Source of the DNA: Silvimonas amylolytica
Lineage (GTDB): Bacteria > Pseudomonadota > Gammaproteobacteria > Burkholderiales > Chitinibacteraceae
DNA: 64,000 nucleotides
Direction: 5' to 3'
Assembly: GCF_014645555.1 (NCBI RefSeq)
Contig: NZ_BMLY01000006.1
Span: 186,001 to 250,000 of the forward strand
Within the stretch, counting starts at the first letter, position 1; every line of letters begins with the position of its first letter. Below, one piece after another: positions 1-64,000 of the stretch. The notes under the pieces are model-generated. The model saw only the letters and a program-made list of their open reading frames with translations, was not told the DNA's origin and ran no database searches. The position numbers and the translations under genes are program-made.

Positions 1-61
1 CGAATCACCGGGCAACGTGTTCCGGTGTTTCACCACCAGTTACCTGGCGATGGAGTGCTTC

Positions 62-388
62 ATGAATGCTTTTATTGTTGGTGCAGATACCCTTGGCAAT
101 ATCCCGGACGTGCTGAACCAGTACGGGATTGCCATCCACAAACACGTGTCAGGCCGTAATGCTGCCCATCAGCGCAAGCCTGCCACGCTCAAGGGTGTGG
201 ATTTGATTATCCTGTTCACGGATTTTCTGGGACATAACGTCATGCGCCACTATCGCGAAATGGCGCACGAAGAAAACATCCGCTTTGTGGCCTGCCGCCG
301 GTCGGTGTGTGCGCTTTCGCAAAGCCTGGATAAAGTGTGTTCCCCGACCAAACCATGCGACGACTGTCCGGCTCGTAAAAAGCACTGA
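62..388 (+). CDS. DUF2325 domain-containing protein
   Basis: This 108-residue protein matches the DUF2325 family, whose function is not established. It opens with a short beta-strand/glycine segment (MNAFIVGADTLGNIP), has a conserved His/Arg stretch in the middle, and ends in a cysteine-rich tail (Cys in FVACRR, SVCALS, KVCSP, KPCDDCP) that could bind a metal. I chose the ATG at 62 because GGAG lies about 8 bases upstream; an in-frame start at 17 would add residues unlike the family. No partner gene is adjacent on the same strand, and the next gene converges from the right. Confidence is high that this is a gene and low on its role. Confidence 0.8.
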   Translation: MNAFIVGADTLGNIPDVLNQYGIAIHKHVSGRNAAHQRKPATLKGVDLIILFTDFLGHNVMRHYREMAHEENIRFVACRRSVCALSQSLDKVCSPTKPCDDCPARKKH

Positions 389-423
389 AAGTCATTCACG
401 TTGTTCGCCTGGTATGCAAGATG

Positions 424-2754
424 TCAGGCGGTCTTGCCCTCTTCGGTACTCCCGCCGACAGCAGGTGCGAAGCGATAGCCGTTTTTGGTGGTTTGCTTGA
501 CTTCATACATGGCCGCATCGGCCGCAGACAATAGTTCTTCGGCGTTAACGGGTTCGCCGGGCTGATGCAATGCAATGCCGATACTGGTCGAAAGCGTGAT
601 TTGATGCTCGCCCAGATCAAACGGCTGCTGCATGGCTTGCACAATTTTCTGTGCGACACGCGTGGCATCAATTTGGGGGTTTTGCAGGTCTTCCAGCAAG
701 ATGGTGAATTCATCCCCAGCCAACCGGGCGACTGCATCTGTCTTGCGTACACAGGCTTGCAGGCGGCGTCCGAACGTGGTCAACACCTCATCGCCGGCGT
801 CATGTCCAAAGCGATCATTGACTGCTTTGAAGCCATCCAGATCAAGAAAAAACACAGCCAGCGCCTGCGGATGCCGTGCCTGACGCTCGCATGCTTGCTC
901 AATCAATTGCAAGATCGCGCGCCGATTGGGCAATCCGGTTAACGGGTCTTCCATTGCTTCACGGCGCAATGTTTCTTCCAGGCGTTTGCGATCAGTCAGA
1001 TCAACACCCAGCGCGTAGCAGCCGCGCACGTGACCGTCTGGCGCCACGTCTGGCACCATGCTCAGACGGACATCCCGAGGCTTGTCGCCGGAATCCAGAT
1101 GGATATCTCCCGCGCATTTCTTGCCAGCTAGCGCGCTGCGAATCAAGCCCTCAATCAGCTGCCATTCTTCCGGTGAGACCACGTCGGGTATCGGCAGATC
1201 CATGATTAACTGCGGATCGCGACCAAACCAGTCTTCATAGGTCGCGTTCATATACCGGCAACGCAGGGTCGATTCGATATAACCGATCAGAACCGGCACG
1301 TTATCCATGATGGTCTGCAACTGTTCCTGGCTTTCTCGTAATTGCGCCTCGGCATGTTTTCGGGCCGAGATGTCGTGCAGAAAGATATTGAACAAATAGC
1401 GACCGTTATCCCAGATCGGCGACACGGTCTTTTCTACTTCAACAGGATGACCATCTTTGTGGCGGGCGTGCATTTCGCCGCGCTCGAACAATTGCGGTAA
1501 ATCGGCAAACTCTACATAAGCACGAACGGCGGCGCGCACTTCGTCCCGATGCTCTGGCATGATGATCAGATCTGCAAAATTGCTGCCCAATGCTTCATCG
1601 CGGGTCCAGCCGAAGATTTCGGACGCCTGCTGATTCCACTCCAGAATCGTGCCTTCTGGCGTGGCGCCGACAAATGCTTCCAGCGCGGTGTCCAGCGTAT
1701 CGCTCAACCGGCGCTTTTTGATCAATGTCTGATCCTGGATCACCCGTAACTCGCCCAAGGCCCGCGCCAGTTGTACGTTGGCGGATGAGAGTTGCTGTGT
1801 GCGTGCCGTGACTTCGGCTTGCAGGCTGGCTTGTAACTCCTGCAAACGCGCTTCCGCTGCCTTGCGTGCAGAGATGTCCTGCGCTACCAGTACGAGGAAC
1901 CACGGCTGGCCGGTATCACCCCGAAACAATGAATAGGTGAATTCCACCCAGACTTTGTGGCCATCCCGATGCAAGATCTGTTCTTCGCTGCGTTCTACCT
2001 CGCCCCCATTGATCAGACGTTCTCGCCGAGCGGCCATTCGTGCGGCAGCCTCAACATCCAGCAACTCATCCAGCGGCACCGCCAGCAGCGAGGTGACGTT
2101 ATACCCCAGTAAATTGGCAAAACGCGCGTTCACCCGCAGCCAGTCACCATCAAGGCTCCGATGCGCCAGCCCAACGGCAGCCTGATCAAACGTGCTGCGA
2201 AACAGGCTTTCCTGGTGGATGATTTCTTCACTGGCGCGTGCTTGCGACAGAGAGGCACGAATGGCGAACTCACGCGCGTGCAACTCCTTTTGCACCAGCG
2301 TCGCGACGTCAACCAGCATGTGGATCCCGGCTTCATCGAGCTTGCGCGGGTGCGGGTCGAACACGCAGAGCGAGCCAATGCGGTACCCACTCAGCGTTTT
2401 GAGTGCTTTGCCGGCACAAAAGCGAATATACGGTGGGCCAATGACCGAAGGGTTATCGTGAAATCGCGGATCAACACGTGCGTCTTCCATGACCAGCAGA
2501 TCATCTTCGATGATGGTGTGACCACAGAACGAGACATCGCGCGCGGTACGTTTGCCGGTAAATCCGTAACAGGATTTGAAGAATTGGAAATCCGCAGCAA
2601 CGAGTGAAATCAGCGCGTTTTCGACCCCAAATACTTTGGCTGCCAGTCGGGTCAGCCGATCCAGTGCAGGATCAGGGTCGCTATTGAGCAGATTCAGCTG
2701 GTTCAGCGCTTGCAGGCGTGCTTCTTCGTCTGGCGGAATAGGGGCAACGATCAT
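424..2754 (-). CDS. Diguanylate cyclase with GAF and three PAS domains
   Basis: A soluble 776-residue signalling protein predicted to make cyclic di-GMP from two GTP. The order seen is an N-terminal GAF domain (about 20-165), a PAS/PAC unit (about 185-305), a coiled-coil stretch (about 305-350), two more PAS/PAC units (about 350-470 and 475-595) and a C-terminal GGDEF domain (about 600-765). The active-site loop reads AGDEF (679-683), a variant commonly seen in active enzymes. RKTD lies five residues upstream, which fits the RxxD inhibitory site for product feedback. There is no EAL domain and no membrane segment, so the input is probably cytoplasmic. It stands alone, 193 bases downstream of a LysR gene on the same strand. 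The sensed ligand is unknown. Confidence 0.92.
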   Translation of the reverse strand: MIVAPIPPDEEARLQALNQLNLLNSDPDPALDRLTRLAAKVFGVENALISLVAADFQFFKSCYGFTGKRTARDVSFCGHTIIEDDLLVMEDARVDPRFHDNPSVIGPPYIRFCAGKALKTLSGYRIGSLCVFDPHPRKLDEAGIHMLVDVATLVQKELHAREFAIRASLSQARASEEIIHQESLFRSTFDQAAVGLAHRSLDGDWLRVNARFANLLGYNVTSLLAVPLDELLDVEAAARMAARRERLINGGEVERSEEQILHRDGHKVWVEFTYSLFRGDTGQPWFLVLVAQDISARKAAEARLQELQASLQAEVTARTQQLSSANVQLARALGELRVIQDQTLIKKRRLSDTLDTALEAFVGATPEGTILEWNQQASEIFGWTRDEALGSNFADLIIMPEHRDEVRAAVRAYVEFADLPQLFERGEMHARHKDGHPVEVEKTVSPIWDNGRYLFNIFLHDISARKHAEAQLRESQEQLQTIMDNVPVLIGYIESTLRCRYMNATYEDWFGRDPQLIMDLPIPDVVSPEEWQLIEGLIRSALAGKKCAGDIHLDSGDKPRDVRLSMVPDVAPDGHVRGCYALGVDLTDRKRLEETLRREAMEDPLTGLPNRRAILQLIEQACERQARHPQALAVFFLDLDGFKAVNDRFGHDAGDEVLTTFGRRLQACVRKTDAVARLAGDEFTILLEDLQNPQIDATRVAQKIVQAMQQPFDLGEHQITLSTSIGIALHQPGEPVNAEELLSAADAAMYEVKQTTKNGYRFAPAVGGSTEEGKTA

Positions 2755-2947
2755 GCCGCACCTGCGATGTGATCAATTTTGCAGGCTGGCGCGTATGAGC
2801 GGGTCTGAGACAAGTTGCCTGTCCTCCGTGTTTTCTGAAAACCGGGTGGCGATCTATTCTTCCTGGATAATAGGCTGTTTTGCGGCCAAATTCGCGGTCG
2901 CATTGACGCGGGTTACGGGCATTTCTGACGGAACCGGGTGCAGCCGA

Positions 2948-3832
2948 TCAGACTCCGAAGTGCGTCAGCATGAAGTTGATGAACTCGCTCAGCTTCGGTG
3001 TGGGCTGCCGGTCCGCCTGATAAATCAGATGCATGGGGCGGGCCGGCGGTGTGAAATCGGGCAGTAATTGCACCAGACGTCCCGTGGCCAGATCATCCGC
3101 AAGCACGGGTTCGGACTGCATCACAATGCCAAACCCGGCAAGCGCTGCATTGCGCAACGCCTGGCCATTATTGATGGTCAGGCGGGCGGGAACTTGCACC
3201 TGAATTTCGCCGGCTTCGCCAAACATGCGCCAGGTGTGTTCGGTTTCCCATCGCAAAAAGTCCATGCACTCATGCTGAGCCAGTTCATCGGGCTGTACGG
3301 GCGTGCCATACCTGGCCAGATAGTCCGGGCTGGCACATAAGAGCATCCGATAGGGGCGCAAGGGGCGGGCAACCAGCCCCGAGTCACTGAGTTTGCCGAT
3401 GCGGATGACAGCATCGTAGCCATCCTCAACCAGATCAACCACGCGATCATTCAGATGCAAGGCCACGCTGATTTCAGGAAATGTTTGCAAAAAGCGGGTG
3501 AGGGTCGGGGAGAGCTGGTTGGCACCGAACGAGACCGGCGCACTTACGCGCAACTCGCCGCGAGGGGCATTTCGCAAGATATCGACACTGGCATCTGCCG
3601 CCTCGACCTCCATCAAGGCCTGGCGGCAACGCTGGTAATAGACGCGTCCTGCCTCGGTGAGCCCCTGGCGGCGGGTAGTGCGGTTAAGCAGGCGTACGCC
3701 CAAGCGTTGTTCCAGGGCCTGCACATGCTTGCCTACCATGGTGGCTGAGATGTCGAATTCTCTCGCCGCTGCGGTAAAGCCGCCAAGGTCCACCACCCGC
3801 ACAAAAATCTGCATGCTTTGCAATCGATCCAT
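2948..3832 (-). CDS. LysR-family transcriptional regulator
   Basis: A LysR-type regulator of about 294 residues. The N-terminal winged helix-turn-helix (residues 1-60, beginning MDRLQSMQIFVRVVDLGGF) is followed by a substrate-binding-like effector domain (about 85-290). Sequence style resembles the CrgA/DmlR-like subgroup common in beta- and gammaproteobacteria. I placed the start at the second in-frame Met because family members begin there; an ATG at 3850 adds six residues, and neither has a clear Shine-Dalgarno. The gene is divergent from a YciI-family gene across about 130 bases, so it may control that gene as well as itself. The effector is unknown. Confidence 0.88.
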   Translation of the reverse strand: MDRLQSMQIFVRVVDLGGFTAAAREFDISATMVGKHVQALEQRLGVRLLNRTTRRQGLTEAGRVYYQRCRQALMEVEAADASVDILRNAPRGELRVSAPVSFGANQLSPTLTRFLQTFPEISVALHLNDRVVDLVEDGYDAVIRIGKLSDSGLVARPLRPYRMLLCASPDYLARYGTPVQPDELAQHECMDFLRWETEHTWRMFGEAGEIQVQVPARLTINNGQALRNAALAGFGIVMQSEPVLADDLATGRLVQLLPDFTPPARPMHLIYQADRQPTPKLSEFINFMLTHFGV

Positions 3833-3961
3833 ATGCTTATTTAAAACCATGAGTTGCAGGTGTTAAAAAACATAGCATATTTATCGTTTTTTGATTGGCA
3901 ATGACAATGGTCTCGTGCCTGCAAAACGATAGGCGTTTTGCCACAACAAGGAGAACGGATC

Positions 3962-4252
3962 ATGTATGTGCTTACTGCCAGCTATGCCCAAAGCCCCGCC
4001 GCGGTCGAACCCCATATTGCTAGTCATGCCGCTTGGGTCAAGCGCTACCTTGATGCGGGCGTGTTCCTGGCTGCCGGCCCCAAGCGCAGCGGGCTGGGAG
4101 GGGTGATTCTGGTGCACGTCCCATCCCGTGAAGCATTGCGGGAAATCCTGGCAGAAGACAGCTATGTCATTGCTGACGTCGTGAACTATACGATTGATGA
4201 GATCGAGTTCAAGGCAACGGTGCCGGAGCTGGCAGCACTCAAGGGCATTTGA
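3962..4252 (+). CDS. YciI family protein
   Basis: A 96-residue protein of the YciI-like superfamily, a ferredoxin-like alpha/beta fold often found as a dimer. The opening MYVLTASYAQSP, the internal His-Ala-Trp stretch (SHAAWVKRYLDAGVFLAAGP) and a conserved Asp/Tyr region (EDSYVIADVVNY) match the family. The precise reaction is not known for most members. An AAGGAG ribosome site lies about 9 bases before the ATG at 3962. The gene is divergently paired with a LysR regulator and ends at a bidirectional terminator shared with the CRP-like gene. It differs from the second YciI protein in this window (10722-11021). Confidence 0.85.
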   Translation: MYVLTASYAQSPAAVEPHIASHAAWVKRYLDAGVFLAAGPKRSGLGGVILVHVPSREALREILAEDSYVIADVVNYTIDEIEFKATVPELAALKGI

Positions 4253-4272
4253 GGCTTCATGCCCGACAAATA

Positions 4273-4300
4273 AAAAAGCCGACCAGCAGGTCGGCTTTTT
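4273..4300. terminator. Bidirectional rho-independent terminator
   Basis: A 12-base inverted repeat (arms 4273-4284 and 4289-4300, loop AGCA) has an A tract on the left arm and a T tract on the right. It lies between the convergent YciI gene and the CRP-like gene, so it can stop transcription from both sides. Confidence 0.9.
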
Positions 4301-4323
4301 CTGTCCTGATCCAGCGATGTAAA

Positions 4324-4992
4324 TCAGAAACGTTCTGGCATGCGCTGCAGCAGAATGATGCGTTTGTTTTCCAGACGCACGTAACCGCCAAAGACCAGTT
4401 CCTTCAGGATTCTGGCAATCATTTCACGCGAAGAACCAACGCGATCGGCAATAGCCTGCTGCGTCAGCGGCTCATTGATGATCATGGTGCCATCGGCTTG
4501 CTCATGCACCATGCCTTCAAACAGGGCGCGCACGCGGCCGTAGACATCCAGCAATGCCAGGTTTTTCATGGTGGCGGAAAGGCGACGCACCATGCGGGCC
4601 AGCGACAGGATCAGTTTGTCTTTGACTTGCGGATAGGCATCGAGCGCAGTACGGAAATCTTGCTTGGTGAACATCAGGAAGGTGGAATCTTCCTCGCACT
4701 GCGTGGACCAGCTGCGCGGTTCATCATCAATCATTGAGGTTTCACCAAACACATCGCCGGCTTCACCAATCAGGAACACAAATTCCTTGCCTTGATTATC
4801 GCTGGTGAAAGAACGCGTGCGACCTTCCACGAGAAGATACATGGCTTCGCCCGGGTCGCCTTCGCGAAACAGAAAGGTGCCCTTGGGCAGATGACGGCGT
4901 ACCGCAGCCTGAAGGACCACTTCCAGGTCTTCGTCTGAAAATCCTTCAAATGCGGGAATCTGGCCGAGAAAGTTTTTCAAAGTAGTATCCAT
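4324..4992 (-). CDS. Crp/Fnr-family transcriptional regulator, CRP-like
   Basis: A 222-residue regulator with an N-terminal cyclic-nucleotide-binding beta barrel (about 15-125), a dimerisation helix (about 125-150) and a C-terminal helix-turn-helix (about 165-215). The recognition helix VGSSREMIARILKEL closely resembles that of E. coli CRP (VGCSRETVGRILKML). The phosphate-binding cassette FGET...PRSWS keeps the Glu and Arg-Ser used to hold cAMP. There is no N-terminal cysteine cluster, so it is not an oxygen-sensing FNR. Whether it binds cAMP or another nucleotide such as c-di-GMP cannot be decided here. A small lipoprotein gene lies just upstream on the same strand. Confidence 0.88.
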   Translation of the reverse strand: MDTTLKNFLGQIPAFEGFSDEDLEVVLQAAVRRHLPKGTFLFREGDPGEAMYLLVEGRTRSFTSDNQGKEFVFLIGEAGDVFGETSMIDDEPRSWSTQCEEDSTFLMFTKQDFRTALDAYPQVKDKLILSLARMVRRLSATMKNLALLDVYGRVRALFEGMVHEQADGTMIINEPLTQQAIADRVGSSREMIARILKELVFGGYVRLENKRIILLQRMPERF

Positions 4993-5012
4993 CTATGAAA
5001 CATCTCCTGTGC

Positions 5013-5366
5013 TCATTCGCCGTCTTTAGCCGGCTCAGAGGCTGCTGATGTGTTGTGTTGTTCAGGCGCTGCCTTTTTCTTGTCTTCAGGATCAGGGCCG
5101 CAGTCTTCAGCACTGCTTGGCACCACGTCCATTTTTTTGGCAAGCATATATTCGTTCATTTCTTTCCAGCCGGCAAAGATATCCGATTTGGCAACTTTCG
5201 GATTGCGGCTGAAGCAATCTTCCAGCGCTCTGCCGCTATGGCGACAGGCCGCTCCAATCGCTTTGCCGTTGGCTTGTTGCTTGTTCAGCATGGTATTGAC
5301 CTGATCACAGCCGCTGAGTGCCGTAACGACAAAAAAAAGACCTGCGAGTGAGCGGAGTCTGGACAT
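5013..5366 (-). CDS. Small predicted lipoprotein
   Basis: A 117-residue protein with a short hydrophobic signal peptide and a lipobox (LSGC, Cys20), so it is probably a lipid-anchored envelope protein. The mature part has Cys41, Cys51 and Cys89, a conserved-looking core (DIFAGWKEMNEYMLAKKMDV) and a charged C-terminal tail rich in Lys, Ala and Glu. Similar short proteins with this IFAGWKEMN core are familiar from betaproteobacteria but have no assigned function. The stop lies only about 20 bases from the start of the CRP-like gene, so the two may be co-transcribed. Confidence 0.72.
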   Translation of the reverse strand: MSRLRSLAGLFFVVTALSGCDQVNTMLNKQQANGKAIGAACRHSGRALEDCFSRNPKVAKSDIFAGWKEMNEYMLAKKMDVVPSSAEDCGPDPEDKKKAAPEQHNTSAASEPAKDGE

Positions 5367-5541
5367 AAGGTTTGCAACCCGTAGTTGATCGGTTAACGGC
5401 TATATCGGGTTAAACCATACTTTACTTTAGATGCTGTAAAGCAATTTGCCCGCTCGCAGACAATATGCAAGAGCACGTCCGAAAAAAGAATGAGGAAAAA
5501 TCAGATAATAAGTGGGGATGAGCCGCGAATGGATAAACGGC

Positions 5542-5573
5542 AAGGGCCTGCAAAGTTGATTTGCAGGCCCTTT
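5542..5573 (-). terminator. Hairpin terminator after the Tim44-domain gene
   Basis: A 13-base stem (AAGGGCCTGCAAA and its complement) with the five-base loop GTTGA lies just beyond the stop of the Tim44-domain gene, reading on the minus strand. The T tract is short, so efficiency is uncertain. It may also insulate the upstream region of the small lipoprotein gene. Confidence 0.65.
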
Positions 5574-5620
5574 ACGAATCAAGCGTGATTGATTGTCGAA
5601 ACGCGCGAAGCGAAGTGCGA

Positions 5621-6505
5621 TCAGCGAGGTTGTTCAATACCTGCCAGCAACCAGCGTGAAGACGGGGCTTTTTGTTTGGTGAAGTGCCAGATCTCTTCAA
5701 ACGGCTCCACGGGAGCATTCACATATTCGCTGACATGACCTTTGAAACGTACGCTGGCCACGACGCGGGCAGCTTCGTCAGTGATATCCAGCAGATCAAT
5801 ATTCAGAGACGGGAAATCAGCGATCTCCCGATTTGCCTGGATTTGTGCCTGCAGTTCGGCAAACAGTTCCGGCGTCAGATATTTGCGCAATTCATCCAGT
5901 TGTTCGGGCGAATTCATGGCTTGCAGATGCTGGAAACTTGCTTTGGCATGACGCAGAAAAGCCTGGGTGTCTGTGCCATCTGGCAGGCTGGCCGGTGCAT
6001 TCAGGCCGTTTTGCATCAATCCTTCGCCAATACGGTAAACCTTCTGATTGCCCTGGGTGTTCAGACGAGAGTCATTCCAGCCGGGGACCGGGCGGGTTTC
6101 TGGATAGGGATCAATCACGGGGCGCTCGCGGCGGCGCAAGAACATAAACCCGGCCAGCGTCAAACCGCCAAGCAAGATCAGCCAGCCCCACGGCAGGCTG
6201 CCACTCTGTTCTGAGGCGCTTGCGCTTGAGGCGTGCTCGCCACTGCGAGCAAGTGCATAACCCGCCGCTGCGCCAACGGCAGCGCCCGCCAAAGCAGGCA
6301 CGACGACAGAGCGTTGAGGCTGTGTTTGTTGAGGTTGTGGCTGGGCCGGTGCCGGCTGCGCAGGCGCAGGGCGTGTAATCTGGTTGCGTTGCATGCCGGC
6401 TGAACGACCACTGCCAAGCCGGGCCGCTTCAGCGGGCCCGGTCACTGCTATTGCAAGCGCCAAAAATACGAGGAGAAAACGTGGTCCGGTGGTACGACTA
6501 CGCAT
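5621..6505 (-). CDS. Tim44-like domain membrane protein
   Basis: A 294-residue protein with an N-terminal signal-like segment (residues 1-27, ending AEA), a low-complexity Pro/Gln/Ala stretch (about 40-65), a glycine/alanine-rich hydrophobic segment (about 68-87), a clear transmembrane helix (PWGWLILLGGLTLAGFMFL, about 104-122) followed by arginines, and a C-terminal Tim44/MPP5-like domain (about 165-292). Bacterial Tim44-domain proteins are membrane-associated with no settled role. Topology suggests the Tim44 domain is cytoplasmic. The gene is monocistronic, flanked by a terminator on one side and 420 bases of noncoding DNA on the other. Confidence 0.82.
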   Translation of the reverse strand: MRSRTTGPRFLLVFLALAIAVTGPAEAARLGSGRSAGMQRNQITRPAPAQPAPAQPQPQQTQPQRSVVVPALAGAAVGAAAGYALARSGEHASSASASEQSGSLPWGWLILLGGLTLAGFMFLRRRERPVIDPYPETRPVPGWNDSRLNTQGNQKVYRIGEGLMQNGLNAPASLPDGTDTQAFLRHAKASFQHLQAMNSPEQLDELRKYLTPELFAELQAQIQANREIADFPSLNIDLLDITDEAARVVASVRFKGHVSEYVNAPVEPFEEIWHFTKQKAPSSRWLLAGIEQPR

Positions 6506-6926
6506 TAACGACAGTCCCTGGTCAATCGATTGTCAGGTTTTGTTTGGGTGAACCATGAATCGTACATTAGTAAGGGCTTAAACTGCTAATTTCAAGTGCG
6601 ATAAAACGACGATTTTTGTGTATACGATACAGCCCGTCTACGCACCCTGGCGCCGTACGGGCGGTATTATTGAGCTAACAGGCTGTCAGAACGGCGATTG
6701 CCGTTACCGCAAAACGCGGAGCCGACAAGAATCGCCATACACCTTGTTGGGGTGGGCAATCCTTGGCCAGGAAAGAAAACTTTCCATTGCGCAATTTGTT
6801 TTCTTACGGCTTGCGGCGTGTCGCGCGCCATTGTGTGGCGCGCGCAGAATGTTTGATTAGTTATCAGAGTCCGGCATCCTGGACGGAGCCGCAAGCGGAA
6901 AAAGCTGAAAGGCAATCAGGACAGGA
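6506..6926. other. 421-base noncoding gap with several short palindromes
   Basis: No convincing coding frame is present. I see AACGGC-GATT-GCCGTT (6690-6705), GGAAAG-AAAA-CTTTCC (6770-6785), the palindrome ATTGCGCAAT (6786-6795) and a 9-base GC-rich hairpin (6822-6844). None has a T tract. The left end must hold the promoter of the Tim44-domain gene, and the right end the 3' region of folB. Confidence 0.5.
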
Positions 6927-7283
6927 TCAACTGCGCTGGCCGCGTTCGATCGTTACGCCCACACGGCCTACTTCGTGCAAGATACCCAGCTTGGTCACCG
7001 AAACTCGGGTCCACGGCGCAGAAAAGTCCTGCATAATCAGATGCGCGATATGTTCGGCCAGGGCCTCAAGCAACAAGAAGTGCTGTTCTGCCATGGCTTG
7101 TCGCAAGTGTTGAACGACTTTGTCGTAGTCGATGGTGTCAGTGAGGTTGTCAGAGACACAAGCCTGGGTTGAAGGTAGCCCGATTTCCAGATCAAGCTCA
7201 ACAACCTGAGGGGCGACACGTTCCCAGTCATACCAGCCGATCAGGGTTTTGGCGCGTACGCCGTGCAAAAAGATGATGTCCAT
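6927..7283 (-). CDS. folB: Dihydroneopterin aldolase
   Basis: A 118-residue enzyme of folate synthesis that converts 7,8-dihydroneopterin to 6-hydroxymethyl-dihydropterin and glycolaldehyde. The start MDIIFLHGVRAKTLIGWYDWER, the TIDYDKV motif, the LLEALAEHIA helix holding the substrate-binding Glu, and the basic stretch TKLGILHEVGRVGV (position of the catalytic Lys in the family) are all present. Its length matches E. coli FolB. It is divergent from plsY across a short intergenic region, as in many beta- and gammaproteobacteria. Confidence 0.95.
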   Translation of the reverse strand: MDIIFLHGVRAKTLIGWYDWERVAPQVVELDLEIGLPSTQACVSDNLTDTIDYDKVVQHLRQAMAEQHFLLLEALAEHIAHLIMQDFSAPWTRVSVTKLGILHEVGRVGVTIERGQRS

Positions 7284-7306
7284 ACCACTCCTGGCGCGGG
7301 TTCAGT

Positions 7307-7337
7307 TTGACGTTCCCGGCTGCGGATCGCTTACAAT
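7307..7337 (+). promoter_or_regulatory. Possible plsY promoter
   Basis: TTGACG (7307-7312) and TACAAT (7332-7337) resemble sigma-70 -35 and -10 boxes, but the 19-base spacer is long. They lie 30 bases before the plsY start. Confidence 0.4.
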
Positions 7338-7367
7338 CGAAAACTCGCTATTGTAGTGGATTTCCAA

Positions 7368-7988
7368 ATGCAGTCGTTAATCGTCGTGCTGGCCGCTTAT
7401 CTGATCGGTTCTCTCTCGTTCGCTGTGATCGTATCCCGCGCAATGGGTATGGCCGATCCACGTACTTATGGTTCGGGTAACCCGGGCGCGACCAACGTCC
7501 TGCGCTCTGGCAACAAAAAAGCGGCGCTGCTGACGTTGATCGGCGATGCCCTCAAGGGGTTGGTCGCCGTCTTGTTTGCCAGCTTGCTGGTAGGGCTGTG
7601 GCGCTTGCCCCGGCCGGACGCGGTGATTGCCGCAGCGGCGCTTGCGGTTGCCATCGGTCATATGTGGCCGGTCTTTTTCCGCTTCAAGGGTGGCAAGGGT
7701 GTTGCGACAGCAGGCGGGATTTTGCTGGCACTGGACTGGCGTGTCGGACTGGTGACGCTGGCGGTATGGTTGATCCTGGCCAAGGGGTTCAAGATTTCAT
7801 CGCTGGCCGCGTTGATTGCTGCTGTGATTGCACCAATCCTCACCTGGTATTTCATACCGCAACGCGAATACCTGTATTCGGTCTTGGTGATCTCCGTGTT
7901 GCTGATCGTCCGGCATCACGAGAACATTCGCAAACTGCTGACGGGTAGCGAGAGCCGCATCACGGGCCAGGATGAATCGCGTTCCTGA
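7368..7988 (+). CDS. plsY: Acyl-phosphate glycerol-3-phosphate acyltransferase
   Basis: A polytopic inner-membrane enzyme of about 206 residues that transfers an acyl group from acyl phosphate to glycerol 3-phosphate, the first step of phospholipid synthesis. Three conserved loops are seen: the Ser/Arg motif before DPRTYGSGNPGATNVLRSG, the GHMWPVFFRFKGGKGVAT motif, and the later motif around VRHHENIRKLLTGSE. About five membrane helices are visible. I chose the ATG at 7368, with GTGGA upstream, over a GTG at 7356 that adds four residues. The gene ends at a strong terminator shared with smpB. Confidence 0.95.
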   Translation: MQSLIVVLAAYLIGSLSFAVIVSRAMGMADPRTYGSGNPGATNVLRSGNKKAALLTLIGDALKGLVAVLFASLLVGLWRLPRPDAVIAAAALAVAIGHMWPVFFRFKGGKGVATAGGILLALDWRVGLVTLAVWLILAKGFKISSLAALIAAVIAPILTWYFIPQREYLYSVLVISVLLIVRHHENIRKLLTGSESRITGQDESRS

Positions 7989-8004
7989 TCGCTTTCTGAA
8001 CAAA

Positions 8005-8036
8005 ACAAAAAGCCCGGCGTTGACCGGGCTTTTTGT
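8005..8036. terminator. Bidirectional terminator between plsY and smpB
   Basis: A GC-rich stem AGCCCGG/CCGGGCT with A and T tracts on the two arms (total arms 8005-8017 and 8024-8036) sits between the convergent plsY and smpB genes. Confidence 0.9.
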
Positions 8037-8060
8037 TGGGCGCGATGGCGCAGGATTGCG

Positions 8061-8528
8061 TCAGCCTTGCTTGGTGTGCTGCCGCACAATGCGTGCCTTC
8101 TCACGTACCCATTCACGTTCTTTCTGGCTTTCACGCTTGTCATGCTGTTTTTTGCCCTTCGCAAGGCCGATATCCAGCTTGATGTAGCCATTCTTGAAGT
8201 GCATGTTCAACGCGGCGACGGTATAGCCGGAGCGCTCGACTTTCTCGGCCCACTTGATGATTTCGTGACGCTTGAGCAGTAGTTTTCGTAGCCGGGTAGG
8301 GTCTGCATAAACATGCGTCGAGGCAGAACTGAGCGGCGTAATATGCGAACCCATCAGCCAGAAATCGCCTTTGGAAAAGATCACATAAGATTCTTTCAAC
8401 GCGACGCGGCCGGCGCGGATGGATTTGACCTCCCAGCCTTCCAGTTGCAGCCCGGCCTCAAGCCGGTCTTCGATAAAATAGTCGTGAAACGCTTTGCGGT
8501 TATCAACAATCGTCATTTCTTTTGCCAT
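8061..8528 (-). CDS. smpB: SsrA-binding protein SmpB
   Basis: A 155-residue RNA-binding protein that delivers tmRNA to stalled ribosomes for trans-translation. Family motifs are clear: [31 protein letters not shown] (split here by eye), KESYV, LMGSHI, and the basic C-terminal tail [17 protein letters not shown], which inserts in the decoding centre. The usual length is about 150-160 residues. No tmRNA gene is visible in this window. It is divergent from the asparaginase gene, with start codons under 60 bases apart. Confidence 0.97.
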
Positions 8529-8585
8529 TCGGGCTCATCGTCTGAATAAAGATTGTACCGGGTGGCGCGTTTTCGAGGTATCACT

Positions 8586-9572
8586 GTGCAAATTTGTATT
8601 CTTTATACCGGTGGCACACTGGGTATGCGGCCAGGGCCCGATGGCCTCGCGCCTGTACCAGGCTTTCTGACTACCACCCTGCAAGCCCAGTATCCTGGGG
8701 TGGAAGTCATTGAATATACGCCGCTACTTGATTCCAGTGACATGACGCCAGCAGACTGGAACCGTATTGCGCAGGATATGGTTGATCGAGTAGAGCAATT
8801 TGATGGCTTCGTGGTGTTGCATGGCACCGATACACTGGCCTGGAGCGCATCGGCGCTGTCATTTGTTCTGGCTGGTTTTGGTAAGCCGATTGTGGTGACC
8901 GGCGCGCAACACCCATGGGAAGCCCTGGATAGTGATGCCCCGGGCAATGTCGCCGATGCGATCAGTCTTGCGGCCAGTGGTGCGTTGGCGGAAGTGGCGG
9001 TGGTGTTCGCTGGCGTGGCATATCGCGGTAATCGAGTCCGCAAAGTGGATTGTGAGCGTAACGCTGCTTTCAATAGCCCCAACTGTCAGCCCCTGGCCAG
9101 GCGATTTGGTCACGGCTGGGCTTTCAATAATGTGGCTTTACCGGTTGCCAAAGCGGCTGCGGTGACGGCGGTGAATGCCGACGCCCGTGTTGTTCGTCTC
9201 ACACTGGCGCCGGGCTTTAGCGCTGGTTGGCTGGCGCAGGCACTCCTTGTGGCCGAGCTGGATGGCGTCGTACTGGAAACTTATGGCAGTGGCAACGTGC
9301 CATCCCAAGCCGATTTGACGGACGCGATCGCTCAGCTGGCAAAGCGGGCATTAGTTGTGAATTGCACGCAATGTGTGTCCGGTGCCGTACAGATGGGGTT
9401 ATACGCTTCCAGCAAAACGCTGCTGGAAGCCGGTGTGCTCAATGCCCACGACATGACTCCTGAGGCTGCCCTGGCCAAACTCCACTGGGTCTGCGCCCAG
9501 ACAAGTGACCTCTCTGAACGCCGGCAGCTGTTCATCGAGAATCGGGCAGGGGAGTTAACCACCCTGGAGTGA
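8586..9572 (+). CDS. ansA: Cytoplasmic type I L-asparaginase
   Basis: A 328-residue asparaginase hydrolysing L-asparagine to aspartate and ammonia. The first catalytic threonine motif TGGTLG (residues 8-13) and the second motif HGTDT (79-83) are intact, and the PLLDSSDM segment is typical of the cytoplasmic type I enzymes. No signal peptide is present. The GTG at 8586 is the likely start because GAGGT lies six bases upstream; a TTG at 8553 would add 11 residues with no motif. The gene is monocistronic and is followed directly by the 4.5S RNA gene. Confidence 0.9.
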   Translation: MQICILYTGGTLGMRPGPDGLAPVPGFLTTTLQAQYPGVEVIEYTPLLDSSDMTPADWNRIAQDMVDRVEQFDGFVVLHGTDTLAWSASALSFVLAGFGKPIVVTGAQHPWEALDSDAPGNVADAISLAASGALAEVAVVFAGVAYRGNRVRKVDCERNAAFNSPNCQPLARRFGHGWAFNNVALPVAKAAAVTAVNADARVVRLTLAPGFSAGWLAQALLVAELDGVVLETYGSGNVPSQADLTDAIAQLAKRALVVNCTQCVSGAVQMGLYASSKTLLEAGVLNAHDMTPEAALAKLHWVCAQTSDLSERRQLFIENRAGELTTLE

Positions 9573-9609
9573 TTTTCAGAATGAGTGGCGGCGGGGTGAT
9601 AGCCTATGT

Positions 9610-9615
9610 TATAGT
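9610..9615 (+). promoter_or_regulatory. Likely -10 box of the 4.5S RNA promoter
   Basis: TATAGT lies about 17-20 bases before the mature 4.5S RNA, followed by a GC-containing discriminator. No good -35 box is seen at the right distance, so this assignment rests on position and the -10 match. Confidence 0.45.
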
Positions 9616-9630
9616 CGTCGTCTGTTCTCG

Positions 9631-9730
9631 ATGGCGGGTCTCCCCGCATGGCTAAAAGGTGAACCTGGTCAGGTCCGGAAGGAAGCAGCCACAGCTTTTG
9701 ATGCCAGTGCCGGGGGTCGGGCTCGCCACC
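9631..9730 (+). ncRNA. ffs: 4.5S signal recognition particle RNA
   Basis: This is the small bacterial SRP RNA, the partner of Ffh in targeting proteins to the membrane. The universally conserved apical domain is exact: CAGGTCCGGAAGGAAGCAGC (from 9670) with the GGAA tetraloop and the asymmetric internal loop. The flanks pair (GGTGAACCTGGT on the left, GCCAGTGCCGGGGGTC on the right) and the outer stem closes TGGCG with CGCCA. The ends are approximate because the primary transcript is normally trimmed. Confidence 0.95.
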
Positions 9731-9942
9731 CCTCCCTTTTCTTTGTTTTTCCCCGCTCGATCCTGCTGATTCGTATCCCTCTCGCTGTTTGACTGGCGCA
9801 GAACCTCCTGTTTTGTCTGCTGTTTCCACTGCATTTGTGATTTGTACCTGGAATACCTTGACCCGTATCAACGCGTCATATCCGGCGTGAGCGCAATATC
9901 CACTTCGCAAGCTGATGCTTCGTGTATCTCCAGTGGAATTTC
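9731..9942. other. Noncoding trailer between 4.5S RNA and a strong terminator
   Basis: About 210 bases with no convincing protein gene lie between the RNA gene and the hairpin at 9943-9971. The left end is a pyrimidine-rich run after the outer SRP stem. The remainder could be a precursor trailer of 4.5S RNA or a separate small transcript; nothing in it is recognisable. Confidence 0.4.
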
Positions 9943-9971
9943 CGCCGCGCTAGTCGCGGCGTTTTTTTTTT
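9943..9971 (+). terminator. Strong rho-independent terminator
   Basis: The perfect seven-base stem CGCCGCG/CGCGGCG with loop CTAGT is followed by ten T residues. It lies downstream of the 4.5S RNA and upstream of yciB on the plus strand, so it ends either the ffs transcript or an unannotated one. Confidence 0.9.
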
Positions 9972-10044
9972 GCCTGTTATCTGCCGCCTTGTCAGTGCCT
10001 GGAGCCAAATGCATAATGCGCCATCTAGTGCATGGTTGTGCTCA

Positions 10045-10716
10045 ATGAAGGCTTTTTTCGACCTCTTCCCGGTCATCTTCTTTTTTCTGGCGTTTTTCTT
10101 CAGTTCTCATGATCCGGCCCACGCAGCGGCGTTGGCCAGCCATGTGCCCATCCTGTCGCAAGTCGTTCTCGCGGCACAGAATTCCACTCCGCCCAAAACG
10201 CCTGACCAGATTGCCATGCTGATTGCCACTGCGGTGACCATGGTCGCCAGCGTGATCCAGTTGGCATTTGCCTGGCTTAAATGGCGCAAGGTTGATGCAA
10301 TGCTGATCGTCAGCTTTGTGCTCATCATGGTCATGGGCGGCGCGACGCTATATCTGGATGACCCGGATATCATCAAGTACAAACCTACCGGCCTTTACTG
10401 GATTTTCGCCGCAGTGCTGCTGTTCTCACAGTGGGTGCGTGGTCAGAACCTCATGAAAGTCATGATGGGTAAGCAGATGGCATTGCCCGAACCGGTCTGG
10501 AATAGCGTCAATTACGCCTGGGCGGGGTTTTTTACTGTCATGGGCGCGCTCAATATCTGCATTGCCCGATTGTTTAGTTACAGTGCCTGGGTCAACTTCA
10601 AACTGTTCGGAACGTTGGGTTTGACAGTAGTATTCCTGGTGGCCCAAGGGCTCTTTCTCAGTAAGCACATGACCGACGAGCCCGGCCAGGGTGACAACCC
10701 GTCGGACAAGGACTGA
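10045..10716 (+). CDS. yciB: Inner membrane-spanning protein YciB (septation protein A)
   Basis: A polytopic inner-membrane protein of 223 residues in the YciB/IspZ family, linked in enterobacteria to envelope and septal synthesis. The start MKAFFDLFPVIFFFLAFFF is the typical first helix, and later motifs LKWRKVDAMLIVSFVLIMVMGG, DDPDIIKYKPTGLYW and NYAWAGFFTVMGALNI are diagnostic. About five or six helices are visible. It is longer than usual: roughly 35 residues (about 22-55, rich in Ala, Pro and Ser) are inserted between helices one and two. It begins the run yciB-yciI-bolA-parvulin. Confidence 0.92.
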   Translation: MKAFFDLFPVIFFFLAFFFSSHDPAHAAALASHVPILSQVVLAAQNSTPPKTPDQIAMLIATAVTMVASVIQLAFAWLKWRKVDAMLIVSFVLIMVMGGATLYLDDPDIIKYKPTGLYWIFAAVLLFSQWVRGQNLMKVMMGKQMALPEPVWNSVNYAWAGFFTVMGALNICIARLFSYSAWVNFKLFGTLGLTVVFLVAQGLFLSKHMTDEPGQGDNPSDKD

Positions 10717-10721
10717 AAAAC

Positions 10722-11021
10722 ATGCCTCTTTACGCAATTATCGGTACACACTTGCCCGATACACTGGTGCAGCGCAACGCAGTGCGGCCGGCGCATCTGG
10801 CTCGCCTCGAAACACTCAAGGCGCAAGGGCGGTTGGTGCTGGCCGGGCCGTTTCCGGCGGTCGATGCGCCTGATCCCGGGCCTGCTGGCTTCACCGGCAG
10901 CCTGATTGTGGCTGAGTTTGAGTCGCTGGCCGACGCGCAAAAGTGGGATAGCGAAGACCCGTATCATCAAGGTGTTTACGGGCAAACCAGCGTGAAACCC
11001 TTCAAACAGGTGCTTCCCTGA
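10722..11021 (+). CDS. yciI: YciI family protein
   Basis: A 99-residue YciI-like protein starting five bases after yciB, so translationally close. Family features are the opening strand MPLYAIIGTHLPDTL, the Arg-Pro-Ala-His motif (RPAHLARLETLKAQGRLVLAGPFPA) with its conserved His, and the Asp/His motif DPYHQGVYGQTSVKPF near the end. The E. coli homologue is a dimer of unknown reaction, and it is also encoded near yciB there. I see the family and the conserved neighbourhood; a biochemical role cannot be named. Confidence 0.9.
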   Translation: MPLYAIIGTHLPDTLVQRNAVRPAHLARLETLKAQGRLVLAGPFPAVDAPDPGPAGFTGSLIVAEFESLADAQKWDSEDPYHQGVYGQTSVKPFKQVLP

Positions 11022-11029
11022 ACTCTGGT

Positions 11030-11296
11030 ATGATGAACACGCTTCAAGACGAGCTGCAGCAAAGACTGGCGGCTCTTGAACCTGAAACCCTGATCGTGCA
11101 CGATGACAGCGCCGCGCATGCCGGACACGCCGGTAGCGGCGGTGGTGGTCATTTCGAAGTCACGATCGTGGCGCAGGCCTTTGCAGGTCTGGGTAAAGTG
11201 GCCCGACACCGCAAAGTGTATGCATTGGTGGCAGATTTGATGCCTGTGCGCGTACATGCGCTCAGCATCAAGGCGCTGACGCCGGATGAGCTCTGA
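11030..11296 (+). CDS. bolA: BolA family protein
   Basis: An 88-residue BolA-like protein. The central glycine/histidine loop (HAGHAGSGGGGHFEV) contains His residues that in the family help bind an iron-sulfur cluster with monothiol glutaredoxins. The helix KVARHRKVYALVADLM and the C-terminal HALSIKALTPDEL complete the fold. Two consecutive ATG codons (11030 and 11033) are possible starts and neither has a strong ribosome site. It lies eight bases after yciI and 72 before the parvulin gene, a typical Neisseriales order. Confidence 0.9.
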   Translation: MMNTLQDELQQRLAALEPETLIVHDDSAAHAGHAGSGGGGHFEVTIVAQAFAGLGKVARHRKVYALVADLMPVRVHALSIKALTPDEL

Positions 11297-11368
11297 GAAC
11301 GCCGTCGGTGTTCCAGACATAATTGATATGTATGCTGCATTGAACCGACAACATTCAAAGGAATCGTA

Positions 11369-12154
11369 ATGCGTTCTACCAAGCTTCTTGTTGGCGCCCT
11401 TGTTGGTGCCGTGATTTCCGCTTCGGTCATGGCCGATGCCAGCGTTGCCACCGTGAACGGTGTGGCTATTCCGCAAAGCAAGGTGGACCTGATCGTCAAG
11501 CAACTGGCAGAACGTGGCCAGAAAGATTCGCCGGAACTGCGTGACCGTATCAAGCAACAACTGGTCACCAATGAAGTGCTGTATCAAGACGCCGTGAAGA
11601 AGGGCGTGGACAAGTCTGCTGACGTGCAAGCCCAACTGGATGCCGCCAAGCAACAGATCGTTGTTTCCACCTATGTGAACAACTTCGTCAAGTCCAACCC
11701 GGTTAGCGATGCTGATGTTCAGAAAGAATACGATCGCGTGATCAAGGCCAACTTTGCTGGCAAGGAATACCACGCTCGTCACATCCTGGTGAAAACCGAA
11801 GCCGAAGCCAACGACATCCTGGCTCAGCTGAAAAAGGGCAAGAAGTTTGAAGATCTGGCCAAGGCCAAGTCCATCGACACGCAGAGCGGTGCTCAAGGTG
11901 GCGATCTGGGCTGGTCCAACCCGAACAACTTCGTGCCGGAATTCTCCGCAGCCATGACCAAGTTGACCAAGGGTCAGATCACTTCTGCTCCGGTGAAGAC
12001 CCAGTTCGGTTACCACATCATCAAGCTGGATGATGTGCGTGATGCCAAGGCTCCGCCGCTGGATCAAGTGAAGGGTGAAATTTCTCAACAACTGGAACGT
12101 GCCAAGGTTGAGAAGATGATCAGCGATCTGCGTGCCAAAGCGACCGTGCAGTAA
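11369..12154 (+). CDS. Periplasmic parvulin-type peptidyl-prolyl isomerase
   Basis: A 261-residue secreted foldase. A signal peptide (residues 1-23, cleavage near VMA-DA) is followed by a SurA-like N-terminal helical chaperone region (about 25-125), a single parvulin rotamase domain (about 130-230, with EYHARHILVKTE, GGDLGW and QFGYHIIKLDD), and a short C-terminal helix. It probably assists folding of exported proteins. AAAGGA lies eight bases before the ATG. It closes the yciB-yciI-bolA run and is followed by a strong terminator. The codon use looks biased towards that of a highly expressed gene. Confidence 0.92.
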   Translation: MRSTKLLVGALVGAVISASVMADASVATVNGVAIPQSKVDLIVKQLAERGQKDSPELRDRIKQQLVTNEVLYQDAVKKGVDKSADVQAQLDAAKQQIVVSTYVNNFVKSNPVSDADVQKEYDRVIKANFAGKEYHARHILVKTEAEANDILAQLKKGKKFEDLAKAKSIDTQSGAQGGDLGWSNPNNFVPEFSAAMTKLTKGQITSAPVKTQFGYHIIKLDDVRDAKAPPLDQVKGEISQQLERAKVEKMISDLRAKATVQ

Positions 12155-12198
12155 TTGCTGATTGTGATCCGGTCTGATCCAGGCCGGATCAGCAAAAC

Positions 12199-12230
12199 AA
12201 AAACGCCATGCATTGCATGGCGTTTTTTTT
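12199..12230. terminator. Terminator after the parvulin gene
   Basis: ACGCCATG/CATGGCGT stem with loop CATTG, an A tract on the left arm and eight Ts on the right. It is bidirectional and also lies at the end of etfA on the opposite strand. Confidence 0.92.
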
Positions 12231-12243
12231 GGAGCGGTTCTGA

Positions 12244-13185
12244 TCAAAGCTTGCTGGTCAGTTCTGGCAGCAGAGAGAAGAGATCTCCGACCAAGCCGTA
12301 GTCGGCGTGCTGGAAGATTGGCGCATCCGGGTCCTGATTGATGGCGACCACAATGCCACTATCCTTCATGCCGGCCAGATGTTGTACTGCTCCGGAAATA
12401 CCCACCGCCAGATACAACTCGGGGGCGACAACGACGCCAGTCTGACCAACCTGCCAGTCATTCGGCGCGTAACCTTCGTCCACCGCTGCGCGAGAAGCGC
12501 CGATCGCCGCACCTAACTTGCTGGCCAGGGGAGTGAGCAACTTCTGGAACTGTTCCGCGCTACCCAGTGCCCGACCGCCGGAGATCACCGTACGAGCAGT
12601 CGCTAGTTCTGGTCCGTTACTGACTGTTTGCTCGGCACTGACCCATTCAGCGAGTTGTGCATCTACAGCGGCGACTTGCCATTGCAGTGATTCAACCGGT
12701 GCGCCTGCGGGCTGAATGCCAGCATCGACAAACGCGGTCGGGCGTACGCTCAGAACACGTTTGGCGTCGGTGGTCTGGATCGTGGCATGGACATTGCCCG
12801 CGTAAATGCCGCGAACAAAGGTGTCGGTATTTACGATCTGCAAGACATCCGAAATCATGTTGGCATCCAGCAGGGCGGCCACACGGGGCAGTACATTGCG
12901 GGCAAAAGTCCCGGACGCTGCAACCACGTTGTCGTACCTGCTAGCTACGCTGGCGATGAGTGGCGCAAGTCGTTCGGCCAGTTGGTGCACCAGATCGAGG
13001 CTATCCGCCACGAGAACACGGCTTGCGCCGACCACTTGTGCTGCTTGTGTGGCGACATCGCCAACGGCGTGACCTGCAACCAGAATGTGGACCTCGCCAC
13101 CCAGTTGCGAGGCAGCTGTAACTGCATGACGGGTAATCGCCCGCAATTGGCCATTCTGGTGTTCAGCAATGATGAGTGTGCTCAT
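12244..13185 (-). CDS. etfA: Electron transfer flavoprotein alpha subunit
   Basis: A 313-residue FAD-carrying alpha subunit of electron transfer flavoprotein. The N-terminal domain (1-190) resembles the beta subunit fold; the C-terminal FAD domain (about 195-310) shows [52 protein letters not shown] and [12 protein letters not shown]. It passes electrons from acyl-CoA and related dehydrogenases to ETF-quinone oxidoreductase. Its start overlaps the etfB stop by four bases (ATGA), showing translational coupling. ETF-quinone oxidoreductase is encoded nearby (15829-17478). Confidence 0.97.
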
Positions 13186-13934
13186 GGCAAAACCTTTGCC
13201 TCGGTACGCAGGCGTTCAATCAGTTCATCCACACTGCCGACACGGATGCCAGCCTTGCGGGCAGGGGGCTCGGCTACCTTCAGTAAGGTGGTGCGTGACG
13301 TTGCCACGACGCCCAGTGTTTCGGCAGTGACGGTTTCAATCGGTTTTTTGCGGGCCTGCATCAGATTGGGCAGCTTCACATAGCGTGGCTCATTCAGACG
13401 CAAATCGCTGGTGACGAGCGCCGGCAACGGCAGGCGTAGCGTTTCCTGGCCACCATCTACTTCTCGGGTCAAGGTGACAAAGCCGCTGGCTGGTTCAATG
13501 CGGGATGCGGCGATGCCTTGGCCAATACCCAGTAATGCGGCCAGCATCGGGCCGGCTTGAGCCGAATCGTCGTCAATGGCTTGTTTGCCCAGCAAGACGA
13601 GATCCGGCTTTTCTGTGCGGGCCACCGCAGCCAGTAGTTTGGCGACGCCAAGCGAATCCAGCGGTGCATTGTGTTCGACCAGAATGGCGCGATCAGCACC
13701 CATGGCCAGCGCGTGCCGGAGGGTGTCTTGTGTGGACGCAGCGCCAATCGACACGGCAACAATCTCTGTTGCAATACCTTTTTCTTTAAGGCGTACCGCT
13801 TCTTCCACGGCAATTTCGTCGAACGGGTTCATGCTCATCTTGGCGGCGGCAATCTCGACATCGGATTGATCCGCCTTGATCCGCACCTTGATATTCGGGT
13901 CAACGGTGCGTTTGACAGCGACCAGTATCTTCAT
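13182..13934 (-). CDS. etfB: Electron transfer flavoprotein beta subunit
   Basis: A 250-residue AMP-binding beta subunit of electron transfer flavoprotein. It begins [20 protein letters not shown] and contains [19 protein letters not shown], the GADRAILVE segment, [21 protein letters not shown] and the protein-contact region around [17 protein letters not shown] that docks to dehydrogenases. It is the first gene of etfBA and overlaps etfA by four bases. The fpr gene lies 27 bases upstream on the same strand, so fpr-etfB-etfA may form one transcript. Confidence 0.97.
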
Positions 13935-13961
13935 GATGTTGTCCTTGTTATGTAGCGCGGC

Positions 13962-14732
13962 TTACCAGAGTTGTTCCACCGCCAGGTGGCCCGGTGCGCT
14001 GCGGCGGGCTAGCGTAAAGCCCTTGTCTCCCAACAGTTTGCGGGTTTCATCCACCATGTCCGGATTGCCGCAGATCATGATGCGCGAACGCTCGTGATCC
14101 AGTGCAACGCCGGTATGTTCTTCCAGACCGCCGTTGGCCAACAAAGTGGTGATGCGCTCTTTGAGCGCGCCAGGGACGTCTTCACGGGTCACAATCGGCA
14201 CGTAATGCAGTTTGTGGGCGAATTCACTGTAGTACTCATGGGTGGCAAAGCTGCGAATGGTCTCTTCATAGGCCAGTTCAGCTTTTTCACGCACGCTCTG
14301 TACCAGAATCAGTCGGTCGTATTCTTCCCAGGCTGAAAAGTCATAAAGAATAGACAGGAACGGTGCCAGGCCGGTGCCCGTCGCCAACATCCACAAATCT
14401 TTGCCTTGTTCAAAGCGGTCACGGGTCAAGAAGCCGTAGGCGGTTTTGTCGACGTAAATCGTATCGCCTACCTTGAGTCGTGACAGTTCGCTGGTGAATT
14501 CGCCGCCAGGCACGACAATGGAAAGGAACTCAAGGTGCTCGTCGTAATCGGCCGACAGAATGGAATACGCCCGCCACACGATCTTGCCGTTCTTTTCCAC
14601 GCCCAGGCGAGCAAACTGGCCGGGCACAAACTTGAATGCGTCGCCCCGCGTGGTGCGCAAGGTAAACAGGCTGGGCGTCCACGTGTGCAGATGCGTGATC
14701 GTCTCTGCCGTATATTTTTCGCTAGCCGTCAT
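13962..14732 (-). CDS. fpr: Ferredoxin/flavodoxin-NADP+ reductase
   Basis: A 256-residue FAD-dependent reductase exchanging electrons between NADP(H) and ferredoxin or flavodoxin. The FAD-binding motif WRAYSI (R-x-Y-S), the NADP-binding GTGLAPFLSILYDF, the CGNPDMV motif and the C-terminal aromatic VEQLW are all present, as in bacterial FNRs. In the family it supports oxidative-stress defence and iron-sulfur repair. It is divergent from a LysR gene across about 100 AT-rich bases. In Pseudomonas a LysR regulator (FinR) is similarly paired with fpr, so control by the neighbour is plausible but inferred. Confidence 0.94.
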   Translation of the reverse strand: MTASEKYTAETITHLHTWTPSLFTLRTTRGDAFKFVPGQFARLGVEKNGKIVWRAYSILSADYDEHLEFLSIVVPGGEFTSELSRLKVGDTIYVDKTAYGFLTRDRFEQGKDLWMLATGTGLAPFLSILYDFSAWEEYDRLILVQSVREKAELAYEETIRSFATHEYYSEFAHKLHYVPIVTREDVPGALKERITTLLANGGLEEHTGVALDHERSRIMICGNPDMVDETRKLLGDKGFTLARRSAPGHLAVEQLW

Positions 14733-14831
14733 GATTTCATATTCCTGCTGGTTATCTAGCTTCGAATCTTAAACACAGGTAGAATATCTGTAAATTTGAA
14801 TTATTAAATAAAATATATCCAAGGAATAGAT

Positions 14832-15779
14832 ATGAGATACACCCTCAGGCAGCTCGAAGTCTTCGTTGCCGTGGCGCGCTCAGAAAGCGTGTCGCGCGCG
14901 GCTGAAGCGTTGTCTCTATCCCAATCAGCGACCAGTACAGCGCTGGCGGAACTGGAAAAACAGTTCGACACGCGACTGTTTGATCGGTACGGCAAACGCT
15001 TGCAACTGAATGAACTAAGCCGGCAGTTGTTGCCGCGCGCGATTGAGCTGCTTGATCGCGCCAACGAAATTGAGTCCACCCTTGCGGGCGAGGCGGGCAT
15101 CGGCCCGTTGCGCATTGGTGCCACGCTGACCATTGGTAACTATCTGGCCACCTTGCTGGTTGGTGAGTTCATGCGGCAGCACCCGGGCAGTCGCGTGAAT
15201 ATCTCGGTACATAACACGGCCACGGTTGTACGCGATGTCGCGCACTTTGAACTTGATCTGGGGTTGATTGAGGGAGAAATCCAGCACCCGGATCTGGATA
15301 TGTTTCCTTGGGTGGCTGATGAGATGGTCATCTTTGCTGCCCCTGAGCACCCACTGGCCAAGAAAGAATCGGTCACGCTGGATGACATCCTGGCCGTGCC
15401 CTGGATTTTGCGTGAGCCTGGCTCCGGGACACGTCAAACCTTTGAGTTTGCGATGCGTCATGTGCTGGGCCGACTGGACGTGCGTCTGGAGCTGGAGCAT
15501 ACCGAAGCCATCAAGCGCGCGGTGGAGTCTGGCTTGGGGATTGGATGTATCTCGCGCTTGACGCTTAAAGAGGCATTCCGGCGAGGTAGTCTGGTTCCGC
15601 TGGACGTTCCGGGGCTGGATTTTCGCCGCATGTTCCACTTTGTACTGCACAAGCAGAAGTTTCGCACTGCGGGCATTGAGGCGTTTATTGACCTCTGTCG
15701 CGATGCTGCCCGTGACGTCGAGCGAAGTGACGAGATTGTCCTGCGCCGACCGGATGGTCAGCCTGTGGAATATCGATAA
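14832..15779 (+). CDS. LysR-family regulator divergent from fpr
   Basis: A 315-residue LysR-type regulator. The helix-turn-helix is at residues 1-62 (MRYTLRQLEVFVAVARSES) and the effector domain at about 90-295, with the GIGCISR signature near residue 240. The gene starts after AAGGAATAG and is divergent from fpr, with a dyad ACAG-N9-CTGT (14775-14791) in the shared region as a candidate operator. ETF-quinone oxidoreductase follows 49 bases downstream on the same strand. By position it could control fpr, as FinR does in Pseudomonas, but orthology cannot be shown from sequence inspection alone. Confidence 0.88.
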   Translation: MRYTLRQLEVFVAVARSESVSRAAEALSLSQSATSTALAELEKQFDTRLFDRYGKRLQLNELSRQLLPRAIELLDRANEIESTLAGEAGIGPLRIGATLTIGNYLATLLVGEFMRQHPGSRVNISVHNTATVVRDVAHFELDLGLIEGEIQHPDLDMFPWVADEMVIFAAPEHPLAKKESVTLDDILAVPWILREPGSGTRQTFEFAMRHVLGRLDVRLELEHTEAIKRAVESGLGIGCISRLTLKEAFRRGSLVPLDVPGLDFRRMFHFVLHKQKFRTAGIEAFIDLCRDAARDVERSDEIVLRRPDGQPVEYR

Positions 15780-15828
15780 CCTTCGCTCACTGACTTATTA
15801 ATACATAACTTCTTTATTCAGGTGTTTC

Positions 15829-17478
15829 ATGCAGCGCGATGTAATGGAATATGACGTAGTAATCGTTGGCGCCGGTCCGGCCGGTTTGTCTGCGGCGATT
15901 CGCCTCAAGCAACTGGCGTTGGCTGCCGGACAGGATCTGGGCGTATGCGTGCTGGAAAAGGGCGCTCAGGTTGGAGCTCATTTGTTATCAGGGGCCGTGC
16001 TGGACCCGATTGCGCTCAATGAGCTGATTCCGGACTGGCAAGCACGGGGCGCGCCGCTGCATACGCCGGTCACTCATGATCGTTTCCTGGTGCTGGATGA
16101 AGACCTTGCCTGGACCATTCCGCATCTGCTGATCCCGCGCATTATGCGTAATGATGGCAACTACATTGTGAGCCTGGGTGAATTTGGTGCCTGGCTGGCG
16201 ACCGAAGCCGAAGCACTTGGTGTGGAAATCTACCCCGGCTTTGCGGTGGCAGACGCGGTCTACGGCGACGACGGTGCGGTCATCGGCGTGGTCTGTGGCG
16301 ATATGGGCATCGGCAAAGATGGTCAGCCTAAAGCTGACTACACCCCTGGCATTGAAATTCACGCGCGCTACACGCTGGTTGCCGAAGGTGCACGTGGGTC
16401 GCTGACCGGCAAACTGGAGCAGCAATTCGGATTGCGTGATCAGACGCAAATCCAGAAGTTTGGCCTGGGGATCAAAGAATTGTGGCGTATCCCTGGCAAA
16501 CAGCATGAGGCCGGACTTGTCCTGCATACGCTGGGCTGGCCGTTGGGTGGCCGGGCCGGTGGCGGCGCATTTATTTACCATATGGGTGAGGATCTGGTCT
16601 CTATTGGCCTTGTTACGCATCTGGATTACGCCAACCCCACGCTTGAGCCGTATGAAGAATTCCAGCGTTTGAAACGACACCCGGCCATTGCCGCCATGTT
16701 GCAAGGCGGGGAACGTATCGGCTATGGCGCACGGGCAATCACCGAAGGTGGATGGCAGTCTTTACCGGAGCTGGCTTTCCCGGGAGGGGTGTTATTGGGT
16801 TGTGCGGCCGGCATGGTCAATGTGCCGCGTATCAAGGGTAATCACAACGCCATGAAGAGCGGCATGCTGGCCGCTGAGTCTGTGTTTGCCGCGCTGGCTG
16901 CGGGCAGGGCGCACGACACATTGGCAGACTATGGGGAACGTGTTGTCCAAAGCTGGATCGGCCGTGAACTGCGCCAGGTGCGCAACATCAAGCCGGCGCT
17001 GTCCCGCTTTGGCAGCTTTCTGGGTACGTTGTATGCCGGCGCAGATTTGTGGCTGGGTCAACTGGGCTTCAAGCTCCCCTGGACGTTCAAACATGGCAAG
17101 CCGGACTATGCGAGCCTCAAGAATGCGCGGGAAATGCCGAAACTGGACTATGCATTGCCCGATGGTGTCTTGACCTTTGATAAAGCTTCATCGTTGCAGC
17201 TATCCAACACCTGGCATGAGTCCGACCAGCCGTCACACCTGGTGCTGAAGCGTCCGGAGGTCTACCTCACCCAGAATCTGGATGTCTATAACGCGCCCGA
17301 AGCGCATTATTGTCCGGCCGGCGTGTATGAGATCGTGCAGCGCCAGGGGCAGCGTGCATTGCAGATCAATGCGCAAAACTGCTTGCATTGCAAAACCTGT
17401 GATATCAAGGATCCAGCGCGCAATATCATCTGGCTGGTGCCAGAGGGCGGTGGTGGCCCTGGTTATCAGGGAATGTAG
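15829..17478 (+). CDS. Electron transfer flavoprotein-ubiquinone oxidoreductase
   Basis: A 549-residue membrane-associated flavoprotein that takes electrons from reduced ETF and passes them to ubiquinone. The N-terminal FAD Rossmann motif VVIVGAGPAGLSAAIRLKQ, the central GAARG-like and GGRAGGGAFIYHM segments, and the C-terminal 4Fe-4S site (CPAGVYE and NCLHCKTCDIKDP) are present. Size and domain order match the family (about 550 residues). The ATG at 15829 has AGGTG upstream; an internal ATG at 15844 is also possible. Together with etfBA it forms the fatty-acid and amino-acid oxidation link to respiration. Confidence 0.96.
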   Translation: MQRDVMEYDVVIVGAGPAGLSAAIRLKQLALAAGQDLGVCVLEKGAQVGAHLLSGAVLDPIALNELIPDWQARGAPLHTPVTHDRFLVLDEDLAWTIPHLLIPRIMRNDGNYIVSLGEFGAWLATEAEALGVEIYPGFAVADAVYGDDGAVIGVVCGDMGIGKDGQPKADYTPGIEIHARYTLVAEGARGSLTGKLEQQFGLRDQTQIQKFGLGIKELWRIPGKQHEAGLVLHTLGWPLGGRAGGGAFIYHMGEDLVSIGLVTHLDYANPTLEPYEEFQRLKRHPAIAAMLQGGERIGYGARAITEGGWQSLPELAFPGGVLLGCAAGMVNVPRIKGNHNAMKSGMLAAESVFAALAAGRAHDTLADYGERVVQSWIGRELRQVRNIKPALSRFGSFLGTLYAGADLWLGQLGFKLPWTFKHGKPDYASLKNAREMPKLDYALPDGVLTFDKASSLQLSNTWHESDQPSHLVLKRPEVYLTQNLDVYNAPEAHYCPAGVYEIVQRQGQRALQINAQNCLHCKTCDIKDPARNIIWLVPEGGGGPGYQGM

Positions 17479-17584
17479 TTGTAAGACTGCTTGCTCCAAA
17501 AGTGTTTGTTTTTGGCTGCGCATACGGTGTTTTGCTGATCGGTCGCGGGTAATCTATGGTTTAATGGGTTTATAAGAAATCAAA

Positions 17585-17601
17585 TACTTTCATTGAAAGT
17601 A
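17585..17601. promoter_or_regulatory. Perfect dyad upstream of the GGDEF/EAL gene
   Basis: TACTTTC-ATT-GAAAGTA is a perfect seven-base inverted repeat with a three-base centre, about 110 bases before the GGDEF/EAL start. TTGCTG (17532-17537) and TATGGT (17555-17560) with 17-base spacing just upstream could be a weak promoter, placing the dyad downstream of its start site. Confidence 0.35.
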
Positions 17602-17711
17602 AGAATTGGATGGTTGCGGGTGCAAATACATATCGATGATTTGTACCGGCGAAGGGCGTCGATTATGCTCCGCAACAGTCATTGGACTCTCAGAACGAAG
17701 CCCCAATAGAG

Positions 17712-20126
17712 ATGCAACCACTGCTCGCGCGGCTGCGCGTTTTTTCCCGGGAAAACCGGCTTGCATTGCGCCTGGTACTGGCCGTCATGGTTACCAGCGT
17801 ACTGGTCGCCGCGTCGCTGGCGTTTTTCCTGGCCCGTCAGGAATATCAACGCAGCCTGTCCCAAATCCGCTCTGATCTGGAAACCCTGTCGCGCAGCGTG
17901 CGTCCGCAACTGGCCGTTAACCTGTGGCTGGTGAATACCGAGGCCGTGCGTACACAACTGAATTCCTTGTTGCAAACCAAGGTGGTTGGGTATGCCGAAC
18001 TGGTCGAAACAGACGGTTCGCGCTATCAAGCAGGTGAGTTGCCTTCTGACCAGCGTTCCGTAGTCAGCATGACCTTTCCGGTGGAGTACCTGCATCCACT
18101 GACGAACAAATCAGTACGCCTGGGGCAGTTGACCCTCGTCAATACGCTCGACGGCCTCGAGGCCGAAATCACCGACCAACTCAAACGCATCCTGTTCTTG
18201 CTGGTTACTGGCATGGGTGCGGCGGCACTGGCGTTTATCTGGCTGTATCACCGTCTTATTGCCAGACATCTGCGTTATATCGCTGATTATACGCGGCATT
18301 TTAACTATGAGCGGCTATCCGCGCCGCTGGTGCTGGCCCGCCCACCCGGTACTGCGGATGAGCTGCAGACACTGACTGATGCATTCAACGCCATGCGGCG
18401 CAATCTGTTGCAAGGGCTGAACGAGCGTGATTCTGCCCAGCACGAATTGCTGCGCGAAAAAGAACTGGCTGAAGCCACACTCAGTTCTGTTGCCGACGCG
18501 ATCGTGACAACCACGGCAGACGGCAAGGTCAAGTTATTGAATCCGGCGGCCGAAACACTCACGGGTTGGCCTTTTGCCGAAGCATCAGGGCGTCCGATTA
18601 CCGATATCGTGATGACGGTGGATGAAGCCAGCGGTACGCGTTTATCCCGCTTGTTGGCAGAAGCCCTGGAAGGCGGTCACACCGCCACCCGCGAAGTGGC
18701 AACCCTGGTCAACCGGCTGGGCCAGCGTTATCGCGTGGAAATGGCGATTGCCGCTGTGCCGGATGAACACGGTATCGGATTGGTGGTGGCGCTGCACGAC
18801 ATCAGCGAAGCTGAAGCGTTGACGGAGCGTCTTGCCTATCAAGCAACGCACGACGAACTGACCGGGCTGACCAACCGCCGTGGCTTTATGGGCGCGCTGG
18901 TACAAGCCAGTGAAATTGTTCGTGAAAGTGGCAAACCCTGTGTACTGATGCAGCTGGATCTGGATCAGTTCAAGCTGGTCAACGATACCTGCGGTCACCT
19001 GGCTGGCGATGAACTGTTGCGCCAACTGGCGCGGCAGTTGCTTGAGATCGTTCCGGTTGGCGTGCAAGTAGGGCGGTTGGGAGGTGACGAGTTTGGTTTC
19101 TTGATGCATGACGCGTCGACCGAACAAGCCCAGCAATTGGCCGATCGTATTTTGCAAGCGCTGGAGCAGTACCGGTTTGTCTGGCAAGACCGCCCGTTTA
19201 CCGTCACCGGCAGTATGGGGCTGGTGCTGATGGATACCGAGGCGCGCAATTTGCAGGAAGTCATCAGCCGGGCTGATGTGGCCTGTTTTGCTGCCAAAGA
19301 GGCCGGACGTAACCGTTTGTCCTGGTATCGTGGTGGTGAGGTTAATCTTGAGCAGCGCCATAACGAGTTGCAACTGCTGGCTACGCTGCGTCAGGCTGCC
19401 GAGTTGAACTGGTTTCAGCTGTATTTTCAGCCGATCGTCTCGTCGATCGATGCCGATGAACTGCATTATGAAGTGTTATTGCGTCTGGTCGGTGAGAACG
19501 GCAAGGTGATCTCTCCAGGGGCGTTTATCCCTGCGGCCGAGCGCTATGATTTGATGGCCACCATCGATCGTTGGGTTGTATCGCACGCAATTGGATACCT
19601 GGCTGCGAAGGAGCGGCAGGGCCGTCCTGTACCCATGCTATCGGTCAACTTGTCCGGCAAATCGCTCAACCGTCAGACGCTGGCTTTTGTGCTGGAGCGG
19701 CTGGATGAGTCAGGTGTGCCACCAGAAAACCTCTGTTTTGAGATCACTGAAACCAGCGCTATTGCCAATATCAAGGAATCCACGCTGTTTATTGAGGCGC
19801 TGCGTACGCGCGGCTGTCGCTTTGCGCTGGATGACTTTGGTAGCGGGTTTTCATCATTCACTTATCTGAAAACGTTGCCGGTACATTACCTCAAGATCGA
19901 TGGCAGTCTGGTTCGCGATATTGTTGATGATCACGTCAGTCTGCAAATGGTGATCGCAGTGAACCATATTGCGCATGCCATGGGTCGTCAGACCATTGCG
20001 GAATATGTCGAGTCCGCCGAGATCGCCGATAAGCTGCGCGAAATTGGCGTCGATTATTTGCAGGGATACCACATTGGTATTCCGTCGCCGAATATGGTGC
20101 TGGAGCCCGCCAGGTATAGCGCCTGA
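17712..20126 (+). CDS. Membrane GGDEF/EAL protein with periplasmic sensor and PAS domain
   Basis: A c-di-GMP enzyme of about 804 residues. The order is a membrane helix (about 15-40), a periplasmic sensor region (about 40-160), a second helix (about 160-185), a HAMP-like linker, PAS (about 245-370), GGDEF (about 380-540) and EAL (about 555-800). The cyclase loop is a full GGDEF (457-461) but the RxxD inhibitory site is absent. The phosphodiesterase motif reads EVL (587-589) instead of EAL, with the key Glu kept, and DDFGSGFSS is intact. Net activity is therefore uncertain. The start is ambiguous: ATG 17712 is preferred, and TTG 17682 is possible. A terminator follows. Confidence 0.9.
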   Translation: MQPLLARLRVFSRENRLALRLVLAVMVTSVLVAASLAFFLARQEYQRSLSQIRSDLETLSRSVRPQLAVNLWLVNTEAVRTQLNSLLQTKVVGYAELVETDGSRYQAGELPSDQRSVVSMTFPVEYLHPLTNKSVRLGQLTLVNTLDGLEAEITDQLKRILFLLVTGMGAAALAFIWLYHRLIARHLRYIADYTRHFNYERLSAPLVLARPPGTADELQTLTDAFNAMRRNLLQGLNERDSAQHELLREKELAEATLSSVADAIVTTTADGKVKLLNPAAETLTGWPFAEASGRPITDIVMTVDEASGTRLSRLLAEALEGGHTATREVATLVNRLGQRYRVEMAIAAVPDEHGIGLVVALHDISEAEALTERLAYQATHDELTGLTNRRGFMGALVQASEIVRESGKPCVLMQLDLDQFKLVNDTCGHLAGDELLRQLARQLLEIVPVGVQVGRLGGDEFGFLMHDASTEQAQQLADRILQALEQYRFVWQDRPFTVTGSMGLVLMDTEARNLQEVISRADVACFAAKEAGRNRLSWYRGGEVNLEQRHNELQLLATLRQAAELNWFQLYFQPIVSSIDADELHYEVLLRLVGENGKVISPGAFIPAAERYDLMATIDRWVVSHAIGYLAAKERQGRPVPMLSVNLSGKSLNRQTLAFVLERLDESGVPPENLCFEITETSAIANIKESTLFIEALRTRGCRFALDDFGSGFSSFTYLKTLPVHYLKIDGSLVRDIVDDHVSLQMVIAVNHIAHAMGRQTIAEYVESAEIADKLREIGVDYLQGYHIGIPSPNMVLEPARYSA

Positions 20127-20167
20127 GCGGCCCCAATGGGCATGTAAGTATTCTTCCCGATTGGTGA

Positions 20168-20210
20168 AAAAACCCGTCCGCCGCACAGTGTGCCGGGCGG
20201 GTTTGTTTTA
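20168..20210 (+). terminator. Terminator after the GGDEF/EAL gene
   Basis: A long stem pairs AAACCCGTCCG (20170-20180) with CGGGCGGGTTT (20194-20204), with one G-T pair and an inner GCAC/GTGC stem, followed by TGTTTTA. It separates the GGDEF/EAL gene from the chemoreceptor gene. Confidence 0.75.
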
Positions 20211-20316
20211 TATGGAGAGTAGCACGGGGGCGTGCTGCCCTCTGGCATGGCAATAAGTATCCGGTTCAAGAAATACACAGAAACAATAAAGCTATAAGCG
20301 GTTTGGGGAGGTACAA

Positions 20317-22644
20317 ATGACAATGCGTATGCGTTTGCTGCTGCCGGTATTGGCGGTGGCGTTGCTTGGGTTTGGCGTGACATTGGGCTATGTCCTGTTT
20401 GGGCAGAATCTGACGCTGGACGCCGTCACTTATATATTGGCGCTGGCCAGTCTGATCGCGCTGGCTGCTGCCGCCTGGATGGCGGCGGGTTTCGCCTTGC
20501 GCCCGCTGGACGCATTGCAGCGCGGTTTGCACGATATGGGTGGTAGCGCCGGTTTGTCGGTGCGTTTTGCAGAAGAGGGCGAACTGGCGACATTGGGTCG
20601 TCCGCTCAATCAGTTTGTCAGTACACAACAGTCAGTTTTGCGTGAAATCCAGCGGGAGATGGAAGCACTGGCCCTCAGCCTGCATGAATTGACCGCAGTC
20701 ACGACGCAAATTTCCAACGATACCCGCATGCAGTCTGATCACGCTTCGGCTTCTGCAGCCACGGTCGGGCAGATTACGCAGAGCATTTCCAGCATCGCGT
20801 CTCGTGCCCGTGATGTGGATGTCGCGGTGCTGGATACGCAGTCCATTTCCAGTGAAAGCGCGCAAGCCGTTATGGGTGTTTCATCCGAGGTGGGTGAGGT
20901 GGCGACGGCGATGCAGTCGCTCGGGACGGCGATGGATAATCTTTCGCAGCGTGCACGTGAAATCAGCGGCATTGTGGTTGTCATCAAGGAAATTGCGGAT
21001 CAGACCAATTTGCTGGCTCTGAACGCAGCTATTGAAGCAGCACGTGCTGGCGAGCAAGGTCGTGGTTTTGCCGTGGTGGCAGATGAAGTTCGCAAACTGG
21101 CTGAGCGCAGCTCTTCGGCGACGGTCGATATTGCCCGCCGTATCGAACTCGTTAACGCTGAGACCAATGCGGTTCTGGCGGACATGACCCGCACTTCTAC
21201 CGGCGTATCGCAGAGCGTTGACAAGGCGGAGCACGCTCGCAAACACATGCTCACAATTTCCGGCCGGATGGACGAAGTCGCGCAAGTAGTTCGCCAGATT
21301 GCCGATGCGACCGCTGAGCAATCGTCCGCGACCGAGTCGATGGCGCGTTCGACTGAACGCGTCAGCGGTATGACGCGCGCGACCGACTCGGCATTGCATC
21401 AGGCCCGTCAGACATTGCAAAGTGTGGATGAACGCGCCAAGACCCTGCTGGGGGCTGTCGGCAAGTTTCACCTGGCAGATGTGGAAGTGCTGCACTGGTG
21501 GCTGTCACGCAGTGAAGCGCGTGCCGTGTTTGAGTTGAAAACCCGTTTGAACGCGCAGGGCCACCACTGGATGGACACCCGGACTAGCGGGGGTGACCCG
21601 ATGGCGACGCTCAATTCGCGCGTGCAATCTGGCAATGCGCCGACTGCAGCGGCCAATCGCATTATCAATATTGGCAAGTGGTCCAGAATGGGTGTGCTGG
21701 CTGATCTGAACGAGATCGCCCAGCGCCAGCGCTGGTCCAGCGTGCTGCCTGCGGTGCTGGATAAAATGATCCAGGTAGACGGCAAATACGTGGCCGTGCC
21801 CCTGGGCGCCGCGCGTGTGAATACCTTGTGGGTGAATTTGCCGCTGATCCGGAAAGTGGGCGGACAGCAGCCGCGCACCTGGGATGATTTCTTTGCATTG
21901 TGCGAAACACTGAAAGAGGCCGGCATCACCCCGCTTGCAGTGGGTGAGCAGGATTGGCAGATCGCTACCATGCTCGAAACGGTGATTCTGGCCGAAGGCG
22001 CAGAGTTCCATCGCAACTGTTTTGTGAAGCTTGATGCGAGTGCACTGGGTGGCGCTGGCATGGTGCGCGCCCTGGAGCGTTTCCGTCGCCTCAAGCCATA
22101 CTGCACTGAAGATGCAGCGGGTCGTGACTGGAATCTGGCAACCGTTGATGTGATTAACGGCCGTGCCGCTATGCAAATCATGGGGGATTGGGCCAAGCCG
22201 GAATTCATGCAGGCTGGGCAGGCGCAGGGCAAGGATTACATGGGCTGGGCCGCACCGGCTGCCGCGGGTGAATTCAGCTTTGCGTGTGACTCGCTCATCA
22301 TGTTCAAGCAAAAAGAAGGCGCCATGCACGACGCTCAGCGTGATCTGGTCGAAATGTTGATGAGCCAGGAAGGGCAGGAGGCGTTCAATTTCTTCAAGGG
22401 TAACGTGCCGGCACGTTCCGATACGCCGATGAGCCGCTACGATGGGTATTCGCAAGAAACGGCACGGTCATTTGCCCAGGCGGCCAATGCCAATGTGCTC
22501 GTGCCGTCCTGGGCGCATAGCCAGTGTTTGCCCGAAGAAGCCCGGGCATCAATCTTCGACACAACCCTGAAGTTCTGGCGCAACGGCAACATGAGTGCCA
22601 GCGACGCCGCCAGAATGATGGCGGATGCCGCACGACGCAGTTGA
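20317..22644 (+). CDS. Chemoreceptor signalling domain fused to a C-terminal sugar-binding-protein domain
   Basis: A single uninterrupted 775-residue frame. Two N-terminal helices (about 7-28 and 36-59) are joined by a loop of only about eight residues, so there is no periplasmic sensor. Next come a HAMP-like linker (about 60-110) and a methyl-accepting signalling coiled coil (about 110-385) whose hairpin tip, around residues 225-262, contains the hallmark [18 protein letters not shown]. From residue 389 ([13 protein letters not shown]) to the end it resembles glucose/mannose-type ABC solute-binding proteins, with [44 protein letters not shown] and [11 protein letters not shown]. No signal peptide precedes that part, so positive-inside topology places it in the cytoplasm. 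Chemoreceptors normally sense at the N-terminus. It is flanked by terminators, so it is monocistronic. Confidence 0.9.
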
Positions 22645-22700
22645 GGTGGCTTGATCGAAGCCGGCAGAGACAGGTAACGACTCTGCCTCTTGTCTGACGT

Positions 22701-22730
22701 AAAAAAGCCCCGCAATTGCGGGGCTTTTTT
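22701..22730. terminator. Bidirectional terminator between chemoreceptor and guaB
   Basis: A near-perfect palindrome AAAAAAGCCCCGCAA/TTGCGGGGCTTTTTT lies between the convergent chemoreceptor and guaB genes. Confidence 0.93.
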
Positions 22731-22752
22731 GTTGGTTACTGACCGCTGCAGA

Positions 22753-24219
22753 TTACTCCACGCGGTAGTTTGGTGCTTCTTTGGTGATCTGCACGTCATG
22801 CACGTGAGATTCGCGAATCCCGGCAGAAGTGATCTGCACGAATTCGGCTTTCTCATGCATCTGGGCGATGGTGGCGCAACCCAGATAACCCATGGAAGAG
22901 CGCAGGCCGCCAACCAGTTGGTGAACGATGGCAGTGACCGGACCCTTGTAGGGAACGCGGCCTTCAATGCCTTCCGGTACCAGCTTGTCGGCGTTGGCCG
23001 TGTTTTCTTCCTGGAAATAGCGATCGCTGGAGCCTTGTTGCATGGCGCCCAGAGAGCCCATACCGCGGTAGCTCTTGTATGAGCGACCCTGGTACAGTTC
23101 GACTTCGCCCGGCGCTTCTTCGGTACCTGCCAGCAGACCACCCAGCATGACGGTGTGCGCACCTGCAGCAATGGCCTTGGCGATATCACCAGAGAAACGG
23201 ATGCCCCCGTCAGCAATCAGCGGTACACCCGTGCCTGCCAGGGCGTCAGCCACGTTGGCAACAGCGGAGATTTGCGGTACGCCCACACCGGCCACGATAC
23301 GTGTGGTGCAGATGGAGCCCGGGCCGATACCGACCTTGACTGCATCAGCGCCGGCATCAACCAGTGCACGTGCGGCGGCGGCGGTGGCGATATTGCCGCC
23401 AATCACTTGTACATTCGGGAAATTACGCTTCACCCAGTTCACGCGGTTCAGCACGCCGGCGCTGTGGCCGTGCGCGGTATCAACCACGATGACGTCTACG
23501 CCGGCTTCAGCCAGCAGGGCGACGCGTTCTTCAGTGCCATCACCAGTACCGACTGCAGCGCCAACGCGCAGACGACCCAATTCATCCTTGGACGCCAGCG
23601 GGTGTTCGCTGGTCTTGATAATGTCTTTAACGGTAATCAGGCCGCGCAGATGGAAGCCTTCGTTCACCACCAGTACACGTTCCAGCTTGTGGTCGTGCAT
23701 CAGGTGGCGGGCTTCGTCGATGGAGGTGCCTTCACGCACGACGATCAACTTGTCTTTTTGCGTCATGACGCTAGAGACAGGGACATCGAGGCGGGTTTCA
23801 AAACGCAGGTCACGGTTGGTAATGATGCCGACCAGTTGGCCTTTGGCATCAATGACCGGGAAGCCGGAAATGCGATGCTGGCGGGAGAGGTTCAGGACAT
23901 CGCGAACCAGCATGTCAGGGGAGACGACCAGCGGATCTTTCACCACGCCGGATTCGTGACGTTTCACCTTGGAGACTTCAGTGGCTTGCAGCTTGGCAGA
24001 CATGTTCTTGTGAACGATACCAATGCCGCCTTCCTGCGCAATGGCGATGGCCAGCGGGGCTTCGGTCACGGTATCCATGGCTGCGGAGATCAGCGGCAGG
24101 TTGAGCCGGATGTCACGAGTGAATTGGGTACCAAGGCTGACATCGCGGGGCAGGACGTCAGAGTGGGCCGGGACGAGCAGAACGTCGTCGAAGGTCAGTG
24201 CTTGTTGCACGATGCGCAT
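22753..24219 (-). CDS. guaB: Inosine-5'-monophosphate dehydrogenase
   Basis: A 488-residue enzyme oxidising IMP to XMP with NAD+, the committed step to guanine nucleotides. The TIM-barrel starts [21 protein letters not shown]; two CBS domains occupy about 95-205; the catalytic loop GPGSICTTR carries Cys304; the flap ends near [26 protein letters not shown]. The length equals E. coli GuaB. A -10 box TATAAT lies just upstream. No guaA follows here; the neighbour converges from the other side of a terminator. Confidence 0.98.
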
Positions 24220-24246
24220 TTGCGAATCCTTTCACGCCAAAAGTCG

Positions 24247-24252
24247 ATTATA
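24247..24252 (-). promoter_or_regulatory. guaB promoter -10 box
   Basis: On the minus strand this reads TATAAT, 28 bases from the guaB start, followed by AAAGGA as ribosome site. The matching -35 region is weak, so factor-assisted initiation is possible. Confidence 0.55.
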
Positions 24253-24491
24253 CCGGGTTTGGCACGGTAAGACTATGCCGACGTAATCACCTTTTACCGG
24301 GCGGCGTGTTGCAATTTGTACAAACAAAAGCGGTTTTACGCCTGCAATGTCGCCCTTGCAATCTGGTCGGGGCAATATGCAGATATATACATAAAGCATA
24401 AAGCGGGGCGTGATACGGCCAGTGAAAAAAACAGGCCGTCGCTACCGGAACAAGCGGTCAGGGGCCGCAATCCACAATATGGGAGGACGGC

Positions 24492-25658
24492 ATGGAGCAT
24501 GCCGGAGCGACACCGCAGCAGGATGAAAAGGGTCCGTGTGCGCTGATTTTGTCCGGGGGCGGCGCGCGTGCTGCTTATCAGGTGGGGGTGCTGCTCGCTG
24601 TGGCACGCATCTGGCGTCACGGCGAAGCCAATCCGTTTCCGATTATTTGCGGTGCGTCAGCCGGGGCCATCAATGCTGCCGGGCTGGCCTCCAGAGCCAG
24701 TGCGTTTCAATCGTCGGTGCGGCATCTGGCACGTTCGTGGTTGTTGTTGTCGCCGGAGCGGGTGTATCGGGCCAGCGTCCTCGCGTTGATCAAAAGTGCA
24801 GGGCATTGGGCTGTATCCATGCTGGCGGGTGGCTTGGGCGAGCGCAACCCCAAGTCTTTGCTGGATAACGCACCGCTCCGCGACCTATTGAGTGAGCTGG
24901 TTGATTTTGATGGCATCGGTCGGGCGGTCGACGAGGGTGCTCTGCTCGCGTTATCAATCACCGCGTCGGGCTATACCTCGGGCCAATCGGTCAGTTTTTA
25001 TCAGGGCTCGCCGCAATTACCCGACACTTGGCAGCGGGCCTCGCGTATTGGTTTGCGGGCCAGGATAACGGTTGACCATTTGATGGCTTCGAGTGCGATT
25101 CCGCTGGTGTTTCCTGCTGCGCGGATCAACCGCGAATACTTTGGTGATGGCTCGGTGCGCCAGATTGCGCCGCTTAGCCCGGCTATCCATCTGGGTGCCA
25201 GCAAATTGCTGGTCATTGGTGTGGCACCGCATGCTGAGCTGCCTGGGCGGGAAAAGGTCAACGAATACCCATCGCTGGCGCAGGTGGCGGGGCATCTGCT
25301 TAACAGCGTGTTTCTGGATTCGCTGGAAGCTGATCTGGAGCGGGTTCAGCGAGTCAACAATACGATCTCATTGTTAAGTGAAGAAGTGCGAGCAGCGCAC
25401 CGTACTGCATTGCGGCCATTGGAAGTATTGACCATCGCGCCGTCCCGCCCGCTAGAGCGACTGGTGATGCCACACCGTAAACGCTTTCCGCCTGGGCTGC
25501 GTTTCTTGCTGGGCGGTCTGGGGGCTTTTCGTCGCCAGGGGTCGGTGTTGTCCAGTTACCTGTTGTTTCACGGCGATTATGTGCGCCAGCTCATCAAACT
25601 GGGTTATCGGGACGCCATGAAGCGACGCAAGGAACTGGAGTGCTTTCTGGCTGACTGA
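24492..25658 (+). CDS. Patatin-like phospholipase
   Basis: A 388-residue serine hydrolase of the patatin family. The oxyanion motif SGGGARAAYQVGVL (about 21-34), the nucleophile elbow GASAG with Ser56, and the catalytic Asp219 in GDGS form the Ser-Asp dyad. GDGS replaces the commoner DGG/DGA at that site but keeps the Asp. There is no signal peptide, so it probably acts on lipids at the inner face of the membrane or in the cytoplasm. The C-terminal third is basic and may bind membranes. GGGAGGA before the ATG at 24492 supports the start. It is transcribed alone. Confidence 0.9.
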   Translation: MEHAGATPQQDEKGPCALILSGGGARAAYQVGVLLAVARIWRHGEANPFPIICGASAGAINAAGLASRASAFQSSVRHLARSWLLLSPERVYRASVLALIKSAGHWAVSMLAGGLGERNPKSLLDNAPLRDLLSELVDFDGIGRAVDEGALLALSITASGYTSGQSVSFYQGSPQLPDTWQRASRIGLRARITVDHLMASSAIPLVFPAARINREYFGDGSVRQIAPLSPAIHLGASKLLVIGVAPHAELPGREKVNEYPSLAQVAGHLLNSVFLDSLEADLERVQRVNNTISLLSEEVRAAHRTALRPLEVLTIAPSRPLERLVMPHRKRFPPGLRFLLGGLGAFRRQGSVLSSYLLFHGDYVRQLIKLGYRDAMKRRKELECFLAD

Positions 25659-25707
25659 GTCATCACGCTTGCCGCGCGTATACGGATGGCTTGTCATCGG
25701 CATAATC

Positions 25708-25756
25708 TTTGCTGGTAGAATATTGATTGATAAAATCAATCGACCAGATCAGCAAA
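25708..25756. promoter_or_regulatory. Nested inverted repeats upstream of dsbB-oxyR
   Basis: TTTGCTG (25708-25714) pairs with CAGCAAA (25750-25756), CTGGT (25712-25716) with ACCAG (25743-25747), and ATTGATT (25722-25728) with AATCAAT (25734-25740) around GATAA. TAGAAT (25716-25721) could be a -10 box within it. It may be an operator or a leader hairpin; the evidence is only the symmetry. Confidence 0.35.
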
Positions 25757-25869
25757 GGCCTATTCTGGCGATCTCCACTGCAGGTCATGCTGCCCGTTTG
25801 CGTTTTACCCGCGATGACTGGCGTTTGCCGGGCAATTTCCCAAACGTGTTTCCTGTGAGAAGGTGAATT

Positions 25870-26370
25870 ATGTTCGTTCGTTGGCGACTGGGCTTTCTGG
25901 TACTGACCTTGATCTGCGGTAGCGCCATTGGCTACGCCCTGTACTTGCAGTACGAAGAATTCCTGAGCCCGTGCCCGCTGTGTATTTTCCAGCGCGTCGG
26001 GATTATCTCGTTTGGGCTGGTCTCTTTGCTGGCAGCATTGTTTCCGCTGCGGCGGGCTACCTGGTTCTGGCCAGCGTTGCTGACCCTGGTGGGCCTGGCG
26101 GGGGCGAGTGTGTCAGCGCGCCAGGTTTACCTGCAATATTTTCTGACTGATAAATCATCGTTGGGCTCGTGCGGGCCTGGCTTGCAATACATGCTGGATA
26201 ACCAGCCGTGGTTGCAGGTGTTTCGCTCCGTGCTGGTGGGCCATGGCGAGTGTGCCGTGATTGACTGGAAATTCCTGGGCTTGTCGCTGCCGTGCTGGAC
26301 GCTGGTGTTATTCCTGGCGTTGATTGCTGCAGCGTGGCTGATTCGCGCATGGCAAGGAGGGCGCAAGTGA
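25870..26370 (+). CDS. dsbB: Disulfide bond formation protein B
   Basis: A 166-residue inner-membrane quinone reductase that reoxidises DsbA. Four helices are visible. The first periplasmic loop carries CPLC (Cys35 and Cys38) and the second carries Cys101 and Cys128, matching the four essential cysteines of E. coli DsbB (41, 44, 104, 130). The quinone-contact Arg after the first motif (FQRVG) is present. Its stop overlaps the GTG start of oxyR (GTGA), so the two are translationally coupled. This couples oxidative folding with a disulfide-sensing regulator. Confidence 0.95.
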   Translation: MFVRWRLGFLVLTLICGSAIGYALYLQYEEFLSPCPLCIFQRVGIISFGLVSLLAALFPLRRATWFWPALLTLVGLAGASVSARQVYLQYFLTDKSSLGSCGPGLQYMLDNQPWLQVFRSVLVGHGECAVIDWKFLGLSLPCWTLVLFLALIAAAWLIRAWQGGRK

Positions 26371-27314
26371 CCCTGACTGAATTACGTTATATCGTGGCCG
26401 TGGCGCGTGAGCGCCACTTTGGCCGAGCTGCCAACAGTTGCTTTGTGTCGCAGCCCACGTTGTCGGTGGCGGTCAAAAAGCTGGAAGACGAATTGGGCGT
26501 GACGCTGTTCGAGCGTGCGGCGGGCGAAGTCACCCTCACGCCGATTGGCGAGCGCGTGGTCGAGCAAGCCCAACGCGTGCTGGAAGAAGTACAGGTGGTC
26601 AAACAACTGGCCGAGCAGGGCAAAGACCCCCTTGCAGGCGCTTTGCGGCTAGGGATCATTTACACAATTAGCCCGTATTTACTGCCGCATCTGATTCCGC
26701 ATTTGCGCGAGGCTGCGCCGCAAATGCAGATTCTGCTCGAAGAAAATTACACCGGCCGGCTCGCTGAAATGCTCAAGCAGGGTGAGATCGACGTGGCGAT
26801 TCTGGCTGAGCCGTTTCATGAGCCCGGTATTGCGACTCAACCGGTGTACGACGAGCCGTTCGTGGTCGCCACGCCCAAAGGTCATCACTGGGAAAAAGAA
26901 AAAGCCATTGATGCGTCAATGCTGGCGGAAGAAAACGTCTTGCTGCTTTCTCCTGGTAATTGTTTCCGCGATCACGTATTGCAAACCTGCCCGGATCTGA
27001 ATCGTGAAAGCCTGCCGACGGGCAGCCTGCAGCGGACGCTGCAAGGGTCGTCGCTGACGACCATTCGCCATATGGTAGCGGGTGGAATCGGGGTGACGGT
27101 CTTGCCAGCAACTTCAGTGACTGCAGCGGATGAGTCTTTGCTGAGTATCCGGCCATTCTCTGAACCCGTGCCGACGCGGCGAGTGGTGTTGGCCTGGCGT
27201 CGTAATTTCCCGCGCCTTGCCGCTGTAGAGGCGGTTCGCAACGCCATGTTGGCCAGTGATTTGCCTGAAGTGACGTTCCTCGGTGCGCAAGATACGGTAG
27301 CCGTTGCCGCCTGA
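26367..27314 (+). CDS. oxyR: Hydrogen peroxide-sensing regulator OxyR
   Basis: A 315-residue LysR-type activator of peroxide defence. The helix-turn-helix is at residues 1-60 (VTLTELRYIVAVARERHFG) and the redox domain at about 90-300. From the GTG at 26367 the two cysteines of NCFRDHVLQTC fall at exactly 199 and 208, the positions that form the regulatory disulfide in E. coli OxyR. LETIRHMVA-type sequence (LTTIRHMVAGGIGVTVLP) follows as in OxyR. AAGGAGGG seven bases upstream supports this start. It overlaps dsbB and probably shares its transcript. Confidence 0.95.
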   Translation: MTLTELRYIVAVARERHFGRAANSCFVSQPTLSVAVKKLEDELGVTLFERAAGEVTLTPIGERVVEQAQRVLEEVQVVKQLAEQGKDPLAGALRLGIIYTISPYLLPHLIPHLREAAPQMQILLEENYTGRLAEMLKQGEIDVAILAEPFHEPGIATQPVYDEPFVVATPKGHHWEKEKAIDASMLAEENVLLLSPGNCFRDHVLQTCPDLNRESLPTGSLQRTLQGSSLTTIRHMVAGGIGVTVLPATSVTAADESLLSIRPFSEPVPTRRVVLAWRRNFPRLAAVEAVRNAMLASDLPEVTFLGAQDTVAVAA

Positions 27315-27448
27315 TCGATAAGCATGATGTCTGGCGCGGCCCGGCAGGCGTGATAAGTGGCTTGCCGGGCCGCGTTTGTTTTTTTACCGTAAACCTGATT
27401 TGAAGCGGGGTTGGGTCTTGCTGACCTGATCGCGCCGGAGTGATTTTC

Positions 27449-28603
27449 ATGGCATTGCCTGTCGTCATCGTCGGAGCTGGATTGGCTGGTTACAACCTTG
27501 CGCGGGAATTTCGCAAGCTGGATACCGAAACGGAACTTGTGATTATCGCTGGCGATGGTGCGGATTTTTACTCCAAGCCCATGCTGTCCAACGCATTGGC
27601 GAGCAACAAGACTGCGGCAACGCTGGTCATGAAGTCGGCTGAGAAAATGGAGGCCGAACTGAATGCGACGATCTTTGCCCGCACAGAGGTGGTGGGTATT
27701 GATCGCGAAAAGCAGATGCTGATGCTCTCGGACGGTCAAGTGCAGACTTATCGCGACCTGGTGCTGGCGGTGGGCGCTGAACCGATCCGGCTGCGGCTGG
27801 GTGGTGAGGCTGCGGATGAAGTCTTGTCGGTCAATCATATTGATGACTTCGCGCATTTTGCTGGCAAGCTCGACGGCGTAAAGCGGGTGGTGATTCTCGG
27901 CGGCGGCTTGATTGGTTGTGAGTTTGCAAATGACCTGCTGGCGCGCGGTATTGAGCCTGTCGTGGTGGAGTCAGCCACTACACCACTGCCACGACTGCTG
28001 CCGCCACAAGCCGGAGAGTGGTTTGCCACAAAATTACAGGCTGCAGGCGTGCGTTTTGTATTTGGTGCGCTGGCAGGTGCTGTACATCATGCGACGGGTA
28101 GTGGCTTTGAAGTGGAGCTGAGTTCGGGTGAGCGACTGGGCGCTGACCTCGTGTTGTCTGCAGTGGGCTTGCATCCGAATAACACACTGGCCGAAGCTGC
28201 TGGCTTGCGGGTTGAGCGCGGAGTGGTGATTAATCGCCAGTTGCAGACCAGTGATGGCCATATTTATGCGTTGGGCGACTGTGCAGAGGTCGATGGACTG
28301 TTTCTGCCCTTTGTCATGCCGATCATGCACGCCGCGCGCGCACTGGCTCAGGTCCTTGCCGGAAACGCCGCCAGCCTTGCTTATCCAGCGATGCCCGTAC
28401 TGGTTAAAACACCAGCTTGCCCGACGGTCGTGTCGTCGCCCGCAGTGGGCGCATTGGGCGAGTGGCAAGTAAATGTGACGGAAGAGGGGGTCGACGCTCG
28501 TTTCATTAACGGTCAGGGGCAATTGCTGGGGTTTGCGCTGTGTGGCGCTGCGACCAAAGAACGTCAGTCCCTGCTGCCGCAACTGCCGCCTGTGCTGGCC
28601 TGA
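27449..28603 (+). CDS. FAD-dependent oxidoreductase, rubredoxin-NAD+ reductase-like
   Basis: A 384-residue flavoprotein with two dinucleotide-binding motifs: an N-terminal FAD site (VVIVGAGLAGYNLAREFRKL) and a central NAD(P) site (VVILGGGLIGCEFANDLL). The second FAD motif is IYALGDCAEV. FYSKPMLSNALASNK and PVLVKTPACPTVV fit the rubredoxin reductase group (RubB/AlkT-like), which moves electrons from NADH to rubredoxin. No rubredoxin gene is adjacent. The start at 27449 has GGAG eight bases upstream. It lies 134 bases after oxyR, with no clear terminator between, so co-regulation is possible. Confidence 0.85.
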   Translation: MALPVVIVGAGLAGYNLAREFRKLDTETELVIIAGDGADFYSKPMLSNALASNKTAATLVMKSAEKMEAELNATIFARTEVVGIDREKQMLMLSDGQVQTYRDLVLAVGAEPIRLRLGGEAADEVLSVNHIDDFAHFAGKLDGVKRVVILGGGLIGCEFANDLLARGIEPVVVESATTPLPRLLPPQAGEWFATKLQAAGVRFVFGALAGAVHHATGSGFEVELSSGERLGADLVLSAVGLHPNNTLAEAAGLRVERGVVINRQLQTSDGHIYALGDCAEVDGLFLPFVMPIMHAARALAQVLAGNAASLAYPAMPVLVKTPACPTVVSSPAVGALGEWQVNVTEEGVDARFINGQGQLLGFALCGAATKERQSLLPQLPPVLA

Positions 28604-28657
28604 TCCGCTGCTCTGGTTTGATGGGTCTGTCGTGCTGGATATTGCATCACATCAAAT

Positions 28658-28685
28658 AAAAAAACGGGCACCAGCCCGTTTTTTT
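28658..28685 (+). terminator. Terminator after the rubredoxin-reductase-like gene
   Basis: Stem AAAAAAACGGGC/GCCCGTTTTTTT with loop ACCA. It is bidirectional in form and also lies beyond the end of the SPOR gene on the other strand. Confidence 0.9.
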
Positions 28686-28779
28686 ATGGTCACAGATGTT
28701 GCATCCAGTGTTGCAAGTCCCCATTTCAAACCCTTGAAAAGCTTTTGAAAAGTGTCTGGGGCAGGATTGTTGCCAGGCT

Positions 28780-29550
28780 TTACTGGTTTTCCCGGACGAT
28801 GGGTTCTATACCCAATTTGCGCAATTTGCGAATCGCCGCCTCGGCGTCTGCCTTGTTTTTAAACGGCCCGATCTGTACGCGGGTTTCCAGCCATGCGGGT
28901 ACACCGGCGGATTGCAGTTGGGTGAGTAGCTTGTCGGCATTCGCAGCGTGCAGGAATACGCCAGCTTGAATGGTGTAGCCATTGCTGCCGGCGTGCACTT
29001 CGAATTTGCCTGGTGTGCCCGGGGTCTCGGTGGTTTTTTCCGGAGGTGGCAGGTTCAAGGCGGGTTCTGCAGCTTTGGACGGCAGTGTCGGAGTTGGTAT
29101 GGGCGTTGGCGCAGGTGTGGTACGAACCTGACTGGTCGTTGGCGCGGGCGCAACGTGGCCCGGCGCTTTGATCGGCGTCTGCGTGGTCACGGCCTGTTGC
29201 GGTGCGGGCTCCGGCGTCTCGGTGGTCGTGGGTGCAGGGGTTGGCGAGGGAGTGGCCACTGCAGAAGCGGTGGCTGGTTCTGAGGCCACCGCGCTAGCCG
29301 CGACGGGCGCGGATGCGATGGCCGAAGCCACGGTGCTGGCCGGGTGCGTGGCAAGGGTGCCGACAGCCGAGGCAATGCGTGGCGTGGTAATTGTGGGCTC
29401 GGGTTCGCCGTTTTGACTGTGGTCCAGCAGCCAGATGGCGGCAAGGACAACGATGATGAGGCCGGCAGCAATGCCAAGGCGCCATGCCAGTTGCTGTTTA
29501 AGCCGGGATTGCTCGGCCTGATGCAGGATGGGGTCGAGTTGGTCGCTCAT
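28780..29550 (-). CDS. SPOR-domain membrane protein
   Basis: A 256-residue protein with a short cytoplasmic start, one membrane helix (about 26-44, ending WLLDHSQ), a long low-complexity linker of Ala, Pro, Thr and Val (about 50-175), and a C-terminal SPOR domain (about 180-256; YTIQAGVFLHAANADKLLTQL). SPOR domains bind septal peptidoglycan lacking stem peptides, so the protein probably localises to the division site, as FtsN-like proteins do. I chose the ATG at 29550 over a TTG nine bases upstream. The repetitive linker gives the DNA a biased look on both strands. Confidence 0.85.
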   Translation of the reverse strand: MSDQLDPILHQAEQSRLKQQLAWRLGIAAGLIIVVLAAIWLLDHSQNGEPEPTITTPRIASAVGTLATHPASTVASAIASAPVAASAVASEPATASAVATPSPTPAPTTTETPEPAPQQAVTTQTPIKAPGHVAPAPTTSQVRTTPAPTPIPTPTLPSKAAEPALNLPPPEKTTETPGTPGKFEVHAGSNGYTIQAGVFLHAANADKLLTQLQSAGVPAWLETRVQIGPFKNKADAEAAIRKLRKLGIEPIVRENQ

Positions 29551-29571
29551 CTGCCGCAATGTTGTTGAATT

Positions 29572-29580
29572 TGTTATAAT
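29572..29580 (+). promoter_or_regulatory. Extended -10 promoter upstream of ndk
   Basis: TGTTATAAT is a perfect extended -10 element (TG-N-TATAAT). No good -35 is present, as expected for this class. It would give ndk a leader of about 130 bases. Confidence 0.55.
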
Positions 29581-29715
29581 GTTTGGCTATTTGGCTGAAG
29601 AGCACCGATTTTCGGCCCCCGATTCAGCAGCAATGCCGTGCTGTTAGTAGCATTGCCGCATGAAGTAAACACGTAGAAACAAGTTAAGTCAAATCAACCT
29701 GGAGTAGGAAAACAA

Positions 29716-30141
29716 ATGGCTATTGAACGTACCCTCTCGATCGTAAAGCCGGACGCTGTTGCCAAGAACGTCGTCGGCAAGATTGTCGATCGCTTCGAGT
29801 CCGCCGGCCTGAAAGTCGTTGCTGCCAAGATGAAGCAACTGTCCCGTGCTGAAGCTGAAGGCTTCTACGCCGTGCACGCAGCACGTCCTTTCTTCAAGGA
29901 TCTGGTTGATTTCATGGTCTCCGGCCCGGTGTTTGTCCAGGTGCTGGAAGGCGAAGGCGCCGTTCTGAAGAACCGCGATCTGATGGGCGCTACTGACCCG
30001 AAGAAGGCTGACAAGGGCACCATCCGCGCCGACTTCGCTGAATCCATCGACGCAAACGCCGTACACGGTTCCGATAGCGCTGAAAACGCGGCTATTGAAA
30101 TCGCTTACTTCTTCCCGGCCAGCGAAGTTTACGGTCGCTAA
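29716..30141 (+). CDS. ndk: Nucleoside diphosphate kinase
   Basis: A 141-residue enzyme balancing nucleoside triphosphate pools by transferring the gamma phosphate through a phosphohistidine. It starts [18 protein letters not shown], and the active-site His is residue 117 in [12 protein letters not shown], the same number as in E. coli. Length and motifs are standard. A GGAGTAGG ribosome site precedes the ATG. It leads the cluster ndk-rlmN-pilF-rodZ-ispG-hisS-yfgM-bamB-der, an order conserved in many beta- and gammaproteobacteria. Confidence 0.98.
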
Positions 30142-30167
30142 GACGTAGACCCGCAGGAGCAATTGGT

Positions 30168-31292
30168 ATGTCGGTTAATTTGCTGGATTACGATGCGGAA
30201 GGTCTTGCCGAGCTGATGATCAGCTATGGTGAGAAACCGTTCCGTGCAAAACAGTTGATGAAGTGGATTCACCAGCACGGTGAGGCAGACTTCAGCAATA
30301 TGACCGATATCGCCAAGGGCTTTCGGGAAAAACTGGCGGCGGGCGCACAAGTGCGCTCGCCCGCCATGCTGGCTGAGCATGTTGCCAGCGACGGCACCAC
30401 CAAGTGGCTGCTGGATGTGAATGTCGGTAATGGCATTGAGACCGTGTTCATCCCCGAAGATGATCGCGGCACCCTTTGTATTTCGTCGCAAGTGGGTTGC
30501 GCGCTGGAGTGCTCGTTCTGTTCGACTGGCGCCCAGGGCTTTAACCGTAATCTCTCTGTGGGTGAAATCATTGGGCAGTTGTGGTGGGCCAATCGTCGTC
30601 TGAGTGCTGAACAAGCCCGGATTGGCGTACCCGTAAACCAGGATTCCCGCATTGTCACCAACGTGGTGATGATGGGCATGGGCGAGCCCCTTGCCAACTT
30701 TGACAATGTCGTCAAAGCCCTCAAATTGATGCTCGACGACAATGCGTACGGTTTGTCGCGCCGTCGTGTCACGCTGTCGACCTCCGGTATCGTGCCGGCC
30801 ATGGATCGTTTGCGTGACGCCGTGCCGGTAGCGCTCGCCGTCAGTCTGCATGCTTCCAACGATCGTCTGCGCGATGAAATCGTGCCGATCAACAAGAAAT
30901 ACCCGCTGGCGCAGTTGCTGGCCGCGTGTAACCGCTACCTGGAAAAAGCCCCGCGGGACTTCATCACCTTTGAATATGTGATGCTTGCCGGAGTGAACGA
31001 CCAGCCCGAACACGCCCGCGAATTGATCGCACTGCTGCGTGATACGCCCTGTAAGCTGAATCTCATTCCATTCAATCCCTTCCCGAATTCGGGCTACAAC
31101 CGTTCCGGCCGTGATGCTATCCTCGCGTTCCGGGATATCCTGATGAACGCAGGTTATATCGTCACCGTCCGCAAAACCCGCGGCGATGATATTGATGCTG
31201 CGTGTGGCCAACTGGCTGGTCAGGTACAGGACAAAACGCGTCGTACGGCTAACCGACAGGCACAAGAGACGCGCCCGATCCAGTTCAGATAA
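30168..31292 (+). CDS. rlmN: Dual-specificity 23S rRNA/tRNA adenine-C2 methyltransferase
   Basis: A 374-residue radical SAM enzyme that methylates C2 of A2503 in 23S rRNA and A37 in some tRNAs. The radical SAM cluster motif is CALECSFC (Cys111, 115, 118); GMGEPL and TLSTSGIVP follow; the C-terminal cysteine that carries the methyl group in the family is Cys346 in [10 protein letters not shown]. The upstream gene ends 26 bases before the start, which is preceded by GCAGGAG. The long antisense frame on the other strand here is not a gene. Confidence 0.97.
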
Positions 31293-31316
31293 AAATATCA
31301 ATACAGGGGAAGTGGA

Positions 31317-32084
31317 ATGATCCGGCGGTACATGGTTTCCTTGATTTGCTTTGCCATGACAAGCCTTGCAGCTCCGTATGTGCATGCTGCATCTTCCGGC
31401 GACGATATGTCGCAAGCTGATCGCCGCGCATTGCTGCACACGCAGCTGGCGGGGGAATACCTCAAGCGCGCGCAATACACTATTGCAGTGCAGGAGATCA
31501 AAGAGGCTCTGGCCTCCAATAGTCGTTACGCGCCGGCTTACGGTGTGCTGGGTCTGATCTACGCAGAGCTGCACGATGACACCAAGGCCATTGCCAATTT
31601 TCAGCAAGCACTGAATATTGCGCCGGATGACTCCGATATTAACAATAACTTTGGCTGGTACCTGTGTAATCACTCGCGCCAGCAAGAGGGTATCCAGCAC
31701 TACATGACGGCGGTGAAGAACCCGCTGTATGCCAGTGCGGACAAGACCTACGTCAATGCCGGTCAGTGCGCGGTTGGCCTGAAAGATGAAAAGGCCGCCA
31801 ATGCATATTTCCTGCAAGCACTTCGCTTGCGACCGGATAACGTGCTCGCCCGCCAGGAACTCGTTGAGCAGGGGCTGCGCACCAAGGATTATGTCCAGTC
31901 TCGCCAGTACTATAACGAGTTGCAACATATGGTGCAGCCAAGTGCAGCGCTGACCTGGATGGGCCTGCGGCTGGAGCATGCGCTGGGCAATGCTGAAGCG
32001 GAAAGCCGTCTGGCTAATCAGCTCAAGTCGCAATACCCTGATTCCATTGAAACCACCCGCTTGTTGAGCGGTCAGCTCAACTGA
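31317..32084 (+). CDS. pilF: Type IV pilus biogenesis/stability TPR protein
   Basis: A 255-residue protein with a signal peptide (residues 1-24, ending VHA) and about five or six tetratricopeptide repeats (about 38-240), such as YAPAYGVLGLIYAELHDDTKA and NNFGWYLCNHSRQQEGI. It matches PilF/PilW, which in Pseudomonas and Neisseria helps assemble the PilQ secretin. Its position between rlmN and rodZ is the conserved one. Unlike the Pseudomonas protein, I see no convincing lipobox cysteine at the cleavage site, so it may be soluble in the periplasm. The gene starts after GGGGAA. Confidence 0.9.
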   Translation: MIRRYMVSLICFAMTSLAAPYVHAASSGDDMSQADRRALLHTQLAGEYLKRAQYTIAVQEIKEALASNSRYAPAYGVLGLIYAELHDDTKAIANFQQALNIAPDDSDINNNFGWYLCNHSRQQEGIQHYMTAVKNPLYASADKTYVNAGQCAVGLKDEKAANAYFLQALRLRPDNVLARQELVEQGLRTKDYVQSRQYYNELQHMVQPSAALTWMGLRLEHALGNAEAESRLANQLKSQYPDSIETTRLLSGQLN

Positions 32085-32148
32085 AGCCGGACTGGACCTG
32101 TACACAACTGGTTATCCGGTCCCAATCTGACCGGTGGAAATATCCGTG

Positions 32149-33069
32149 ATGAGCGAACAAGAACAAACTAACGCGCCAGCATACGGGCCAGGGGCCCGCC
32201 TTAAAGCCCAGCGTGAAGCTCTGGGCCTTGGCCTTGATCATGTCGCTGCCCAACTCAAGTTGTCGTCGCGACAGATTGAATCCATTGAATCCGATCACTT
32301 TGACCAACTGCCGGGCAACACCTTTGCCCGCGGATTTGTGCGCAATTACGCAAAGCTCCTGCAACTGGACCCAGCCCCTTTGCTGGCTCAGCTCGAGAGC
32401 TTGCTACCGCGTGAGCGTGTGCAGGTCGCGCTGCCTCATCTTGTCGAAGAGAACAATTCATTCTCTGTCGGCAATGGTGGCGGTGGCGGGGGGCGGATAC
32501 TGGGTCTGGCAGGTTTTGTGCTGGCGTTTTGCGGCGCGGTAGGTGCGATTTTCTGGTATTTGCAGCAACCCCCGTCGCCCGAACTGAATGCAACGCAAGT
32601 GGCCTCGGAGCCACAAGCGTCCGAGCCTGAATTGGCAATTGCCAGTGCGCCGGTGGCTTCGGCTGTGGCTGATGCTGCTTCTGCACCAGTGGTGGCTGAG
32701 GCTTCGGTCGCGCAGGCGACGCCTGCTGCAGCGAAGGCAACGGGTGTAGTGCCTGCCAATGCATCGACCGTCACGGCCCAAGCCGCTACGCCAACCCCGG
32801 TACCCGCATCAGCGGTGCAGTCGGTCATCGGTAACGGTGAACTGCGTATCGTTGCGAATGAAGATACCTGGGTACAGGTGATCGATGCCAACGGCACGCG
32901 CCTTGTCAGTAATATTCTCGTGGCAGGTACAGACCGCAGTCTTGGCGGTGTACCGCCATACCATATCAAGATTGGCAATGCGCCAAATACCCGTGTGTGG
33001 CTGCGTGGCCAGACCGTGGATCTGACGCAATACACGAAAACACAAGTCGCTAACTTTGAACTGAAATAA
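32149..33069 (+). CDS. rodZ: Cytoskeleton protein RodZ
   Basis: A 306-residue bitopic protein that links MreB to the wall-synthesis machinery. The N-terminal helix-turn-helix (about 13-75; RLKAQREALGLGLDHVAAQLKLS) binds MreB in the family. A glycine run precedes the membrane helix (about 117-138). A long Ala/Val/Thr/Pro linker (about 145-225) leads to the periplasmic C-terminal DUF4115 domain (about 228-306; GELRIVANEDTWVQVIDANG). I chose ATG 32149; an upstream GTG at 32134 would add five residues. It sits between pilF and ispG, as is usual. Confidence 0.92.
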   Translation: MSEQEQTNAPAYGPGARLKAQREALGLGLDHVAAQLKLSSRQIESIESDHFDQLPGNTFARGFVRNYAKLLQLDPAPLLAQLESLLPRERVQVALPHLVEENNSFSVGNGGGGGGRILGLAGFVLAFCGAVGAIFWYLQQPPSPELNATQVASEPQASEPELAIASAPVASAVADAASAPVVAEASVAQATPAAAKATGVVPANASTVTAQAATPTPVPASAVQSVIGNGELRIVANEDTWVQVIDANGTRLVSNILVAGTDRSLGGVPPYHIKIGNAPNTRVWLRGQTVDLTQYTKTQVANFELK

Positions 33070-33126
33070 TAGTCGTCATTCGTCATATCCAGTTTCAGTG
33101 CGGCAAAGACAAGCAGAAGCAAATAC

Positions 33127-34407
33127 ATGATTACCGACAATATCCCGCGCCGGGCTACCCGGCAGGTGCGCATCGGCAACGTCTGGGTAGGTAGCGACCA
33201 TCCGATCGTTGTGCAGTCCATGACCAATACCGATACTGCCGATGCCAGGGCGACTGCAGATCAGATTTATGATCTGTGGCGTGCTGGATCGGAAATGGTG
33301 CGCATTACCGTCAATAGTCCGGAAGCCGCGTCGCAAGTGGCACGTATCCGCGATATGTTGGCCGCGCGTGATTGCGACGTGCCGATCGTGGGGGATTTTC
33401 ACTTTAACGGTGATCGCCTGCTGCGTGATTATCCGGACTGCGCAGAGGCGCTGGCCAAGTACCGCATCAACCCCGGTAACGTAGGCAAGGGCTCGAAAAA
33501 AGACGAGAAGTTCGCGTTCATGATCGAGAAGGCCTGCGAATACGACAAGCCGGTACGTATTGGTGTGAACTGGGGTTCGCTGGATCAGGCGCTGGCTGTG
33601 CGCTTGATGGATGAAAACGCAAAGCTGCCCAAACCGCTGCCGGCAGAGGCCGTGATGCGTGAAGCACTCATCCGCTCAGCGCTCGACTCCGCTGACCAGG
33701 CTGTGTCGTGGGGGTTGTCCAAGGACAAAATCATCCTGTCGTGCAAGGTCTCGCACGTGCAGGATCTGATTGCGGTTTACCGCGATCTGTCTGGCCGCTG
33801 TGATTATCCATTGCATTTGGGCTTGACCGAAGCGGGCATGGGCTCCAAGGGGATTGTTGCCTCTAGTGCTGCACTGGCGGTTCTGTTGCAGGAAGGTGTC
33901 GGCGATACGGTCCGTATCTCGCTCACCCCGGAGCCGGGCGGTGATCGCACCAAAGAAGTAGTGGTGGCGCAAGAGTTGCTGCAAACCATGGGTCTGCGCT
34001 CGTTTACTCCGCTGGTCACGGCTTGTCCCGGGTGCGGTCGTACGACGTCGACCGTATTCCAGGAACTGGCCCAGGGCATTCAGCAATTTTTGCGTGAGCA
34101 AATGCCGGTGTGGCGCCTCCAGTATCCCGGTGTTGAGGACCTCAAGGTGGCTGTCATGGGCTGTGTGGTCAATGGTCCGGGCGAGTCCAAGCTGGCTGAT
34201 ATCGGGATCAGTCTACCCGGCACGGGCGAAGTGCCGGTCTGCCCGGTCTATGTCGACGGTGAAAAAACCGTGACATTGAAAGGTGAGCGTGTAACCGAAG
34301 AATTTCTTGCGATCGTGCAGGACTACGTGCTCACCCGCTATCAAGAGGGTGGCCCAAAGCGGCGGGAAACCGCTGCGCCGCGTACGATTCCGCTTAAACA
34401 AATCTGA
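33127..34407 (+). CDS. ispG: 4-hydroxy-3-methylbut-2-enyl diphosphate synthase (flavodoxin)
   Basis: A 426-residue iron-sulfur enzyme of the MEP isoprenoid pathway converting MEcPP to HMBPP. The TIM-barrel N-terminus shows [17 protein letters not shown] and GDFHFNG; the 4Fe-4S site is built from [10 protein letters not shown] and [12 protein letters not shown], with a final Glu ligand. The insert and length around 420 residues are typical of proteobacterial forms. It needs reduced flavodoxin or ferredoxin, which an Fpr such as the one at 13962 can supply. It is followed by hisS 59 bases later. Confidence 0.97.
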
Positions 34408-34466
34408 CCGCTGCGCGCCGCCCTTGAACCGGCGGCGCGTGTCTTTACCCATACCGGATTGATCAA

Positions 34467-35753
34467 ATGAGTAAAAACATCGAGGGCGTTCGCGGCATGA
34501 ACGACGCGTTGCCCGTCGTGACCAAGGGCGCACCGATTGCCACGCCTGCCTGGCTTTACCTTGAAGCAGTAGCGCGTGACTGGCTCAGTGCCTATGGCTA
34601 CAACCAGATTCGCACCCCGATCGTGGAGTCTACCGATCTGTTTGTACGTGGTGTGGGCGAGCATACCGACATTGTTGAGAAGGAAATGTACTCCTTTGAG
34701 GACAAGCTCAATGGTGAGCGGCTGACGCTGCGGCCAGAAGGCACTGCCGGCACTGTTCGCGCTTGCATTGAGCACGGCTTGCTTTATAACCAGACCCAGC
34801 GTTTGTGGTACATCGGCCAAATGTATCGGCATGAGCGCCCTCAAAAAGGTCGCTATCGACAGTTTCACCAGATTGGCGCGGAAGCGTTCGGGTTTGAAGG
34901 CCCTGACGTGGATGCGGAGCAGATTGTCATGCTGGCAGACCTGTTCAAGCGTCTTGGTCTGACCGGCTTGACCCTGGAGCTCAATACCCTGGGCGAGGCC
35001 AGCGAGCGCGCGGCGCATCGCGCCGAACTGATCAAGTACCTGGAAGGCTTTAAAGATCAGCTCGATGAGGACGGTCAGCGCCGCTTGTACACCAATCCGC
35101 TACGCGTACTGGATACCAAAAATCCGGCATTGCAGGACATGGCTAACAATGCGCCGCGCTTGCTGGATTTTCTGGGTGAGAAATCCCGCGCTCACTTTGA
35201 AACGCTCAAGTCTCTGCTTGATGCGGCAGGGGTGACTTACGTGATTAATCCGCGTCTGGTGCGCGGTCTGGATTATTACAATCTGACCGTGTTCGAGTGG
35301 ACGACAGCCGAACTTGGAACCCAGGCGACTGTGGGTGGGGGCGGCCGCTACGATGGCCTTGTCGAGCAACTGGGCGGCAAGCCGTGTCCGGGTGTCGGCT
35401 TTGGTCTTGGTATTGAGCGCATGCTGCTGTTGCTGGAAGCCCAGGGTATTGTGCCGCCGGCGCAGCATCCTGACGTTTATCTGGTGCACGCTGGTGAAGC
35501 TGCAGGCGTGGCGGCCTTCAAGTTGGCGAACTCACTGCGCAGCGAGGGTTTTTCTGTCGTGCTTCATTGCGGCGGCGGCAGTTTCAAGTCCCAATTCAAG
35601 AAGGCGGATGCGTCCGGCGCGCGTTTTGCCATCGTGATCGGAGATGAAGAAGTGGCCAGCGGTACAGCGAATCTCAAAACGTTGAAGGGTGAGCAGGCTG
35701 GCGCACAAGTCACATTGCCTTTGGCAGACCTTGCTACGCAAATTCGGGCATAA
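34467..35753 (+). CDS. hisS: Histidyl-tRNA synthetase
   Basis: A 428-residue class II aminoacyl-tRNA synthetase. Motif 2 ([19 protein letters not shown]), the histidine motifs (LVRGLDYYN and GGGGRYDGL) and motif 3 ([13 protein letters not shown]) are present, with a C-terminal anticodon-binding domain (about 330-425). It begins [15 protein letters not shown], characteristic of the family. The window also encodes HisZ, its catalytically inactive relative (43138-44283), and the two should not be confused. It lies within the ispG-hisS-yfgM-bamB-der run. Confidence 0.98.
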
Positions 35754-35842
35754 TCCGAAACCTGATCTCGCATGCGGGCCGGCTTGGGTTGCCCGCATTT
35801 ATCCACATAACAAGCAGCAAGGGGCTGCAACGGGAAATCAGC

Positions 35843-36478
35843 ATGGCTTTTGATTTGCAAGAACAGGAACAGATTGCCGAACTGAAGGCTGCCTGGGAGA
35901 GCTGGGGTAAATACATCGCCGGTCTGGTCGTGATTGGTCTCGTTGCCTATCTGGGCTGGACTGGCTGGAACTGGTGGGCGGGCAAGCAGGCGCAAGCGGC
36001 GGCTGACCAATATGCTGTGTTCCAGTCGTCTTACGCGGCTGATCCCGTCAAGGCTGTGGCGCAGGCTGATCTCTTGAAAAAGGATTATCCGGACAGCCCG
36101 TATGCCACACGCGCTGCGCTGTTGTCTGCCAAGGGCGCAGCAACAGCCAACGACACCAAGGGTGCACAGACCCAGCTGGAGTGGGTTATTGCGCATTCCT
36201 CTGAGTCCGCCATGCGTGATGCAGCTCGTCTGAGCCTGGCCTCTATTGAACTCGACCAGAAACAATATGACGCCGCTCTGAAAGTGCTGGCTGCCCGTGA
36301 GGGTGCTGCATACACGACGCTGTTTGCAGAGTTGCGTGGTGATGTGCTGGCCGCCAAGGGCGATGCGGCTGGTGCACGCGACGCTTATAAAGACGTGCTG
36401 GCCAAGCTCAAGCAAGAAAAGAACACACCTAATGCGGTTCTGGTTGAAGTAAAACTCGCTGCTCTCGGAAATTCCTGA
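35843..36478 (+). CDS. yfgM: YfgM-family tetratricopeptide membrane protein
   Basis: A 211-residue bitopic protein with a cytoplasmic N-terminus (MAFDLQEQEQIAELKAAWESW), one membrane helix (about 22-43) and a periplasmic TPR-like domain (about 50-205). In E. coli YfgM associates with the SecYEG translocon and the chaperone PpiD. The ATG at 35843 opens the family-typical sequence; an upstream in-frame ATG at 35789 would add 18 unrelated residues. BamB starts one base after its stop, so both are likely co-translated. Confidence 0.92.
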   Translation: MAFDLQEQEQIAELKAAWESWGKYIAGLVVIGLVAYLGWTGWNWWAGKQAQAAADQYAVFQSSYAADPVKAVAQADLLKKDYPDSPYATRAALLSAKGAATANDTKGAQTQLEWVIAHSSESAMRDAARLSLASIELDQKQYDAALKVLAAREGAAYTTLFAELRGDVLAAKGDAAGARDAYKDVLAKLKQEKNTPNAVLVEVKLAALGNS

Positions 36479-36479
36479 T

Positions 36480-37622
36480 ATGTCTTTGCAACGTCAGTTT
36501 GTACGTGGTTTGTGCCTCTCCGCGATTGCGGCGGTGCTGGCAGCTTGTGCCGCACCCAGCAACGCGCCAACACCATCGCCACTGCCCAAGGTCAAGAACA
36601 CCGTCAACGCGGCGGTGGAATGGCGCGCGTCGGCAGGTAGTAACGCTGAGTTTCTGCGGTTTTTGCCAGCTAACCTGGGCGATCTTGTCATTGTAGCCGG
36701 GGCGCCGGACAAGCTGACTGCATACAAACTGACGGGTGGTGGCATGCAATGGCGCGTGCGCCTTGAAAAGCCCGTAGCCGGTGGCGTGGGAGCGGGTAAC
36801 GGTATCGTGGTGGTCGGCACACTCAAGGGCGTGGTTTACGCGTTTGATGCCAATGGCAAGCCACTGTGGAATAGCCAGGCCTCCAGCGAAATCGTGGCGC
36901 CACCTGCAGTGGCCGATGACGTCGTGCTGATTCGCACTGGCGACGGCAAAATCTCCGCGCTGTCGAGTAGTGATGGCTCGGTGAAGTGGCAATATTCTCG
37001 CCAGCTGCCATCGCTGACATTGCGTAACTACGCGCCGTTTACTGTCTCTAATGGTGTTGTTTTTGCTGGCTTGCCGGCAGGGCATCTGGCGGCATTGTCC
37101 ACCGAAGACGGGCGTGTATTGTGGGATACGGTCGTATCTCAGCCTAAAGGTGCGACTGAAGTTGAGCGCGTAGCCGATATCGTTTCTGCTCCGCTGTTGA
37201 CCGGTGGTTCGGTCTGCGCAGCGAGCTATCAGGGGCGCGTAGCATGTTTTGACCCACGCAACGGTTCCACCATCTGGTCACGTGAAGCCTCAAGCTATTC
37301 GGGTGTGGCTTTTGATGGCAACAAGGTGTTTCTGACCGATGACCAGGGCCATGTTCGTGCCTACGAACGTGAAACCGGTCGCAGCGTCTGGGATCAAGAC
37401 AAGCTGGTCGCCCGCATCGTCAGTGCACCGGCCGTAGTGGGTGGATATGTCGCCGTCGGCGATCTGGAAGGCTACGTTCATCTGCTCAACGAAGACGACG
37501 GTAGTTTCGTCGCACAACTCGCAACCGACGGTAGTCGCATCGCTGCGGCACCGCAAACCTTCTCTGACCATCTGATTTTGCAGTCCCAAAAGGGCGATGT
37601 GTTTTCGGTTGGTATAAAGTAA
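36480..37622 (+). CDS. bamB: Outer membrane assembly lipoprotein BamB
   Basis: A 380-residue outer-membrane lipoprotein of the BAM complex, which inserts beta-barrel proteins. The signal peptide ends in a lipobox LAAC (Cys23). An eight-bladed PQQ-like beta-propeller follows, with repeats such as [26 protein letters not shown] and [13 protein letters not shown]. It is tightly placed between yfgM and der, the conserved order in proteobacteria. BamA and the other subunits are not in this window. Confidence 0.96.
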
Positions 37623-37627
37623 AACGC

Positions 37628-39064
37628 ATGAAGCCAACGATTGCCCTGGTAGGGCGCCCCAATGTGGGCAAATCCACTCTGTTTAACCGGTTGACCAAAA
37701 CGCGTGATGCGCTGGTCGCTGATATGCCGGGCCTGACCCGTGACCGTCACTATGGTCACGGCAAGGTGGGCGATCGCCCGTACTTTGTTGTCGATACGGG
37801 TGGTTTTGAACCGGTCGTCGACGAAGGCATCCTGCATGAAATGGCCCGCCAGACGCTGCAGGCCGTGGATGAAGCCGATGCCGTGATTTTCATTGTGGAT
37901 GGCCGTACCGGCATTACCCCGCAAGACAAGATCATTGCGCAGCGCCTGCGCGAGAGTCAGCGCCCGGTATGGGTTGCCGTCAACAAGGTTGAGGGCATGA
38001 CCCGCGGCGTTGTGGTGGCGGACTTCTACGAGTTGGGCCTGACCGAGCCGACCGCCATTTCCGCCTCGCATGGCGAGGGCGTTCGTGAACTCATCAGCGA
38101 AGTACTTGAGCGCTTTCCGGTCGATGAAGAATCGGCCGAAGCCGATCACCCCAAGTTTGCCGTGATTGGCCGACCGAACGTGGGCAAGTCCACGCTGGTG
38201 AATGCCGTGCTGGGTGAAGAGCGCGTCATTGCGTTCGACCAGCCGGGCACCACGCGTGACTCGGTGTACATCGATTTTGAGCGTAATGATCGGCAATACA
38301 CCATTATCGACACCGCCGGCATGCGCCGCCGCGGCAAGATTGATGACGTGATCGAAAAATTCTCCGTCATCAAAACCATGCAGGCGGTCACCGACGCCAA
38401 TGTCGCTGTGCTGGTGCTCGATGCCACGCAGGAAGTGTCGGATCAGGATGCCCGCCTGGCCAGTTTTGTACTGGAAACCGGGCGCGCGCTGGTGGTGGCC
38501 ATCAACAAGTGGGAATCCGCGGACGAAGTGCAGCGCGACCGTATCAAGCGCGAAATCGACCGCAAGCTCACCTTCCTTGATTTTGCCAAGTTCCACTATA
38601 TCTCTGCCCTGCGCGGGCAGGGTGTAGGCGATCTGTTCAAATCCATCGACCAGGCGTATCACGCGGCGATGATCAAGATTCCTACGCCCAAACTCACGCG
38701 CGCGCTGCAACTGATGGTAGAGCGTCAGCAGCCGCCGCTCTCCGGCAAGATTCGACCCAAGCTGCGCTACGCTCACCAGGGTGGGACTAATCCGCCGGTG
38801 GTGGTGGTGCACGGCAATGCGCTGGAACAGATTCCGGCGGTGTACTGGCGTTACCTTGAACGCAGCTTCATGACCATGTTCAAGTTGCAAGGTACACCCT
38901 TGCGCGTGCAGTTCAAGCGCGGGGATAACCCTTTCCAGGAGAAACTGGAAGAGCCGAAAAAACAGAGTTTGATGGAGCGCCGTCGCAAGGTGGTTGCGGG
39001 CAAAAAAGAAGAAAGCCGCAAGAAGCTGGCGGCACACAAGGCCAAAAAGCCATTCCGGCCGTAA
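37628..39064 (+). CDS. der: Ribosome biogenesis GTPase Der
   Basis: A 478-residue GTPase with two tandem G domains (about 1-165 and 180-350), each with its P-loop ([10 protein letters not shown] at about 8 and 184), and a C-terminal KH-like domain (about 355-440). It acts in assembly of the 50S ribosomal subunit and is essential in E. coli. NKWE and NKVE give the guanine-specificity motifs. The tail after residue 440 is strongly basic ([18 protein letters not shown]). It closes the cluster that starts at ndk. Confidence 0.98.
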
Positions 39065-39098
39065 CCTGTTTTACGGTTAGGCAATGGTAACTTGCCTA

Positions 39099-39127
39099 TT
39101 GGCAGCTAACAGCTTTTGTACTATAAG
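39099..39127 (+). promoter_or_regulatory. Sigma-70 promoter for hfq
   Basis: TTGGCA (39099-39104) and TATAAG (39122-39127) are each five of six to consensus with an ideal 17-base spacer. They lie about 80 bases before the hfq start, in the only noncoding gap between der and hfq. Confidence 0.7.
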
Positions 39128-39208
39128 CGTAAGACAGGTTGTAAAAAGCAAAGCAAATTAGAAGATTTGCGATTCACCACCAACAATAACGCATCGGAGA
39201 ATTAAAAC

Positions 39209-39475
39209 ATGAGTACCAAGGGGCAAATGCTACAAGACCCGTTCCTGAACATCCTGCGTAAAGAACATGTGCCGGTTTACATCTATCTGGTGAATGGCAT
39301 CAAGCTGCAAGGCCAGATCGAATCGTTCGATCAGTATGTTGTGTTGCTGCGCAACAACGTGACGCAAATGGTGTACAAGCACGCCATTTCCACCGTTGTC
39401 CCGTCGCGCCCGGTCAACATCCCGCATGAGCATCCGCAATCGGCTACAGTAGCCGCTGCGACGCCGGAAGCGTAA
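39209..39475 (+). CDS. hfq: RNA chaperone Hfq
   Basis: An 88-residue Sm-like RNA chaperone that pairs small RNAs with mRNAs. The Sm1 motif ([24 protein letters not shown], spanning residues 10-33) and the Sm2 motif ([14 protein letters not shown]) are essentially identical to E. coli Hfq. The C-terminal tail is short. GGAGAA precedes the ATG, a good promoter lies upstream and a hairpin terminator follows, so hfq can be made alone or at the head of hflX-hflK-hflC. Confidence 0.98.
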
Positions 39476-39491
39476 ATCGCCAGACCGGCAG

Positions 39492-39527
39492 AAAAAACCC
39501 CGGTGGTTTGGGCCCCGGGGTTTTTTT
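39492..39527 (+). terminator. Terminator after hfq
   Basis: CCCCGG (39498-39503) pairs with CCGGGG (39515-39520), extended by A and T tracts on the two arms. It probably acts partially, since hflX follows within 100 bases on the same strand. Confidence 0.8.
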
Positions 39528-39624
39528 CTGGCCAGGTGCCGCCATATTGCAAAGTACGGCCGCGCTTTGACGGATCGTCATCAGCGCCTGTTTCTCATCT
39601 TCGTTCCGGTTATCCAGAAAATTT

Positions 39625-40725
39625 ATGTTTGAACGCCACAAAGGCGGGGACCGTGCGGTTCTGGTCTGTCTTGATTTCAACGAACCGGACTATCGCGATG
39701 GTCAGGAAGAATTCGTACAGCTGGTTGAATCTGCTGGTGTGACGCCGGTTGCCATGGTCGAGGGTAGTCGTCGCAAGCCTGATCCCGCTTTCTTTGCCGG
39801 TACCGGTAAAGTTGAAGAGATCGCCGAGGCAGTGCGCGCCAATGAGGCTGAGGTGGTGATTTTCAACCACCAGCTTTCGCCAGCGCAGGAACGCAATCTG
39901 GAAAAAGCCATGCAGTGTCGGGTGGTCGATCGCACCACGCTGATTTTGGATATCTTTGCCCAGCGCGCTCGCACTGCAGAAGGCAAGTTGCAGGTGGAAC
40001 TGGCTCAGTTGTCGCACATGTCCACGCGCCTTGTGCGCGGCTGGACTCACCTTGAGCGGCAAAAGGGTGGGGTGGGCTTGCGTGGTCCGGGTGAGACGCA
40101 GCTGGAAACCGACCGTCGACTGCTCGGGATTCGTGTCAAACGCCTTAAAACGCAACTGGAAACGGTGCAAAAGCAGCGCAAGACACAACGCCGGGCGCGT
40201 GAGCGTCGCAACGAGTTCTCCGTGTCGATTGTGGGCTATACCAATGCAGGTAAGTCGACGCTTTTCAATGCGCTGACCAAGGCCAACATTTATGCGGCCA
40301 ACCAACTGTTTGCCACGCTGGATACGACGTCACGCAAGCTGTTCCTGGATCAGGATCACTCAGTGGTCATTTCTGATACGGTCGGCTTTATCCGCCAGTT
40401 GCCACATACTCTGGTGGCTGCATTTCGCGCTACGCTGGAAGAAACGTTGCATGCTGACTTGTTGTTGCATGTCGTTGACGTGAATCATCCGCTGCGCGAT
40501 ATGCAGGTGGAAGAAGTCAACAAAGTTTTAAATGAAGTGGGTGCGGAACACATTGAGCAGTTGATGGTCTGGAACAAGATCGACCTGAAAGGGCTTGCGC
40601 CAGCAGTCGAGCATGACGAGTATGATAAAATCCGTGCGGTTCGTGTAAGCGCCGCGCAGGGGGAAGGGCTCGATTTGCTGCGGGGCGCGCTGGTCGATGC
40701 AATGAGTCAACCCGTCGAGGAATAA
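39625..40725 (+). CDS. hflX: Ribosome-associated GTPase HflX
   Basis: A 366-residue GTPase that splits stalled or hibernating ribosomes, notably under heat stress. The N-terminal HflX domain (about 1-190) has the glycine-rich GGVGLRGPGETQLETDRR segment; the G domain (about 195-360) has the P-loop GYTNAGKSTLF, DTVGFI and NKID. It is shorter than the E. coli protein (426 residues), mostly at the C-terminus, as in many betaproteobacteria. It follows hfq and precedes hflK by nine bases. Confidence 0.96.
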   Translation: MFERHKGGDRAVLVCLDFNEPDYRDGQEEFVQLVESAGVTPVAMVEGSRRKPDPAFFAGTGKVEEIAEAVRANEAEVVIFNHQLSPAQERNLEKAMQCRVVDRTTLILDIFAQRARTAEGKLQVELAQLSHMSTRLVRGWTHLERQKGGVGLRGPGETQLETDRRLLGIRVKRLKTQLETVQKQRKTQRRARERRNEFSVSIVGYTNAGKSTLFNALTKANIYAANQLFATLDTTSRKLFLDQDHSVVISDTVGFIRQLPHTLVAAFRATLEETLHADLLLHVVDVNHPLRDMQVEEVNKVLNEVGAEHIEQLMVWNKIDLKGLAPAVEHDEYDKIRAVRVSAAQGEGLDLLRGALVDAMSQPVEE

Positions 40726-40734
40726 CAAGATCCC

Positions 40735-41919
40735 ATGAGTCAAAACGATCCGCAGTGGGGTGGTGGTCGCAAGGACGGCCCGCCCGATCTGGACGAAATC
40801 ATCCGTAACTTCACCAACAAGCTGGCCCGTTTCTTTGGGGGCGGTAACCGGCCTCCTTCCCAGCCGGGTGGGCGCAGTGGCATTCCTGGTGGTAGCACCG
40901 GCGTAGTGGCCATTGTCGGCATTGTGGCTGTGCTGTGGCTGGCCTCCGGTTTTTACGTGGTTGATGAGCGTGAGAATGCGCTGATCCTGCGTTTTGGCCG
41001 CTATGTCGAAACCGTCAACAAGTCAGGTCTGAAGTGGCATTACCCATGGCCGATCGAGACGCGTGAACTGATCAATGTCACTGAGATCCGCAGTCTGGAA
41101 GTGGGTGGACGCGGCGACAACGGCAGTGATGAGTCGATCATGCTGACGGGCGACCAGAACATCCTGCAGGTGCAACTTGAAGTGCAATACACGCTCAAGT
41201 CCGCGCAAGACTTTGCTTTCAGCAACCGGTTTGTTGATCGCGACGGCAAGGATATGGTCAAGCAGGCTGCAGAAACAGCAATTCGTGAAGTGGTCGGCCA
41301 GAACAAGGTGGATTACGTGCTGAATGAAGGCCGCGGCAAGATTGCGGAAGACACACGTGACCTGATCCAGAATCTGCTGGACCGCTATGGCACCGGGATT
41401 ACTGTGGCCCGGGTGAACATCTCCGACGTGCAACCACCGGAACAAGTGCAAACCGCGTTTGCTGATGCCGTGAAGGCGCGGCAGGATCGGGCCCGTCTGA
41501 TCAACGAAGGTACAGCGTATGCCAATGACGTGGTACCCAAGGCCAGTGGTACGGCGGCACGCTTGATGGAAGAGGCTCAGGGTTATCGGCAGCGCGTGGT
41601 ATCGCAGGCAGAAGGCGATGCGTCCCGCTTCAAACAGGTGGCCACCGAGTACGCCAAAGCGCCGCAGGTCACACGTGAACGGATGTATCTGGACGCCATG
41701 CAGCAAATGTTCCAGAACACCACCAAAATTCTGGTGGATCAGAAGAGCAACGGCAGCCTGTTGTACCTGCCGCTGGATAAGCTGATTCAGTCGACCAATC
41801 CCGCTCCGTCTGCGGATGTGGCCAAGCCGGCTGTATCGGCTGATACCACGGCAGACGCTTCTCCGGCCGCAACGCCGGCCGTCACGGCGTCAGACCGTGG
41901 CGGGCGTGACGGACGTTAA
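40735..41919 (+). CDS. hflK: FtsH protease modulator HflK
   Basis: A 394-residue SPFH/band-7 membrane protein that with HflC forms a large periplasmic cage around FtsH. A glycine/proline-rich cytoplasmic start (residues 1-55) is followed by one membrane helix (about 58-80), the band-7 domain (about 85-280) and a C-terminal region of low complexity rich in Ala, Asp and Pro (about 350-394). RENALILRFGRYVETVNKSGLKWHYPWPIE is the typical domain entry. It is 12 bases ahead of hflC, with which it is surely co-translated. Confidence 0.96.
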   Translation: MSQNDPQWGGGRKDGPPDLDEIIRNFTNKLARFFGGGNRPPSQPGGRSGIPGGSTGVVAIVGIVAVLWLASGFYVVDERENALILRFGRYVETVNKSGLKWHYPWPIETRELINVTEIRSLEVGGRGDNGSDESIMLTGDQNILQVQLEVQYTLKSAQDFAFSNRFVDRDGKDMVKQAAETAIREVVGQNKVDYVLNEGRGKIAEDTRDLIQNLLDRYGTGITVARVNISDVQPPEQVQTAFADAVKARQDRARLINEGTAYANDVVPKASGTAARLMEEAQGYRQRVVSQAEGDASRFKQVATEYAKAPQVTRERMYLDAMQQMFQNTTKILVDQKSNGSLLYLPLDKLIQSTNPAPSADVAKPAVSADTTADASPAATPAVTASDRGGRDGR

Positions 41920-41931
41920 CAGGGAGAGGTC

Positions 41932-42822
41932 ATGAATCGAATTATTCCGACCCTCGCGGTCATTCTTGTCGTACTTTTTGTGTTGAGCCTGGCGCTCTTC
42001 ACGGTGGACCAGCGTCAGTACGCTGTTGTGTTCCAGTTCTCGGAATTCAAGCGCGTGCTCAAGGAGCCCGGCATTTTCTTCAAAGTGCCGCTGTTGCAAG
42101 ACGTGCGTTACTTTGATCGCCGCATTCAGAGTATTGATGAAGCTGAACCTGCACGTATTCAGACCATCGAGAAGATGAACGTCAAGGTTGATAGCTATAT
42201 CAAGTGGCAAATCGTTGACGTTGAGCGTTACTACCGCGCGGTAGGGCTGGACGAAAGCAAGGCCCGCGACCGTCTGCGCAATACGGTTAACAACATGTTG
42301 CGTGACGAATTCGGCAAGCGCACGGTACAGGATGTGATCTCTGGCCAGCGTGACGCCGTGATGGCACGCGTACAGCAGGTTGCCGATGCGGACGCGGCTC
42401 GTATTGGGGTGCGCGTGGTGGATGTCCGGATCAAACGTGTCGAACTGGAAGACAGCACGCTGAACTCGGTGTACGAACGCATGCAGTCTGAGCGTAAGGC
42501 CGTGGCCAATCAGTTGCGTGCCGAAGGTGCGGCGGCAGCCGAGCAGATCAAGGCGGATGCAGATCGCCAGCGCGAAGTGCTGCTGGCCGACGCCTACAGC
42601 AAGGCGCAAGCGCTCAAGGGCGAAGGGGATGCCAAGGCCGCGGCTATTTATGCGGATGCCTACGGCAAGAATCCTGAGTTCTATTCGTTCTACCGCAGTC
42701 TCGAAGCCTACAAACAAAGCTTCAGCAAAAAGTCTGACATGATGGTGGTTGACCCGAGTTCTGATTTCTTCAAGTACATGAAAAATCCGGGCGTGGGTGC
42801 TACTGGCAAAGCAGGCAAATAA
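41932..42822 (+). CDS. hflC: FtsH protease modulator HflC
   Basis: A 296-residue partner of HflK. It has an N-terminal membrane helix (about 5-24), the SPFH domain (about 25-200; VDQRQYAVVFQFSEFKRVLKEPG) and a coiled-coil helix (about 200-255) ending in the YPEFYSFYRSLEAY-like segment (NPEFYSFYRSLEAYKQSF). Its stop is immediately followed by the GTG of the DUF2065 gene with no gap. The order hflX-hflK-hflC-DUF2065-hisZ-purA is conserved in betaproteobacteria. Confidence 0.97.
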   Translation: MNRIIPTLAVILVVLFVLSLALFTVDQRQYAVVFQFSEFKRVLKEPGIFFKVPLLQDVRYFDRRIQSIDEAEPARIQTIEKMNVKVDSYIKWQIVDVERYYRAVGLDESKARDRLRNTVNNMLRDEFGKRTVQDVISGQRDAVMARVQQVADADAARIGVRVVDVRIKRVELEDSTLNSVYERMQSERKAVANQLRAEGAAAAEQIKADADRQREVLLADAYSKAQALKGEGDAKAAAIYADAYGKNPEFYSFYRSLEAYKQSFSKKSDMMVVDPSSDFFKYMKNPGVGATGKAGK

Positions 42823-43008
42823 GTGACACCGACCCTCTGGCAGGCGCTAGCAATGGTGCTGGTTCTGGAGGGTCTGATGCCGTTTGCGTTTCCGGGAACA
42901 TGGCGCAAAACCGTGACCTGGATCGCGCAAATGCATGATTTGCAAGTCCGCTTGTTTGGACTGTTGCTGCTTTTGGGCGCTGCCCTTGTGGCGGTTCTTG
43001 CCCGCTAA
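42823..43008 (+). CDS. DUF2065 small membrane protein
   Basis: A 61-residue membrane protein of the DUF2065 (YjeT) family. Two hydrophobic helices (about 6-24 and 42-60) flank a short basic loop (PGTWRKTVTWIAQMHDLQ). The role is unknown; the conserved place directly behind hflC hints at a link to the HflKC-FtsH complex, though this is inference. The start is a GTG directly abutting the hflC stop, so its translation is coupled. Confidence 0.88.
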   Translation: MTPTLWQALAMVLVLEGLMPFAFPGTWRKTVTWIAQMHDLQVRLFGLLLLLGAALVAVLAR

Positions 43009-43137
43009 CAGCGGCATTCATGAGATAATACGATACGAAAATCACGGCCCCGGTGCGTTCAGCGCGCCAGGGCCTTGATTTGTCTGGATTTTCTGTTAAG
43101 CGGATTTTTGAGAATCTGCAACACTCCTGGTTTGAAA

Positions 43138-44283
43138 ATGCGTAACTGGATTCTGCCGGAATACATTTCCGATGTGCTGCCCCGCGAGGCTCGCCAGATT
43201 GAGGCGATGCGCCGTGGTTTGCTCGATCTTTTTTCCCGCTACGGCTACGAGCTGGTCATGCCGCCGCTGGTCGAATATGTTGAATCCTTGTTCCTGCATG
43301 ATGATCCTGCACTGGATCTGAAGACATTCAAGCTGGTCGACGAAATGACCGGCCGGCAAATGGGGCTGCGTGCCGATATCACGCCGCAGGTTGCGCGAAT
43401 TGACGCACATATCCTCAATCGTCAGGGCGTGGCACGCCTGTGCTATTCCGGCTCTGTGGTCAGCACGCGTCCGGACGGCATTCTATCCACGCGTGAGCCA
43501 CGTCAGATTGGTGCCGAAATCTATGGCTGTGCTGATGTTGCTGCTGATGTGGAAGTCATTGAACTGATGTTTGAGAGCCTTGCGTTCGGCGGGCTCAAAA
43601 CGGCACGTCTGGACGTGGGGCACATTGGTTTGTTCCATGCGCTGGCGGATGCGGCAGGCCTGAAGGGCGATCTGCGCGACCAGACTTTCCATGCACTCCA
43701 GCAAAAAGACTTGCCAACGTTGCGCGAGTTGTCAGTAGCGCTGGATCCAGCGCTTGCCGCTGGACTGCAAGCATTGCCCACGCTGTACGGTGGCTACGAT
43801 GTATTGGCACGTGCGCGCGCCGCGTTGCCGGCGCTGCCGGGCGTGACCGCAGCCTTGAACGCGCTGGAAACGCTGTTTGCTGCACTCAAGGCACGAGGTA
43901 TTGCAGTGCGCTTTGATCTGGCCGAGGTGCGCAGCAGTGACTACCACACAGGCCTGGTGTTCGCCGCTTACGCTGATGGTTTTGCTAACGCAGTCGCGCG
44001 TGGCGGCCGCTATGACAGCGTGGGCGAGCGTTTTGGTCGTTCGCGCCCGGCCACCGGGTTCAGTCTGGATATGCGTGAACTGAGCCGGTTACCGTTCCCG
44101 GAGCAAGGTGCCGCCATTCTGGCGCCAGCTGGTGACGATGCTGAACTGATTGCTGCCGTGCGCCGTCTGCGCGACGCCGGTGAAACCGTGATTGTTGATC
44201 TGGGCGTCAAGCCCGAAGAAGTCGCCGTCAACCGCCGTCTGGTGCTTAAGGGCGGCCAGTGGCAGGTTGATCCGCTTGTCTGA
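43138..44283 (+). CDS. hisZ: ATP phosphoribosyltransferase regulatory subunit
   Basis: A 381-residue paralogue of histidyl-tRNA synthetase that lacks tRNA charging and instead activates the short-form HisG in histidine synthesis. It keeps the class II fold (WILPEYISDVLPREARQIE, LRADITPQVARI, GGRYDSVGERFGRSRPATGFS) but lacks the full anticodon domain. I chose the ATG at 43138, which opens the usual MRNWILPEYI; an earlier in-frame ATG at 43075 gives unrelated residues. No hisG is present in this window. purA follows 88 bases later. Confidence 0.94.
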   Translation: MRNWILPEYISDVLPREARQIEAMRRGLLDLFSRYGYELVMPPLVEYVESLFLHDDPALDLKTFKLVDEMTGRQMGLRADITPQVARIDAHILNRQGVARLCYSGSVVSTRPDGILSTREPRQIGAEIYGCADVAADVEVIELMFESLAFGGLKTARLDVGHIGLFHALADAAGLKGDLRDQTFHALQQKDLPTLRELSVALDPALAAGLQALPTLYGGYDVLARARAALPALPGVTAALNALETLFAALKARGIAVRFDLAEVRSSDYHTGLVFAAYADGFANAVARGGRYDSVGERFGRSRPATGFSLDMRELSRLPFPEQGAAILAPAGDDAELIAAVRRLRDAGETVIVDLGVKPEEVAVNRRLVLKGGQWQVDPLV

Positions 44284-44370
44284 TACGCGGGCTTTTCGCC
44301 AGGGAGTCTGCTAAAAAGCGGGCTGCCTGAATGTAAATGATTGTTCTATCTGGTTAAATCGAGGTTCTGA

Positions 44371-45666
<1,296 letters not shown>

Positions 45667-45682
45667 TCGGCCGAAGCCTCAA

Positions 45683-45709
45683 AAAAAGCCCCGCAATGCG
45701 GGGCTTTTT
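45683..45709. terminator. Bidirectional terminator after purA
   Basis: AAAAAGCCCCGC/GCGGGGCTTTTT with a three-base loop AAT, between the convergent purA and hybrid kinase genes. Confidence 0.93.
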
Positions 45710-45752
45710 CTTTCTGCCTGACACGGGCAACGAGGTCTTCAATCAGATGGTT

Positions 45753-48700
45753 TCAGCTGCGCAGTTGTGCCAGCAATGCCTCGCACTGCGCCCGCGCCCG
45801 TTGAAAGTCCAGCTGGTTAATGGCATCGCTGATTTTTGCGCCCTGATCAGGATAGGCTGCGTTCAAGCCGGCTTTGAGCTGATCAAACACACGCATCGCC
45901 TCCATATTGGCAGACGCCAGCAATTGCGACAGGGTTTCAAGATCGCTGGCCAGAGCTGAGTCCGGGGCGGCACCAGCGTTTGAATTCTCGCCATTGGCTT
46001 CCTGCAGGATCGCCTGCAAGGCTTTGACGTTGCCGCAGGTTTCTTCCAGCGCCGCATTGATCTGCGCCAGCTTTTCTCCCAGCATTTTGTCATCCAGCCC
46101 CTCACGCACGTCACCTTCCACCTGACGAACCTGCAAGGCCAGATCCGTTGCGCCGACCGTCCCGGCCGTGCCCTTCAAGGTGTGCAGAAGACGTGCCAAT
46201 GCATCCTGTGGGCTTCCCGGCCACCACTGCGCCAGTTGTTCACTCATTTGTACGCTGGTGCTCAAAAAGCTCCCCAGCGCCCATTCAAACAAGGGCAGAT
46301 CGCCACCCAGTCGCGCCAGCGCCGCGGCGATATCCAGTCCACGCTCTCCGGCCAGTTTGAGGGCCGCAGGTGGAATCACACCGCCCGTGCGGACTTGGGC
46401 CGGTGGCGGCTGGAGCGCGGGCTCAGCGCTTGTGTGCCGTGTGAACTGGCGAATCACTGCAACCAGCTGGTTCAGATCAAACGGTTTGCCGACATGATCA
46501 TTCATGCCCGCATCCAGGCATGCCTGGCGGTCACTGGCCATGGCATTGGCGGTCATCGCGATAATGGGCAATTCGCGCAGACCCAGCTTGTGGCGAATTT
46601 CACGCGTCGCGGTATAGCCATCCATGTCTGGCATCTGGATGTCCATCAGCACGGCATCGTATTGTGGCTGCGCGTTTTGTATTGCGGTCACACCCTCAAT
46701 GCCACCACCTGCGACATCCACCTGCGCGCCTTCGTTCTTCAGCAACTCTCTCGCTACTTGCTGGTTGGTCGGGTTGTCTTCTACCAACAACAGACGTAAA
46801 CCGGTCAAGCGTGGGCCCGCGCCGGACTTGCGCGTCGGGATATTGGCCGGGTTCTGGTTGGCCCGCGCGTCAGCCACGGCATCAAACAGGGTGGAGATGG
46901 TAATGGGCTTGACCAGAAAACCATCCAGCAGCGCTTGTTCGCTGGCCAGTCGTTGCGCCAGCATCTCACGGCCGTGGGCGGTGACCATGACGATCAGCGG
47001 GCTGGTGCCCGGTGGTGCGATGGCGCGGATGCGCTCTGCGGTTTGCCAGCCATCCATTTCCGGCATGGCCCAATCCACAAAGATCACATCGTAACTGCGG
47101 CCACGCTCAATACTTTGCTTGAGCAGGTCGAGTGCTTCGAGGCCGGATGCAGCCAGATCCGCACGCCAACCCAGTGAGTCGACCATGCGCGAGATCACCT
47201 CACGCGCACTGGCATTGTCATCAATCACAAGGGCACGTACCCCGCGCAGGTTGGCCAGTGCGGGCAGGCTGTCTTCCAGCGAGACTTCCTCTCCAGTCGC
47301 CTTCAGCGTGATTTCGAAATGGAAATCGCTGCCTTTGCCCGCGGTGCTCTCCACGGCCAGTTGTCCGCCCATCAAACGGACCAGACGCTGGCTAATCGCC
47401 AAGCCCAGTCCGGTGCCACCAAAACGACGGGTTGTTGAGACTTCTGCCTGAGAGAAACCCTCAAAAATGTGAGTGAGTTGGTCCGGGGTCATGCCAATAC
47501 CCGTGTCACGCACAGAGAAATCAAGCGTGAGCAGATCATCACGCCGGCGTTTGAGGCGCGCTGACAGGACAACTTCGCCGTGCTCTGTGAACTTGATGGC
47601 ATTGCCGGAGAGGTTGATCAACACTTGTTGCAGTCGCAAGGCATCGCCAATGACCAGTTCCGGGATGGCAGGATCGATATCAAACAGGATCTCGATGTTT
47701 TTCTTGCCCACGCTCGCGGACAAAATGACCCCGATATCCTTCAGCAACTTGTCCAGCATGAATGGATGCGGGTCCAGTTCCAGCTTGCCTGCTTCTACCT
47801 TGGAAAAATCGAGAATATCGTTCAGCAAACCCAACAATGCCTTGGCCGAGGATTCGGCTTTCTCGGTGTAATCATGCTGGCGGCTGGTCAGTTCAGTCTG
47901 TTGCAGCAGTTGCAGCATGCCCAGGATGGCATTCATCGGCGTGCGGATTTCATGGCTCATGTTGGCAAGGAAGTCCGACTTGGCACGTGTGGCTGACTCG
48001 GCACTCTCTTTGGCCTGGCGCAGCACGGCTTCATCACGTTTGTGCAGGGTCAGATCCATCGCAATACCGAGGAAACCAAACACCTGGCCATCAGAGTCAC
48101 GCAAACTACTCACCGTCAGCAGCACCGGGACACGGCTGCCATCTTTACGAACGTAGTTCCACTCGTTGGCGTCTGGCTTGCCCAGGCGGGATTTAGCCGC
48201 GAAGGCCTCAAAGCCCGGCTCGACCAGATAACCCAGTTCATCGGTCAGTTCCCGTGCGCGGCGTTCAACCTCAAGCGTATCGTGCAGGACGCCTGGCGTT
48301 TGCAAGTCAATCATTTCATCGGCCCGGTAACCCAGCAAACGCTCGGCTGCAGGGTTGAACAGCTTGATGACGCCGTCTGAGTCTGTGGCGATAATCGAAT
48401 AGCCAGCGCTTTCCAGAATGGCGGCCTGCAAGGCAGAAAATGCCTGGATTTGCGCGGTACGGTCCTGGACTTGTTGTTCCAGCGTGGCATTGAGTTTGAG
48501 GATTTGCGCCTCAGCCTCTTTTTGTTGACTGATATCGCGCACGATTTTGGCGGCACCGTCAATTTGCCCGTTCGCACCGCGAATGGGGGATACGGTGACC
48601 GACACGGCGACGGTACTGCCATCTTTGCGTTTGCGCACGGTTTCAAAGTGGGGCACGATTTCGCCCTGGCCCACACGCTGCAGAATGTCGGCTTCTTCGC

Positions 48701-49892
48701 TGCTCCGGTCTTCCGGAATCACCAGTTCGCGAATGGTGTGGCCCACGGCCTCTGCGGCACTGTAACCAAACATGCGCTCGGCAGCGGGGTTCCACGTCAC
48801 GACCACGCCTTCCAGTGTCTTGCTGACAATGGCATCGTTGGATCCTTCCACAATCGCAGCCAGCCGCGCCTGGTCAACCATTGCTTTAAGGCGGCGCTCC
48901 ACGTTGATCGAATACAAGTAGATCACGCCCGCCAGCAACATGGCGCAGGCCAGCACAATCAATGCCGGCTCCAGTGGGGACAACAAATTAAGGTCATCCA
49001 CAAATTTGGGCAACGCGGCAATTTGCGCGTGCCACACCTGGCCATAGCGATGAATGTCTGCCTCGTAGACGAAGCCTGCTTCCGGCTTGTGATCGCTCAG
49101 CGGCGATGCGAAAAAGGTGGTGTTCTTGTCATCGCTGTCTAGCGAAGACAACTTGACTGTGATCTCGCCATCGCGGTAATCGAAGTGTTTCATTACTTCG
49201 CTGACCACCAAAGGCGTATACACCCAACCCAGGGTGGCATCTTCCCGATCCGCCGGATTTGCGGGCAGGGCGCCTTCCCGGTAAACCGGCATCACCAGTA
49301 AAAATCCCAGGTTGGGTTCGCCCTTGGGCAAAGTGAGCCCGATGGGCCGGGTCAGCGTGGCTTGCCCGGTGGCGATGGATTCTTGCAATGCCCTCAAGCG
49401 GCTGGGTTCGGAGGCCAGATCAAGCCCGACCACCCGGTTGGCCACCACCTGCGGCACAAAATATTCCACTACATATTTGTCGCCCTGATGAGGTTGCATC
49501 TGAAAGATATGAAAATCCGGCTGGCCGTTGGCGCGATGGTTGATAACAAAAATAGATTCCTGATCGGCTTTGACCCTGCGTACAAAACCGTAGCCTCGTG
49601 ATCCGGGGAATTCGGTATCCAGATCCAGTGAGTTGCCATATTGCGCAAAGCGGGCCTCGGCCTGGTCTTCGCCCATTGCGCCATATACCGCACCGCGCGC
49701 ACCGCGTAATCCATATTCGTAAATACGCAGTTGGGTATTGATCTGCTCCACTGCGCGTTTTGAGCGCGACAAAAACCGCTGATGTGCAGCAGCGTCATTT
49801 TCTGATTGCTGATGATGAGCGAGCAGGGCAGACAACACGAGGCCCAGCGCAATAATGATTGCGGGCATCCACCGTGGGCTATTGATTTGCAA
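45753..49892 (-). CDS. CHASE-PAS hybrid histidine kinase with two receivers and an Hpt domain
   Basis: A 1379-residue membrane sensor kinase. The order is an N-terminal helix (about 10-26), a periplasmic CHASE domain (about 55-270), a second helix (about 308-328), PAS (about 340-460), a coiled coil, a second PAS (about 490-625), the HisKA dimerisation helix with phospho-His647 ([12 protein letters not shown]), an ATPase domain (about 755-880), receiver one with Asp940, receiver two with Asp1084, and a C-terminal Hpt domain with His1237 ([10 protein letters not shown]). All relay residues are present. The CHASE domain suggests a small extracellular signal. The gene is divergent from a REC-GGDEF-EAL regulator that is a probable output. 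Confidence 0.95.
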
Positions 49893-50110
49893 ACGCTTTC
49901 ACTCCTGATTGAGCCTATCCTGGTGAAGCTGACAGGAGCGGTGATGTGCCCTGTTAGACCACCATGAAAGCGACTCGGTGAAAATTCTGTACTTCCCTGT
50001 AATCGGTGCTATCCAGTAATTAATAAGAAGTCACCAGCAAAAAAATTGCATTAGTAAGTGACTGTATAGCAAAGCAATAACCGGACTGCCGCACTGGAGA
50101 GAAAACTTAC

Positions 50111-52594
50111 GTGTTTGCTGTCGAAGAACAGTGGCCCCGACCAACCATCCTGATCGTTGACGACGCAATCGAGAATATCAAGCTGATAAGTCATGCACTG
50201 TATGGCATGGCTGATCTGCTGTTCGCTACCAATGGCCCGGACGCATTGCGTATCGCCGATTCCAGTCGCCCTGACCTGGTTCTTCTTGATATCGAAATGC
50301 CGGGAATGGATGGGTATGAAGTTTGTAATGCGTTGAAGGCCAACCCATACACCAGCGAGTGCGCGGTGATTTTCATCACGGCGCATGAGGGCACGTCTTA
50401 CGAAACGCAATCGCTCGCCGCGGGTGGTATCGACTTTCTGACCAAGCCGATTAATGTCCCCATTTGCCGGCTGCGCGTCCAGAATCAACTCACCCTCAAG
50501 CGCCAGAAAGACGAATTGGCGCAAACCCGCCGCGATCTGGCTGATCTTGTCCACCATTTGCCTTCCTTTGTGGCGTTCTGGGGCGCGGATACCGTTAATC
50601 GTTATTGCAATGATCAGCTGGGACACTGGTTCGGGATTTCCGCTGCCCGCATGCTGGGCATGTCGCTGGATGGCGTGCTCAATGAAGAGACCATGACGCA
50701 GCTGCGGCCGCATTGGACCGGCGCGATGGAGGGTCGCACGATCTCGGTGGAAATGACCTTGTTTCCATCGTCAGCCCGGCGCCGCATTGCGCAAACCACG
50801 CTGGTGCCCAACTGGCAAATGGGGGTGGTGGCTGGCGTGTTGATGGTGCTGACAGACATCACTGACCGGATTACAGCCGAGCGCGCGTTGTGGGAAGAAA
50901 AGGAGCGCATGCGCATTACCCTCAACTCCATTGGTGATGCGGTGATCGCCACTGACCAGCAAGGGTTGGTGACCTTCATGAACCCGATTGCCGAGGAAAT
51001 GACGGGTTGGCATTCGTCCGACGCGATCAGCAAGCCGATCGACAACGTGATGGAGCTGCGTGACGCCAACAACGGCCACGTGCTGCGCAATCCAATCTAT
51101 CTGGCGCTCAAAGAAGAGCGCATTGTCGGCATGGCGCTCAATTGCAACCTTGTGGCGCTCAGTGGCCAGCAATCGGCCGTGGAGGACTCCGCCGCGCCGA
51201 TCCGCAACCAGTCCGGTGAGATCTCTGGCGCCATCATTGTGTTTCGGGATGCCAGCGAAGCGCGGGCCATGGCTATCAAAATGAGCTATCTGGCCAGTCA
51301 CGATCCACTGACTGGTTTGCCTAACCGGCTGCTATTGCAAGACCGGATTTCTCACGGCTTGCAGGTAGCACGCTGGAGTCAGACTCACGTTGCCATGCTG
51401 TTGCTGGATCTGGACTACTTCAAGTTCGTTAACGACTCGATTGGCTATACCGCTGGCGACGATCTGTTGCGGCAGGTGGCGCACAGGCTTGAAAACGAAC
51501 TCTCCGCTACCGGCACCATCGGCCGGCTTGGTGGGGACGAATTTGTGGTTTTGTTGCCTGAATTACGCTCTATTACCGAGGCCGATGAGGTCGCCACCAA
51601 GCTGTTGGCTGCCATGAGCGAGCCATTTGAGCTGGATGGCAACCGGTTTGATCTGTCAATCAGCGTGGGGATCAGCCTGTTTCCGGATGACAGCTCTGAT
51701 GAAGAAACGCTGATGCGTCATGCAGACGTGGCCATGCACCGTGCCAAGCAGGACGGGCGCAATCGCTACCGTTTTTTCTCCACCGAACTGGAAGACCTGG
51801 TGCTCAGCCGGCATTTGCTGGAGCGCCACTTGCGCGAAGCGTTACAGGAGAACCGGTTTGAAGTGTTCTACCAGAGCAAGGTCAATGCGCGTGAAGGGCG
51901 GGTCATCGGCGCTGAGGCTCTGGTGCGGATGTACAGCACCGAGGGCGAGTTGCTTTCACCGGGGCGGTTTATACCGCTGGCGGAAGAAACCGGCTTGATC
52001 GTGCCGCTAGGCAAAATGGTGCTGGAAATTGCCTGTAGACAGGCTGCGGCCTGGCATGAGCAAGGGCACGCGCTGAAAATGTCGGTCAACATTGCGGCCG
52101 CCCAGTTTGCTGCCGGTAATTTTCCGGAGGTGGTGGCTGAGGTGCTGGATCACACGGGCCTGAACCCGGACATGCTGGAGCTTGAAATCACCGAGGGTAC
52201 GCTGATGAGCGAGGCTGACGTCGCCCGTGAGACCTTGATTGAATTGAAGGCGCTCGGTGTCCATGTATCGCTCGATGATTTCGGCACGGGGTATTCCAGC
52301 CTGGCTTATCTGAAGCGCTTTCCGCTGGATACGCTCAAGATTGATCAATCCTTCGTGCGCGATATGCTCAACGACAAGAGCGATATGGCGATTATCCAGA
52401 CCATCATTGCGCTAGGGCAGACCCTGGGTATGGAACTGGTTGCGGAGGGGGTTGAACTGCGTGAACAGGCCGAGATTCTGGCCAGTATGGGTTGCCACAT
52501 CATGCAGGGCTATCTGTACGACAAGCCCAAGCCCGCCACGGAGTGGAGTTTCATTGAACCGACGGGTGTAGCGCGATCTATTTCTGGCAATTAG
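50111..52594 (+). CDS. Response regulator with PAS, GGDEF and EAL domains
   Basis: An 827-residue cytoplasmic regulator turning a phosphorylation signal into a change in c-di-GMP. It has an N-terminal receiver (about 10-130) with phospho-Asp60 (VLLDIEMPGMDGYE), two PAS units (about 145-260 and 265-385), GGDEF (474-478, intact) and EAL (602-604, intact, with DDFGTGYSS at 722 onward). The cyclase lacks the RxxD inhibitory site. Both activities look possible. The start is a GTG after GGAGAGA. It is 218 bases from, and divergent to, the hybrid kinase gene, which is a likely partner by position. Confidence 0.94.
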   Translation: MFAVEEQWPRPTILIVDDAIENIKLISHALYGMADLLFATNGPDALRIADSSRPDLVLLDIEMPGMDGYEVCNALKANPYTSECAVIFITAHEGTSYETQSLAAGGIDFLTKPINVPICRLRVQNQLTLKRQKDELAQTRRDLADLVHHLPSFVAFWGADTVNRYCNDQLGHWFGISAARMLGMSLDGVLNEETMTQLRPHWTGAMEGRTISVEMTLFPSSARRRIAQTTLVPNWQMGVVAGVLMVLTDITDRITAERALWEEKERMRITLNSIGDAVIATDQQGLVTFMNPIAEEMTGWHSSDAISKPIDNVMELRDANNGHVLRNPIYLALKEERIVGMALNCNLVALSGQQSAVEDSAAPIRNQSGEISGAIIVFRDASEARAMAIKMSYLASHDPLTGLPNRLLLQDRISHGLQVARWSQTHVAMLLLDLDYFKFVNDSIGYTAGDDLLRQVAHRLENELSATGTIGRLGGDEFVVLLPELRSITEADEVATKLLAAMSEPFELDGNRFDLSISVGISLFPDDSSDEETLMRHADVAMHRAKQDGRNRYRFFSTELEDLVLSRHLLERHLREALQENRFEVFYQSKVNAREGRVIGAEALVRMYSTEGELLSPGRFIPLAEETGLIVPLGKMVLEIACRQAAAWHEQGHALKMSVNIAAAQFAAGNFPEVVAEVLDHTGLNPDMLELEITEGTLMSEADVARETLIELKALGVHVSLDDFGTGYSSLAYLKRFPLDTLKIDQSFVRDMLNDKSDMAIIQTIIALGQTLGMELVAEGVELREQAEILASMGCHIMQGYLYDKPKPATEWSFIEPTGVARSISGN

Positions 52595-52690
52595 CCGCGG
52601 TTTCTGGTGATCTTTTCATGTTGTTGTCATGAATATGTGCCGTTTGTCAGCGCCCCCTTTTTGTGACTGGATTGAGAATTGTTCTTGTTA

Positions 52691-52709
52691 GATAATGAGA
52701 ACAGTTATC
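52691..52709 (+). promoter_or_regulatory. Fur box upstream of bfd
   Basis: GATAATGAGAACAGTTATC matches the 19-base Fur consensus GATAATGATAATCATTATC at 15 positions. It ends 20 bases before the bfd start, where Fur binding would block transcription. It fits the iron-repressed expression known for bfd in other bacteria. Confidence 0.75.
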
Positions 52710-52729
52710 AGTAACGAGGTTGGGCATCG

Positions 52730-52939
52730 ATGTACGTCTGTATCTGTAACGCAGTCACCGAAAAAGACATCCACAAGGCCGTCGAACAAGGTATGCGCAC
52801 GTTTACGCAAGTGCAGATGGCAACGGGCGCGGGCACATGCTGCGGTCAGTGTACTGGTTGCGCCAAAGACACGATGCTTGATGCAATCGAAGCAGAAGCC
52901 ATCCGTGGCTGGGAAGAAATGGATGCCATGGCGGCCTGA
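52730..52939 (+). CDS. bfd: Bacterioferritin-associated ferredoxin
   Basis: A 69-residue 2Fe-2S protein that reduces bacterioferritin to release iron. The cluster ligands are C-x-C at the start (MYVCICNAV) and C-x2-C near residues 38-41 (TCCGQCTGC), spaced as in BFD-like proteins. A Fur-box-like site lies just upstream. Two bacterioferritin genes lie downstream on the opposite strand, separated by a bidirectional terminator, an arrangement that fits iron storage and release. The start is supported by CGAGGT upstream. Confidence 0.95.
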   Translation: MYVCICNAVTEKDIHKAVEQGMRTFTQVQMATGAGTCCGQCTGCAKDTMLDAIEAEAIRGWEEMDAMAA

Positions 52940-52965
52940 TCGCCACACTGAAACGCACAGATTTC

Positions 52966-53002
52966 AAAAGAAACGGCCGGGTTTGTCCCGGCCGTTTCTT
53001 TT
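52966..53002. terminator. Bidirectional terminator between bfd and bfr
   Basis: A perfect 16-base stem (52966-52981 and 52987-53002) with loop TTTGT and A/T tracts on the arms, between the convergent bfd and second bacterioferritin genes. Confidence 0.92.
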
Positions 53003-53039
53003 GTGTCACGTTTAACAACACAGCAAACTGCGAAGCTGA

Positions 53040-53525
53040 TCAGCTAGGGCTGCCGCTACCCATCTGCGATTGCAGATAGTTGTGCGTGCCCACGGTGCCC
53101 AGCAAGAACAATTGCTGTTCAAGCCAGTGCGCGTGATCGACTTCGGTGTCATCAAGCAAACTCACCAGCATTTCGCGCGTTACGTAGTCTTGCTCGCGCT
53201 CGCACAGAGCGATGGTGTCCTTCAATGCCTTGGCGACTTCGTACTCGGTGTCGAGGTCGTTCTTGAGCATGGAAGGTACATCGGTACCGATGCGCAGGCG
53301 CGTCCGCGCGGCGACATTGGGCATGCCTTCCAGAAACAGAATGCGTTCCATCAGCCGGGTGGCGTGGCCGATCTCGTCCTGGCGTTCATGGTCAATGCGC
53401 TCGAACAGGCGGTGATAGCCCCAGTTCTTGTACATCTGGCTGTGCAGGAAATACTGATCGATGGACGTCAGTTCTGCGGCCAGCAGATGATTGAGTGCAT
53501 CGATAACATTGGTCTTGCCTTGCAT
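53040..53525 (-). CDS. bfr: Bacterioferritin, ferroxidase-type subunit
   Basis: A 161-residue ferritin-like subunit. Against E. coli Bfr it keeps the di-iron ligands Glu18, Glu51, His54 and Glu94, and has the final Glu-x-x-His pair at 128/131 after a one-residue insertion. At position 52, where the haem-binding Met normally sits, it has Ile. It should therefore oxidise iron but not bind haem between identical subunits. GGAGG before the ATG at 53525 fixes the start. It lies 11 bases downstream of the other bacterioferritin gene, so the two are one operon. Confidence 0.93.
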   Translation of the reverse strand: MQGKTNVIDALNHLLAAELTSIDQYFLHSQMYKNWGYHRLFERIDHERQDEIGHATRLMERILFLEGMPNVAARTRLRIGTDVPSMLKNDLDTEYEVAKALKDTIALCEREQDYVTREMLVSLLDDTEVDHAHWLEQQLFLLGTVGTHNYLQSQMGSGSPS

Positions 53526-53536
53526 GGTGCCTCCGC

Positions 53537-54007
53537 TCAATCGCCAATCTGCGATTGCAGGTAGTTGGCCAGACCCACTTCGGGAATCAAGCCCAGCTGG
53601 GTTTCCACCCAGTCCACGTACTCTTCTTCTTCTTCCAGCAGTTCTGTCAGCATGTCGCGGCTGACGTAATCCTGGGCCTGCTCGGCGTTTTCAATGGCTC
53701 CGCGCAGGGTGGTCAGATAACCCGTGGTCAGCTTGAGGTCACAGGACAGCATCTCCTGCGGGTTCTCACCGATCATCAGTTTGCCCAGTTGCTGCAGATT
53801 GGGCAGGCCTTCCAGAAACAAAATACGTTCGATCAGTTCATCGGCACGCTTCATGGCGTGGATCGACTCGTGATACACATGGTCGTTGAGCCGCTTGTAG
53901 CCCCAGTTTTTGTACATGCGCGCATGCAGGAAATACTGGTTGATGGCGGTCAGTTCATTGGTGAGCACAGTGTTCAGCGCTTTCACCACATCAGGATTAC
54001 CCTGCAT
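53537..54007 (-). CDS. bfr: Bacterioferritin, haem-ligand-type subunit
   Basis: A 156-residue bacterioferritin subunit, close in length to E. coli Bfr (158). The haem ligand Met52 is present in HAMKRAD. The ferroxidase centre is degraded: position 51 is Ala, 54 Arg, 94 Thr and 130 Tyr, leaving only Glu18 and Glu127. It probably co-assembles with the downstream subunit, which has the reverse pattern. AGAGGAAAG precedes the ATG. It is the first gene of the pair, with its promoter in the gap shared with the phosphatase gene. Confidence 0.93.
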
Positions 54008-54144
54008 GATGCTTTCCTCTTGTTGTCGGGCTGACCGTATATTCTAGAACAGCGCCATGGGGATCACTGCGATAATTCATCCGTTTCCTGCCGCCAGCAG
54101 ATCGTGTTAGGCTGCGCGCCGACGCCAAAAAGGTATAGATCACC

Positions 54145-54933
54145 ATGAGTCAACCCACGATTTCCCCGGATTTGATCGCCCTCGCTCACGAACTGGCGGA
54201 TATTTCCGGTCAGACCATCCGCAGCTACTACCGCCAGGATGTCTCCATTGTCTCCAAAGCGGATGACAGCCCGGTCACTGTGGCTGACCGCGAAGCCGAA
54301 CGCGTCATGCGTGAGCGGATTCGTGCCGTACGCCCCAATGACGGCATCATTGGCGAAGAGCATGGTGAAGAAAACACGGACGCCGAATGGGTCTGGGTGC
54401 TTGATCCCATTGATGGTACCAAGTCGTTTACGGTAGGCCGGCCGCTGTTTGTCACGTTGATTGGTCTGTTGCACTTTGGCAAACCGGTGCTGGGTGTCAT
54501 CAACCAGCCCATCGTGAATGACCGCTGGATTGGTGGCGTCGGTGTACCTAGTACGCTCAATGGCAAAGTCATCGAGACGAGCAAGATCAGCGATCTGGGC
54601 GAAGCAAAAATAGGCACCACCGGGCCGGAGCACCTTGAGACTTGCGCTGACGTATTCAAAGATCTGGTTAAAACATGCCGTTATCCGGTCTACGGTGGTG
54701 ATGGCTATTTGTATGGTCAAGTCGCGGCGGGTTGGCTTGATCTGGTGGTAGAAGAGGGCCTGAAGTTGCACGACTATGCCGCCCTGGCGCCGGTGATCAT
54801 CGGTGCGGGCGGGGCAATGACAGACTGGCAGGGCGAGCCGCTGCGTCTGGGGAGTGCAGGGCGCGTGCTGGCTGCAGGCAATGCAGCGCTGCATGCACAA
54901 GTGCTCCCCGCTTTGCGCAGCTTGCCGGTATAA
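54145..54933 (+). CDS. hisN: Inositol-monophosphatase-family phosphatase, HisN-like histidinol phosphatase
   Basis: A 262-residue metal-dependent phosphatase. Motifs of the family are the EEHGEE segment (first metal Glu), DPIDGTKSF (second motif) and LKLHDYAALAPVI (third motif, His-Asp in place of the usual Trp-Asp). The sequence VTLIGLLHFGKPVLGVINQP matches histidinol-phosphate phosphatases of the HisN type best, which dephosphorylate L-histidinol phosphate. A 3'(2'),5'-bisphosphate nucleotidase or inositol phosphatase cannot be ruled out. It is divergent from the bacterioferritin pair. Confidence 0.78.
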   Translation: MSQPTISPDLIALAHELADISGQTIRSYYRQDVSIVSKADDSPVTVADREAERVMRERIRAVRPNDGIIGEEHGEENTDAEWVWVLDPIDGTKSFTVGRPLFVTLIGLLHFGKPVLGVINQPIVNDRWIGGVGVPSTLNGKVIETSKISDLGEAKIGTTGPEHLETCADVFKDLVKTCRYPVYGGDGYLYGQVAAGWLDLVVEEGLKLHDYAALAPVIIGAGGAMTDWQGEPLRLGSAGRVLAAGNAALHAQVLPALRSLPV

Positions 54934-54973
54934 TCACTGCATCGCAAAAAAACAAACACGGTGTTTTGCATCC

Positions 54974-55171
54974 ATGGCTCAAGATATTAACTACGTTTCT
55001 GAATTCACCCAGTTCATGCGCGGCTACCTGTCCGAGCACAAGGACGTGGCTACGGGCCAGGTCGAAGGCCGTTCCCTGCTGTGGGACAAAGCCCCGATCA
55101 ATCTGGATGAAAAAGCGCGCAACGACGCTTCGCGTGTGGCGCAAAAGTCTTATCCGTATCAGGCTGACTGA
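54974..55171 (+). CDS. DUF3460 family protein
   Basis: A 65-residue soluble protein of the DUF3460 family, found in betaproteobacteria and without known function. It starts MAQDINYVSEFTQFMRGYLS, continues EHKDVATGQVEGRSLLWDKAP and ends VAQKSYPYQAD, all characteristic of the family. It is 40 bases after the phosphatase gene on the same strand and is followed by a strong terminator, so the two probably form a transcript. Another frame overlapping it is not a gene. Confidence 0.85.
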   Translation: MAQDINYVSEFTQFMRGYLSEHKDVATGQVEGRSLLWDKAPINLDEKARNDASRVAQKSYPYQAD

Positions 55172-55194
55172 TCGCCAGATCACCAGTGTACGTT

Positions 55195-55230
55195 CATGAA
55201 AAAAGGCCGGTTTCCCGGCCTTTTTTCATG
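55195..55230. terminator. Terminator after the DUF3460 gene
   Basis: A perfect 16-base stem CATGAAAAAAGGCCGG/CCGGCCTTTTTTCATG with the loop TTTC. Confidence 0.93.
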
Positions 55231-55342
55231 TCTGTTGCAGGCGTTGAGCCGCTGGGCAAGTACGCAGCCACCCAGGCTGCGAGCGTGGTAAGATTCGGCC
55301 CTTCCAAATTCATGCCCAGTCTGATTGATCCAGGAGTTTGTC

Positions 55343-56539
55343 ATGCGTATCGGAACACCGCTTTCTACCTCTGCCACCCGTGTCATGCTGCTTGGCTGCG
55401 GCGAACTGGGCAAAGAAGTCATCATTGCCCTGCAACGCCTCGGGGTTGAAGTCATTGGTGTCGACCGTTACCCGGACGCACCGGGCATGCAGGTTGCGCA
55501 TCGTAGCCACGTCATTAACATGGCTGACCCGAAGGCGCTGCGTGCGCTGGTCGAGCAAGAGCGCCCGCACCTGATCGTGCCGGAGATCGAAGCCATTGCG
55601 ACGGAAGAGCTGCTGCGCATTGAAGCCGATGGTCTGGCCGAAGTGATCCCGACCGCGCGTGCGACCAATCTGACCATGAACCGCGAAGGCATTCGTCGCC
55701 TGGCTGCGGAAGAACTGGGCCTGCCGACCTCTCCATATCGTTTTGCATCTTCGCTCGAAGAAATGCAGGCCGCGATTGCCGAGATCGGTTATCCGTGCCT
55801 GGTCAAGCCGGTGATGTCGTCCTCTGGCAAGGGTCAATCTTTCCTGCGTTCCGAAGCAGACGTCGTGCCAGCCTGGGAATACGCCGCCAGCGGCAGCCGT
55901 GTGAATCAAGGCAAAGTCATCGTCGAAGGCTTTATTGATTTTGAGTACGAAATCACCCAACTGACCGTCCGCGCTGTGGGTCAATCCGGCGAAGTGGAAA
56001 CTTTCTTCTGCGATCCGATCGGTCACGTGCAAGTGAAGGGCGACTATGTGGAAAGCTGGCAACCGCAACGCATGAGCCCGCTGGCGCTGGAGCGTTCGCG
56101 AGACATCGCCAAAAAGATCACCAGCAACCTGGGTGGTCGTGGTTTGTTCGGCGTCGAGTTGTTTGTGAAGGGTGATGAAGTCTGGTTCTCTGAAGTGAGC
56201 CCACGCCCCCACGATACCGGCCTTGTGACACTGACCAGCCAACGCTTCTCAGAGTTTGAACTGCACGCCCGCGCCATCCTGAAGCTGCCGGTCGATGTAT
56301 CCCTGCGTGAGCCGGGTGCCAGCGCCGTGGTGTATGGCGGCATGGAAGAAAAGGGCATTGCCTTTGAAGGCGTTGAAAAGGCGCTGGCCGTGCCTCGTGC
56401 GGATGTTCGCCTCTTCGGCAAGCCAGAAGCATTTGAGCGCCGCCGCATGGGTGTGGCTGTCGCCGCAGGTGACGACACTGATCAAGCCCGCGAACGTGCC
56501 AAGCTGGCCGCCAGCCTCGTCAAACCGGTCAAAGGTTGA
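55343..56539 (+). CDS. purT: Formate-dependent phosphoribosylglycinamide formyltransferase
   Basis: A 398-residue ATP-grasp enzyme that makes formyl-GAR from GAR, formate and ATP, an alternative to the folate-dependent PurN. The N-terminal domain shows [19 protein letters not shown] and [14 protein letters not shown]; the ATP-grasp core has [12 protein letters not shown] and the metal/ATP residues in [18 protein letters not shown] seven bases upstream fixes the ATG at 55343. Formate could come from PurU, encoded at 57635. A truncated haemoglobin gene follows with only two bases between stop and start. Confidence 0.97.
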
Positions 56540-56541
56540 GT

Positions 56542-56931
56542 GTGGAAGACGTCAAGCAACTCACCCCGTACGAGATGCTGGGCGGCGAAACGCCGTTGCG
56601 GCATTTGGTAGACCGTTTTTACGACATTATGGATACCGATCCGCGTGTGGTGCCATTACGGAAAATGCACGGACCGGATCTGACCCCTATCAGACAGAAA
56701 CTGTTTGAGTTTCTGTCGGGCTGGCTGGGTGGGCCGTCGCTCTTTATCGAGAAGTACGGTCATCCGATGTTGCGTGCGCGGCATATGCCGTTTGCGGTGG
56801 ATGAGGATGCTCGCGATCAGTGGTTGCTGTGCATGTATACGGCGATGGATGAGTTGTCGATGGAGCAGGCATTGCGGGATCACCTGGAAGATGCGTTTTT
56901 TCGCACAGCGGATTTTATGCGCAATCGGTAA
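56542..56931 (+). CDS. Group II truncated haemoglobin
   Basis: A 129-residue 2-on-2 globin. The signature KYGHPMLRARHMPF contains the proximal haem His, and LTPYEMLGGETPLRHLVDRFYDIM forms the B and start of the E helices. Group II globins bind oxygen or nitric oxide and are linked to stress protection. The GTG at 56542 with AAAGG six bases upstream is preferred over TTG 56536, which overlaps the purT stop. It is coupled to purT, an unusual partner with no clear functional link. A strong terminator follows. Confidence 0.9.
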   Translation: MEDVKQLTPYEMLGGETPLRHLVDRFYDIMDTDPRVVPLRKMHGPDLTPIRQKLFEFLSGWLGGPSLFIEKYGHPMLRARHMPFAVDEDARDQWLLCMYTAMDELSMEQALRDHLEDAFFRTADFMRNR

Positions 56932-56948
56932 TCCAGTTGTCGCTGTAC

Positions 56949-56979
56949 AAAAAAGCCCCGAAGTGATCGGGGCTTTTTT
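56949..56979. terminator. Bidirectional terminator after the globin gene
   Basis: AAAAAAGCCCCG/CGGGGCTTTTTT with a seven-base loop, between the convergent globin and trmL genes. Confidence 0.92.
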
Positions 56980-57022
56980 GTTTTGGCAAGGCGGCGAGCA
57001 CGTGCACTGAGGTCCGAGTCAG

Positions 57023-57490
57023 TCAAACTCCACCTTCATACCCAGACTGCCGCCAGGCCTCAAATACGGTCACTGCCACGGCATTGGATAAATTCAGGCT
57101 CCGGTTCTGCGGAAACATCGGCAGGCGAATGCGGTTTTCCGGCGCGAATTTTTCCAGAATCTCAGGTGGCAAGCCGCGCGTTTCCGGGCCAAATACAAAT
57201 ACATCGCCAGGTTGATAGACCACCGTCTGAAACAGTGAGCTCCCCTTGGTCGTCATGGCAAACACACGGGCGTCAGCGGGCAGGGCAGCGATCAGTGCAT
57301 CCCAGCCTTCATGCACCTGCATTTCGGCAAATTCATGGTAGTCCAGCCCGGCGCGGCGCATGCGGGCGTCATCAAGTTCAAAGCCCATGGGCTTGACCAG
57401 GTGCAAGGTGCAGCCGGTGTTGGCGGCAAGACGAATGACATTGCCGGTGTTCGGCGGGATTTCAGGCTGGAAGAGGACGATATGAAACAT
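57023..57490 (-). CDS. trmL: tRNA (cytidine/uridine-34-2'-O)-methyltransferase TrmL
   Basis: A 155-residue SPOUT-class knotted methyltransferase that modifies the ribose of the wobble base in leucine tRNAs. It begins MFHIVLFQPEIPPNTGNVIRL and has the SAM-binding motifs VFVFGPETRGLP and IRLPMFPQNRSLNLSNAVAV. The true start is the ATG at 57490. The reading frame stays open upstream to 58498, but that part is antisense to purU and does not match the family. It is divergent from purU. Confidence 0.95.
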   Translation of the reverse strand: MFHIVLFQPEIPPNTGNVIRLAANTGCTLHLVKPMGFELDDARMRRAGLDYHEFAEMQVHEGWDALIAALPADARVFAMTTKGSSLFQTVVYQPGDVFVFGPETRGLPPEILEKFAPENRIRLPMFPQNRSLNLSNAVAVTVFEAWRQSGYEGGV

Positions 57491-57634
57491 GTTCTGCTTG
57501 TTTTGTAATGAGTGAAAACGCGGCATGTGCACAGCAAATCCGGTCAGAATGCCGGCTTCGATGATTGTGCGATGCCATGGCGTGAAGGTTGCTGCTAGAA
57601 TCACCGGCTGACAAAGTTTCAACCGGATTGCTGC

Positions 57635-58486
57635 ATGAATACCGCCACGCTGCTGATCAGTTGCCCAGACCGCAAAGGTCTGTCGGCTGCCATCGCCAAC
57701 TTTCTGTACACCTATAACGCCAACATTGTTCATTCCGATCAGCACCAGGACGTGACTGACGATTTGTTCCTGATGCGGGTGGAATGGGATCTGACGGATT
57801 TTACGCTGGATATGGCGGCTTTTGCGCCTGCTTTTCAGCCCATTGCAGATCGGTTCAATATGCAATGGAAGGTCGCGTTGACCACACGCCGTCCGCGCAT
57901 GGCGATTTTTGTCTCGAAGTATGACCACTGTCTCGTGGATTTGCTGCATCGCCATCAAAGCGGTGAGCTTGGTTGCGACATTCCGCTGGTCATCTCCAAT
58001 CACGAAGATTGCCGCGCAATTACCGAATTCTACGGTGTGCCGTACCATGTCATTCCGGTGACCAAAGACAACAAGGTCGAAGCCGAAGAAGCCCAGCGCA
58101 AACTGCTGGAAGACAACGGTGTTGATCTGATCGTGCTGGCTCGCTACATGCAGGTGTTGTCGCATGACTTCACCGCACGCTACCCGCAACGCGTGATCAA
58201 CATCCATCATAGTTTCTTGCCCGCCTTTGATGGCGCCAAGCCGTACCACCGCGCCTTTGCCCGTGGCGTGAAGCTGATCGGCGCCACTAGCCATTACGTG
58301 ACTGAAATTCTGGATGATGGCCCGATCATCGAGCAAGACGTGATCCGCATTTCGCATCGTGATGACGTGGAAGAGCTGGTTCGCAAAGGCCGTGATCTTG
58401 AAAAAGTTGTGCTGTCGCGCGCCGTCAAATGGCACCTGGAAAACCGTGTGCTGGTGTTTGCCAACAAAACCGTGATCTTCGCCTGA
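57635..58486 (+). CDS. purU: Formyltetrahydrofolate deformylase
   Basis: A 283-residue enzyme releasing formate from 10-formyl-tetrahydrofolate. It has an N-terminal ACT domain (about 5-80; TLLISCPDRKGLSAAIANFL) for regulation and a C-terminal formyltransferase-like domain (about 90-283) with INIHHSFLPAF, GATSHYV and LDDGPII holding the catalytic Asn/His/Asp set. It supplies formate to PurT, encoded about 1 kb upstream. A membrane protein gene and the gsp genes follow closely on the same strand. Confidence 0.96.
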   Translation: MNTATLLISCPDRKGLSAAIANFLYTYNANIVHSDQHQDVTDDLFLMRVEWDLTDFTLDMAAFAPAFQPIADRFNMQWKVALTTRRPRMAIFVSKYDHCLVDLLHRHQSGELGCDIPLVISNHEDCRAITEFYGVPYHVIPVTKDNKVEAEEAQRKLLEDNGVDLIVLARYMQVLSHDFTARYPQRVINIHHSFLPAFDGAKPYHRAFARGVKLIGATSHYVTEILDDGPIIEQDVIRISHRDDVEELVRKGRDLEKVVLSRAVKWHLENRVLVFANKTVIFA

Positions 58487-58498
58487 GCCTGACGCCAA

Positions 58499-59068
58499 GT
58501 GCTTGCACGTTTTCTACGGGACGCGCTCGATATTTGCCTGATGCGCGTCAAATCGCTCGAAGAATATAGCTACGCTGCCTGGTTGCCGGCAGTGTGGCTG
58601 TGTCTCATCGGCATGGCCGATGCTGCGTCGAGCACCGACCTGGACGCCAGTGCAGGCGCACGCTTGCTGTTCTTTATGGCGTTGAACTGGCTGGAAACCG
58701 TGCTGCTGGCCGTGTGGTTAATGCTTTGGTATCGCATTACCGAACGCAAGCCGCTCGAAGGGAGTTTGTTTCCACTGATGGTGCTGTGTTCTACGCCAGA
58801 ACTGGTTGCGCCAGCACTCGCGCAATTGCCTGTTGGCCTCGGCAATCTGCTGCAATTTGTATTGATGGCCTATGGCATGGCTGTTTCCGTACGCGCACTG
58901 ATGATTGCCACACGCCAGAAACTTGCCAGTGCCATCATCGCTGTTTTGTCCTTTTTGCCCGTGGCACTTTTGCTGGTGTCCGGGGCAACCGCTGTCGCTA
59001 GCCAGATGGGCTGGATTCACGACGAACCCCCAACCAGTGCACCAACCGCCGAGGAGATCGGGTTGTGA
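58499..59068 (+). CDS. Unknown polytopic membrane protein upstream of gspF
   Basis: A 189-residue protein with four to five hydrophobic segments (about 25-42, 52-75, 90-105, 112-135, 140-165) and a polar C-terminal tail ([16 protein letters not shown]). I do not recognise it with confidence; the pattern is reminiscent of Yip1-like membrane proteins, which is only an impression. The start is uncertain: GTG 58499 or ATG 58541, neither with a good ribosome site. It overlaps the GTG of gspF by four bases, so it belongs to the gsp operon and occupies the place where gspE is found in many T2SS operons. Confidence 0.75.
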   Translation: MLARFLRDALDICLMRVKSLEEYSYAAWLPAVWLCLIGMADAASSTDLDASAGARLLFFMALNWLETVLLAVWLMLWYRITERKPLEGSLFPLMVLCSTPELVAPALAQLPVGLGNLLQFVLMAYGMAVSVRALMIATRQKLASAIIAVLSFLPVALLLVSGATAVASQMGWIHDEPPTSAPTAEEIGL

Positions 59069-60267
59069 CCGCTTTTCGCTACGTAGCGACCAGTCAGGAC
59101 GGCGCCAATAAACGCGGCATGATTGAAGCCGATACCCAGCGCCATGCTCGTAGCATGCTGCGCGAGCAGGGTTTATGGGTGAGTGAACTGGGCGAAATCA
59201 GTACGGCTCGCGGTAAAGCCGGTCGCCGCAAGGGCCTGGGAGGGCAACGTCTGGCGGTATGGACTCGTCAGCTCGCCACACTGCTGGATGCCAGCCTGAC
59301 GGTTGAACAAGCGTTGGCCGTGCTGATCGAACAAAGCGAAGATGAGCATGAAAAACAATTAGCTGGTGCGCTGCGCAGCGAAATCCTGGCCGGCGCCTCG
59401 CTTTCCCAGGCGCTTTCACGGCAGGGCAAGGCTTTTCCGGAGCTTTATCGCACGATTGTTGCCGCGGGTGAGGAATCAGGCCGGGCGGCAACGGTCATGC
59501 AACGACTGGCCGATTACCTCGAAGCGCGCGCTGCGCTGGCGTCCAAAGTGGCGTTGGCATTTGTGTATCCGGCAGTGGTCATGGCCGTATCCATCATTGT
59601 GGTGGTCGGTCTGCTGACTTGGGTGGTGCCACAAATGGTGACGGTCTTTCAAAGTGCCAAAACTGAACTGCCATTTTTGACTCGCGCCATGCTGTGGGCT
59701 TCTGCGGCTGTGCGGGGCTGGGGATGGCTGATTTTGCTGGTGCTGATTGGTTTGGGCGTCGGCGGCTGGCAGGCGCTCAAGCAAGAATCAGTGCGTCGGC
59801 GTTTTGATGCGTGGCGCTTGCGTGTGCCCTTGTTTGGCCGTTTTGAGCGTGCTGGAAATACGGCACGGCTGGCCTCGACGCTGGCCATTCTGGTCGGAAG
59901 CGGGGTGCCGCTACTCAAGGCACTGCAAGCTGCAGTCGGGGTGATCAACAATCTGCCGCTCAGAGAAGCCGTGGAAGAAGCCGCCCGCCAGGTGCGCGAA
60001 GGGGTGCCGTTGTCACGTGCGCTGGCCCAAAGCAGTTTGTTTCCGCCGGTGCTGATCCATTTGATCGGCAGTGGTGAGGCCACCGGGCGCCTGGAATACA
60101 TGCTGGATAAAGCTGCTGCGCAGCAGAGTCTGGAGCTGGAAAACCGGGTCGCCACCTTTACCAGTTTGCTGGGGCCGATCATGGTGCTGGCCATGGGTAT
60201 TGTTGTGTTGTTGATTGTGCTGGCGATTTTGCTTCCTGTTTTTGAAATGAACCAATTGGTCAAATGA
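59065..60267 (+). CDS. gspF: Type II secretion inner-membrane platform protein GspF
   Basis: A 400-residue inner-membrane protein that anchors the GspE ATPase and the pseudopilus. Two homologous T2SSF domains (about 65-190 and 270-392) flank membrane helices (about 165-190, 215-235, 370-392). [20 protein letters not shown] is the typical start, and [20 protein letters not shown] and [14 protein letters not shown] are repeat signatures. It starts with GTG overlapping the upstream membrane protein gene. gspE is not adjacent. Confidence 0.95.
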
Positions 60268-60275
60268 GGATTTCC

Positions 60276-60728
60276 ATGTTTGCAGCAGCATCCCGGCGTG
60301 CCGCCGGCGCCGCCCAGCGCGGTTTTACCCTGATTGAAATTCTGGTGGTGATTACCATTCTGGCCATTCTGGGTGCTTTGATTGTGCCCAAAATCATGGA
60401 TCGCCCCAACGATGCGCGCGTGGTGGCTGCCAAGCAGGACATCCGTTCGGTCATTCAGGCACTCAAGCTCTACAAGCTGGATAACGGCCGTTATCCAACG
60501 ACTGAACAAGGTCTCAAAGCACTCGTTGAGAAACCCTCCGCAACCCCGGCGCCAACCAACTGGAAAACAGGTGGGTATCTGGAAAAACTGCCGAAAGATC
60601 CGTGGGGCAATGATTACGTTTACCTCAACCCGGGTTTGCACGGCGAAATCGACGTGATGAGCTATGGCGCTGATGGCCAGTCAGGCGGTGAAGGCTACGA
60701 TGCCGACATTGGCTCCTGGCAACAATAA
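60276..60728 (+). CDS. gspG: Type II secretion major pseudopilin GspG
   Basis: A 150-residue precursor of the major pseudopilin. The prepilin peptidase site is [12 protein letters not shown], with Glu at +5 of the mature chain. The C-terminal calcium-site region ([19 protein letters not shown]) is typical. AGGA five bases before the ATG at 60276 supports this start; an ATG at 60264 overlapping the gspF stop is the alternative. The leader before the cleavage site is longer than usual and basic. Confidence 0.95.
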
Positions 60729-60752
60729 CTGACAGCTGCTGCGGTTTCCTGA

Positions 60753-61247
60753 ATGTCTGCTCCCCGGCGTCTTACGCGCGGCTTCACGCTGATCGAAATT
60801 CTGGTCACGCTGGCGCTGATTGGCATCATTCTTGGCCTGGCGGTGATCAAGCTGGGCCAGTCTGATGGCCAGATTGCCGAACGTGAGGCTAACCGGCTTG
60901 CCGCCGTGCTGGAGGATGCGCGCGACGAAGCCATTGCCGGTGGCCGTACAGTCGGCTGGTCGACCGATGGGCATGGCTACCAGTTCTGGGTCCAGGACGA
61001 TCAGAACAACTGGCAGGCTATTCCCAATCATGAGGTGCTCAAGCCTTATGAGCTGCCAGGTGATTTGCGCATTACGCGGCAGACCGCCAACTTGCGAGAG
61101 TTGCGTCTGGGCGAGCGCATCGTGTTTGAGGCCTCGGGCGTCAATCAGCCGTTCACCGTTGAACTGGAAGTGGGTAGCAACCAATGGTTGCTGGAAGGCG
61201 ATGTCATGGGGCGGGTAAATGCGCACAAGGTCGAGCCGAATGCTTGA
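60753..61247 (+). CDS. gspH: Type II secretion minor pseudopilin GspH
   Basis: A 164-residue minor pseudopilin with the cleavage motif [22 protein letters not shown] and a conserved Glu at +5. The globular part (about 40-160) is the GspH-type beta fold, with features such as GRTVGWSTDGHGYQFWVQ. It follows gspG by 24 bases and overlaps gspI by eight bases. In the pseudopilus the minor subunits H, I, J and K form the tip. Confidence 0.92.
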   Translation: MSAPRRLTRGFTLIEILVTLALIGIILGLAVIKLGQSDGQIAEREANRLAAVLEDARDEAIAGGRTVGWSTDGHGYQFWVQDDQNNWQAIPNHEVLKPYELPGDLRITRQTANLRELRLGERIVFEASGVNQPFTVELEVGSNQWLLEGDVMGRVNAHKVEPNA

Positions 61248-61611
61248 GCGCCAGCGCGGCTTTACGCTGATTGAAGTGATGGTTGCGCTGGCGGTTGTCG
61301 CCATCGCTCTTGTTGCGGCACTCAAGGCCACCAGTTTTGCTACTGATTCTGCAATGGATTTTCGTACCCGGATGCTTGCGGGCTGGGTGGCAGAAAACCG
61401 GCTGGCCGAGCTCACGGCGCGTCGTGACTTCCCGGAGACCGGGCAATCAAGCGGTGCGGAAGACCAGGCGGGCGAGACATTTACCTGGCGTATCAACGTT
61501 GGCCCATCCCCCAACCGTTCTTTCCGGCGGCTGGAAATCACGGTCTATGAACAGAATGATCCGCAGCATGCCGCTGCGACGCTGGTGAGCTACCTTGCGC
61601 GCGTTCAATAA
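61240..61611 (+). CDS. gspI: Type II secretion minor pseudopilin GspI
   Basis: A 123-residue minor pseudopilin. It starts [24 protein letters not shown], so the leader before the prepilin cleavage site is only seven residues, and Glu +5 is present. The WVAENRLAELTAR helix and the TWRINVGPSPNRSFRRLEITVY strand pair are typical for GspI. The ATG at 61240 overlaps the end of gspH; its own end overlaps gspJ. It normally nucleates the tip complex with GspJ and GspK. Confidence 0.93.
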   Translation: MLERQRGFTLIEVMVALAVVAIALVAALKATSFATDSAMDFRTRMLAGWVAENRLAELTARRDFPETGQSSGAEDQAGETFTWRINVGPSPNRSFRRLEITVYEQNDPQHAAATLVSYLARVQ

Positions 61612-62197
61612 CCCGACCACCCAACGCCAGTCCGGTTTCACGCTGATCGAAATCCTGATCGCGCTGGCCATTTTTGCGGTGATGTCGCTGATCGCCTTTC
61701 GCGGCTTGTCGACCATGGTTGATACCAAAATCAGGCTGGATGCAGAAACCACCCACTGGCGTGATATGACGCTGGTGCTGGGCCGCTTTGATGATGATGT
61801 AACTCAGGTGTTGAGCCGCAGTTGGCGCGATAGTGGTGGTGTGACTCAGCCGCCCGTAGAGGGAAACGCCCAGCCAGATAATCCGGACTGGCCGCTTCTG
61901 CAACTGGTGCGCGCCAACCGGGATCAGGAGCCTATTCATGTAGGCTATCGGCTTAAGGATGGCCGGCTGGAAATGATGCAGTGGGATAGCCTGGATCAAG
62001 CACCAAGAACAGTGCCGCAAATTCATGTCATGTTTGATCACGTGGAGCGGTTTGAAGTCTCGTTCATGGATAGCGCCACAAACTGGCAAAGCAAATGGCC
62101 GGTGGCAGGCAGCGCTGATGTCTTGCCACGCGCGGTGCGCATTGTCATCCAACAAACCGGGCAGGGCCCGGTTACCCGGATTTTCGCCCTGCCATGA
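61595..62197 (+). CDS. gspJ: Type II secretion minor pseudopilin GspJ
   Basis: A 200-residue minor pseudopilin with cleavage site [19 protein letters not shown] and Glu +5. The globular region holds the GspJ signature (WRDMTLVLGRFDDDVTQVLSR). The best start is a TTG at 61595, within the last codons of gspI; no ATG is available close upstream of the leader. A weak GTGAG lies upstream. It overlaps gspK by four bases. Confidence 0.9.
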   Translation: MRAFNNPTTQRQSGFTLIEILIALAIFAVMSLIAFRGLSTMVDTKIRLDAETTHWRDMTLVLGRFDDDVTQVLSRSWRDSGGVTQPPVEGNAQPDNPDWPLLQLVRANRDQEPIHVGYRLKDGRLEMMQWDSLDQAPRTVPQIHVMFDHVERFEVSFMDSATNWQSKWPVAGSADVLPRAVRIVIQQTGQGPVTRIFALP

Positions 62198-63138
62198 GAC
62201 AACCCCGTGTGACTTCTGCCGCGCGCCAACGTGGCATCGCGATCCTTACTGCCGTAGGTCTGGCTGCATTGGTGGCGGCATTGGCTTCGTGGATTGCCTG
62301 GCGGCAAGGACTTTGGTTTCGTCAGTTGGAAAACCAGATGGATCAGGCCGAAGCCATGGGGGTGGTTCGTGCCTCGATCAACCTGGGGCGGCTGACGCTC
62401 AAGGATGACTACCGGCTCAATCAAGTCGACCATATGCTGGAGCCATGGAATATTCCCATTCCGTCCATTCCAGTCGAAAACGGACGTGCCGGCGGCCGCG
62501 TCGTGGAGCAGAACGGGTTTTTCAATCTGAACAACCTGGTGAGCGATACCGGGCAGGCCAATGAAGTGGAAATCACGGCTTGCAAGAAGCTGTTTGCCTC
62601 TTTGTCCGTCTCGCCAGACCTCGTTAATGCGCTGGTCGACTGGGAAGATGCAGATTCGGATACCCGCAGTCCTGGTGGCGCTGAGGACAATGAATATCTG
62701 CAAGCCACGCCGCCGTATCGTGCTGCCAATCAACGCCTGGTTGATCTTGGGTCTTTGAGTCGGGTGCGTGGTTTCACTCCCGATGTGATCAACGTATTGC
62801 GCCCGTTTGTTACCGTATTGCCGATCCAGACTGCGGTAAACGTCAATTTTGCCAGTGCGGAAGTGTTGGCTGCCGTTGTGCCTGGGCTGACGGTGACGCA
62901 GGCTCAGGGCGTCGTTGCCAAGCGGGCAGGTTCGTACTTTGCCAACACCACAGATTTCATCAATGCGTTGCCAGATGTGGCCAAACCCACCGTGGTCTCG
63001 GCGGATTTGTCTGTGCAAAGTACGTACTTTATCAATGAGATTGACGCCCATTTCGGGCGGGTGAGCTTGCGCTATGCGGCCCTGCTGGAACGCAAGTCTA
63101 CAGATATTCCGCGGATTGTCTGGTTGCGCCGGGAGTAA
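62194..63138 (+). CDS. gspK: Type II secretion minor pseudopilin GspK
   Basis: A 314-residue large minor pseudopilin at the pseudopilus tip. The N-terminus RQRG-IAILTAVGLAALVAALA has a prepilin-like site but no Glu +5, as known for GspK. The large insert domain (about 60-230) and the segment NLNNLVSDTGQ and DWEDADSDTRSPGGAED fit the family, including likely calcium-binding acidic loops. It overlaps gspJ by four bases. gspL and gspM do not follow; a kinase gene converges instead. Confidence 0.92.
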   Translation: MRQPRVTSAARQRGIAILTAVGLAALVAALASWIAWRQGLWFRQLENQMDQAEAMGVVRASINLGRLTLKDDYRLNQVDHMLEPWNIPIPSIPVENGRAGGRVVEQNGFFNLNNLVSDTGQANEVEITACKKLFASLSVSPDLVNALVDWEDADSDTRSPGGAEDNEYLQATPPYRAANQRLVDLGSLSRVRGFTPDVINVLRPFVTVLPIQTAVNVNFASAEVLAAVVPGLTVTQAQGVVAKRAGSYFANTTDFINALPDVAKPTVVSADLSVQSTYFINEIDAHFGRVSLRYAALLERKSTDIPRIVWLRRE

Positions 63139-63167
63139 AACCTGCAGGGCTAAAGGCTCTTTGCAGG

Positions 63168-64000
63168 TCAGGCAGAGAGGCGTCGCTGTTCTTTGGGTAA
63201 TTCCACATGAACGATCAGGCCGTGGGGCTTGGCATCGAGCAGGCTGACCGAACCACCATGGCGTTCAGCAATTTCCTTGACGATAGCCATACCAAGGCCG
63301 CAGCCATTGCCGGTTTGCTCCCGCCGGTAAAAGCGCTCAAACACGCGTGGTTTGTCATCATCGGGAATACCTGAACCGCTGTCTTCTACTTCCACGACGT
63401 AGCGAGTGTCATCTTCAGTCAGGCGCACGGTGATATTGCCTCCGCGCGGGATGTACTTGATGGCGTTCTCGACCAGATTGACAAAAAGCTCGCGCAGAAG
63501 CGCGGAGTTGCCTTCGATGACCGCTTCGTTGAGCGCGGTGTCGCAGCCCAGATCCATCCCTGCGGCCAGAGCCCTGGGAACAGATTCGGCAGTCAGATCG
63601 CGGATCAATCGTGCCAGATCAACCTTTACGCGCGGCATGCCACTTTGCGTGCCGGGTTCTGACCGCGCCAGCGTTAAGAGCTGATTGACGAGGTGAATGC
63701 TGCGGGTGGCGCTGGTGTGCACCATGTGCAGCCGGGCGCGTAACTGTTCTGGTTCGGTTTCACGCATGGCCAGTTCAGTCTGGGACTTAAGGCCCGCCAA
63801 CGGCGTGCGTAACTGGTGGGCTGCATCCGCAATAAAACGGCGTTGGCGGGCGACGCTTTCATGAGTGGTCGATAAAAGCTGCGTCAAGGCCTTGGCCAGT
63901 GCATGCAGTTCTTGCGGTGCGTGACTGAGTTCGAACGGCGCCTGATCCTGAGGTGAGCGCTTTTCTACAAGGCGCTGCAAACCATTGAGTGGACGCAGGC
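63168..64000 (-). CDS. Sensor histidine kinase, C-terminal part (runs off the window)
   Basis: The visible 277 codons are the C-terminal part of a two-component kinase of the TctE/QseC type; the reading frame continues past the right edge. From the edge inward come the end of a HAMP-like segment (RPLNGLQRLVEKR), the HisKA helix with the phospho-His in DAAHQLRTPLAGLK, and the ATPase domain with N box ENAIKYIP, G1 DSGSGIP and G2 GCGLGMAIVKEI. The sensor domain and membrane helices lie outside the window. A response regulator gene is usually upstream in such operons. It converges with gspK. Confidence 0.92.
   Translation of the reverse strand, partial: LRPLNGLQRLVEKRSPQDQAPFELSHAPQELHALAKALTQLLSTTHESVARQRRFIADAAHQLRTPLAGLKSQTELAMRETEPEQLRARLHMVHTSATRSIHLVNQLLTLARSEPGTQSGMPRVKVDLARLIRDLTAESVPRALAAGMDLGCDTALNEAVIEGNSALLRELFVNLVENAIKYIPRGGNITVRLTEDDTRYVVEVEDSGSGIPDDDKPRVFERFYRREQTGNGCGLGMAIVKEIAERHGGSVSLLDAKPHGLIVHVELPKEQRRLSA

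Follow-up and report, generated by a model that had tools for sequence, protein, structure and literature searches.

Some chemoreceptors sense their ligands through a partner protein: a periplasmic solute-binding protein (SBP) docks on the receptor, as the maltose-binding protein does on Tar. In a poorly characterised subfamily of chemoreceptors the ligand-binding domain is C-terminal, and the accessible part of the survey that describes it counts in Pfam at least 17 types of such domains, of which CZB is by far the commonest (PMC7390727). Many domains that match SBP profiles act as sensor domains of cytosolic or membrane receptors, according to the accessible part of PMC9602780, and a survey of archaea mentions, in the part accessible, chemoreceptors with C-terminal ligand-binding domains and, as a separate matter, chemoreceptors with SBP_bac domains (PMC9680633). 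In titles and abstract openings we found no described methyl-accepting chemotaxis protein (MCP) with a C-terminal SBP of the kind reported below, the literature covered being thin on subscription journals and the published list of 17 types lying outside the comparison; the accessible text of PMC2536512 names the two domains apart, not as a fusion. The closest solved SBP, the glucose-binding protein of strain CSV86, has, according to a review, been dissected by mutation: replacement of W35, W36, E41, K92, K339 or H379 by Ala lowers glucose binding (PMC12918735, accessible part).

We analyzed a 64,000-nucleotide stretch of Silvimonas amylolytica DNA (hereafter the window), in which one gene joins a chemoreceptor to a full-size SBP. 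The gene (20317..22644, + strand, as are all the parts listed here) is a single uninterrupted ATG-to-stop frame encoding 775 amino acids. Hydropathy places a first membrane helix at residues 11-29 (20347..20403), a 10-residue periplasmic loop lacking Lys and Arg at residues 30-39 (20404..20433), and a second membrane helix at residues 40-58 (20434..20490). These are followed by a HAMP-like linker (residues ~59-105; 20491..20631), for which a Pfam HAMP match was absent from the window copy and above threshold in three of the five other fused proteins tested. The methyl-accepting antiparallel coiled coil (residues ~106-386; 20632..21474) was delimited from the MCPsignal match (PF00015, residues 197-352, E = 7e-45) and from the spacing around its tip motif, which starts at residue 248, with low-confidence model helices alongside. 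Solved chemoreceptors match this half of the protein, and the GRGFAVVA hairpin tip is found in all 47 fused ORFs described below. The remainder, residues 387-775 (21475..22641), is the SBP domain, matched by SBP_bac_8 (PF13416, residues 426-702, E = 5e-17) and SBP_bac_1 (PF01547, residues 424-639, E = 2e-15). The Pseudomonas glucose-binding protein 5dvf aligns with the last 388 residues over almost its whole length (E = 7e-88), and the Thermus glucose-binding protein 2b3b gives a weaker match (E = 8e-37). Between the two halves of the window protein, sequence inspection and hydropathy revealed neither a signal-peptide-like stretch nor a membrane segment. The single frame, its limits, the order of its domains, the two short-looped membrane helices, the SBP nature of the C-terminal part and its lack of a signal peptide had all been put forward in the preliminary description, and all of them agree with these results.

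The SBP fold was assigned from the sequence matches together with an AlphaFold2 model, built from an input of 32 sequences (three fused proteins and 29 stand-alone SBPs). The model shows helices at residues 2-28 and 36-73, a long antiparallel pair at 89-247 and 251-384, and the SBP from residue 388. Within the SBP, block pLDDT is mostly 90-98 from residue 401 onwards, with a lowest block of 70, and the whole protein has a mean pLDDT of 76.9 and a pTM of 0.57. Confidence is low in the MCP half of the model, with most blocks at 47-70, and that half did not serve as evidence.

The window gene is one of many of its kind. A second full-length fused copy, 51% identical to the window protein, is present in the same genome, and 35 of the 43 Chitinibacteraceae genomes searched (its own included) have at least one copy, 51 being counted overall among listed matches that extend well below the weakest fused one. 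Thirty-one of these resemble the window gene more closely (54-100% identity) and the other 20 the paralogue (47-51%), both types occurring together in 16 genomes; named carriers, both Chitinibacteraceae, are Andreprevotia chitinilytica and Chitinilyticum piscinae. We extracted and analyzed 45 of the 51 copies (all 31 window-like and 14 of the 20 paralogue-like), which as ORFs number 47, since L054 and L055 repeat L013 and L030. Wider sampling detected fused copies in 13 of 399 genomes of the order, all 13 Chitinibacteraceae, and in one of 369 genomes of the class and one of 398 of the phylum, in both cases the window's own genome. No fusion was found outside Chitinibacteraceae in these three samples, which overlap and were searched with cut-offs of 1e-115, 1e-110 and 1e-110, respectively, the searches reaching relatives of the window protein and not unrelated MCP-SBP fusions. 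A similar fused relative should have passed these cut-offs, since among the family matches the E value is 2.6e-214 for the weakest fused copy, compared with 3e-124, 1e-114 and 6e-111 for the top lone SBPs. On the spread of this architecture, about which the preliminary description offered no estimate, conservation within one family can be stated firmly, and absence elsewhere holds for the samples searched.

The best 80 loci of the scan that contained the two named carriers were examined; in the other 78, the ORF encoding the SBP has no MCP match. Two long frames at first resembled other fusions. One of them, a 1210-amino-acid frame in L038, was rejected as such and is taken as a false upstream extension, its L039 counterpart being a separate SBP of 425 amino acids with a signal-peptide-like start; the other is a 900-amino-acid frame in L065. 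Both L038 and L065 were retained in the stand-alone set.

The point at which the two halves meet could be located to the residue by comparison with unfused MCPs of the family. Of 20 such fragments, 15 contain the stop and 13 of these 15 have the exact tip motif; in every one of the 13 the chain ends at residue 139 after the motif's start, the usual ending being ...F-R/K-L and then the stop. This residue 139 is, in the window protein, the L that closes GKFHL (residue 386), a length that fits the estimate of about 140 residues made earlier for this arm. The ADVEVLHWW that follows residue 386 matches the start of a sister stand-alone SBP behind its signal-peptide-like stretch (...GSAGAADIEVLHWW), and the SBP begins at residue 140 after the tip start, where ordinary MCPs would stop. 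The distance from the tip to the H-x-W motif of the SBP is 145 in all 47 fused ORFs, unlike a distance within the SBP, which varies from 337 to 339.

Phylogenetic analysis of the SBPs (93 rows after thinning) grouped the 35 fused rows in one clade (support 99/96). Its sister consists of two stand-alone SBPs from one genus of Chitinibacteraceae, joined at 100/100 and with long branches, and the next relatives are again Chitinibacteraceae SBPs (95/79; 98/87 in a smaller tree). In the MCP tree, which has 20 other family MCPs for comparison, the 33 fused rows likewise form a single clade (100/99). Both trees gave long-branch warnings, among others for the sister pair in the SBP tree and for some of the other MCPs in the MCP tree. 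Since the SBP halves and the MCP halves each form one clade, a single fusion inside Chitinibacteraceae is the simplest reading; more than one fusion was also considered and is unneeded, both halves being monophyletic. In the SBP tree the paralogue group is a clade (100/100), and the window-like group is the remainder, not a clade.

We then analyzed on which side of the membrane the SBP would lie. In the 47 fused ORFs the loop between the two helices has a median of 10 residues and a maximum of 16, and it lacks Lys and Arg in 38 of them. The mean number of Lys/Arg is 1.6 before the first helix, 0.2 in the loop and 1.5 after the second helix, a positive-inside pattern by which both ends of the membrane pair face the cytoplasm. 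A simple hydropathy cut-off returned a single helix or a merged stretch in a few of these ORFs, and no segment returning the SBP across the membrane was seen by hydropathy, a weak extra hydrophobic stretch within the SBP of L041 being the sole flag among the 47. Taking into account this charge pattern, the lack of a further membrane segment and the broken cysteine pair described next, the SBP most likely sits in the cytoplasm, the side proposed for it in the preliminary description.

In 104 of 104 stand-alone SBP sequences, PpGBP included, the aligned domain contains two cysteines and no more, one at site 288 and one at site 356; we infer that the pair forms a disulphide in these presumably exported homologues. 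Site 356 is Tyr in all 45 distinct fused proteins and Cys 288 is kept in 26 of them, and their SBP domains contain two to five cysteines, an odd number in 24/45. As the sister SBPs still carry both cysteines, the pair was lost, on the SBP tree, on the fused branch. Such a loss is as expected for a cytoplasmic location; taken alone it is no proof of one, since 2b3b, the secreted Thermus relative, has Trp/Tyr at the two sites. The four columns invariant in the 104 stand-alone sequences and lost in all fused proteins are T37, G66, A72 and C356; of the 36 such columns, 25 are also invariant in the 45 fused proteins and seven are partly so.

Two readings that would remove the cytoplasmic SBP altogether can be weighed at this point. 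Since the same genome has a paralogue and the family 51 copies, the fusion is real and not an assembly artefact, and an error of sequencing or assembly, a concern already raised in the preliminary description, or a pseudogene join of two genes is excluded for practical purposes: nothing was found in its favour, and it would have to recur across 35 of 43 genomes with the join constant in 47/47 ORFs and with low dN/dS on either side of it in ten pairs (see below). Scarcely more credible is a periplasmic SBP, whether the protein were inserted upside down or cut after translocation. This family of proteins is periplasmic by nature, which is what speaks for it, but the chain runs from the second helix through the CheA-binding tip to the SBP without a further membrane segment, the fused ORFs show the positive-inside pattern and the cysteine pair is broken in 45/45 distinct fused proteins.

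In a comparison of ten pairs of relatives, dN/dS was 0.016-0.086 in the SBP, 0.008-0.151 in the MCP part and 0.033-0.331 in the TM/HAMP part; these values are rough, because several pairs come close to saturation at synonymous sites, and the pairs are not independent, the window gene being in three. The TM/HAMP value exceeds that of the SBP in 10/10 pairs, and the SBP value exceeds that of the MCP part in 7/10. These figures indicate that the SBP is under purifying selection and that the TM/HAMP part, which bears the sensor in ordinary MCPs, is the least constrained, with the SBP constrained.

The ligand pocket was compared with that of CSV86. Of the six mutation-tested residues, W36, K339 and H379 are kept in 45/45 fused proteins, E41 is kept in 31 and changed in 14, and W35 is kept in 21 and changed in 24. 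K92 occurs in none of the 45, the site being Gly in 40 and Arg in five, Arg marking the window's genus and its nearest relative; the window copy has five of the six residues, with Arg at site 92. Among 103 stand-alone sequences, K92 is present in 93, E41 in 103, K339 in 103, W36 in 102 and H379 in 97; the residue at site 35 is Trp in 72 of them and Tyr in 30. Additional changes common to the fused proteins are N141G, H143A and N301A (45/45) and G188E (44/45). K92G, N141G and H143A are already found in the sister stand-alone SBPs, so the change of the pocket partly predates the fusion and is not simple decay.

Since this pocket differs from that of glucose-binding relatives, with K92 in no fused copy, the ligand is probably not plain glucose, and a sugar-like compound other than glucose is likely. 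Given the family's habits, and on that ground only, one might guess at a product of chitin breakdown, either a sugar or an amino sugar. Pocket residues are not the same in the two paralogue groups, which may have different ligands. With the pocket partly kept and partly changed, the label "glucose/mannose-type" given to the domain in the preliminary description should not be taken as naming the ligand. Direct sensing of an intracellular sugar, as suggested there, would be the best reading of these data.

We consider it fairly probable that the window protein is a membrane-anchored chemoreceptor whose input is the cytoplasmic SBP at the end of its signalling helix and which would sense a small sugar-like ligand. 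In such a receptor the N-terminal helices would serve as an anchor only, and each dimer would carry two SBPs next to the HAMP-like region, at the end of the signalling bundle that is closest to the membrane. The two-lobed SBP would close on a small sugar-like ligand of the cytoplasm, and in its closed form it would contact the bundle differently at the HAMP-like base, directly via the linker-free join, which in turn would change CheA kinase activity. The coupling is proposed to be direct because the spacing is fixed and a flexible linker is absent. A docking contact has to be assumed, as an SBP held at one end cannot pull on two points by closing.

Two other readings of the domain draw on the same pocket residues. 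According to one of them, the protein is a cytoplasmic glucose sensor with the specificity of the glucose-binding protein of an ABC transporter; its closest solved relatives are glucose-binding proteins, and the window copy has W35, W36, E41, K339 and H379 with Arg at site 92. We regard this as improbable, as site 92 is Gly in 40/45 fused proteins and both H143 and N301 are Ala in 45/45, these last two being alignment-derived sites that may or may not touch the sugar. Less remote, though still unlikely, is that the SBP binds no small molecule and serves, at the receptor's base, as a structural module or as a docking site for proteins, for instance another receptor, an adaptation enzyme or a metabolic enzyme. 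The absence of K92 in 45/45, the further sites changed in all or nearly all fused proteins, the loss in 45/45 of a conserved stretch at sites 64-66 and the attachment of the domain at a single point would all fit such a module. They have to be set against the 25 of 36 stand-alone invariant columns that stay invariant in the 45 fused proteins and the binding residues W36, K339 and H379 kept in every one, and the presence of K92G, N141G and H143A in stand-alone sisters points to a changed ligand and not to decay.

A fuller account that joins origin and function to this sensor of a small sugar-like ligand seems to us evenly balanced between right and wrong. It holds that a periplasmic ABC SBP became a cytoplasmic sensor by one exact-end fusion, that the export signal and the cysteine pair were lost and the pocket changed, that the protein came to steer cells by the level of an internal sugar-like metabolite via the linker-free join, and that the gene was then duplicated into two receptors with different pockets.

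The immediate neighbours of the window gene, a CHASE5-PAS-GGDEF-EAL protein and an IMP dehydrogenase, point to no pathway, and neither is a transporter gene. Both adjoin the fused gene in four of 30 window-like loci (~1.5 kb flanks), all four from the same genus. Upstream of the fused genes, a scan for sigma-28-type promoters scored no better than shuffled sequence. The genome has eight CheW-domain matches. Other signalling genes of the window include, with the CHASE5-PAS-GGDEF-EAL gene (17682-20126), a GAF-PAS-GGDEF gene (424-2754), a CHASE hybrid histidine kinase with Hpt (45753-49892) and a receiver-PAS-GGDEF-EAL gene (50111-52594).

Elsewhere, SBPs of this type are found in other company. 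The stand-alone sister SBP (L039 2629-3906, - strand; also L038) lies, by eye, directly downstream of an FtsK-like gene, and no ABC transporter gene was seen near the L039 copy in the 6.5 kb read. One and the same genome has, also by eye, a divergent SBP of the family and then a response regulator and a histidine kinase (L155 5331-6704 and 3145-4692, L005 756-1469, all on the - strand), and in a Vibrio locus (L127 3483-7218, + strand) a regulator and a kinase stand just before a same-family SBP and its transporter genes. As judged from these gene orders, the same SBP type also adjoins two-component systems. A separate arrangement occurs on a Vibrio sp. THAF190c plasmid (NZ_CP045340; L186, 496037-499277), where 10 bases separate an MCP gene from a same-family SBP gene downstream of it. 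This SBP has Gly at sites 92, 35 and 141, pocket changes like those of many fused receptors; unlike the fusion, it is encoded by a gene of its own, starts with a signal-peptide-like stretch and has the two cysteines intact. In the tree it is placed outside the fused clade, on a long branch that makes its placement unsure.

Compared with the glucose-binding protein of P. putida/bharatica CSV86 (PDB 5dvf-5dvj), the fused SBP belongs to the same family, aligns nearly end to end and keeps W36, K339 and H379, but it is joined to an MCP, has no signal peptide, has its cysteine pair broken and lacks K92. It offers a case for studying the adaptation to the cytoplasm of a protein that was exported and cysteine-paired. 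As in SBP-activated chemoreceptors, an SBP would feed the receptor; in those systems a separate periplasmic SBP acts on a periplasmic domain, whereas here the SBP is covalently attached, most likely on the opposite face of the membrane, and just 10 residues make up the periplasmic loop. Like chemoreceptors with C-terminal ligand-binding domains such as CZB, as described in the accessible part of their survey, the fused protein has its domain after the signalling coiled coil; unlike the CZB type, the domain is a full two-lobed ABC sugar SBP of ~389 residues, the 17 types being compared here by their count and not by their list. The invariant, linker-free join makes these proteins a clean case for asking how a signal from the far end of the signalling helix gets to the kinase. 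In the usual picture chemoreceptors sense from the outside in, whereas these roughly fifty natural copies seem to be fed from the inside by a full-size, two-lobed domain.
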